From a virus: a stretch of DNA of 31,165 bases. The stretch lies in IMG/VR virus record IMGVR_UViG_3300008120_000191, positions 1 to 31,165 of that record; one strand, 5' to 3'. The notes beneath the pieces are model-generated. The model was not told the origin of the DNA and searched no databases. It saw only the letters and a program-made list of their open reading frames with translations. Shown in pieces: positions 1-31,165 of the stretch. The position numbers were made by a program, and so were the translations under genes. Each line of letters begins with the position of its first letter. Within the stretch, counting starts at the first letter, position 1.

Positions 1-1
1 A

Positions 2-124
2 CAGTCAAATTATGAATTACCTCTAAATTTTGGACTAGCACCTAGTGATAGAATTTATGTCACACTTGGTACCGCACCAAATTCTGCGGGATGGCAAGCA
101 ACGGTTATTGGGGGTAAATATTAA
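2..124 (+). CDS. C-terminal end of a truncated protein, probably virion
   Basis: An open frame enters from the left edge and stops with TAA at 122-124, leaving 40 residues. The visible end contains the stretch RIYVTLGTAPNSAGW and finishes VIGGKY. It is rich in Gly, Thr and small residues, like the ends of the phage fibre proteins downstream. The start lies outside the window, so family and length cannot be judged. Being first in a row of fibre or adhesin genes suggests a virion role, but that is inference. Confidence 0.5.
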   Translation, partial: QSNYELPLNFGLAPSDRIYVTLGTAPNSAGWQATVIGGKY

Positions 125-136
125 AAATACAATATT

Positions 137-331
137 ATGAAATATAGTTTATGTCAATTTGAATATGGTTATGAAGGACAATTTTATCAAATCTGTGATT
201 TAAATAGTGAAATTGGATTTGTTAGGTTTTCTGATTTGGATGGGAATACTTTAGAATTAGTACCACCATACGGTTATTACATAGTTGATGGTGATTCACC
301 AACACCGACTTGGGATTTAAATAATGATTGA
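137..331 (+). CDS. Small hypothetical protein, 64 residues
   Basis: I do not recognise this family. The protein is acidic and aromatic, with many Tyr, Asp and Glu, and ends in a short SPTPTWDLNND tail. It has no signal peptide or membrane segment. Its stop overlaps the next start by 8 bases (324-331), so it is probably co-transcribed and perhaps translationally coupled with the glycine-rich adhesin gene. There is no clear Shine-Dalgarno sequence before ATG 137; the leader is A/T-rich like most leaders here. A small virion or fibre-associated protein is the likeliest role, from position only. Confidence 0.55.
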   Translation: MKYSLCQFEYGYEGQFYQICDLNSEIGFVRFSDLDGNTLELVPPYGYYIVDGDSPTPTWDLNND

Positions 332-1244
332 TTATTCTAATATATCACAAATAACAAACCATCAAACTTTTTTCGGTTTAGGTTCAACTGTTTGGCAGAC
401 TTGGCAAAAACCAAAAAATACAAATTTTGTCTTTATAACCGCAATAGGTGGAGGTGGTGGTGGAGGAGGTTCTACAAATAGTACCTCCCTATCAATTGCT
501 GGAGGTGGTGGAGGAGGATGTTCATCAATATCAAAAATATTTGTTCCCTCTTTCTTGTTACCCGATACATTATATATAAATGTTGGTATGGGTGGAGCTG
601 GAGGTGTAAATGCTGCCGGTTCTTCAGGTGGAATTTCGACCATTTCAATACAACCAAACACAACTTCTTCAAATGTTATTATTGAATCAGGAATTGTTGG
701 TGCGGGGGGAGGTTCAAGAGGAACATCAACCGTAGGCAGCGGTACTGCCGGAACTGGAGGTACCGCGTTTGTAACATCAGAAGGATTCTTATCATCATTA
801 GGTACTTGGTCAAGTTTTAATGGTATTTCAGGGGCAAATGGTGGTGCCCCAGGATTTAACGCCGGAGGGACTGTTACTGCTTTAAACACTTTCATATTGA
901 CAGGTGGTGGTGGTGGTGGCGGAAGAAGTACATCAAATGGGGGTGCCGGTGGTAGTATATTAGCAAATGGGGTTTTAGGTAGGTCGGCAGGAGGAACACC
1001 TACTAATGACGGAACAAATGGATTGATTACTATAAGACCAACACTTTTAACGTATTCATCAACAAAGTTTCCTTTTGCTGCAACAGGTGGTGCTGGAGGT
1101 GGTGGTGCAGGTCCCGCCGCTACGGGTGGTTCTGGTGGTAATGGTGAAATTGGGTGTGGTGGGGGAGGTGCCGGTGGTGGTGAAGAGGGTGCTGGTAATG
1201 GTGGTAGAGGAGGTAATGGAATTGTATTTATAACAACTTTTTAA
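324..1244 (+). CDS. Glycine-rich tail-tip adhesin-like protein, copy 1
   Basis: This 306-residue protein begins with a short beta-rich head containing STVWQTWQKP (residues 21-30), then runs into polyglycine (residues 42-49). Gly-rich tracts recur through the chain and near the C-terminus, separated by beta-type segments rich in Ser, Thr, Val and Ile. This layout resembles Gly-rich adhesins at phage tail-fibre tips, where polyglycine helices form a sandwich and the loops between them contact the receptor (known for gp38-type adhesins of T4-like phages). Receptor binding is therefore inferred. It is a tandem paralogue of the gene at 1256 with an identically spaced head. It has no cysteine-rich region or membrane segment. 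The long minus-strand frame opposite it is a polyproline shadow of the Gly codons. Confidence 0.7.
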   Translation: MIDYSNISQITNHQTFFGLGSTVWQTWQKPKNTNFVFITAIGGGGGGGGSTNSTSLSIAGGGGGGCSSISKIFVPSFLLPDTLYINVGMGGAGGVNAAGSSGGISTISIQPNTTSSNVIIESGIVGAGGGSRGTSTVGSGTAGTGGTAFVTSEGFLSSLGTWSSFNGISGANGGAPGFNAGGTVTALNTFILTGGGGGGGRSTSNGGAGGSILANGVLGRSAGGTPTNDGTNGLITIRPTLLTYSSTKFPFAATGGAGGGGAGPAATGGSGGNGEIGCGGGGAGGGEEGAGNGGRGGNGIVFITTF

Positions 1245-1255
1245 TTTTTTAATAT

Positions 1256-2212
1256 ATGATAGATTTTTTTAACTTACCAAATATAACAAATACACAAGTA
1301 TTTTATGCTCAAGGAACGACTGTTTGGCAAATATGGCAAAAACCAAGAAATTGTAAATTTGTTCACTTGTTTGTATTAGGTGGTGGAGGTGGTGGTGGTG
1401 GAGGTAGAGGTGGTGGTAGTGCTCCTGCAACAGGTGGCGGAGGAGGGGCGTCTTCTTCTGTAACGACAGGATTTTTTACCGCAAACCTTATACCGGATAA
1501 CCTTTATATTTTGGTAGGACCTGGTGGGACTTCAGGACCTGGTGGAGGTTCAGGAACAAACGGAACTGTGGGTGGTAATGGTTCATTATCATATGTTTCT
1601 GTAACAAATAGTGCGTCCGCAGCAAATGTTATTTTGGCCAGTGGAAACGCCGCGGCAACAGGAGGTTCAGGTGGGATTGCCGGACCTAACACGGTTGCTG
1701 GAGGAACTGCCGGGACATCGTTTACATCGACAAACGGATTATTGTCTAATTTGGGAATTGTAAATTCAATTGGTGGCCAAATTGGTCTTTCAGGTCAAAA
1801 TCTTTCCGCTGGAGTTGACGTTACTATCACGGGTATAACATCTGGAGGTGCGGGAGGTGGTGGAGCTCAAAGTAGTGCTACGGTATACTCTGGAGGGTCA
1901 ATAAACTCGTCAGGATTTATACCAAGAGTAAATGGTGGTGTTTTAGGTCTCGGTTCCAATGGTGGAACGGCCAATTCTGGATTTATTAGTTTAAACCCTT
2001 CTTCTTTATCAACATCAAAACAACCATTCTTAACCACAGGTGGTGCTGGAGGAGGGGGTTCAACAAATAATGGAGTTGGTACATTTACCGGTGGAACTGG
2101 AGGTAATGGTGGTTATGGCTCTGGCGGTGGAGGAGGTGGAGGAGCATATAGTAATACTGGAGGCGCCGGAGGTAGAGGTGGTAATGGTATTGTAATAATA
2201 ACTTCTTGGTAA
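1256..2212 (+). CDS. Glycine-rich tail-tip adhesin-like protein, copy 2
   Basis: This 318-residue paralogue lies 11 bases after copy 1. The two heads align without gaps over about 50 residues: MIDFFNLPNI against MIDYSNISQI, and TTVWQIWQKP against STVWQTWQKP. Both then enter a Gly8-9 tract at the same position. The bodies have diverged in the segments between the Gly tracts, which are the expected receptor-contacting loops in such adhesins. The C-termini converge again (GGRGGNGIVIITSW against GGRGGNGIVFITTF). Conserved ends with variable middles fit duplication followed by diversification of host recognition. Function is inferred from family resemblance to Gly-rich phage adhesins. Confidence 0.7.
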   Translation: MIDFFNLPNITNTQVFYAQGTTVWQIWQKPRNCKFVHLFVLGGGGGGGGGRGGGSAPATGGGGGASSSVTTGFFTANLIPDNLYILVGPGGTSGPGGGSGTNGTVGGNGSLSYVSVTNSASAANVILASGNAAATGGSGGIAGPNTVAGGTAGTSFTSTNGLLSNLGIVNSIGGQIGLSGQNLSAGVDVTITGITSGGAGGGGAQSSATVYSGGSINSSGFIPRVNGGVLGLGSNGGTANSGFISLNPSSLSTSKQPFLTTGGAGGGGSTNNGVGTFTGGTGGNGGYGSGGGGGGGAYSNTGGAGGRGGNGIVIITSW

Positions 2213-2214
2213 GA

Positions 2215-2222
2215 TATTTATA
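2215..2222 (+). promoter_or_regulatory. TATTTATA element upstream of the Pro/Thr-linker gene
   Basis: The sequence GATATTTATA sits just after the stop of the preceding gene and 5 bases before ATG 2228. It is one of many copies of the same element at putative transcription-unit starts in this window. If it acts as a -10 box here, the transcript would be nearly leaderless, which is a weakness of the call. Confidence 0.35.
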
Positions 2223-2227
2223 ATTAA

Positions 2228-2740
2228 ATGCAAACAATAGAAATAACAGGAGCAACAGGGACAGGACCTTACGATGTTTATCTTTGTGATATAACATTAA
2301 CATATTGTTTTTTAATTTCGGGTTCAACAACAATCCCACCAACCGTATCATTCGAATTACCATCGTCATTACCAAACCCTTTTCCTCCACCAGCGAATAT
2401 ATCTTTTACAGGTGCGGATTCAGTCATTGTTAAATTAGTCGATACATCAAGTGGATGTGAAAAATTCATATATTATGGTTGCCCTGTTAGTCCAACACCA
2501 ACACCCACAATGACTCCAACCCCAACTCCTACACCTACTTCAACTTGTAGATGTATTACGGTATCTGCAAGTACAATCACAAATGGTGTGTTTTATTATA
2601 CAGATTGTTTTGGGGTTACATTAGCGCCAATAACCGTAACTCAAAATACGATATCTTATTATTGTGGAACAAATCCAATCATTGTATCAGATTGTTCAGT
2701 TACTTTAGGGTCTCCTTGCGTATCAGGTTCTTGTCCTTAA
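2228..2740 (+). CDS. Two-part virion-like protein with Pro/Thr linker and Cys-rich C-terminus
   Basis: This 170-residue protein has an N-terminal beta-type part (residues 1-87) with motifs such as GTGPYDVYLCD and paired cysteines. A linker of alternating Pro and Thr follows (residues about 88-107), then a Cys-rich C-terminal part (residues about 108-170) ending SCP. It has no signal peptide or membrane segment. Pro/Thr linkers usually separate folded domains and hold them extended. Placed between adhesin genes and a glycosyltransferase cassette, it is probably a fibre or decoration protein, and its Thr-rich linker is a plausible O-glycosylation target. Both roles are inference. Confidence 0.55.
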   Translation: MQTIEITGATGTGPYDVYLCDITLTYCFLISGSTTIPPTVSFELPSSLPNPFPPPANISFTGADSVIVKLVDTSSGCEKFIYYGCPVSPTPTPTMTPTPTPTPTSTCRCITVSASTITNGVFYYTDCFGVTLAPITVTQNTISYYCGTNPIIVSDCSVTLGSPCVSGSCP

Positions 2741-2758
2741 TTTTTATTAATCTATTCA

Positions 2759-2766
2759 TATTTATT
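2759..2766 (+). promoter_or_regulatory. TATTTATT element upstream of the glycosyltransferase cassette
   Basis: A copy of the recurring TATTTAT element (with CA before it) lies 28 bases before ATG 2795, in the only sizeable gap before the four glycosyltransferase genes. It could drive the whole cassette, because the downstream junctions are overlapping or nearly so. No terminator hairpin is visible between 2740 and 2795. Confidence 0.35.
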
Positions 2767-2794
2767 TGATTTTTTTTATTTTTAAAATAAAAAA

Positions 2795-4042
2795 ATGTCA
2801 AAGATTTTTATTCAAATTGCATCTTATAGAGACCCACAATTAATTCCAACAATTAAAAGTATGTTGGAAAACGCAAAGAATCCACAAAATTTAGTTTTAG
2901 GTATTTGTAGACAATATCACCCTGATGATAAATTTGATGATTTATCAGAGTATAAAAATGATAAAAGATTCAGAGTTTTAAATGTTTTATACACAGAATC
3001 AAAAGGTGTTTGTTGGGCAAGAAATCAAGTCCAACAATTATATAAAAACGAAAAATATACATTACAAATTGACTCACACATGAGGTTCGCTCCAAATTGG
3101 GATGTTGAAATGATTAATATGGTTAGAGACCTTCAAAAGAAAGGTTATAAAAAACCATTATTAACAGGATATGTATCATCGTTTGACCCTGACAATGACC
3201 CAAATGGAAGAGTTAATGAACCTTGGAGAATGGTATTTGATAGATTTATCCCTGAAGGAGCGGTTTTCTTTTTACCTGAAACAATTCCAGATTGGAAAAA
3301 TTTAACCGAACCAGTTACGACAAGATTTTATTCCGCTCACTATTGTTTTACTTTGGGACAATTTTCAAAAGAAGTTATTCATAATCCAAATTACTATTTT
3401 CACGGAGAAGAAATCTCAATTGCTGTGAGAGCTTATACTCATGGATATGATTTATTTCATCCTCATAAAGTTTTAATTTGGCACGAGTACACAAGAAAGA
3501 ATCGTACAAAACAGTGGGATGATGACAAGGAGTGGTTTAAAAAGAACGACCAATCACACAAATTAAATAGACAACTATTCGGTATGGATGGTGAGGAAAT
3601 GATTGATTTTGGTGAGTATGGTTTTGGTAAGGAAAGAACTTTAGAAGATTATGAAAAGTATGCAGGAATTAAATTTTCATTAAGAGGAGTTCAACAATAT
3701 ACTTTAGATAAAAATTACCCTCCTAATCCATATAATTACGAATCTCAAGAAGAATGGTTAAAAAGTTTCTCATCAATCTTTAAACATTGTATTGATGTTC
3801 ACTTTAATCAAGTTCCTGAAAAAGATTATGATTTTTGGGTGGTAGCGTTTCATAATGAAAAAGATGAGACAATATATCGAAAAGATGCCGATATAAATGA
3901 AATAAACAGAATGATGACCGACCCTGACGGATATTGTAAAATATGGAGAGAATTTCAAACAACAATTAAACCAAAGTATTGGGTTGTTTGGCCATATAGT
4001 AAATCTAAGGGGTGGTGCGATAGATTAACAGGAAATTTATGA
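2795..4042 (+). CDS. GT60-like polypeptide GlcNAc-transferase
   Basis: This 415-residue protein resembles the GlcNAc family (GT60), whose characterised eukaryotic members move GlcNAc from UDP-GlcNAc onto hydroxyproline of Skp1 or threonine of mucin-type proteins. The N-terminus opens with FIQIASYRDPQL (about residues 5-16). A metal/nucleotide-binding DxH motif follows (LQIDSHMRF, D93 and H95), then the conserved GEE block with THGYDLFHP (G204-E206 onward) and IWHEYTRKN. About 120 C-terminal residues after the catalytic domain are of unknown role. It has no membrane anchor, so it should act in the host cytoplasm. It is the first gene of the cassette; its stop overlaps the next start (ATGA). 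Substrate is inferred; phage virion Thr/Pro tracts are candidates. Confidence 0.75.
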   Translation: MSKIFIQIASYRDPQLIPTIKSMLENAKNPQNLVLGICRQYHPDDKFDDLSEYKNDKRFRVLNVLYTESKGVCWARNQVQQLYKNEKYTLQIDSHMRFAPNWDVEMINMVRDLQKKGYKKPLLTGYVSSFDPDNDPNGRVNEPWRMVFDRFIPEGAVFFLPETIPDWKNLTEPVTTRFYSAHYCFTLGQFSKEVIHNPNYYFHGEEISIAVRAYTHGYDLFHPHKVLIWHEYTRKNRTKQWDDDKEWFKKNDQSHKLNRQLFGMDGEEMIDFGEYGFGKERTLEDYEKYAGIKFSLRGVQQYTLDKNYPPNPYNYESQEEWLKSFSSIFKHCIDVHFNQVPEKDYDFWVVAFHNEKDETIYRKDADINEINRMMTDPDGYCKIWREFQTTIKPKYWVVWPYSKSKGWCDRLTGNL

Positions 4043-4758
4043 AAAAAATATTATTAACAATGTTGTTTTGGACTGATGGTCAAAGTCAGTCTACCAGAGA
4101 AAGAAATGTTAAATTTACGTTTCCAAAAATTATAGATTTAACCGAATTTTTAAATAAAAATAATATTGAATGCGAATTCAAACTATATGATTTTTCACCT
4201 ATTAAAGTAATTTACGATTCAATTCATATACCTTACGAGTTAGGGGATTATAAACGGTCTGAAAAAATAAATCTAATATTAAAACAAAATGAAAATTTTG
4301 ATTTTGTATTTATGTTTGATTGCGATACTTTTTTTAATGAATCTAATTTTTTACAAATATTAAACATTATTAATAATTTAGAAAAGGGGGATATTGTGAC
4401 TTTTGATGCTGCAAAACTAAAAGAAGAGGATTTAGACTTAATATTTAAAACCGGCAACGTTGATGAAAAAACCACAGATTGGTGGTATGCGTATTCAGGT
4501 GAAAAAAAATACGGACCTTTAAACGGAAGAGCGGGTGGATTAGGTGGCGTTTTTATTTGTGATATAGATTTAATATTAGGTAATGGCGGGTTTGATGAAA
4601 AATATGTTGGTTGGGGTGGAGAAGATGGAGATATGTTGGATAGAATAATTAATTCAAAAAAACTTAATAGATTAACTCCGACTAGAGATTTTGCGCCTTA
4701 TCATCTCCCACATTTTGTGGATTTAAATAACAAAAAATATAATAAAAGATTCAAATAA
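4039..4758 (+). CDS. Glycosyltransferase, GT7 C-terminal-domain-like (galactosyltransferase type)
   Basis: This 239-residue enzyme has a GT-A type core. FMFDCDTFF contains the DxD motif (D94, D96) that binds the metal and sugar nucleotide. Residues about 165-198 contain GGLGGVFICD followed by VGWGGEDGDM, matching the galactosyltransferase C-terminal (GT7-C) signature, in which the Gly-Gly-Glu-Asp loop binds the acceptor and helps catalysis. It has no signal peptide or membrane span, so it is probably cytosolic. The start overlaps the previous stop by 4 bases, implying translational coupling, and AGGA lies just upstream. The donor sugar cannot be read from sequence. It may extend a sugar placed by the GT60-like enzyme. 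Confidence 0.7.
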   Translation: MKKILLTMLFWTDGQSQSTRERNVKFTFPKIIDLTEFLNKNNIECEFKLYDFSPIKVIYDSIHIPYELGDYKRSEKINLILKQNENFDFVFMFDCDTFFNESNFLQILNIINNLEKGDIVTFDAAKLKEEDLDLIFKTGNVDEKTTDWWYAYSGEKKYGPLNGRAGGLGGVFICDIDLILGNGGFDEKYVGWGGEDGDMLDRIINSKKLNRLTPTRDFAPYHLPHFVDLNNKKYNKRFK

Positions 4759-4774
4759 TAAAAAAATTAAATTT

Positions 4775-5623
4775 ATGAAAACACTTTTTATAACCTCTAT
4801 TTATTCAAATCTTTGGGGCACTGAGTTTGGCGGAAGACCTAGTAGAGAGTATCATTATAGGATAAGTCTTCAAAACATTTTGAATATGAATCCCACAAAA
4901 TGTGTTTGTTTCACTTCATCAGATGAAATAGAAAATCTAAAAAATGTATTCTATAATAATTTTAAAATGCCTCAAGAACAATTATCATTTGTAATTTTTG
5001 ATTTACACAATACCAAATATTTTGATGAGATTAGAAAATTAAAAAATTTGGAGGAGATGAAAAGAACCGATAGATGTTATGAAATTCAGTATAATAAATT
5101 TATGTGGAAATATAACATAAATGAAATTTATAATTATGATAGGGTTTATTGGATTGACTCTGGATTATCTCATGGAGGTATTTTTCCTGAAAAATACCAA
5201 AAAGATAATAGTCGAGAAGGTCATTATAAAATAAGTTTATTTAGTCAAAAATATTTAAACCATTTAAATCAATTAACTTCAGATAAGATTCTTTTATTAT
5301 CTAAAAATAATGAAGGACAATTTTTTTGGTCGCAACAAATACCCCAACATTATTATAAAGAATTTGATAGGTCTAAACATATTATCGGAGGTCTTTTTGG
5401 GGGAACACCAAAAAAATTTTTAGAATTTTGTGATAAGTTTGAAACTTTATTAATACAATTATTAAGAAATGAAAATCAATTATATATGGAAGAACTAATA
5501 ATGTCTTGTCTATATTTTAATGAAAAAAATAATTTTACTTTATTGGAATTCGATGATTGGTATAAAAGAGAGCACCATAATGACCCTAATATAAAATATT
5601 TTTATAATATGTTTGAATTATGA
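4775..5623 (+). CDS. YibB/HtrL-like glycosyltransferase-type protein
   Basis: This 282-residue protein resembles the HtrL/YibB family, found in surface-polysaccharide loci and in phages and giant viruses. Its key block is RVYWIDSGLSHGG (D128 in the WIDSG motif), preceded by the YNKFMWKYN segment typical of the family. The second half contains IIGGLFGGTPKKF, also typical. No biochemical reaction is firmly established for the family, so glycosyltransferase is a fold-level inference. It sits 16 bases after the GT7-like gene, and its stop overlaps the next gene (ATGA). No membrane segment is seen. Confidence 0.65.
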   Translation: MKTLFITSIYSNLWGTEFGGRPSREYHYRISLQNILNMNPTKCVCFTSSDEIENLKNVFYNNFKMPQEQLSFVIFDLHNTKYFDEIRKLKNLEEMKRTDRCYEIQYNKFMWKYNINEIYNYDRVYWIDSGLSHGGIFPEKYQKDNSREGHYKISLFSQKYLNHLNQLTSDKILLLSKNNEGQFFWSQQIPQHYYKEFDRSKHIIGGLFGGTPKKFLEFCDKFETLLIQLLRNENQLYMEELIMSCLYFNEKNNFTLLEFDDWYKREHHNDPNIKYFYNMFEL

Positions 5624-7290
5624 TTACATTAGTTACGGGTCTTTGGGATATAAAAAGAGATAGTCTTTCTGAAGGGTGGTCTCGTTCATTCGAGCATTAC
5701 AAACAAAAATTTTCAGAACTACTTAAAGTAGAAAATAATATGATTATATTCGGTGACCCCGAGTTAGAGTCATTTGTTTGGGAACATAGAGGTAAAGAAA
5801 ATACACAGTTTATTGTAAGATATCAATCTTGGTTTAAGACCAACGAATATTATGAATTAATTCAAAAGATTAGAAACAATCCAGAATGGTTTAATCAAGT
5901 AGGTTGGTTAACAAATTCCACTCAAGCAAAACTTGAGATGTATAACCCACTTGTAATGTCAAAGATGTTTTTATTACATGATGCGAAAATACTTGATAGG
6001 TTTAATTCCGAATATCTATTTTGGATTGATGCTGGTCTTACAAACACTGTTCACCCTGGTTATTTTACTCACGACAAAGTTTTAGAGAAGTTGCCAAAAT
6101 ACGTTAATAACTTTAACTTTGTTTGTTTTCCTTATGAAGCAAATACCGAAATTCATGGGTTCAAATTTGATAAGATGAATGACTATTCAGGTAAGAAAGT
6201 TGATAAGGTTGCTAGAGGAGGATTTTTTGGTGGTAGAAAAGAATCAATAACCGAAATTAATAATCTATATTACAATTTATTAGTTGAGACATTAAACAAT
6301 GGTTTAATGGGTACTGAAGAAAGTTTATTTACAATTCTATTATACAAATACCCAAACACATTTAGTTATTCTGAAATAGAAGGTAATGGTCTTATGGGTA
6401 AATTTTTTGAGGATTTAAAAAACGATTCTGTGGTCGTCAAATCGGAAAAACCAATTAGACAAGAGATTAAAAATATTGATACGAGTAAGGTTGGTTTATA
6501 TGTTATTACATTTAATTCACCAAATCAGTTTGAGACATTAATTAAATCAATGTTAGAATATGACTCTGATTTTATAACAAAAACAAAAAAGTTTTTACTT
6601 GACAACTCAACAGATTTATCAACAACTCCAAGATATAAACAATTATGTGAGCAATATGGTTTTGAACACATAAAGAAAGATAATTTGGGAATTTGTGGTG
6701 GAAGGCAATTTGTGTCTGACCATTTTAATGAATCTGATTTAGATATAATGGCGTGGAGCGAAGATGATATGTTTTTTCAAAACAAACCTAATGAAACTTG
6801 TAGAAATGGGTTTAATAGATACACATCAAATTTATATCAAAAATGTTTAGATATTTTAAAGAAAGAAAATTTTGATTTTTTAAAAATAAACTTCACGGAA
6901 TTCTACGGAGATAATTCAACTTGTTGGCCGTGGTATAATGTTCCGCAAGATTTTAGACAAAAACATTGGCCAAATAAACCAAATCTTCCTGTGCAAGGTT
7001 TAGACCCCGATTCTCCTTTGTCGAAATATAAACATATTAAATCTTATAAAGGTTTACCTTATGTTAGTGGTGACATTTATTATTGTAATTGGACTCATTT
7101 TATAACAAAAGAAGGTAATAGAAAAATGTTTCAAGAAACAAAATGGGATAGACCATTTGAACAAACTTGGATGAGTCATATATATCAAGAAACAATTAAA
7201 AGTAAAATTAACCCTGGTTTATTACTATTAACACCAATTGAGCATAACCGTTTTGAACACTATGACGGTAAATTAAGAAAAGAAAGTTAA
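5620..7290 (+). CDS. Two-domain YibB/HtrL-like and GT2-like protein
   Basis: This 556-residue protein joins two enzyme-type domains. Residues 1 to about 280 are a second YibB/HtrL-like domain: FWIDAGLTNTVHPGYF has the same motif as the gene before (D137), and GGFFGGRKESI matches the later Gly block. From about residue 290 a new domain starts with VGLYVITFNSPNQFETL, a typical beginning of a GT2-type (GT-A) domain. It has an acidic cluster SEDDMFF (E381-D383) in the place of the DxD-type motif. The first domain is a paralogue of the preceding gene, so the fusion probably followed a duplication. The start overlaps the previous stop. Acceptor and donors are unknown. Confidence 0.65.
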   Translation: MITLVTGLWDIKRDSLSEGWSRSFEHYKQKFSELLKVENNMIIFGDPELESFVWEHRGKENTQFIVRYQSWFKTNEYYELIQKIRNNPEWFNQVGWLTNSTQAKLEMYNPLVMSKMFLLHDAKILDRFNSEYLFWIDAGLTNTVHPGYFTHDKVLEKLPKYVNNFNFVCFPYEANTEIHGFKFDKMNDYSGKKVDKVARGGFFGGRKESITEINNLYYNLLVETLNNGLMGTEESLFTILLYKYPNTFSYSEIEGNGLMGKFFEDLKNDSVVVKSEKPIRQEIKNIDTSKVGLYVITFNSPNQFETLIKSMLEYDSDFITKTKKFLLDNSTDLSTTPRYKQLCEQYGFEHIKKDNLGICGGRQFVSDHFNESDLDIMAWSEDDMFFQNKPNETCRNGFNRYTSNLYQKCLDILKKENFDFLKINFTEFYGDNSTCWPWYNVPQDFRQKHWPNKPNLPVQGLDPDSPLSKYKHIKSYKGLPYVSGDIYYCNWTHFITKEGNRKMFQETKWDRPFEQTWMSHIYQETIKSKINPGLLLLTPIEHNRFEHYDGKLRKES

Positions 7291-7314
7291 TCTATTTATT
7301 TTACATTATTAAAG

Positions 7315-7322
7315 TATTTATA
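7315..7322 (+). promoter_or_regulatory. TATTTATA element upstream of the Thr-rich baseplate-like gene
   Basis: The recurring TATTTATA element ends 14 bases before ATG 7337, in the 46-base gap after the glycosyltransferase cassette. A second, weaker copy (TATTTATT) lies at 7293-7300. The spacing would give a short leader. No terminator hairpin is visible in the gap. Confidence 0.4.
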
Positions 7323-7336
7323 TGATAAAAAGATAG

Positions 7337-8080
7337 ATGGATTTTTTTATCAAAAAAAATAGTACTCTCCCACTTTTAAAATTACAGGTCGTAAAGAATG
7401 GTCGTAACGATTATGATAATTTTATGAAAACCATAGAATTATCAGCAATCTTCTTTTCAATGGTCGATATTGAAACGGGAGTTGCTAAGATAAGTTCAAG
7501 ACCCGCAGGATTTGTAGAAAAAACTTTTATTGACCCAAACGCAGAACCTGAATATTATATTTACTATCAATTTACAAATAGAGATACAAATAAAGTAGGT
7601 AGATATGAAGGTCAGTTTATGTTAAGAAATGATGACGGAGTTTTAATATTACCTATTAGAGAAAAACTTTTTATTAATATTCAAGAGTCATTTATCGCGG
7701 ATGATTTACCATATGAGAATTGTTATACATCAGAATTTCCTTGTTGCGTTAACGGACCTTATACAACAACTACAACAACGACTCCGTGTCCAAGTTGTCC
7801 AACTTGTCCTGAACCAACTCAAACTCCTATAACAACTACTACAACAACAATTATCCCTATAACAACTACTACGACAACAATAAATATAACTGAAACGCCA
7901 ACTCAAACTCCTACAGTAACTCCAACTCCTACAATAACACCAAGTCCGACACCGGCACCTCAAAACGATTTGATGTTTATGTTTATTCCTGAAGGTGATA
8001 TAGAATTTGTATTAATACCTGACGGTGATTTAGGAGTTTTTGATTTACCAATTGATGATTTAGGTTTTGAATTTTTATAA
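7337..8080 (+). CDS. Baseplate-like virion protein with mucin-like Thr/Pro tract
   Basis: This 247-residue protein has three parts. Residues 1 to about 140 form a beta-type domain (LPLLKLQVVKNG, then GRYEGQFMLRND, then LPIREKLFINI). The pattern resembles N-terminal domains of phage baseplate proteins of the BppU kind, a weak match by eye. Residues about 143-209 are a long low-complexity tract with runs of six or seven Thr, a CPSCPTCP element and alternating Pro-Thr. The last 35 residues are acidic and hydrophobic, with repeated Asp-Gly/Asp-Leu units. The Thr tract is the longest in the window and, beside the glycosyltransferases, is the best candidate for O-glycosylation. The role is inferred. 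Confidence 0.6.
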   Translation: MDFFIKKNSTLPLLKLQVVKNGRNDYDNFMKTIELSAIFFSMVDIETGVAKISSRPAGFVEKTFIDPNAEPEYYIYYQFTNRDTNKVGRYEGQFMLRNDDGVLILPIREKLFINIQESFIADDLPYENCYTSEFPCCVNGPYTTTTTTTPCPSCPTCPEPTQTPITTTTTTIIPITTTTTTINITETPTQTPTVTPTPTITPSPTPAPQNDLMFMFIPEGDIEFVLIPDGDLGVFDLPIDDLGFEFL

Positions 8081-8097
8081 AAAAGAAAATAAATGAA

Positions 8098-8105
8098 TAT
8101 TTATA
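8098..8105 (+). promoter_or_regulatory. TATTTATA element upstream of the 692-residue virion gene
   Basis: TATTTATAAATA occurs 9 bases before ATG 8115. Here the element is part of a palindrome that also reads TATAAATA, the classic T4 late promoter box. It lies in the 34-base gap after the preceding stop. Confidence 0.45.
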
Positions 8106-8114
8106 AATAAAAAA

Positions 8115-10193
8115 ATGGCAATAGGAATTAGAATAACGAGTAATAATTTAAATGGTAAAGTTGCTAATGTGACTTTTAATCCATCGACTGGTGGTACAAT
8201 AAATATTGGTGATGTGACAATTCCGTTTAATTATATAACAGAATTTCCTTATGGAACATATCAAGTTTATGTTCCGTTTTATGACTACACTTATGATTTA
8301 ACAATTAATCAACCTGTTGATGTTAAATCTTTTGTATTTGTGTCAAAAACAACCACAAATAATAATAATGGTATTGTTAATTTAAATTATGGTGATTTAA
8401 CCGCAACGGTATTTAATTTAGGAATCGATAGCACGGGATGGTATATAAATGATTTATATCCGATAACAAATTCAGGTTACGCAATATATTTTCAAAACGA
8501 TAATACTTGTGATTTACAATGGGTTGTTTTTATAGATTCAGAAGGTAATGTAATTGAAAGTTATCAAACTAATTGTAATTGTGATTACGATTATAATATT
8601 TTAGGAGGTAAATACGCAACGTTTGAAGATTACTATAATCGTGTTTTAAAAATTTTTAATGGTAAAGAAATTACTACACTTAGTCCTGATGATGAAAATG
8701 AAGCGTATTTTACAGTTGATGATTATGATGGTGTATTATCAAATAATAATATTATTGTTGCAAAACAAAACCTTTCTGCCAACACATTTACGTTAAATAT
8801 TTTAAATAATAATACTTTAATTCCTTTTGGAGATGTTTATACCTACTCAACAGGGTTTATGGATTTTTCAACATATTTTGACGGTAATTTTATACGTATT
8901 AGAAAATATAATAATTCTTTAAGTTCATTTGAATATATTAAAATATATGATGGTTCAAATGGTAATTTATTACAAAATATCGATTTAACAACAAATATCT
9001 ATAATCAAGATAGATATTCATTTTATGGTAATAATAAATTGATTGAAATCTATTGGAACAATTCCGACAGTAGTATTGATTATTTAATAATACATTATGA
9101 CGGTAACACAAATACATTAAATACCACAACACATAATAGGTTAAATTATCTGGGTTATCCTGATTTAACAACAAATGAAAATCTATATCCAAATAATGGT
9201 GGTTCGGATTCTTTTAGTTTAATGATATATGATAATTCAGGAAGTTACAATGGTATTGGAACTTCCGTTAGTTATTGTGATATATTATACATGTTAAGTG
9301 GGGATACAAACATTCAAACATTCACTTTTCAAAATAGCGGAGTCCAAGATAAAACAATTAGAACATATGTTTCATTAAATGATAATATTTTTGTTCCTTG
9401 CGACAATGGTGATGGAAAAGTTTCAATATTAAGTATTACAAGTTCAGGTATAAACTATCATGACACAAATCTTTTAATGTCTAGTAATCCTCAAGTTAGT
9501 GATATGGTTGAATGTGGAAATGGTTTTGTTGGTTCATTTTTTGATGATACTAATTATACTCAAATGAGTTTAATACATATAACAGAAACCGGAACTTTAG
9601 GAGATGTTATTAACGGTATTAATTTGACAGGGGTGTATCAAAGAAATGTAGAATATTACGGTAATTTATATCATTTTAGACCTTACACAGGTGATACTTA
9701 TTATATAATTCCAAACTCATCTTCTTTTCAAATAGGTAATTTTACAGGTAGTACGGTTAATCCTTATAATCCACAAACTTCATTTAAAGAAGATTTTTTA
9801 AGAAGAGGTAATTTATTATATATTGATTATACCAATTCTCAGTGTTGTTTATTAACTGAAAGCGGTCTTACCTCAACTTTTAATTTACCTATTGGTTCGG
9901 CTGGGTATTCTGTAAGTGTTGGAGAAACCACATTTATGTATGTTTATAATGATAGTATCACTAATTTTATAACAATAAATCTGTACGATTTCAATTTCAA
10001 TCTATTAAATAGTCAAATAACCACTTTTACAAATATATGGACTACTGATTCTTGTAATGATAATCACGTATTAATAATTAATGAAAATAATAAATATTAT
10101 ATTTATTTGGTTTCTGAAAATGAAATAACTTATAAAGAATTGTCGGATAATGATTCGTATAGAACGTTCAATGATTATGTTTGGTGGGATTAA
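8115..10193 (+). CDS. Large beta-rich virion protein, 692 residues
   Basis: I do not recognise a named family. The N-terminal 150 residues look like a small beta domain and end in a Cys-containing segment (YQTNCNCDYDYN). The following 500 residues are very rich in Asn, Tyr, Asp, Thr and Ser, with many short beta-type segments such as YDGSNGNLLQN and ISSSGINY-like units. This could form a beta-propeller or beta-helix, as in phage tail spikes and fibres. There is no signal peptide, membrane span or visible enzymatic motif. Its setting among fibre and baseplate genes supports a tail or adsorption role by inference. It ends 16 bases before the next small gene, with only A/T sequence between. Confidence 0.6.
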   Translation: MAIGIRITSNNLNGKVANVTFNPSTGGTINIGDVTIPFNYITEFPYGTYQVYVPFYDYTYDLTINQPVDVKSFVFVSKTTTNNNNGIVNLNYGDLTATVFNLGIDSTGWYINDLYPITNSGYAIYFQNDNTCDLQWVVFIDSEGNVIESYQTNCNCDYDYNILGGKYATFEDYYNRVLKIFNGKEITTLSPDDENEAYFTVDDYDGVLSNNNIIVAKQNLSANTFTLNILNNNTLIPFGDVYTYSTGFMDFSTYFDGNFIRIRKYNNSLSSFEYIKIYDGSNGNLLQNIDLTTNIYNQDRYSFYGNNKLIEIYWNNSDSSIDYLIIHYDGNTNTLNTTTHNRLNYLGYPDLTTNENLYPNNGGSDSFSLMIYDNSGSYNGIGTSVSYCDILYMLSGDTNIQTFTFQNSGVQDKTIRTYVSLNDNIFVPCDNGDGKVSILSITSSGINYHDTNLLMSSNPQVSDMVECGNGFVGSFFDDTNYTQMSLIHITETGTLGDVINGINLTGVYQRNVEYYGNLYHFRPYTGDTYYIIPNSSSFQIGNFTGSTVNPYNPQTSFKEDFLRRGNLLYIDYTNSQCCLLTESGLTSTFNLPIGSAGYSVSVGETTFMYVYNDSITNFITINLYDFNFNLLNSQITTFTNIWTTDSCNDNHVLIINENNKYYIYLVSENEITYKELSDNDSYRTFNDYVWWD

Positions 10194-10209
10194 AAAAAAA
10201 TAAAAAAAT

Positions 10210-10455
10210 ATGATAACAACAGTAAGAATTAATGTAGAAAAATTAAAAAACTCCTTGTTGAACTACTCAACAACAGTTCACCTCAATGAAGGTTCGACTT
10301 ATTTAGATTTAAAAGAAAAATTATATTCGATGGTAAATCTTGATAAATCTTTTGAGGTTGATAAATCGTCAATTTATGTTAAAAACAAAGAAGTAAAATA
10401 TGATGAAGTAGTATCAACCGAAAATAAAATCTTATATAATGTAACGGTTAAATAA
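10210..10455 (+). CDS. Small hypothetical protein, possibly beta-grasp-like
   Basis: This 81-residue protein reads as beta strand (TTVRINVEKL), strand (STTVHLNEG), helix (TYLDLKEKLYSMV), and two late strands ending ILYNVTVK. The order and the SIYVKNKEVKYDEVV segment resemble ubiquitin-like beta-grasp proteins of the ThiS/MoaD type. However, there is no C-terminal Gly-Gly, so sulfur-carrier chemistry is not expected. A similar pattern (SVYINNNYYGDDVTEI) ends the gp15-like protein at 25506. It closes a transcription unit, because a terminator follows at 10490. Function unknown; the fold suggestion is tentative. Confidence 0.5.
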   Translation: MITTVRINVEKLKNSLLNYSTTVHLNEGSTYLDLKEKLYSMVNLDKSFEVDKSSIYVKNKEVKYDEVVSTENKILYNVTVK

Positions 10456-10489
10456 AATTTAATAAAAATTAATAAAATGTCTTAATAAT

Positions 10490-10522
10490 AAACCCCAATT
10501 TTTGTTGGGGTTTTATTTTTTT
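10490..10522 (+). terminator. Rho-independent terminator
   Basis: A 9-bp stem (AAACCCCAA at 10490-10498 pairing with TTGGGGTTT at 10505-10513) with a 6-base loop is followed by a T-rich run to 10522. It lies 35 bases after the stop at 10455 and before the promoter-like element of the next fibre gene. Confidence 0.85.
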
Positions 10523-10546
10523 ATATAAACAAATATAATCCAATGA

Positions 10547-10554
10547 TATTTATA
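10547..10554 (+). promoter_or_regulatory. TATTTATA element upstream of the long fibre gene
   Basis: GATATTTATATC lies between the terminator at 10490-10522 and ATG 10570, ending 15 bases before the start. A promoter is needed here because the preceding unit is terminated, which makes this one of the better-supported copies of the element. Confidence 0.5.
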
Positions 10555-10569
10555 TCATAAAAAGACTTC

Positions 10570-12810
10570 ATGGCAAATATAAAGATATCGGCGTTACCAA
10601 GTGTCCAACCAAGTGGTTATACGAATGACGATTTATTGGTAATAGTAAATTATGACGTTTCAAGTGGGACAACAAAGAATACACCTTTAAGTGGATTAAC
10701 TTCTTATATATTAAGTGGAGTAACATTTCCAACAGATTATCTTCCGTTAAGTGGTGGGACAGTTACAGGTGATACAATATTTAATCAAGGTTTAACCGCA
10801 ACAACAATATCCGCATCAACATACTTAGGACTACCTTTAGATGTTTATGTTACGGGGGGAACTTATTCTGGAGGAACAATAACGTTTACAAATAATAGTG
10901 GTGGAACATTTCCTGTATCAGGAATAACTTCAAATGAGGGAAATCAATGGTTAATACCAACTGGAGATACCGTTACCGTTAATTCAAATTATCAATATTT
11001 CATATATGGTGATATAATAGTTCAGGGTACTTTAATACTCGAAACTAATAGTCAGTTAGTAGTTGTTAATGGAGATGTTATAAATAGTGGAGGAACAATC
11101 ACAAATAACGGAACAATATCCGATATTGAAATTCCTTTATTTGATACGAAAGTTACTGGTGGAACGTATTCTGCCGGAACAATAACATTTACAAATAATA
11201 GTGGGGGAACTTTCACGGTTACAGGAATTACCGCAACTGGCGGAGGAACATTTACTGGAGGAACGGTTAGTGGAGATACAATTTTTAGTAGTGGATTAAC
11301 CGCAACTACGATATCCGCATCAACATACTTAGGTTTGCCTTTAGATATATATGTGACCGGAGGTACATATAGTGCTAGTTCATCTACAATTATATTTACA
11401 AATAATTCCGGTGGTACTTTTGATGTCACGGGAGTGACTGCTTCGGGTGGAGGAACATTTACAGGAGGAACTGTAACTGGGGAAACAATATTTCAAAGTG
11501 GGATAACCGCAACAACAATTTCAGCAACATCTTTAACAGTTGATTATATTGATTTTAATATAACCGCAAATACCACTCATCAGGAAGGAAGAATTCATTG
11601 GAATGATGCTCTAAAAACTTTAGAGGTTGATACAGAAAATGCCGGTGTGCAACTAAAAGTGGGACATGAATTAGTTGTGAGAGTTAACAATCAGACTGGT
11701 TCACCAATTCCAAAAGGAAGTGCGGTTTATATAAACGGAGAACAAGGACAAAGACCCACAATAACTTTGGCAAGTTTTACGGCAGATAGTACATCCGCAG
11801 CAGTTGTTGGTCTAACAATGACTCAAATAAATAACAATAATAATGGTTATGTAATTGTTGGGGGTGTATTAGAAGGTCTTGACACCTCTTCTTATACCGC
11901 AGGAACGCCATTGTATCTTTATACAGGAGGAACCTTAACTTCAACAAAGCCACAAGCCCCTGACCATGATGTTAGAATTGGTAAGGTAGTTGTTTCAAAC
12001 GCAACAACAGGTTCTATATATGTTTCCATTCAAAATGGTTATGAATTAGATGAATTACATGATGCTAGAATTACAAATAAATCTGTTGGAGATTTATTAA
12101 CAGTTAGTGGGTATAACGGATATGATTTATGGGTTAATTCAAAAACATTAAACGGTTCATATACAATAACCGGAGATACTACGATAGGTCAAGGATTAAC
12201 CGCGACAACAATATCGGGAGGAACAATATATGGTAGTGGTTTGGGTTTAATAAATATTCCTATTTCTGGTGTTACCAATCTACAAACATCATTAAATAAT
12301 AAATTTGATATAACAGGTGGAACTATTAATGGAAATTTAACTGTAACCGGAAATACAAATTTACAAACATTTACTGCGGGAACAGGAACTATTAACGGTA
12401 ATTTAACTGTAACAGGAAATACTATTTTAACATCCGTTACAGGAAATAGTTTAAATATAACCGGAAATACAATAATATCTTCTTTTACAGGAGGTTCGGG
12501 AACAATTAACGGTAATTTAAATGTAACTGGAAATACCTCAATGACAGGAACATTAAATGTTACGGGTAATACAAACGTGAGAGCGTTTACAGGTACTACG
12601 GGATATTTTTCTGGAACAGGTCAGAACGTGTTAACAGTTATTGGTTCAGGTAATAGCACATCGTCACCAATATTTTCGGTTATAGGAAATGGAACTAGCG
12701 CGGAATTATTTAGCTCCGTCATTAAACACAACAACAAGAACAAGTCTAACCGCAGGAACTACCACGGTTTATTCAATACCGACAAGTGCCTATACAGGAG
12801 CGTTTTTTGA
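10570..12810 (+). CDS. Long repetitive tail-fibre protein, frame broken near its C-terminus
   Basis: The 746-residue frame begins ANIKISALPS, a common start for phage fibre proteins. Repeats rich in TGGT and TATTIS motifs follow (units such as GLTATTISASTYLGLPLD occur twice, with a partial third copy). A compact beta domain spans about residues 337-500 (from HQEGRIHWND; contains GSPIPKGSAVYINGEQG), then shorter INGNLTVTGNT repeats. The last roughly 30 residues (from about V717) turn Lys/Asn/Arg-rich and do not fit a fibre. The frame at 12689 continues with a normal fibre tip, so the natural product probably reads through a +1 shift near 12710-12725. The cause could be an assembly indel, a true mutation or programmed frameshifting. 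Confidence 0.75.
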   Translation: MANIKISALPSVQPSGYTNDDLLVIVNYDVSSGTTKNTPLSGLTSYILSGVTFPTDYLPLSGGTVTGDTIFNQGLTATTISASTYLGLPLDVYVTGGTYSGGTITFTNNSGGTFPVSGITSNEGNQWLIPTGDTVTVNSNYQYFIYGDIIVQGTLILETNSQLVVVNGDVINSGGTITNNGTISDIEIPLFDTKVTGGTYSAGTITFTNNSGGTFTVTGITATGGGTFTGGTVSGDTIFSSGLTATTISASTYLGLPLDIYVTGGTYSASSSTIIFTNNSGGTFDVTGVTASGGGTFTGGTVTGETIFQSGITATTISATSLTVDYIDFNITANTTHQEGRIHWNDALKTLEVDTENAGVQLKVGHELVVRVNNQTGSPIPKGSAVYINGEQGQRPTITLASFTADSTSAAVVGLTMTQINNNNNGYVIVGGVLEGLDTSSYTAGTPLYLYTGGTLTSTKPQAPDHDVRIGKVVVSNATTGSIYVSIQNGYELDELHDARITNKSVGDLLTVSGYNGYDLWVNSKTLNGSYTITGDTTIGQGLTATTISGGTIYGSGLGLINIPISGVTNLQTSLNNKFDITGGTINGNLTVTGNTNLQTFTAGTGTINGNLTVTGNTILTSVTGNSLNITGNTIISSFTGGSGTINGNLNVTGNTSMTGTLNVTGNTNVRAFTGTTGYFSGTGQNVLTVIGSGNSTSSPIFSVIGNGTSAELFSSVIKHNNKNKSNRRNYHGLFNTDKCLYRSVF
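10783..11540 (+). repeat. Coding tandem repeats in the fibre gene
   Basis: Two long units (about 10789-10927 and 11293-11440), a half unit (about 11152-11238) and a short partial copy (about 11490-11535) encode the same peptide pattern: TATTISA, STYLGLPLD, VTGGTYS, ITFTNNSGGTF. They are diverged copies, not identical, as expected for a fibre shaft that grows or shrinks by recombination. Boundaries are approximate. Confidence 0.6.
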
Positions 12811-13030
12811 TTATACTTTAATTAGTACGGGAAGCACAGGTGCTAGAGCGGGAACGATAATGTCAATATGGAGTGGGTCAAGCTCTCAGTTTACTGAGGT
12901 TTCAACTAACGATATTGGTGTTACAACTGGAGTTACTTTCACAGTTGCGGTTTCAGGAAATAATGCGGTGTTAAGTAGTTCGGCAACAACAACGGGTTGG
13001 ACATTAAAAACAATAGTTAGAAGTATATGA
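12689..13030 (+). CDS. Fibre tip domain in a shifted frame (probable C-terminus of the 10570 protein)
   Basis: This 113-residue frame starts at an ATG inside the fibre gene and extends it in the +1 frame. From about residue 10 (PSLNTTTRTSL) it reads as a fibre tip: YSIPTSAYTGAFFDYTL, RAGTIMSIWSG, VSGNNAVLSSS and TLKTIVRSI. This beta-rich ending is typical of phage fibre C-termini. The first nine residues (MELARNYLA) overlap the upstream frame and look non-native, so I favour one fused product. Separate translation from ATG 12689, which has AGGAA just before it, is the alternative. The stop overlaps the first LamG gene (ATGA). Confidence 0.65.
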   Translation: MELARNYLAPSLNTTTRTSLTAGTTTVYSIPTSAYTGAFFDYTLISTGSTGARAGTIMSIWSGSSSQFTEVSTNDIGVTTGVTFTVAVSGNNAVLSSSATTTGWTLKTIVRSI

Positions 13031-13713
13031 GTTTTAGTTACGGACAAAAAATAGTAACAAATGGATTGGTTTTATATCTAGATGCCGCAAATATTAGGTC
13101 ATACCCAAAAACCGGAAATACTTGGTATGATTTAAGTATTGGTACTAATACTGGTACTTTAAATAGTGGTTCAACATTTAATACCTCAAATGGTGGTAGT
13201 ATTGTTTTTGATGGTACAGATGATAATGTAAATTGTGGAAACAATTCAATATTAGATGTTGGAAATAACATTACGGTAAACGCTTGGATTTTTTTACCGA
13301 GTACTGGTGCGACAACAGGTTATAGACCGATAGTATCTAAAGTTGTTAGTGGAGCCACTGTTGGTTGGGAAATGGGTGTTAGTATTGGAAAATTAAGATG
13401 TGTCTTCAGGCCGACCTCAAATATTATAGACCTTACTGGACCTGATTTATCTATAGGTGTTTGGCAAATGTGTACATTTAGTTATGATAACTTAACCACT
13501 AAGTTATATCTAAATGGGGTTTTAAGAACCTCAACATCAAGTGGTGGTCCTGTTATATTAGATTCATCACAACCATTTCAAATAGCGACAAGAGGAATCG
13601 GAGGAAATACGTTTTTAGGTAGGATATCACAAGTCTCGATGTATAATCGAGCCTTATCTTCATCAGAAATTTTACAAAACTATAATTCGACAAAAGCGAG
13701 ATTTCAATTATGA
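13027..13713 (+). CDS. LamG/concanavalin A-like lectin-fold virion protein, copy 1
   Basis: This 228-residue protein is essentially one LamG-like jelly-roll domain. It has the opening KIVTNGLVLYLDAAN, the SIVFDGTDDNVNCG strand, the NITVNAWIFLPS strand, a KLYLNGVLRTS turn and the ending QVSMYNRALSSSEILQNYN. In this fold a family of phage and bacterial surface proteins binds carbohydrates, so a host-glycan-binding fibre or decoration role is inferred. No signal peptide is seen. Both ends overlap neighbours by ATGA, so it is translated in a coupled chain. It is the closest paralogue of the gene at 13710, sharing a 31-bp identical stretch with it. Confidence 0.7.
   Translation: MSFSYGQKIVTNGLVLYLDAANIRSYPKTGNTWYDLSIGTNTGTLNSGSTFNTSNGGSIVFDGTDDNVNCGNNSILDVGNNITVNAWIFLPSTGATTGYRPIVSKVVSGATVGWEMGVSIGKLRCVFRPTSNIIDLTGPDLSIGVWQMCTFSYDNLTTKLYLNGVLRTSTSSGGPVILDSSQPFQIATRGIGGNTFLGRISQVSMYNRALSSSEILQNYNSTKARFQL
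13105..13135 (+). repeat. 31-bp direct repeat, copy 1
   Basis: These 31 bases are identical to 13791-13821, 686 bases downstream. They encode the same peptide (PKTGNTWYDL) in both LamG paralogues. Perfect identity amid otherwise diverged copies suggests recent duplication, gene conversion or strong constraint. Confidence 0.85.
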
Positions 13714-14468
13714 GCGGAAGTATTGTAAGTTCAAAAATAGTTACAAATGGATTAGTATTATACTTAGACGCGGTTAATACTCTTTCGTATCCAAAAACCG
13801 GAAATACTTGGTATGATTTAACAACCAATGGGTTTATTGGTCAACTAAACAACACCCCCTTATTTGTAACAACAGGTGGAACTTCTTTTTCTTTTGACGG
13901 TACCAATGAAAATGTTAATTTAGGTAATCTGTCATCACTTTCTTTTACTAGTGGGACATTTTCCGTTGAGATTTGGGTTAATGTTCCAAGTAGTTGGTCT
14001 GGACCTGCAAACATAAATCAATATCCTAATTTAATTAGTAAAGGAGCTAACGCTGGATGGGACACAAATGGGTGGTCATTACATTGTTTTAGAGGGGTGT
14101 TAAGTTCTGACCCCAAAGTTATTGGGTTAGGGATTAAAAATGGGTCTAATCTTGTTACATCATCCACACAAATAACATTAGAAAATACAGATTTAGATAG
14201 ATTCATATGTGTATCAGTAACTATGGATTTAACCTCTATTAAAATTTTTAAAAACGGAATACTTAATAAAACGGTAACATCTTTAACTTCGCCATTAGGA
14301 AACCCTTTAGTAGGTCCTGCGGAAAATTCATCAAATGTTGTTATCGCAAGCGGTCCATCGTCACAATATTTTCCTGGTAAGATATCTAACATTAAATTAT
14401 ATGATAGAAAATTAAGTGATTCTGAAGTTTTACAAAATTATAACTCAACTAAAGTAAGATATATTTAA
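13710..14468 (+). CDS. LamG/concanavalin A-like lectin-fold virion protein, copy 2
   Basis: This 252-residue tandem paralogue of the preceding gene has the same landmarks: KIVTNGLVLYLDAVN, PKTGNTWYDL, FSFDGTNENVNLG, FSVEIWVNVPSS, IKIFKNGILNK and NIKLYDRKLSDSEVLQNYN. It has a longer central loop (around SKGANAGWDTNGWSLHC) that may alter ligand contacts. It overlaps the previous stop by 4 bases. Glycan binding is inferred from the fold; no catalytic residues are visible. Confidence 0.7.
   Translation: MSGSIVSSKIVTNGLVLYLDAVNTLSYPKTGNTWYDLTTNGFIGQLNNTPLFVTTGGTSFSFDGTNENVNLGNLSSLSFTSGTFSVEIWVNVPSSWSGPANINQYPNLISKGANAGWDTNGWSLHCFRGVLSSDPKVIGLGIKNGSNLVTSSTQITLENTDLDRFICVSVTMDLTSIKIFKNGILNKTVTSLTSPLGNPLVGPAENSSNVVIASGPSSQYFPGKISNIKLYDRKLSDSEVLQNYNSTKVRYI
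13791..13821 (+). repeat. 31-bp direct repeat, copy 2
   Basis: Identical to 13105-13135 in the paralogous lectin gene. Recombination between the copies would delete 686 bases (not a multiple of three, but the copies lie in different frames of the window, so the join would stay in frame) and fuse the two proteins. Confidence 0.85.
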
Positions 14469-14473
14469 TTAAT

Positions 14474-14737
14474 ATGGAAACACAATTATACGAGAATAGA
14501 AAATTTATGATATTTAATGTATCTGAATTAGAATTAATAGATTTTACACAAGTATGTGAAACTTCAATTGACACGGTTAGAAAAAGTGTTGATGGTGATA
14601 AAACATTTGTTAAATGGGACACCGAAGGAATTCCTTCATCAGTGGATAGTTTAACAACTAAAGAAGGTCCTTATACTTATGAAGAAATTTTAAACATACT
14701 ATCAACTTCAGAATGGACTGATGTAACAATAATATGA
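14474..14737 (+). CDS. Small hypothetical protein between lectin genes, 87 residues
   Basis: I do not recognise a named family. The protein is acidic, with FMIFNVSELELIDFTQV near the start, DGDKTFVKWD in the middle and a C-terminal helix-like GPYTYEEILNIL segment. There is no membrane span or signal. It starts 5 bases after the second lectin gene and its stop overlaps the third (ATGA), so it is co-expressed with them. Its position suggests a chaperone or small partner for the lectin proteins, but nothing in the sequence shows that. Confidence 0.55.
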   Translation: METQLYENRKFMIFNVSELELIDFTQVCETSIDTVRKSVDGDKTFVKWDTEGIPSSVDSLTTKEGPYTYEEILNILSTSEWTDVTII

Positions 14738-15477
14738 GTACAGTAGGAAATTGGCAAGGTCCAAAAATAGTTAAAGAGGAGTTAGTTTTATATTTAGATG
14801 CGGGTTCTCCCAATTCTTATTTTGATAAAACAAGCACAACTTGGAGAGATATTAGTGGATATGGTAACAACGCCACATTACTAAATGGGGTAACGTATAG
14901 TTCAAATAATGGCGGTGTTTTTATTTTTGACGGTACTGATGATGCGGCCAGAGTCTCACCAAACGCAATCTATAGAAATTTTACAAATGCAACTTTTAGT
15001 ATATGGTGTACATTCTCAACACTATCTACTAATAGTATCTATACTTTAATAAATAATGGAATCCAATCAACTGATAGTCATTTTTGGTTATATTATGATA
15101 ATAGGACTTCATTACCATCTAATGTTAATAGAATAGGTTTTGAGTGGGGTAATGGCACTAATAGAACTGGTTTACTATCAACATCAACTTTAATTCCTGT
15201 TTTAAATAATTGGTATAATATTGTGGCAACTTTTGATAACGGAACTTCAATAATTTATGTTAATGGAGTTGTGTTTGGTAGTGGTACAACATTAGTAACA
15301 ACAATAGCCGGAGTTGCCGCGGCTCAAATATATACAGGAGGTTATTTTTCCGCCGGTCCTTCGGGAATACAATTATCTTGGCCGGGAAATTTAAATCAAC
15401 ATTTAATATATAGAAAAACATTATCTCAATCAGAAGTTTTACAAAACTACAACGTAACAAAATATAGATATTTATAA
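14734..15477 (+). CDS. LamG/concanavalin A-like lectin-fold virion protein, copy 3
   Basis: This is the third LamG-type paralogue, 247 residues and the most diverged of the set. The landmarks are KIVKEELVLYLDAGS, TTWRDISGYGN, VFIFDGTDDAARV, FSIWCTFS, SIIYVNGVVFGS and QHLIYRKTLSQSEVLQNYN. The conserved ending (SEVLQNYN followed by TK and an aromatic residue) is shared by all three, so they descend from one ancestor. It is the last gene of the ATGA-coupled run; a 50-base gap with a promoter-like element follows. Carbohydrate binding is inferred. Confidence 0.7.
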   Translation: MSTVGNWQGPKIVKEELVLYLDAGSPNSYFDKTSTTWRDISGYGNNATLLNGVTYSSNNGGVFIFDGTDDAARVSPNAIYRNFTNATFSIWCTFSTLSTNSIYTLINNGIQSTDSHFWLYYDNRTSLPSNVNRIGFEWGNGTNRTGLLSTSTLIPVLNNWYNIVATFDNGTSIIYVNGVVFGSGTTLVTTIAGVAAAQIYTGGYFSAGPSGIQLSWPGNLNQHLIYRKTLSQSEVLQNYNVTKYRYL

Positions 15478-15485
15478 CTTTAATA

Positions 15486-15493
15486 TATTTATA
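15486..15493 (+). promoter_or_regulatory. TATTTATA element upstream of the 272-residue fibre gene
   Basis: The element lies 34 bases before ATG 15528, leaving room for a normal leader. The leader contains AGGGGAAG a few bases upstream of the start, the strongest Shine-Dalgarno-like sequence in the window. Confidence 0.45.
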
Positions 15494-15527
15494 ATAAAAT
15501 AAACATTACTGGACAGGGGAAGTAATT

Positions 15528-16346
15528 ATGCCAAACGAATTAATAGTAAGAAACGGTTTTACAAGTCAAGGAAACTCATTTATAAACGGTACTTTGTCCG
15601 TAACAGGAAATACAACTTTACAGACAATTAATGTTACGACATTAGGTATTACAGGAACAACTACCACAAGAAGTATTATACCTGAATCAAATAATACTTA
15701 TAATTTAGGAGCAACAAATAGAAGATGGAGTGGTGTTTATACAAGAGAAATAAGATTTTACGATGCTGACGGAACATCGGTAAATGACTACATAACTGTT
15801 AGCGCTCCAACAGATTTAGCTAGCTCTCCAAAACCAGCTTGGGCGTTAACTTTACCTCTATTAAGTGGTTCAACAAATAGTTTTTTAGGAGTATATAGTG
15901 GAGCATCAAACACGTCAAATACAACTTGGTTCTCATTATCAGGAGGAACAGGAATTTCCATATCTCAAACATCAAATGCTAGTGGAGGAACGATGACACT
16001 ATCTTCTTCCCCAACCAGTTTTTATTCCGAACCATCATCAACTGCGGTTACGTGGAATGTAAGTGGTAATAGTACAAACTATAAACTAACCTTAACCGCA
16101 AACACAACATTAAATTTAAGTAATGTTAGAAATGGTGATTACGGAACAATTATTTTAACTCAAGATTCGGGAGGAAATAGAACGGTAACTTTAGGAACGG
16201 TTAACGGTGGCTCAGCAACACATAAAGTTGTTAATGGTGGCGCTGGTTTAGTTAGTTTAACCGCAACGGCAAACGCAATTGATATTCTATCTTTTACATA
16301 CGATGGAACAAATATGTATTGGAATAAAGGTTTAAATTATACATAA
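15528..16346 (+). CDS. Tail-fibre protein, 272 residues
   Basis: The N-terminal 60 residues carry short fibre repeats (INGTLSVTGNTTLQTI). They are followed by a motif common before fibre heads, NTYNLGATNRRWSGVYT. A beta-rich C-terminal domain (about residues 165-272) contains YGTIILTQDSGGNRTVTL and ends DGTNMYWNKGLNYT, a common phage fibre terminal domain. There are no catalytic residues or membrane spans. The strong AGGGGAAG ribosome binding site, rare here, implies high expression. Host adsorption is the inferred role. The gene lies 2 bases before the next one, so the two are co-transcribed. Confidence 0.7.
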   Translation: MPNELIVRNGFTSQGNSFINGTLSVTGNTTLQTINVTTLGITGTTTTRSIIPESNNTYNLGATNRRWSGVYTREIRFYDADGTSVNDYITVSAPTDLASSPKPAWALTLPLLSGSTNSFLGVYSGASNTSNTTWFSLSGGTGISISQTSNASGGTMTLSSSPTSFYSEPSSTAVTWNVSGNSTNYKLTLTANTTLNLSNVRNGDYGTIILTQDSGGNRTVTLGTVNGGSATHKVVNGGAGLVSLTATANAIDILSFTYDGTNMYWNKGLNYT

Positions 16347-16348
16347 TA

Positions 16349-17236
16349 ATGTCTAGACTATTTTTTAGTTCATTAAGTGGTGTTGATTACGGAGGAAGTA
16401 TTGACCCGATAACTTTAAACCCAACGGTTTATTTTCAGGTGTTTGATACAAGTTATTTAACCCCGTCATCACCTTCTTCAGGAACTTCAATTACTGAAAT
16501 TAGACAATACACGGCGGAAACTTATTCAGCAATTACCGCTGCGACCGATTGTGCCCCAACTTGGGATGTTTTGGGGGGTCAAAATTTACTTTATTTTCCC
16601 GCAATATATGGTTCTTGCTGGCCACCTCCTTGTGTTGCGACTTGTGATGGTAGTTATTATACAACGAATCAAAATATTAGTTTTATGTCTACAAGTGGGT
16701 ATTCATTTACTCTTTATCTTGTAGTAAAACCGTTATCGGGAAGAACTGCTGATATTTCAAGTAATCTAAATTTTATATTAAACGATGACCCATTATATTT
16801 ACCTTTACCAAGAACTTCAAATGTAGAATATATTGCGGTAGTCGATAATAAAGACATTTATTTAAAAACAGAAACAGATAATTATAACACAATACTAAAT
16901 GTACCAATTGAGATTAACTCTGATGAAACCGAACTTCAGTCAAAAAATTTAAGAATCTTTTCAATTAGGGCTCAAGACACTAGAGATTTAATAAACAATT
17001 CCGTTTTTACGTATGTTAATGGAATACAGACAACCGCGATGACTCAGTCAACCGTTACAACAGGAACTACAATAGGAATTGATTTTTCTTTAGGAGGAGT
17101 AAATCCAACCAATAGTATTGTAGAGGAATTATATCAAGGTTATTTTGGGGAATTAATAATTTTTAATACAATACACTCAATTGATACTCACAGTAAAATA
17201 ATAACCTTCTTAAAAAATAGGTGGGGAATATCATAA
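16349..17236 (+). CDS. Virion protein, probably lectin-like fold, 295 residues
   Basis: No named family is recognised with certainty. The order of segments resembles a concanavalin A-like lectin domain: GYSFTLYLVVKPLSG (strand), SVFTYVNGIQTTAM (the paired strands of the KxYVNG type) and a C-terminal YQGYFGELIIFNTIHS followed by a helix and RWGIS. A Cys-rich stretch (SCWPPPCVATCDG, about residues 90-102) interrupts the first half and may form disulfides or bind metal. It directly follows the 15528 fibre gene (2-base gap) and precedes the polymerase promoter region. An adsorption or fibre role is inferred. Confidence 0.55.
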   Translation: MSRLFFSSLSGVDYGGSIDPITLNPTVYFQVFDTSYLTPSSPSSGTSITEIRQYTAETYSAITAATDCAPTWDVLGGQNLLYFPAIYGSCWPPPCVATCDGSYYTTNQNISFMSTSGYSFTLYLVVKPLSGRTADISSNLNFILNDDPLYLPLPRTSNVEYIAVVDNKDIYLKTETDNYNTILNVPIEINSDETELQSKNLRIFSIRAQDTRDLINNSVFTYVNGIQTTAMTQSTVTTGTTIGIDFSLGGVNPTNSIVEELYQGYFGELIIFNTIHSIDTHSKIITFLKNRWGIS

Positions 17237-17241
17237 GTTAT

Positions 17242-17270
17242 TTGACAATTCATTAGATTAATTTTATATT
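17242..17270 (+). promoter_or_regulatory. Sigma70-like promoter before DNA polymerase
   Basis: TTGACA (17242-17247) is separated by exactly 17 bases from TATATT (17265-17270), close to the bacterial housekeeping consensus. A transcript would start near 17277, leaving a leader of about 55 bases that includes the hairpin at 17288-17304. Most other genes here lack such a -35 box. This suggests that the polymerase is expressed early from host machinery, while the TATTTAT elements serve another class. In Bacteroidota the consensus differs, so host fit is uncertain. Confidence 0.5.
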
Positions 17271-17287
17271 TATTTAGGTAAGGTAAA

Positions 17288-17304
17288 TCTCAAATAGTTT
17301 GAGA
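17288..17304 (+). promoter_or_regulatory. Leader hairpin, candidate autoregulatory operator of the polymerase mRNA
   Basis: TCTCAAATAGTTTGAGA forms a perfect 7-bp stem with a 3-base loop, 27 bases before ATG 17332. No T run follows, so it is not a terminator. T4 gp43 represses its own translation by binding a hairpin just upstream of its start; this hairpin is in a comparable place, but the loop is smaller. The operator role is inference. Confidence 0.45.
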
Positions 17305-17331
17305 GCGAATAAACCACTTTAAATTTTTATT

Positions 17332-20106
17332 ATGATTAGTCAAGAAGAAATCAAATCCTTCTTAGAGGGTAATGACCCCGAAGAACACATTGTTGCGATA
17401 GAATTCGATTACGCAACCGATTCCATTTATAAAATAAAAGAACCACCAGGACAAGGAAAGATTATCAAGAAAGATAATTTTACCGCATTTGCTTGGGTCG
17501 GAGACCTTAAAGGGATAAATTTTTATCAATCATCAAAAGCACTACAAAAAGAGGCTATGTCCAAATACGGAATTATGATTGAGAAACTTGAGACCAAAGG
17601 AAATAAAAGATTGGAAGATGGTCTTAAATTTATGGTTAAATCTTTAAAAGGTTACCGTTCACTCATACAATTCTTCAGAGATGGTGGGGCAGACCCTTGG
17701 GGAGAAAGAACAAAAGATTTAATAATGGTTCTACCTCCAGTAGAACAATATCTAATCCAAAAAGAAAAACGTTTATTTAAAGGATATGAAGAATACAACG
17801 ACATCACAAGGTTTGTATTTGACTTGGAGACGACCTCATTAGAACCAAAAGACGGTCGTATTTTTATGATTGGATTAAAAACAAATAAAGGATTTCAAAA
17901 AGTTATTGAATGTTCCGATGAAGAGCAAGAAAGAGCGGGACTTGTTGAGTTCTTTAGAATTATAGATGAGATAAAACCAACAATCATTGGTGGTTATAAC
18001 TCCGCAAATTTCGACTGGTATTGGATATTTGAAAGATGTAAGGCGTTACATTTGGATATTAAAAAGATATGTAGAACATTAAATCCGAACTACAATATTA
18101 AACAAAGTGAGAATTTACTTAAACTCGCCAATGAGGTTGAGAAATATAATCAGGTTGGAATGTGGGGTTATAATGTTATTGATATTTTACATTCGGTTAG
18201 AAGAGCTCAAGCTATTAACTCAAGTATTAAGTCAGCGGGTCTTAAATATATTACACAATATATTGAGGCAGAAGCACCTGACCGTGTTTATATTCCCCAT
18301 GAAGATATTGGTGCAATGTATCGTGATAAGAATGAGTATTGGTTAAACATTACAAACGGAAAATATAAAAGAGCGGATAAACCTGAGTTCGATAATTTAG
18401 ATACAAGATTTCCTGGAACATATATAAAAGTAACGGGGGATAATATTGTTGAGAGATATCTTGATGACGATTTGGAGGAAACCCTATTAGTCGATGATGA
18501 ATTTAATCAAGGGACATTCTTACTTGCGTCAATGGTACCAACAACTTACGAGAGAGTTTCTACTATGGGAACTGCGACTTTATGGAAGATGTTGATGTTA
18601 GCTTGGTCTTATAAATTCAAATTAGCAATTCCTAAAAAACAAGAAAAAGCGGACTTTGTAGGAGGATTATCAAGATTACTAAAAGTAGGATATTCAAAGT
18701 CAGTATTAAAACTAGATTATTCTTCACTATACCCATCTATTCAATTAGTTCATGACGTGTTCCCTGATTGTGATGTTACAGGAGCAATGAAAGGAATGTT
18801 ATCTTATTTCAGAAATACTCGTATTATGTATAAGAACTTAGCGGGGGAATGGTATGAGAAAGATAAGAAAAAATCATTATCTTATGACCGTAAACAGTTA
18901 CCTATTAAGATTTTCATTAACTCAATGTTCGGGGCTTTATCAGCACCACAAGTATTTGCTTGGGGAGATATGTTTATGGGAGAACAGATTACTTGTACGG
19001 GAAGACAATATCTTAGAATGATGATTAAGTTCTTTATGAAAAAAGGTTATACTCCGCTAGTAATGGACACCGATGGGGTCAATTTTTCAAAACCTGATGG
19101 AGTGGAGAATAGAGTTTATATTGGTAAAGGTAATAATTGGAAAGTTAAAAAGGGTAAAGAGTATAAGGGTGATGATGCTGATGTTGCAGAATTTAACGAT
19201 ATGTTTATGAGAGGTGAGATGGCATTAGATACCGATGGAACTTGGCCTTCTTGTATTAATCTTGCTCGTAAAAACTACGCGGTTATGGACGCAAAAGGTA
19301 AAATCAAATTAACAGGTAATACAATTAAATCAAAAAAACTTCCACTATATATTGAAGACTTTTTAGATAAAGGAGTTAAATACTTGCTTGAGGGTAAAGG
19401 TCAGGAGTTTGTTGAGTGGTATTACGAATACCTATCCAAGATATACAATAAAGAAATCCCACTAATGAAAATCGCCCAAAGAGCGAAAGTAAAACTTAGT
19501 ATGGATGATTATATCAAAAGGTCAAAACAAAAAACAAAGGCGGGTGGTGATATGTCGATGATGGCACATATGGAATTAGCAAGACAACATAAGTTAAATG
19601 TTAATTTGGGTGACGTTATCTATTATGTAAATAACGGGACAAAGGCTTCAGAGGGGGATGTTCAGAAGATAACAAAAAAATTAACTAAGAAACAAATAAC
19701 TGAACTTGAGGCAGCAGGTAAAAAAGTTCCTGAACCAACAAAAGAAATTCAAATTAATTGTTATATGTTAGATGCCAAAACATTAGAAAATAATCCAGGT
19801 ATGACAGGTGATTATAATGTTGCAAGAGCGGTAACAACATTTAATAAAAGGATTGAGCCATTACTTGTGGTATTTAAAGATGAAGTTAGAGATAGTTTAC
19901 TTGTTGACAAACCTGAAGATAGAGGGTTATTTACAAAAGACCAATGTGAATTAATTAATGGACACCCATTTGAACCTGAAGACCAAGATTCTTTAGAAGA
20001 AGTTTTAAAATTATCTGAAGGGGAAGTTAAGTATTGGGAGAAAAGAGGTATTGACCCTAACTATATGTATGAATTGGCTGATGAAGGGTGGGAAGAATAC
20101 ATTTAA
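17332..20106 (+). CDS. Family B DNA polymerase (T4 gp43-like)
   Basis: This 924-residue enzyme copies the phage genome and proofreads. The 3'-5' exonuclease domain has FDLETTS (D164, E166), YNSANFD (N223, F227, D228) and YNVID (Y280, D284). The polymerase domain has motif A LDYSSLYPS (D462), motif B KIFINSMFG (K526, N530, G534) and motif C MDTDG (D579, D581). All catalytic carboxylates are present, and the length is close to T4 gp43 (898). The C-terminal tail is acidic and may hold a sliding-clamp contact, though no clear motif was identified. Its stop overlaps the convergent minus-strand gene. It has its own promoter-like sequence and leader hairpin, and no Shine-Dalgarno sequence. Confidence 0.95.
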   Translation: MISQEEIKSFLEGNDPEEHIVAIEFDYATDSIYKIKEPPGQGKIIKKDNFTAFAWVGDLKGINFYQSSKALQKEAMSKYGIMIEKLETKGNKRLEDGLKFMVKSLKGYRSLIQFFRDGGADPWGERTKDLIMVLPPVEQYLIQKEKRLFKGYEEYNDITRFVFDLETTSLEPKDGRIFMIGLKTNKGFQKVIECSDEEQERAGLVEFFRIIDEIKPTIIGGYNSANFDWYWIFERCKALHLDIKKICRTLNPNYNIKQSENLLKLANEVEKYNQVGMWGYNVIDILHSVRRAQAINSSIKSAGLKYITQYIEAEAPDRVYIPHEDIGAMYRDKNEYWLNITNGKYKRADKPEFDNLDTRFPGTYIKVTGDNIVERYLDDDLEETLLVDDEFNQGTFLLASMVPTTYERVSTMGTATLWKMLMLAWSYKFKLAIPKKQEKADFVGGLSRLLKVGYSKSVLKLDYSSLYPSIQLVHDVFPDCDVTGAMKGMLSYFRNTRIMYKNLAGEWYEKDKKKSLSYDRKQLPIKIFINSMFGALSAPQVFAWGDMFMGEQITCTGRQYLRMMIKFFMKKGYTPLVMDTDGVNFSKPDGVENRVYIGKGNNWKVKKGKEYKGDDADVAEFNDMFMRGEMALDTDGTWPSCINLARKNYAVMDAKGKIKLTGNTIKSKKLPLYIEDFLDKGVKYLLEGKGQEFVEWYYEYLSKIYNKEIPLMKIAQRAKVKLSMDDYIKRSKQKTKAGGDMSMMAHMELARQHKLNVNLGDVIYYVNNGTKASEGDVQKITKKLTKKQITELEAAGKKVPEPTKEIQINCYMLDAKTLENNPGMTGDYNVARAVTTFNKRIEPLLVVFKDEVRDSLLVDKPEDRGLFTKDQCELINGHPFEPEDQDSLEEVLKLSEGEVKYWEKRGIDPNYMYELADEGWEEYI

Positions 20107-20486
20107 TCCAACTTAATACCATCGGACGAAATTATATACCAGTTGTTTTCAATTAAAACCATCTCAACACAAGCACCCTTACTTATATTAAGTTCATCAT
20201 AGTACTCATCTATCTTTCCGATAGATGGGGTTATGGTAACGTTTGTTAATACTTTAATAATAAGGTGGTCGGATTTAGAATTGTCTAAAACTAAATTACA
20301 ATGTTCGGCATTTTTGATTAAAATTAAATCTTCACCATTTGTTTTATACGAAGATTCGGTTACGACTTTTTTTAAAAACTCAGGCACTAACGGAATAAGT
20401 TTCTCAAAATATTCAATCTCTTTATGTTGTTTAATATTATAGGTTTTATCACCAATTTTTTTCCTAACCAATGTCGATTTTATCAT
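20103..20486 (-). CDS. Small hypothetical protein downstream of gp13-like gene, 127 residues
   Basis: No family is recognised. The N-terminal half is charged, with helix-like segments (EYFEKLIPLVPEFLKKVV). The C-terminal half is beta-type and ends CVEMVLIENNWYIISSDGIKLD-like, reminiscent of the short terminal strands of phage fibre or head-decoration domains, a weak likeness. Its start overlaps the gp13-like stop (ATGA), so translation is probably coupled and the protein may act in the same neck or head-completion step. The stop overlaps the polymerase stop on the other strand. Function unknown. Confidence 0.55.
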   Translation of the reverse strand: MIKSTLVRKKIGDKTYNIKQHKEIEYFEKLIPLVPEFLKKVVTESSYKTNGEDLILIKNAEHCNLVLDNSKSDHLIIKVLTNVTITPSIGKIDEYYDELNISKGACVEMVLIENNWYIISSDGIKLD

Positions 20487-21604
20487 ATTACATAAATTTG
20501 TCTTGGCATTGCGGTAAATTTCTTTTGTTTGTTTAAGTTTTCCGCAAGTAACGCCTCACGCTCCATTACTTTTTCAGGTCTTAATCTTGTTAATCTACCC
20601 TCAGCACCTGTTAATTCCTCAATTAATTTAGTTTTTTCGTCTTTTGACTCAGTCGCTAAAGATTGGTAATCCATTGTTAATTCAGAATCAGGAGTTTTTA
20701 AATTACCGCTATATTTTCCTCTTACCTTTGATAAGGTTTCTTTACAATATGCAATAAACCATCTTCTAACCCATTGTTGTGCTGGGTTATTAAGGTCTGC
20801 CCAACTAATCTTTTCAAACGGAACATCAGAAGGTAATCTAATAATATCAGGATTGTCCTTCAAACATTTATCTCTATCAGGACCATCAACCTCATAATAC
20901 CAATACCAAACCTTACCTCTCATTAATGTAGAATTTCCAAAATCAAATTTACCACCTGGTACATTCATAAGGTGAATTGCCTTCTTTCCTTCAGGAAGTG
21001 CGGTAACTCTATATGTTAATTCTCCCGCAATAATTCTTCTTTGTATATTAATCTCTTGCATTCTTAATAACATATCAAAGGCAGGCATCATAAAATATGA
21101 GCCCGAATAACCAAACTGAGAATAACCAGCGGGTCCTCCCAAACCAACACCACCTAATGCTCCAAATGTCCAAGGGTCAAATAATAAATTATTTAACTCA
21201 GCCGGAGTAAACCATAATAATTCATTTAATTCTCTACCGGCAGGAATTTCGTACATTTGTTGTCCTTTAACTAATTGTATGTAATCTTTTTTAAGAACAG
21301 AATCTCCTCCCGCTTGCAATCCAACAATTTTCGAATACGCGTAAGTATATCTTTGTTCGTAATCTAAACTTTTTGTGGTAAATGCTTTAGATAAAGATTG
21401 AGTATCTAAATTTAAATTATAAAGTGATGTCCATTGAGATTCAATTAACCAATCTTGGACATATTGCGAATAATCGTCTATTGAGAATTCTAATAGAGTG
21501 TCCATTTGTTCATCCTCTAATTCAATAGACCTTAAAGGAGCACCTAATAAGTGTCTAACTTTACGATATAAATCGCTTCTTTCTGGTTCTGCAATGATTG
21601 ACAT
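20483..21604 (-). CDS. Neck protein, T4 gp13-like
   Basis: The 373-residue protein has the arrangement expected of T4 gp13, which closes the filled head and receives the tail. An N-terminal helical block (LYRKVRHLLGAPLRSIELED, then FSIDDYSQYVQDWLIES) leads to a Gly/Phe/Tyr-rich middle (WTFGALGGVGLGG to SGSYFMMPAFDML, about residues 145-178). A helical segment with QQWVRRWFIAYCKETLSKVR follows, then a charged helical tail rich in Glu and Leu. It is somewhat longer than T4 gp13 (about 309). It sits on the minus strand, away from the gp14- and gp15-like genes. Identification is by layout read from memory, not by search. Confidence 0.65.
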   Translation of the reverse strand: MSIIAEPERSDLYRKVRHLLGAPLRSIELEDEQMDTLLEFSIDDYSQYVQDWLIESQWTSLYNLNLDTQSLSKAFTTKSLDYEQRYTYAYSKIVGLQAGGDSVLKKDYIQLVKGQQMYEIPAGRELNELLWFTPAELNNLLFDPWTFGALGGVGLGGPAGYSQFGYSGSYFMMPAFDMLLRMQEINIQRRIIAGELTYRVTALPEGKKAIHLMNVPGGKFDFGNSTLMRGKVWYWYYEVDGPDRDKCLKDNPDIIRLPSDVPFEKISWADLNNPAQQWVRRWFIAYCKETLSKVRGKYSGNLKTPDSELTMDYQSLATESKDEKTKLIEELTGAEGRLTRLRPEKVMEREALLAENLNKQKKFTAMPRQIYVI

Positions 21605-21620
21605 AATTGTGTTCTTTATA

Positions 21621-21628
21621 TATAAATA
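21621..21628 (-). promoter_or_regulatory. TATTTATA element upstream of the gp13-like gene
   Basis: GATATTTATA, read on the minus strand, fills most of the 24-base gap between the SOD-nuclease gene and the gp13-like gene and ends 16 bases before ATG 21604. A second promoter inside a tight minus-strand run would let neck genes be expressed late and separately. Confidence 0.45.
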
Positions 21629-23149
21629 TCAATCTATCTTAAAAACTAAATCACTCTTATTTAAGACAAAATTTCCTTCAACAATTTCGGTATTTGAATT
21701 ATCAAACACATATATTTTTTTTCTATTTGTGAATATTAACCAATCTGTTTCATATTCCTTAACTCCACCAGTTTCGATAAAATTAACTTTATCCCCGTCA
21801 AGTTTAATATCTTTAAAAGGTTTAACTTGAGCGGTCTTTTTACTTCCATTATAAATAATTTCACAATCAACTCCTTGTAATGTATCACTAAGATTACCAA
21901 TACTAGCAATCTTTTTAACATTATCGTTACCAAGTCTTTCTTTTAATTTTTTAACAACATAGTCTTCGTTAGTATCACCAAAACCACCTGTCTTTTTAAC
22001 GGTATCCATTAACGATTTAAATGTTGATGATTCGGGATTAAAGATTCTATTTTTAAAATAAGTTATTGCGTTTAATAATCTTGTAAGTTGTTCATCATTG
22101 TTTTCAACATTAAAGGTTATTGGTCTTTTCTTCATTGTGAAAAGAACTTTATTTATGTCGTTAACTAAGATACAAAAACAGGTATAATTTGTATTAACTC
22201 TATTAAATATTGAACGACCGGGTTCTCCCATAAAATCGTATAAACCTCTTAATGTCCCTGGAGCATATTCATTTCTTTTATAATAGTTGTCAGGAAACAC
22301 CTCAGACAAAGTTTTCTCAATCCATTCGTTAAAATCTTTCTTAATATTTGGGTACTTGTTAAATAACTCTCTATAAAAAGAGTTTTCTCTTGTACTACAT
22401 TTTTCATCCACCGATTCCGACAAAATAATTCTTCTAAAATAATTTTCGTTTAATGTTGTTTTGGTTTTCATTTCATACATTTTGTTAACAAATTCCCAAT
22501 TAACAAAATCCCAAAAACCTTTTATATATTCATCCCTTTTATTTTGGTATTTTAAATAATAAGCATGTTCCCATAAATCTAAACCTAGTAAAGGATAACC
22601 ACCTCTTTTAATAACATTCATTAGTGGGTTGTCTTGATTAGGAGTTGACATAATTTTTAATCTTCCCTTTTTGGTTAAAACAAGCCACACCCATCCTGAA
22701 CCAAATCTTTTTTGTGCAACATCTTCAAACCTTGTTTTAAAGTTTTTAAACGATTCAAAATGTTTATTTATTTTATCAAGTAGTTTATCGGAAGGGTTTT
22801 GTTTTTTTGGGGATAACATCTTCCAAAATAAAGCGTGGTTAAAAGCTCCTCCCGCATTATTTCTAATAACTTTTGGAAATCTACTTATTGATTTTACAAT
22901 TTGTTCAAGTTCTAAATCACCATAGTCTTTTTTGGATAAAGCGTCATTCAATTTCTTAACATATCCTTTATAATGTTTGTTATAATGAATATCCATTGTT
23001 TCAGAATCAATGAATTGTTTTAAAGAAGAATAAGAATAAGGTAATTTTTCAATACCGATTTTTTTCATTTCGGTTAATAAGAAATTCTTACTTTCTGACT
23101 TTTGAATTTGTTCTAATAAAACTGATGTCTTTTCTAATATACTTTTCAC
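21629..23149 (-). CDS. Mn-type superoxide dismutase fused to a PD-(D/E)XK-like nuclease domain
   Basis: This 506-residue protein starts with GTG. Residues about 36-228 are a full Fe/Mn superoxide dismutase. The four metal ligands are H55 (DIHYNKHY), H105 (GAFNHALFW), D191 and H195 (LDLWEHAYY). G101 and Q172 (STPNQDNPLM) match the manganese rather than the iron type. It should convert superoxide to peroxide and oxygen. Residues about 235-385 are unassigned. Residues about 386-506 fit a PD-(D/E)XK nuclease core: E395 in a helix, D428 (GVDCEI) and Q441-x-K443 (TAQVK). Normal SODs are about 200 residues, so the extra 280 are remarkable. Leu-x-Glu sites in its leader (NFLLTE) suggest prohead processing. 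The SOD assignment is firm, the nuclease likely. Confidence 0.85.
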   Translation of the reverse strand: MKSILEKTSVLLEQIQKSESKNFLLTEMKKIGIEKLPYSYSSLKQFIDSETMDIHYNKHYKGYVKKLNDALSKKDYGDLELEQIVKSISRFPKVIRNNAGGAFNHALFWKMLSPKKQNPSDKLLDKINKHFESFKNFKTRFEDVAQKRFGSGWVWLVLTKKGRLKIMSTPNQDNPLMNVIKRGGYPLLGLDLWEHAYYLKYQNKRDEYIKGFWDFVNWEFVNKMYEMKTKTTLNENYFRRIILSESVDEKCSTRENSFYRELFNKYPNIKKDFNEWIEKTLSEVFPDNYYKRNEYAPGTLRGLYDFMGEPGRSIFNRVNTNYTCFCILVNDINKVLFTMKKRPITFNVENNDEQLTRLLNAITYFKNRIFNPESSTFKSLMDTVKKTGGFGDTNEDYVVKKLKERLGNDNVKKIASIGNLSDTLQGVDCEIIYNGSKKTAQVKPFKDIKLDGDKVNFIETGGVKEYETDWLIFTNRKKIYVFDNSNTEIVEGNFVLNKSDLVFKID

Positions 23150-23164
23150 AAATATTTATTTTAT

Positions 23165-23172
23165 AATAAATA
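23165..23172 (-). promoter_or_regulatory. TATTTATT element upstream of the SOD-nuclease gene
   Basis: A minus-strand TATTTATT copy (AATATTTATT in context) sits in the 23-base gap between the helicase stop and the GTG start, ending 15 bases before the start. It matches the elements before neighbouring genes. Confidence 0.35.
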
Positions 23173-24936
23173 TTATGTTATTGAATTAATTTTATTCATA
23201 ATCTGTTCTACGATATCACCTTTATCTAAATTGTCACCCATTACAGTTTCAATTACAGATTTCTTTGAGTTTACAATATCATATATTGACCCCTCAATAG
23301 TATTTTCAAATATTGGGTAATAAACAAGGACATTATTTTTTTGACCATATCTATACGCTCTATCTTCGGCTTGAGATAAATCACCAGGAACAAATGATAG
23401 GTCATTAATGATTACCGATTCCGCCGCGGTTAATGTTAACCCAACTCCTGCCGCCTTAACGTTACCAACAAATACTTTTATTTTATCGTTTTCTTGGAAT
23501 TGGTCAACCGCATATTGTCTTTGTGGTTTAGAAGAACTTCCGTCTAATCTTACCGCTTGTTTACCAAAGTGGTCGGCAATACGATTTAAAGTATCTGTAA
23601 AGTTTGTGAATATGATAACTTTCTTTTCTTGGTCAATTATGTTTTGAGCAAGTTCAATAGTATGTTCTATTTTTTCTTCAGCAATTACTTGTCTTACTTT
23701 CATAAGTTTTGTAAACTGAATTGTTAGCGATTTTGATTCCTCACCCTTTGTTCTATACCAATCAAAGTATTCTCCCATTAACCCTTCATATAATTTAGAC
23801 CTCAACCTTAAATAAACGGGGGTAATAATCTTTTCAGGTAAATCCAATACTTCCGTTTTCAATCTTCTTAATACTTGTTTTGAAGTTCTATCTCTTAGTT
23901 CTTCTAAGTTAGACGCTCCTGATACATTCCAAATCTTTCTGTTACCGGCTTTAAATTGATACCCTTGACAATATCTGATAGCGTAAGCCATCCAATTCTG
24001 AGCAACAGGACTTTCAATTAGTTGAAGTAAATTGAAATAATTCATTGGTCTGTTTGTCATTGGTGTTCCTGTTAATAACCAAAGAGTATCGGCTTTTTTA
24101 GAAAAATGATTTACGAGTTTTGTTCTTTGAGCTTGGCCATTTTGAATGTAATGAGCCTCATCAATTATAATAAGTTCAGGTTTAAACTTACCAATAAATG
24201 AATTATCTTTATCTTTTAAATCATAAAAGTTTTTAAGGATATCGTAATTAGTAATTACAAAATCGTGTTCTAATGAAAAGTTTTTACCCTCACAAATAAA
24301 AATACTTCTGTCCGTATAGTTTCTAATCTCCCTTTCCCAATTAATCTTTAAAGATGCGGGACAGATAATTAAGACTTTTTTAGCATTTGTTTCTAAAGCG
24401 GCGATAGTCGCTGAGGTAGTTTTACCAACACCCATATCATCCGCCAATATAAATCTTTTAGAACCAACCAATTTTTCTATCGCCTCTTTTTGATGATTTA
24501 AGGGTGGTCTATGAGAATATTTAAAGTAGTCAATTTCGACCACTTTAGTTGTGTGAGTTTTTAGTAAGGCTCCTTTGGGTAACCAAAAATCGTGTATTGT
24601 TTCACCCGAAAAAACTTTACCCCAAATATGATAGGATTTTTCTTTTTCTGATAATAACTTCTCAACCCAAACTTCAGTTGGTATTTCAGTATATAATTTC
24701 TCATCGGCAATTTTCTTTGCGAAGTATGGGTCTAAATCGACCCACTTCTTAGCAACCCTTGGTGTTTTGTTGTGATTGTTAATTATATATTCTGATTGTG
24801 AACGAGTGGGATAAAACTTTTTGTTAGTATCTTTTTGGTGTTTTAATTTTAATATAAAATTATTTGCACCATCATATGAATCCAATAAAGATAATGCGGT
24901 GTGTTCGATAAGATTATTTGTCAGACCTGAAGTCAC
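23173..24936 (-). CDS. SNF2-family helicase/translocase, SMARCAL1-like
   Basis: This 587-residue protein starts with GTG. It has a full superfamily 2 motor of SNF2 type: motif I ADDMGVGKT (K172), motif Ia ICPASLKINW, motif II DEAH (259-262), motif III LTGTP (288-292), motif V around NVKAAGVGLTLT (492-503) and motif VI QAEDRAYRYGQ (522-532). Compact SNF2 proteins of the SMARCAL1 kind anneal DNA and remodel stalled forks, and a role in phage recombination, replication or repair follows by inference. The first 140 residues are not assigned. T4's comparable enzyme, UvsW, belongs to a different helicase branch, so this may substitute for it. It diverges from the gp14-like gene and shares a palindromic element with it. 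Confidence 0.85.
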   Translation of the reverse strand: MTSGLTNNLIEHTALSLLDSYDGANNFILKLKHQKDTNKKFYPTRSQSEYIINNHNKTPRVAKKWVDLDPYFAKKIADEKLYTEIPTEVWVEKLLSEKEKSYHIWGKVFSGETIHDFWLPKGALLKTHTTKVVEIDYFKYSHRPPLNHQKEAIEKLVGSKRFILADDMGVGKTTSATIAALETNAKKVLIICPASLKINWEREIRNYTDRSIFICEGKNFSLEHDFVITNYDILKNFYDLKDKDNSFIGKFKPELIIIDEAHYIQNGQAQRTKLVNHFSKKADTLWLLTGTPMTNRPMNYFNLLQLIESPVAQNWMAYAIRYCQGYQFKAGNRKIWNVSGASNLEELRDRTSKQVLRRLKTEVLDLPEKIITPVYLRLRSKLYEGLMGEYFDWYRTKGEESKSLTIQFTKLMKVRQVIAEEKIEHTIELAQNIIDQEKKVIIFTNFTDTLNRIADHFGKQAVRLDGSSSKPQRQYAVDQFQENDKIKVFVGNVKAAGVGLTLTAAESVIINDLSFVPGDLSQAEDRAYRYGQKNNVLVYYPIFENTIEGSIYDIVNSKKSVIETVMGDNLDKGDIVEQIMNKINSIT

Positions 24937-24974
24937 AATATTTTAATAAACTTAATTAAAACAATAATAAGAAG

Positions 24975-24986
24975 TATTTATAAATA
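24975..24986. promoter_or_regulatory. Palindromic TATTTATAAATA element between divergent genes
   Basis: This perfect 12-bp palindrome reads the same on both strands and includes the element for both directions. It lies 42 bases upstream of the helicase GTG (minus) and reaches the gp14-like ATG (plus). It could serve both genes. On the plus side it leaves almost no leader, so a leaderless transcript or another upstream start is required there. Confidence 0.45.
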
Positions 24987-25501
24987 TGTCAAATAATAAA
25001 ATTCCAATAACGAGATTGGGCAAATTTTTTGGTCGAGAAGATTTCGATTTAGACTTATCAATGGGGGAAGAGTGGTTACACGGGGATATGAATTTTACTT
25101 TGGTATTATACAGAGTAGATAGAATGAAGACAAAAACCGATGATGTGTATGGTGAGACCGTAGAAGATGGTATTAAGTTTTTACCACCTGTTGAGTTTAA
25201 AGGTTATGTTCAAATTATGTCACCCGAAAACAAAAATCTTGGTAATAGCAAAATAAATCAATTTGAACCAGGTAATTTAAAAGTTTCTGTTTATCAAAAA
25301 CATTTGGATGAATTGGGTATCGACATTAATTTTGGAGATTATATTGGATATTATGAAACTGAGAGTAGGGTTAGATATTATACCGTAAATAACGATGGTA
25401 GAGTTGTGTCTGACAATAAACATAATTACGCGGGAACAAGACCTTATTATAGAACAATAATGGCTTCTGCGGTTGTTAATAACGAATTTAGAGGATTATA
25501 A
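24986..25501 (+). CDS. Neck protein, T4 gp14-like (tentative)
   Basis: This 171-residue, beta-rich protein has a core running from GEEWLHGDMNFTLVLYRVD, through KGYVQIMSPENK and FEPGNLKVSVYQKHLDELGI, to FGDYIGYYETESRVRYYTV. These are features I associate with T4-like gp14 neck proteins, which work with gp13 to seal the capsid and join the tail; it is shorter than T4 gp14 (about 256). The stronger support is position: it stands immediately before the gp15-like gene, as in T4. It may therefore be gp14 or another small neck protein. Confidence 0.55.
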   Translation: MSNNKIPITRLGKFFGREDFDLDLSMGEEWLHGDMNFTLVLYRVDRMKTKTDDVYGETVEDGIKFLPPVEFKGYVQIMSPENKNLGNSKINQFEPGNLKVSVYQKHLDELGIDINFGDYIGYYETESRVRYYTVNNDGRVVSDNKHNYAGTRPYYRTIMASAVVNNEFRGL

Positions 25502-25505
25502 AATA

Positions 25506-26549
25506 ATGCCGTTACCTAAAAAAATAAAAAAAAATATACCTTTAACCGAATCTAAAATTCTTTTAGAAAGAAGACAGGAATTGGTTGATATGATTAATAA
25601 AGATGGTACTTATTTACCTAAGAGTTTATTACATGCTGATTTGGATGGTGGGTTTTTAGATTTTGTTAAAAATGATTTAAAATTAGTTGTTACAGGTAAA
25701 CTTGTACCAACCGTTGATGTTATTATAACAACCCAAAATTGGGCTCAATTTACGGAGACTTGGAATTTTCAAAATTTAGATAAAAATACTGAACCTCCTT
25801 TTGTCACAATAGTTAGAAATCCTGAAGTAAAATACGGAAGTAATCCTTTAATTTACACAATACCAAATAGAAGACAATATTTTTATGCTCAAGTTCCGAC
25901 TTGGGATGGTCAAAGAGCGGGAATGGATATATATAAAATACCTCAACCAGTCCCAATAGATATAACATATTCTGTCAAAATAGTTTGTAACAGAATGAGA
26001 GAATTAAATAAATTTAACCAAATTGTTTTAGAAAAATTTTCATCTAGACAAGCATATGCGAATATAAAGGGTCATTATATACCTATTTTAATGAACAACA
26101 TTTCAGATGAATCTGTAATGGATGTCGAAAAAAGAAAATATTATATTCAAAGTTATGAGTTCACTATGTTAGGGTTTTTAATAGATGAAGATGAGTTTGA
26201 AGTTTCGCCAGCGGTAACAAGAATATTACAGATTTATGAATTTGATAAAAAATCTTTAAAACGAAGTAAACGAAATGAAAATGAAGAAAAACCAACAACT
26301 ATTAATTTTCTTTTTGTTGTCGGTAATAATATTTTAACGGAAAAATTTAACTATACATCAAATATAAAAGTGGGTAACACTACTAATTTAAATTTATTAA
26401 ATGGGTATTCTGTTTATATAAATAACAATTATTATGGTGACGATGTTACTGAAATACAAATAAACACTAATGATGTTCTAAAAATAGAAGTTAATAAACA
26501 AGATATTAATTTAGAGTCTAATATAGAATTATTTATAGAATATATTTAA
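25506..26549 (+). CDS. Tail completion / proximal sheath stabiliser, T4 gp15-like, with C-terminal extension
   Basis: The chosen ATG at 25506 gives 347 residues; an upstream ATG (25473) would add 11 residues but overlap the previous gene, whereas 25506 follows its stop by 4 bases with AGAGG upstream. The core has TVDVIITTQNWAQFTETWNF and PIDITYSVKIVCNRMRELNK, then a YYIQSYEFTMLGFLIDEDEF segment. This order fits T4 gp15 (272 residues), which caps the tail tube and sheath for head joining. After a Lys/Arg/Glu linker (about residues 245-262) an extra beta-type domain of about 85 residues follows, ending SNIELFIEYI. Its stop overlaps the opposite-strand ribbon-helix-helix gene. Confidence 0.65.
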   Translation: MPLPKKIKKNIPLTESKILLERRQELVDMINKDGTYLPKSLLHADLDGGFLDFVKNDLKLVVTGKLVPTVDVIITTQNWAQFTETWNFQNLDKNTEPPFVTIVRNPEVKYGSNPLIYTIPNRRQYFYAQVPTWDGQRAGMDIYKIPQPVPIDITYSVKIVCNRMRELNKFNQIVLEKFSSRQAYANIKGHYIPILMNNISDESVMDVEKRKYYIQSYEFTMLGFLIDEDEFEVSPAVTRILQIYEFDKKSLKRSKRNENEEKPTTINFLFVVGNNILTEKFNYTSNIKVGNTTNLNLLNGYSVYINNNYYGDDVTEIQINTNDVLKIEVNKQDINLESNIELFIEYI

Positions 26550-26710
26550 CTTTCACCATAAATATCTTTTTTTTCTTTACACTTTTCAACTATAAGTTTT
26601 TCTAAAAACCTATACATTTTAATACCGTTTTTATCACAATACTTTTTTAGTAAGTCATGAACCTCAATGGATATCTTTAAATTCTTTATTTTTTTATTAC
26701 TGGTCGACAT
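26546..26710 (-). CDS. Small ribbon-helix-helix-type DNA-binding protein, 54 residues
   Basis: A minus-strand frame of 54 residues from ATG 26710 fits the Arc/MetJ (ribbon-helix-helix) fold. A short strand NLKISIEV (residues 10-17) is followed by helix HDLLKKYCDKNG (18-29) and helix MYRFLEKLIVEKCKEK (32-47). Strand residues of a dimer enter the DNA major groove in such repressors. Its start follows a minus-strand TATTTATA element and an inverted repeat (26722-26739), so negative autoregulation is likely. It lies between the gp15-like gene, which it meets tail to tail with a 4-base overlap, and the sheath gene, whose promoter region is next door. Regulation of late genes is inference. Confidence 0.7.
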   Translation of the reverse strand: MSTSNKKIKNLKISIEVHDLLKKYCDKNGIKMYRFLEKLIVEKCKEKKDIYGES

Positions 26711-26721
26711 AAGATAATAAA

Positions 26722-26739
26722 GGCAGAATTTATTCTACC
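26722..26739. promoter_or_regulatory. Inverted repeat, candidate operator for the RHH protein
   Basis: GGCAGAAT, two bases, then ATTCTACC forms an 8-base inverted repeat with one mismatch. It lies between the minus-strand promoter-like element (26745-26752) and ATG 26710, where a repressor would block RNA polymerase. Ribbon-helix-helix dimers commonly bind such paired half sites. Binding is inferred. Confidence 0.5.
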
Positions 26740-26744
26740 TAATT

Positions 26745-26752
26745 TATAAATA
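26745..26752 (-). promoter_or_regulatory. TATTTATA element upstream of the RHH gene
   Basis: On the minus strand this reads AGTATTTATAAATT, ending 34 bases before ATG 26710. It points away from the sheath gene and is followed by the inverted repeat, so it fits a repressible promoter. Confidence 0.5.
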
Positions 26753-26789
26753 CTATGAATAAAGTAAAGAACTTTGTTATTTTTTGTAA

Positions 26790-26797
26790 TATTTATC
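26790..26797 (+). promoter_or_regulatory. TATTTATC element upstream of the tail sheath gene
   Basis: AATATTTATC ends 36 bases before ATG 26834, with an A/T-rich leader and no Shine-Dalgarno sequence. The sheath is a highly expressed late protein, so this copy is a good one for transcript-start mapping. Confidence 0.45.
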
Positions 26798-26833
26798 TAT
26801 AATAAATAAAAAAAATAAAATTAAAAAAGAATA

Positions 26834-29800
26834 ATGGCATCTAACAGTAAAGTATTCGTATCTCCAGGAGTTTATACTTCTGAAGTTGATTTAAGTTTTG
26901 TAGCACAAAGTGTTGGTGTTACGACTTTAGGAATCGTTGGTGAAACCTTAAAAGGTCCGGCATTTGAGCCTATCTTCATTAGAAATTATGATGAGTTTTC
27001 GTCATACTTTGGAGACACTTCACCTGAAAAATTTATAAACACACAAATCCCTAAATATGAGTCTGCATATATTGCTAAGGCTTATTTACAACAATCAAAT
27101 CAATTGTTTGTTACAAGAGTTTTAGGACTATCAGGATATGATGCGGGTCCTTCTTGGTCAATATCAACGAAAGCTAATGTTGACCCGTCAACTGTTACAT
27201 TATGTTATAGTTCAGTAACAGATGTCAATATTTGTAGCGGACAAACGAATCCTTGTGACCCTTGTTGTGTTGATTATTTGGTTTTACCAATATCGGTTGA
27301 TTTTACAGGATGTACAAATACTCCTGATTCAATTGTTTTTAGTTCCACAATACCAGCAGAAATTTTAGCGAAATTAAATGTTCCTTATGAAGAGTTTAAT
27401 GGTTCTCAATCCAGTTTATCTGAAAATATGAAAACTCAGATATTCGATATTGTGAACGATGACGCATTTGGAACTACATTACCAAAATTAGAAGATACTT
27501 CAATTTACTATTACGGTACAATTTCAGGAGACACTTATGAATCGTTAAAAACGACATTTACCGCAGAAACTAATGTATTTAATGTTGATGATTTAAATTC
27601 TGATACGGCCAATTTTTCAGACCCAAATAACGACCCTTGGTATTATGCTTTATTTGATAATATTGGTGGAGGCGCTTATATGGGATATTCATTTTGGACT
27701 GTTGTTACTGGTTTAACTGAAATAATTACCGCAACTACTACAACAACTAGTACAAGTACAACAACAACCACAACTAATCCTTGTAACCCGACAACAACAA
27801 CTACAACTTCAACAACAACAGTAAAACCTGTTAAGTGTTATACTGGAACTTTAATCGGACAAATTTTTGTTTATAAAGGAACTGCGTTTTTAGATTATGA
27901 TGATTTAGTAATTGCAACTTTACGTTCAAGAGGTATTGCAACATATTCAACTGATGACGGTCCTGTTTACGAAGTTTCAGGTTTAACTCAAGTTAGTATG
28001 GATTGTAGTGGTGGTTATTCCGCGGTAACTAAAAATCCAGTCGCAACTTTTGGCGTTAATGTAACAAATAAAGATAATCAAAATTTCTTCTTTGAAACTT
28101 CTTTCTCAAATTCAGATTCACAATATCTTTCAAAAGTATTTGGGGTTACCAACTTTGGAAAACCTAGAAGTGAAGCTCCAATATTTGTAGAAGAAAATTT
28201 CCAAGCGTTATTAATATATGGTTGGAGAAAGGGATATATTAGAGGTTTAAGTTGTGATTTGACAGCATTACCTAACGCAAGACAAGGGGTCGACCCAACA
28301 TCAATTGCTTGGTATTTAGAAAGATATCAATCACCAGTTTCTCCTTGGGTTGTTTCTGAACTAAGAGGTAATAAAGTTTTTAGATTATTTAAATTTATGA
28401 CAATTGCCGATGGGGACGCTGCTAACATAGAGGTTAAAATTTCTATAGCAAACATATCATTTAACAACGGTACTTTTGATATTATAGTTAGAGATTTCTT
28501 TGATAGTGACTCAGCTCCTGTTGTTTTAGAAAAATTCACAAATTGTAATATGAACCCTAATGATAACGCATTTATTGCTAAAAAAATAGGTACATTAGAT
28601 GGTGAATATCAATTAAACTCAAAATACATTATGGTAGAAATTAACGAGGATGCTCCTGTTGATTCATTACCTTGTGGTTTTGAGGGGTATCAATTTAGAG
28701 AATATGCGGGAGTTAGACCACCATTCCCAATTTATAAAACCAAATATGATTTCCCAGGTGAAGTTGTTTACAACCCTCCTTTTGGAACGTCTTCAGGAAA
28801 TGACAACGCTACAAGGTCTCCTGGTGACAATGTTAGAAGAACATATTTAGGTATTTCAGATACAGTAGGTTATGATGTGGATTTCTATTCGTATAAAGGT
28901 AAACAATTACCGTTAAATATTTGTAATGATATTACCGGTGAAGATTGGTTTTATAAGACAAGAGGTTTCCATATGGATAAAAACGCTAGTAGTATTACAA
29001 TAGGAGATAATTTTACAACAAGTGGAACTCCAGCGTTTTTTGTTGGTTCTGCAGAATTTACATCAGACCCACAATCAGAAAGTAATCCTTACTATAGATT
29101 ATACGCTCGTAAATTTTCTTTATTATGTCATGGAGGTTTTGATGGATGGGATATATATAGAGAATCTAGAACAAATACAGATAGATATGTATTAGGTCAA
29201 ATAGGTTATAGAAACGGTGCTTGCGCATCTCCAAAATATCCTACAGCAACTGGTTGGGGTGCTTTCAAACAAATAACGGTTGGTGATAACTCCGTTGATT
29301 GGGCTAATACCGATTATTACGCATATAAATTAGGACAAAGAACATTTGCAAATCCTGAAGCGGTTAATATTAACGTATTCGTAACTCCAGGTATTGATTA
29401 TGTTAATCATTCAAATCTTGTGGAAGATGCGGTTGATATGATTGAAAACGATAGAGCGGATTCATTATATATCTGTACAACTCCTGATTATAATATGTTT
29501 GTACCTACAGTTGGTGACCAATTAGATTTAATTTACCCACAAGAAGCGGTTGATAATTTGGATAATATTGGTTTAGATTCAAACTACACTGCAACATACT
29601 ATCCTTGGGTATTAACAAGAGATACTGTTAATAACACTCAAGTTTACATTCCGGCAACCGCTGAGGTAACTAGAAATTTAGCGTTAACTGACAATATTGC
29701 ATTCCCTTGGTTCGCAGCTGCGGGTTATACAAGAGGTTTAGTAAACGGTATTAAGGCTCGTAAAAAGTTAACTCAAGAAGATAGAGACACCTTGTATAAT

Positions 29801-30199
29801 GGTAGAATTAACCCAATCGCAACCTTCTCTGATGTTGGTACGGTAATTTGGGGTAACAAAACTTTACAAATTAGACAGTCGGCTCTTGATAGAATCAATG
29901 TAAGAAGATTGTTGTTACAAGCTCGTAAATTGATTTCGGCAGTATCAGTTAGATTATTGTTTGAACAAAACGACCAAAAAGTAAGACAAGATTTCTTAGA
30001 CGCTGTTAACCCAATATTAGACGCTATTAGAAGAGATAGAGGTTTGTATGATTTCCGTGTAACGGTTTCTTCTGACCCAGCTGATTTGGATAGAAATCAA
30101 ATGACGGGTAAGATTTATATCAAACCTACAAAATCGTTAGAATTTATCGACATTACGTTCTACATTACTCCGACCGGAGCGTCTTTCGAGAATATCTAA
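26834..30199 (+). CDS. Contractile tail sheath protein (T4 gp18-like), enlarged, with mucin-like Thr tract
   Basis: The sheath polymerises around the tail tube and contracts to drive DNA entry. The N-terminus has the classic VSPGVYTSEVD (residues 9-19), then TTLGIVGETLKGPAFEP and a YLQQSNQLFVTRVLG block. The C-terminus carries the sheath core: DRINVRRLLLQARKLISAVS, RLLFEQND, VNPILDAIRRDRGLYDFRV and IDITFYITPTG. At 1121 residues it is far longer than T4 gp18 (659). The excess lies in the middle, which includes Cys-rich elements (NPCDPCC, about residue 145) and residues 300-329, which are mostly Thr in two runs around NPCNP. The Thr-rich insert is probably surface-exposed and a possible glycosylation site. 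A terminator follows. Confidence 0.9.
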   Translation: MASNSKVFVSPGVYTSEVDLSFVAQSVGVTTLGIVGETLKGPAFEPIFIRNYDEFSSYFGDTSPEKFINTQIPKYESAYIAKAYLQQSNQLFVTRVLGLSGYDAGPSWSISTKANVDPSTVTLCYSSVTDVNICSGQTNPCDPCCVDYLVLPISVDFTGCTNTPDSIVFSSTIPAEILAKLNVPYEEFNGSQSSLSENMKTQIFDIVNDDAFGTTLPKLEDTSIYYYGTISGDTYESLKTTFTAETNVFNVDDLNSDTANFSDPNNDPWYYALFDNIGGGAYMGYSFWTVVTGLTEIITATTTTTSTSTTTTTTNPCNPTTTTTTSTTTVKPVKCYTGTLIGQIFVYKGTAFLDYDDLVIATLRSRGIATYSTDDGPVYEVSGLTQVSMDCSGGYSAVTKNPVATFGVNVTNKDNQNFFFETSFSNSDSQYLSKVFGVTNFGKPRSEAPIFVEENFQALLIYGWRKGYIRGLSCDLTALPNARQGVDPTSIAWYLERYQSPVSPWVVSELRGNKVFRLFKFMTIADGDAANIEVKISIANISFNNGTFDIIVRDFFDSDSAPVVLEKFTNCNMNPNDNAFIAKKIGTLDGEYQLNSKYIMVEINEDAPVDSLPCGFEGYQFREYAGVRPPFPIYKTKYDFPGEVVYNPPFGTSSGNDNATRSPGDNVRRTYLGISDTVGYDVDFYSYKGKQLPLNICNDITGEDWFYKTRGFHMDKNASSITIGDNFTTSGTPAFFVGSAEFTSDPQSESNPYYRLYARKFSLLCHGGFDGWDIYRESRTNTDRYVLGQIGYRNGACASPKYPTATGWGAFKQITVGDNSVDWANTDYYAYKLGQRTFANPEAVNINVFVTPGIDYVNHSNLVEDAVDMIENDRADSLYICTTPDYNMFVPTVGDQLDLIYPQEAVDNLDNIGLDSNYTATYYPWVLTRDTVNNTQVYIPATAEVTRNLALTDNIAFPWFAAAGYTRGLVNGIKARKKLTQEDRDTLYNGRINPIATFSDVGTVIWGNKTLQIRQSALDRINVRRLLLQARKLISAVSVRLLFEQNDQKVRQDFLDAVNPILDAIRRDRGLYDFRVTVSSDPADLDRNQMTGKIYIKPTKSLEFIDITFYITPTGASFENI

Positions 30200-30212
30200 T
30201 TAAACTAAAATT

Positions 30213-30245
30213 AAAAAAGGGGAGGTTAAAATCTCCCTTTTTTTT
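30213..30245 (+). terminator. Rho-independent terminator after the sheath gene
   Basis: A stem (AAAAAAGGGGAG at 30213-30224 pairing with CTCCCTTTTTTT from 30233) with an 8-base loop (30225-30232) leads into a run of eight T. It begins 13 bases after the sheath stop. Confidence 0.85.
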
Positions 30246-30254
30246 ATTATATGA

Positions 30255-30262
30255 TATTTATT
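30255..30262 (+). promoter_or_regulatory. TATTTATT element upstream of the HAD-like gene
   Basis: GATATTTATT lies directly after the terminator and 3 bases before ATG 30266. A promoter is needed after the terminator, but the short distance would give a leaderless transcript. Confidence 0.35.
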
Positions 30263-30265
30263 AAT

Positions 30266-31165
30266 ATGTCAATTAGAAATTTAATAAAAAATGTTTTACA
30301 CGAAGAAGTGAAACAAAAAAAATTAAAATTATTTGCATTAGATTGGGATGATAATATCCTAAGAATGCCAACAAAATTATATGTGAAAACAGATGACGGA
30401 GACTCTGTGGGAATGTCAACTGAAGATTTTGCAATCTATAGAGAAAAGATTGGAAAAGAACCTTTTGAGTTTGAAGGTAAAACAATTGTCGGATTAGATA
30501 GTGACGCTTTTAGAGATTTTACTCGTTCTGAAAGTTTTTTAATTGATACTGAAAAGGCAATTAGAAAAAATAGAAAATCACCTAGTTTTGTATCTTTTAA
30601 AAAGGCGTTAATAAAAGCAAGTCCATTCTCAATAATAACCGCAAGAGGTCACGACCCTGAAATTATTAAACAAGGAGTTAAAGTTTTTATAGATTTAGTT
30701 TTATCTCCTGAAGATAAAGAAAGAATGATTAATAACATAAAAAATGTTTTAAAATTCGAGAATAGAGAAAAATTTTATAAAGTAGACCAAAGTAGTGATG
30801 AACAATTATTAGACATTTACTTAGACTATAAAGGAAGATACTATCCAGTTTCTTCAAAAGAATTCGGAAGACAATTTAAATTAGACTCTGCTAAGGGAGC
30901 GTCAAGTCCTGAACAATCAAAAAAAATTGCGTTATCGGATTTCTTAGAACAAGTTTACGATGAAGTGGGGGATTTAATAAAAAGTGGTAAATACGGTCCT
31001 ATCTCTTTAGGATTTTCAGATGATGACCCAGGAAATGTTAGAAGTATGGTTAATCATATACAAGACGAACTTTCAATGATGTATCCAGAAATAAAATTCA
31101 TTGTTAAAGACACTTCTGAAGGAGGTATGAAAAAGATTATTATAAAAAGAGAAAGAGAATTAAAT
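30266..31165 (+). CDS. HAD-like phosphatase, 3' end beyond the window
   Basis: An open frame from ATG 30266 runs through the window edge (300 residues visible). It has HAD-superfamily phosphatase landmarks: motif I LDWDDNIL (nucleophile D26, acid/base D28), motif II SIITARGHD (T125), a Lys in the SKKIALSDF region as possible motif III, and motif IV GFSDDDPGNV (D252-D254). Such enzymes remove phosphate from sugars, nucleotides or nucleic-acid ends; in T4 the Pnk protein uses this fold on DNA and RNA 3' ends. The substrate here is unknown. The leader SIRNLIKNVLHEE contains a Leu-x-Glu site (L11-E13), like capsid-targeted proteins. The C-terminus is cut off, so the total length is unknown. Confidence 0.7.
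   Translation, partial: MSIRNLIKNVLHEEVKQKKLKLFALDWDDNILRMPTKLYVKTDDGDSVGMSTEDFAIYREKIGKEPFEFEGKTIVGLDSDAFRDFTRSESFLIDTEKAIRKNRKSPSFVSFKKALIKASPFSIITARGHDPEIIKQGVKVFIDLVLSPEDKERMINNIKNVLKFENREKFYKVDQSSDEQLLDIYLDYKGRYYPVSSKEFGRQFKLDSAKGASSPEQSKKIALSDFLEQVYDEVGDLIKSGKYGPISLGFSDDDPGNVRSMVNHIQDELSMMYPEIKFIVKDTSEGGMKKIIIKRERELN

Follow-up and report, generated by a model that had tools for sequence, protein, structure and literature searches.

Four glycosyltransferase-type genes stand between threonine-rich proteins in the 31,165-base stretch of viral DNA analyzed here (the window; IMG/VR record IMGVR_UViG_3300008120_000191), which comes from a large contractile-tailed phage, and they raise the question of what these enzymes modify: the proteins of the phage's own particle, its DNA, or the surface of its host. 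A 203-kb record (IMGVR_UViG_3300031857_024884) has these genes too, with proteins 100% identical. The following features of the window bear on the question.

2228..2740, + strand: PT-tract protein (tract at residues 88-107), predicted acceptor, immediately 5' of the GT60 gene; homologs (cluster c9) hold the same place in many loci
2795..4042, + strand: GT60-family (PF11397) glycosyltransferase, predicted polypeptide-Thr alpha-GlcNAc-transferase, from profile, invariant residues, and model fold
4039..4758, + strand: GT7C-type glycosyltransferase (PF02709 Glyco_transf_7C, 6.3e-9, 35.8 bits), predicted to add the second sugar; variable part of the cassette
4775..5623, + strand: YibB-like glycosyltransferase-type protein, assigned by BLAST clustering with the YibB half of 5620-7290; without a Pfam match
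5620..7290, + strand: fusion of an HtrL_YibB domain to a second GT-A domain, the conserved final cassette gene (Pfam, BLAST clusters, model)
7337..8080, + strand: conserved protein of cluster c2, predicted acceptor; residues 143-209 form a C-terminal linker of poly-Thr and TPT
26834..30199, + strand: contractile tail sheath (Pfam Phage_sheath), possible acceptor; carries a poly-Thr insert (residues about 300-331)

An earlier, sequence-only reading had described four consecutive glycosyltransferase-type genes from 2795 to 7290, and this run has exactly those coordinates; Pfam, BLAST clustering, and a structural model agree on it. The genes at 2795-4042 and 4039-4758 overlap by 4 bp, as do those at 4775-5623 and 5620-7290. 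The Thr/Pro and poly-Thr tracts likewise lie at the residues it had given, in the 2228-2740 product (residues 88-107, SPTPTPTMTPTPTPTPTSTC), in the 7337-8080 product (residues 143-209, TTTTTTTPCPSC...TPTPTITPSPTPAPQ), and in the sheath (residues about 300-331, ATTTTTSTSTTTTTTNPCNPTTTTTTSTTTVK). The T/P density of each of the three proteins was matched by none of 2,000 composition-preserving shuffles, and Thr and Pro codons are mixed within the tracts, which are therefore not simple DNA microsatellites. The inclusion of the sheath as a third tract protein holds for the window and only in part beyond it: roughly half of the sheaths in the clade carry the poly-Thr insert, and it is missing from those of many GT60 phages. 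Across the family, TPTxTPT looks like the main acceptor motif, with pure poly-Thr as a minority form.

Elsewhere in the window, two tandem paralogs encoding glycine-rich proteins (324-1244 and 1256-2212) lie 5' of the cassette, and three related proteins (13027-15477; cluster c7) form tandem paralogs 3' of it; both sets resemble variable adsorption-gene regions. At 10570-13030, a 746-aa ORF and an overlapping 113-aa ORF correspond to a single 855-aa ORF in the otherwise near-identical loci L003 and L004, which means that either a frameshift or an assembly error lies near 12.7 kb of the window.

What the first cassette enzyme does can be approached from its family and fold. The 2795-4042 product matched the Pfam profile of GT60 GlcNAc-transferases, PF11397, with E=1.7e-70 (238.7 bits against a cut-off of 21), as the sequence-only reading had anticipated, and the cut-off was exceeded in all 23 clade and isolate records. 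D93-S-H95 and H230 are invariant across 12 GT60 members, down to 25% identity. The DxH motif is the GT27/GT60 variant that stands in place of DxD, and polypeptides are the substrates of GT60/GT27 enzymes (PMC7185993); by homology, DxH and the C-terminal His (H230) probably act as metal ligands in the phage enzyme. Its AlphaFold model (pLDDT 88.7) has a GT-A fold related to polypeptide GalNAc-transferases (ppGalNAc-Ts): the best 29 solved-structure matches are all ppGalNAc-Ts, the top PDB folds being GalNAc-T2/T4 (E about 4e-10, TMq about 0.5). Fold comparison alone made this connection: starting from GT60, neither phmmer nor profile searches matched any sequence in the PDB. Together, modeled fold and motif point to a polypeptide Thr O-glycosyltransferase, for which family precedent would make GlcNAc the donor sugar.

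The genes that follow are organized as a cassette with fixed ends and a changing middle. Behind GT60, 46 of the 49 non-redundant loci have a series of genes that closes with a YibB-type gene, and all 216 cassette genes in these 46 loci lie on one strand, falling into 62 clusters. Different enzymes take the slot of the 4039-4758 gene in relatives, whose cassettes by Pfam include GT25, a GT10 fucosyltransferase, GT34, FkbM and CmcI-type methyltransferases, a carbamoyltransferase, and nucleotidyltransferase/HAD proteins, along with weak GT2 and GT4 matches below the Pfam cut-offs. XacN1 and RAS14 each encode a carbamoyltransferase-type protein immediately 3' of GT60 (L083:13409-15706 and L084:13518-15818), which suggests a carbamoylated glycan. 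A likely membrane segment, judged by hydropathy peak, was found in just one of 262 cassette proteins, GT60 included, and this single candidate is all that the cassettes offer as a membrane protein, an indirect sign consistent with glycan assembly on protein without a lipid carrier or an oligosaccharyltransferase. The near-absence of membrane segments would suit stepwise glycan building on a cytoplasmic protein and makes a surface glycan that is lipid-linked and exported less likely.

The conserved final gene of the cassette encodes a composite protein. Pfam places HtrL_YibB over residues 2-253 of the 5620-7290 product, and its AlphaFold model (pLDDT 84.3) has two GT-A-like halves that resemble the LH3, LARGE1, and chondroitin polymerase folds, an analogy that suggests a bifunctional transferase. 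A profile of the YibB-type glycosyltransferase gave chance matches only against the PDB, and an NCBIfam scan returned YibB again, under its cut-off, and nothing further. Among isolates, full-length homologs of the fusion occur in exactly those phages with GT60, namely XacN1, CM1, and RAS14; the window's polymerase has no match in these three.

If the enzyme acts on Thr-rich linkers, enzyme and linkers should travel together, and the sequence-only reading had named their independent occurrence across related phages as grounds for giving it up. We found them coupled at the level of gene, genome, and collection, in related and also in distant phages. Defining a T/P tract as at least 13 of 20 residues, we detected one in the gene immediately 5' of GT60 at 36 of 48 loci, compared with 54 of 643 other genes. 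BLAST groups the upstream genes of those 36 loci into 24 clusters, which are not all unrelated, since a short motif ahead of the tract is common to some of the proteins. At least one tract gene is present at 47 of 49 loci. Genome-wide, a DNA pattern for TPTxTPT occurs in all 23 GT60-encoding records (12-141 occurrences each) and in none of 18 GT60-less ones, and a reversed control pattern is near zero in every record of both kinds. Candidate acceptors with dense Thr/Pro tracts are encoded in the same genome as GT60: XacN1 has 15 tract ORFs (terminal repeats excluded), and three other genomes have 12, 11, and 4. Isolates make up 12 of the 18 controls and include RaK2-like phages and SCTP-2, which PMC5852040 places in one clade with XacN1; with several controls drawn from XacN1's own clade, the comparison is a fair one. 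DNA-polymerase relatives of the window were considered as GT60-less controls and dropped, as most of those with enough upstream sequence have the island and every large contig checked has GT60; relatives of XacN1 were taken instead.

The coupling is also visible when viral contigs are chosen by their linkers. PF11397 was found in 12 of 50 contigs picked solely for (PT)4 and in none of 50 picked for (PE)4 (Fisher p=2e-4, a test that, like our other P values, ignores shared descent), and the (PT)4 set is richer in very long contigs, so that contig size may account for part of the contrast. A poly-Thr DNA pattern (T8) proved a poor probe, as other reading frames match it (2/50). Because the statistics ignore descent, the case for independent coupling comes from two phages and from the comparison around XacN1. 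In G021 (loci L575/L572), polymerase and sheath are about 63% and 60% identical to those of the window, and GT60 is a different one, 38% identical and lying more than 50 kb from c2-polymerase rather than upstream of it; three of its four tract proteins are encoded no more than 3 kb from this GT60. This is a natural replacement. At L440, a divergent GT60 (31%) is encoded 1.5 kb from a fibronectin-III (fn3) protein with 14 consecutive Thr. At L440:838-4866, this GT60-like gene has the gene for the fn3 protein on one side and one for a 2OG-Fe(II) oxygenase on the other.

XacN1, a cultured Xanthomonas phage, brings in evidence from virions. Virion glycoproteins were reported for it and phage glycosyltransferases suggested as their cause, in a text that, as far as available, gives no protein identity for them (PMC5852040). 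XacN1 has the same GT60 and YibB-glycosyltransferase core as the window, its GT60 gene being ORF334. Its tract proteins ORF369, ORF370, and ORF372 are encoded after the genes for sheath and sheath completion; of these, ORF370 has a match to a PHROG for structural proteins of the virion. The XacN1 glycoproteins are like the system proposed for the window in having this core at hand, and unlike our account, the paper's available portion makes no link to the GT60 family, TPT tracts, or ORF330-333 (PMC5852040). We offer an account of these glycoproteins that is checkable on public proteomics data (PXD008065); Arg occurs within the XacN1 tracts.

Some genomes depart from the pattern. Four TPT-rich contigs, all fragments of 51-100 kb, are without PF11397: G033, G042, G030, and G048 (loci L104, L123, L099, and L134), with motif counts of 137, 77, 35, and 32, respectively. 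They may have another initiating enzyme or be incomplete; at three GT60-less contig loci, no glycosyltransferase was found beside the tracts among eight neighbors. Conversely, the contig of a further divergent GT60 (L424) shows no tract in its 14 kb. YibB was not found in the divergent GT60 phages, so the invariant pair is GT60 and tracts, not the whole cassette. GT60 genes also exist in bacteria, those of a Saprospiraceae bin (L606) and of Jiulongibacter sediminis (L612; 55% identical) being among the closest. Both of these adjoin a TP-tract gene and also a YibB fusion, and the GT60 gene of a Desulfobacterales bin (L661) adjoins a TP-tract gene; the phage module may derive from such bacteria, or the three may be prophage or mis-binned phage. 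Burkholderia-type GT60 genes are mostly without an adjacent tract.

Four other explanations can be set against this evidence. The tracts might be ordinary flexible linkers and the cassette might alter the polysaccharide on the host's surface, perhaps as a block to superinfection, with the two being neighbors only through a variable appendage region. (PT)n tracts do occur without GT60 in 38 of 50 viral contigs, and cassettes of glycosyltransferases and methyltransferases look like polysaccharide loci; however, the association extends genome-wide, beyond neighboring genes, (PE)4 linkers lack it, the cassettes have no flippase, polymerase, or membrane anchor, and GT60 has the fold and DxH motif of polypeptide transferases. 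We regard this explanation as unlikely. Less probable still, at a very low level, is a Skp1-type route in which GT60 would place GlcNAc on hydroxyproline after hydroxylation of the TP-tract prolines. The family does include the hydroxyproline-requiring Skp1 Gnt1 (PMC6939170), and besides the oxygenase gene next to the divergent GT60 of L440, G004 and G061 encode 2OG-Fe(II) oxygenases; yet PF13640 oxygenases appear in only 2 of 16 GT60-encoding records scanned and in none of XacN1, RAS14, CM1, and G001 (a long contig of the window's phage), and Pro-free poly-Thr tracts also occur. The sequence-only reading had cited both precedents, Thr in trypanosome mucins and hydroxyproline in Skp1; as prolyl-hydroxylase-type oxygenases do not accompany GT60 in most of the records scanned, Thr is the likelier acceptor.

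Glycosylation of phage DNA bases, a hypermodification for which other phages encode glycosyltransferases, would agree with how common DNA-modifying glycosyltransferases are in large phages, and in a paper on moraphages the DNA role is the first named for phage glycosyltransferases (PMC12619734). It would leave the association with tracts without explanation, though. The cassette adjoins structural and tract genes, its Pfam scans contain no hydroxymethyl-nucleotide enzymes, and GT60/GT27 substrates are polypeptides (PMC7185993). We give this explanation hardly any weight, and no more to one in which the glycosylated targets are phage-encoded yet outside the virion, such as secreted or intracellular factors. 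Most tract proteins are indeed without annotated function, but the sheath, a PHROG match to virion structural proteins, and neighbors of the XacN1 sheath genes are among them, and glycoproteins were reported in the proteomic analysis of XacN1 (PMC5852040).

The sequence-only reading as a whole is supported, and we consider it probable that these phages encode mucin-type O-glycosylation of Thr in their own virion proteins, beginning with alpha-GlcNAc (the sugar by inference) and elaborated by a fast-changing cassette. In such a system, a soluble GT60 would act on particle proteins during their synthesis, in the cytoplasm of the infected cell and without a lipid carrier, joining an N-acetylhexosamine (GlcNAc, if the family is a guide) by an alpha linkage to Thr of their TPTxTPT and poly-Thr linkers. 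The GT7-like enzyme, the YibB-like enzyme, and the fusion of YibB to a second GT-A domain would extend and cap the glycan, a part that GT10, GT25, GT34, and methyl- and carbamoyltransferases could play in relatives. Rapid turnover between the two conserved ends of the cassette would then place different glycans on related phages. We infer the activity, the sugar, the acceptor residues, the location on the particle, and the role of the system; as to purpose, we conjecture that glycans shield extended linkers, change adsorption, or add stability.

On balance, though with less assurance, we favor a wider view, in which a widespread and previously undescribed class of phages has mucin-like particles: a GT60 initiator that can occupy different genomic positions and lineages would co-evolve with TPTxTPT proteins, up to 15 per genome among the genomes analyzed, and a fast-swapping cassette, with its 62 clusters of genes over 46 loci, would diversify the glycan. 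Swapped particle glycans of this kind would have parallels in the mucin coats of trypanosomes or in the diversity of bacterial O-antigens. The coupling of GT60 to tracts provides a specific, testable rule, that GT60 implies TPTxTPT proteins, and three cultured phages as well as many large aquatic ones fall under it. The rule suggests that protein O-glycosylation of a type known chiefly from protists and animals takes place on virus particles inside the cytoplasm of bacteria, and it offers glycoengineering a source of soluble, lipid-free predicted Thr glycosyltransferases together with natural acceptors.

Few cases of phage structural glycosylation are documented. A literature search that excluded most subscription papers and all preprints found nothing joining GT60 and phage, and nothing relevant on mucin-like phage proteins. 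The chlorovirus PBCV-1 glycosylates its capsid with several virus-encoded glycan-assembly enzymes. Virus-encoded, multi-enzyme glycan assembly would be shared with the window's phage, where it is predicted; PBCV-1 differs in being a eukaryotic algal virus and in its target protein. Closest in enzyme family are Trypanosoma cruzi TcOGNT and Skp1 Gnt1, which share with the phage system PF11397, DxH, the C-terminal His, and similar poly-Thr or Thr/Pro tracts (PMC3769586, PMC7185993, PMC9472816, PMC6939170); the homologous T. cruzi activity has KPPTTTTTTTTKPP as its acceptor (PMC3769586). Unlike them, the phage GT60, whose activity is assigned by homology, is predicted to be soluble, is accompanied mostly by TPTxTPT tracts, and comes with a variable glycosyltransferase cassette. 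The GT27 ppGalNAc-transferases that initiate animal mucin glycosylation are the closest solved folds and share the DxH motif, whereas identity in structural alignments is about 11-16% and the sequence family is GT60. Among phages, PMC12619734 counts glycosyltransferases among the core genes of moraphages and reports, after Freeman et al. 2023, that in mycobacteriophages the subunits of capsid and tail tube bear glycans at their C-terminal ends. The shared idea is that of phage-encoded glycosyltransferases with phage structural proteins as targets, decorated there and predicted here; the available portion of that paper does not mention GT60 or mucin-like tracts (PMC12619734). Virion glycosylation is already known from mycobacteriophages, and the variant described here is GT60 together with mucin-like tracts.

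Follow-up and report, generated by a model that had tools for sequence, protein, structure and literature searches.

A phage fusion of superoxide dismutase and a PD-(D/E)XK-fold domain: a proposed head-packaged cargo precursor with prohead-protease-type sites

The described systems closest to the protein considered here are proteins that phages carry in their heads or are thought to inject. The prohead protease of T4, gp21, cleaves after L/I-X-E, the internal proteins of the T4 head carry capsid-targeting propeptides of 10–19 residues, and foreign proteins joined to the T4 capsid-targeting signal get packaged and delivered (PMC9026906). The head (ejection) proteins of SPN3US and phiKZ likewise have N-terminal propeptides, some of them 20–24 residues long, which are removed by a gp21-like prohead protease, as described in an excerpt of the account of these phages (PMC10052503). 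Polyvalent proteins, in turn, join unrelated enzymatic domains in one chain and are predicted to be injected (PMC5512222).

The gene described here lies in a window of 31,165 nucleotides (the whole stretch of DNA that was analysed), a 31-kb fragment from a virus record; the identical gene and its neighbours are also found within a 203-kb contig. The open reading frame is real: it occupies the positions given in the original prediction, 21629..23149, and lies on the minus strand, with a GTG start at 23149 and a stop at 21629-21631, and encodes 506 amino acids. The downstream neighbour (20483..21604, minus strand), which adjoins the gene in nearly all loci and has TATTTATA upstream, is neck/tail-completion-like, and the conserved upstream neighbour (23173..24936, minus strand) is an SNF2/UvsW-like helicase, both labels being readings of the sequence. 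The conserved order runs from the sheath gene through two small genes, the SNF2-like helicase, the SOD-nuclease gene, the neck-like gene and another small gene to DNA polymerase. Relatives were found in at least 597 stretches of viral contigs, of which 80 were kept, nearly all spanning the whole protein; the conservation counts given below rest on 61 distinct fusion sequences. The contigs that carry the fusion come from environmental metagenomes and belong to a large, uncultured group of T4-like viruses of water. Flanked by the same neighbours, the fusion turns up in dozens of independent contigs, so it is no assembly artefact.

The two domains of the fusion

The only significant Pfam matches in the 506-residue protein are Sod_Fe_N over residues 34-113 (9e-22) and Sod_Fe_C over residues 119-223 (3e-40), and the nearest solved structures in the PDB are Mn enzymes (Deinococcus, E about 1e-61). 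The four metal ligands named in the original prediction, H55, H105, D191 and H195, together with the Mn-type pair Gly101 and Gln172, stand at the positions given there and are identical in 61/61 distinct homologs, which share 52-100% identity. Judged by its sequence, the segment of residues 34-223 (22481..23050, minus strand) is a complete Mn-type superoxide dismutase (SOD), and dismutase activity is predicted. A whole-protein search of genome contigs matched SODs only; the cellular SODs closest to it are mostly from Bacteroidota (41-53% identity), and a Bacteroidota host for this phage group is plausible. No nuclease follows the SOD in the 46 bacterial proteins that were measured; their chains stop 11-37 residues past the WEHAY motif. 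One phage-like SOD sequence with a short N-terminal extension was found in a Fluviicola metagenome bin (L285:2920-3645), possibly on a misbinned phage contig. Several matches to SODs labelled as phage were set aside since they resemble host DNA in phage records, judging by their host names and missing annotation.

The C-terminal part of the protein consists, in an AlphaFold2 model built from 44 sequences (mean pLDDT 87.6), of a helical region at residues 246-386 (21992..22414, minus strand) and a compact domain at residues 387-506 (21632..21991, minus strand). A full-length model (mean pLDDT 75, poor at residues 1-57) was left out of the fold searches. Comparison with solved structures returned mainly PD-(D/E)XK nucleases over model residues ~142-261 (protein residues ~387-506). 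The top match was the Holliday-junction resolvase Hjc (Z 8.8, rmsd 3.4, 102 residues), and the other leading matches were NhoI, I-Ssp6803I, HhaI, DpnI, PvuII, RecU and EcoRV. Foldseek by itself gave weaker results, with a best E of 0.005 (I-Ssp6803I) followed by Hjc. A Z-score near 8 could on its own reflect perhaps only a common structural arrangement, and sequence-profile searches of the domain against Pfam, PHROGs and the PDB returned weak or chance matches only. The RE_MjaI profile matched weakly in 4/44 relatives (best E 0.0019) and gave no match for the domain in the window; a nuclease-profile search of the genome contigs produced no matches.

What gives the assignment its weight is the consistent list of structural matches taken together with the candidate catalytic residues and their spacing. 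Neither the 61 distinct fusions nor the 100 intact copies of the domain, a set that includes SOD-linked, head-cluster, zinc-ribbon-linked and huge-phage copies, show any change at E395, D428, Q441 or K443, and these residues stay constant across domain families that share 22-45% identity. Their invariance in diverged copies that have no SOD argues that the motif did not arise by chance; S313, N316, T320 and F370 are likewise invariant in these SOD-less paralogs. The spacing from D to QxK is the same as in Sulfolobus Hjc. Gln441 stands where (D/E)xK has its acidic residue, which leaves the catalytic set canonical only in part; in Mrr, too, a Gln is found at this place. The case that the C-terminal domain belongs to the PD-(D/E)XK nuclease superfamily is thus strong, and DNA cleavage is predicted. 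The nuclease-like nature of this domain had been proposed from the letters of the sequence alone, and it stood up both to structure prediction with fold searching, which returned nucleases and not another fold, and to the survey of homologues, in which all four putative catalytic residues were kept. A standalone nuclease domain with the same E...D...QxK arrangement is also encoded by a 735-kb phage (L086; LR756501).

Protease-type sites, head genes and a modular slot

The original prediction mentioned neither a tag at the N-terminus nor cleavage-type sites nor a modular slot, and these turned out to be the most informative part of the locus. Residues 1-27 (23069..23149, minus strand) form an extension ahead of the SOD core, which begins at residue 34, and the Pfam and PDB alignments to SODs start only downstream of it. 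We propose that this extension is a capsid-targeting propeptide; the tag can also be read as a possible coiled coil. It ends in an (L/I)xE site, LTE27|M28 (23066..23077, minus strand), that is present in 61/61 homologs and is followed by M or A. Two more such sites, LNE235|N and LSE245|S, lie in the linker between the domains (22412..22453, minus strand). The first has the form (L/I)xE in 57 of the 61 homologs, with the E itself in all of them, and in the window protein it precedes N rather than the usual S; the second is found in 60/61, with G, S or Q as the next residue. Apart from these sites, the extension and linker are variable, with a mean column conservation of 0.60-0.61 vs 0.85 in the SOD. 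Only one further (L/I)xE is kept in all 61 homologs, and it is located within the SOD core.

The motif is a short one and occurs in 15% of random 10-residue windows taken from these proteins. For a survey of the slot, 80 loci were gathered with the neck-like gene as bait, which avoids a bias toward fusions. Among the distinct SOD-bearing proteins of this neck-anchored set, (L/I)xE stands at the start of the SOD in 47/48 (background 10%) and within 30 residues after it in 48/48 (background 41%). Of the nuclease-only proteins as a whole, 6/15 have a site no more than 25 residues ahead of the profile match, a count that is low partly because the starts of the profile matches differ. Exceptions do occur: one nuclease-only protein (L194) has no clear site, and one protein (L072) lacks the site at 245.

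The slot itself is filled in different ways. Fifty of the 80 neck-anchored loci carry the fusion, 21 have an SOD without a fused nuclease, eight have a nuclease without an SOD, and one offers too little sequence. Its forms include an SOD alone (about 260 aa), an SOD with a diverged nuclease, a longer chain of SOD, nuclease and a further domain (about 885-940 aa) and another of HEWxH domain, SOD and a further domain (about 700 aa), and sites of the (L/I)xE type are usual at the domain junctions. In several nuclease-only proteins (L196, L206 and L226) the (L/I)xE tag directly abuts the LSE|S of the nuclease start, and by their sequences they look as if the segment between the two sites had been removed. 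A second nuclease family, with a zinc-ribbon/L5_gp82-like N-terminus and the same nuclease fold, is encoded at a distance of a few kb from that for the SOD-nuclease; in 12/12 cases it bears (L/I)xE sites both N-terminally and between the domains.

Other arrangements were seen along the way. The proteins of ~700 aa that combine a zincin-like HEWxH domain, an SOD and a third domain (L159:3843-5978, L182, L186, L228 and others) show in this third domain an FDFEG...SPFDV...DKxSCK pattern with no Pfam match, and going by that pattern it may be another nuclease-like core. The zinc-ribbon family is represented by L014:4118-5629 on the minus strand and 11 similar loci, where a zinc ribbon and Phage_L5_gp82 (PF25735, 3e-29) are fused to the PD-(D/E)XK domain. 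At L192:4345-5981 the SOD and the nuclease lie in two overlapping frames, either a natural split or a frameshift, and at L222:3493-5987 the SOD-nuclease is replaced by two tandem nuclease-domain proteins, which both bear a different tag, MGKFII(T/E)ES....

The genome around the locus also holds the protease that such sites would call for. A Peptidase_S77 gp21 is encoded on the 203-kb contig in which the locus lies, and the gp23 capsid protein of this contig has near the N-terminus the sequence LINE|A, identical in 4/4 contigs, which would be the maturation site of the capsid protein. Both gp21 and gp23 were detected in 4/8 long contigs; the remaining contigs may be fragments. On the 203-kb contig, gp21 and a gp22-like scaffold gene flank a SOD-less nuclease paralog that starts with MKYFLSE|, and another SOD-less paralog lies near gp21 in a 322-kb contig.

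An upstream motif is shared with head and tail genes. Of 212 genes on the 203-kb contig, 39 have TATTTATA in the 60 nt before them, where 2.4 would be expected, and the genes it precedes include those for gp21, gp22, terminase, neck and tail-fibre, several of these labels being readings of the sequences. The fused gene has a variant of the motif, TATTTATT, at 23165..23172 on the minus strand, 23 nt upstream of its start, and the core TATTTAT is present upstream of it in 34/34 representatives. This TATTTATA-type motif suggests that the SOD-nuclease gene may be expressed late, with the head genes. On the opposite strand the motif reads as TATAAATA, the core of the T4 late promoter; the T4 form was itself considered as the late motif and rejected, as TATTTATA is the more enriched in sense orientation. 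Structural and head genes on the contigs G001 (L101-L112) and G003 show a strong enrichment of TATTTATA at 10-30 nt upstream.

The N-terminal tag may extend well past this one gene. In the 322-kb relative (G003, L113-L130), (L/I/V)(T/S/N)E occurs within residues 4-13 of 48/377 predicted proteins vs 11.4 expected, and about 30 predicted proteins start with a MKIIITE(S/N)-like sequence, possibly a genome-wide capsid tag if one goes by these starts. The corresponding count on the 203-kb contig is 12 vs 8.6 expected, and an N-terminal (L/I)xE goes together with the late-type motif on the 322-kb contig (p = 0.002) but not clearly on the 203-kb contig (p = 0.10). These results are to be taken as leads, since the gene calls were simple ORF calls. 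They invite a broader and quite tentative proposal, which we hold with rather less than even confidence: the head-maturation protease might serve as a general cargo-release system, in which a tag with (L/I)(T/S/N)E marks dozens of late proteins and the modular locus builds cleavable precursors (of SOD, PD-(D/E)XK nucleases, the HEWxH zincin-like domain and others) that would be cut in the head and co-injected.

Proposed delivery and comparison with known systems

The conserved head-protease-type sites between the parts of the protein suggest that both enzymes are packed in the head and delivered to the next cell, and our favoured reading, which we consider probable by a modest measure, is that the SOD-nuclease is a head-packaged, prohead-protease-processed cargo precursor that delivers an MnSOD and a nuclease at infection. 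The precursor would be made late, and the tag of residues 1-27 would direct it into the prohead core of a T4-like phage. The gp21-type protease would then remove the tag by cutting after LTE27, and further cuts behind E235 and E245 of the linker would set the mature MnSOD (about 28-235) apart from the nuclease (about 246-506). Both would be packed together with the DNA and reach the next cell when it is infected, where the SOD would remove superoxide, unless it acts earlier by protecting the virion DNA, and the nuclease would attack non-self DNA, with the host chromosome or competing mobile DNA as its target. Several features weaken this cargo reading: the shortness of the (L/I)xE motif, the N after LNE235, the proteins that lack a site, the possible coiled coil in the tag, and the finding of gp21 and gp23 in only 4/8 long contigs. 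An active nuclease beside the phage genome moreover requires a mechanism of inhibition or protection, and none was seen here, and there are DNA-metabolism genes among the neighbours. We know of no virion proteomics for this phage group.

The same neighbours, an SNF2-like helicase and a DNA polymerase, lend themselves to a different and rather unlikely explanation, in which the protein is a bifunctional enzyme of the cytosol. Its SOD would be an auxiliary metabolic gene product that relieves oxidative stress during phage production, as the standalone SODs carried by other phages might suggest, and its nuclease would take part in phage DNA metabolism, by resolving Holliday junctions or breaking down host DNA, in line with Hjc (Z 8.8) being the top structural match; the linker motifs would be incidental. 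The fold match to Hjc is, however, generic to the superfamily, and a cytosolic enzyme leaves unexplained the (L/I)xE sites at the domain boundaries, the paralog in the head gene cluster, the tag in nuclease-only forms and the late-type motif. The hazard of packaging an active nuclease can also be met by supposing that the protein is indeed packaged in the head and that the nuclease-fold domain does not cut DNA at all, being a structural or DNA-binding partner of the core or scaffold, with the SOD shielding the packaged DNA from oxidants during a sunlit extracellular life. The paralog between gp21 and gp22 and the environmental origin of the contigs agree with such a role, but four catalytic-type residues that stay invariant at 22-45% identity would be unusual for a dead enzyme, and we regard it as improbable. 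The joining of both domains in one chain could finally hint at a defence or counter-defence effector in which the SOD, by sensing or consuming superoxide, governs the nuclease joined to it; this is very improbable, as the SOD active site is complete, the two domains are found separately in the same slot, and protease-type sites lie between them.

Returning to the meanings that had been offered for the fusion at the outset, a capsid-linked role or an early effector gains support, being in keeping with the protease-type sites, with the motif of late type and with the paralog in the head cluster. There is none for a nuclease that makes use of the manganese or for a sensor of superoxide, because the two domains occur apart in the same slot and the linker sites would separate them. 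If the cargo reading is true, widespread uncultured T4-like phages deliver an antioxidant enzyme and a nuclease as one protease-cleavable package, which would connect the first minutes of infection with oxidative stress and widen the known repertoire of head cargo. The tag-plus-site sequence rule would then predict which unknown phage genes encode injected proteins.

Taken part by part, the protein has familiar relatives. It shares with Mn/Fe superoxide dismutases both Pfam domains, the metal ligands and the Mn-type Gly/Gln pair, but here the enzyme is preceded by a tag and followed by a nuclease. With the Hjc/Mrr-type PD-(D/E)XK nucleases it shares the fold and the E...D...xK order, and it differs from them in the Q for the acidic residue, the long helical region in front and the want of a significant sequence-profile match. 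A 501-aa entry in BFVD, A0A6J5L953, named only as "superoxide dismutase [uncultured Caudovirales phage]", has a model that matches the C-terminal domain (TMq 0.89) at about 30% identity over the domain; it is evidently the same SOD-nuclease fusion, already in the databases under the SOD name alone. No report of such a fusion, nor of prohead-protease-type linkers within an enzyme fusion, was found in the open-licence papers that were searched.

The likeness to head and injected proteins concerns the way the parts are put together. The short N-terminal propeptide is of the type seen in the head proteins of SPN3US and phiKZ, for which neither SOD nor nuclease cargo is reported in the excerpt mentioned above (PMC10052503). 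The polyvalent proteins also bring unrelated enzymatic domains together in one chain, and many of them contain the HEWxH zincin-like domain that some relatives have here; delivery would be common to both, but the separation of the domains would here be the work of the prohead protease at conserved sites, and the word "superoxide" is absent from the survey of polyvalent proteins (PMC5512222). The T4 internal head proteins (IPI-III and Alt) have in common with this protein a short N-terminal propeptide that ends in (L/I)xE, a gp21-type protease and gp23, which are both encoded on the 203-kb contig, and the late-type motif; what differs is the content, an MnSOD and a nuclease-fold domain with extra sites between them, whose packaging is predicted from these features. 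The SOD-nuclease is best read as a cargo protein of the internal-head-protein or polyvalent kind, with the MnSOD, the nuclease and the prohead-protease-type linkers as its new elements.
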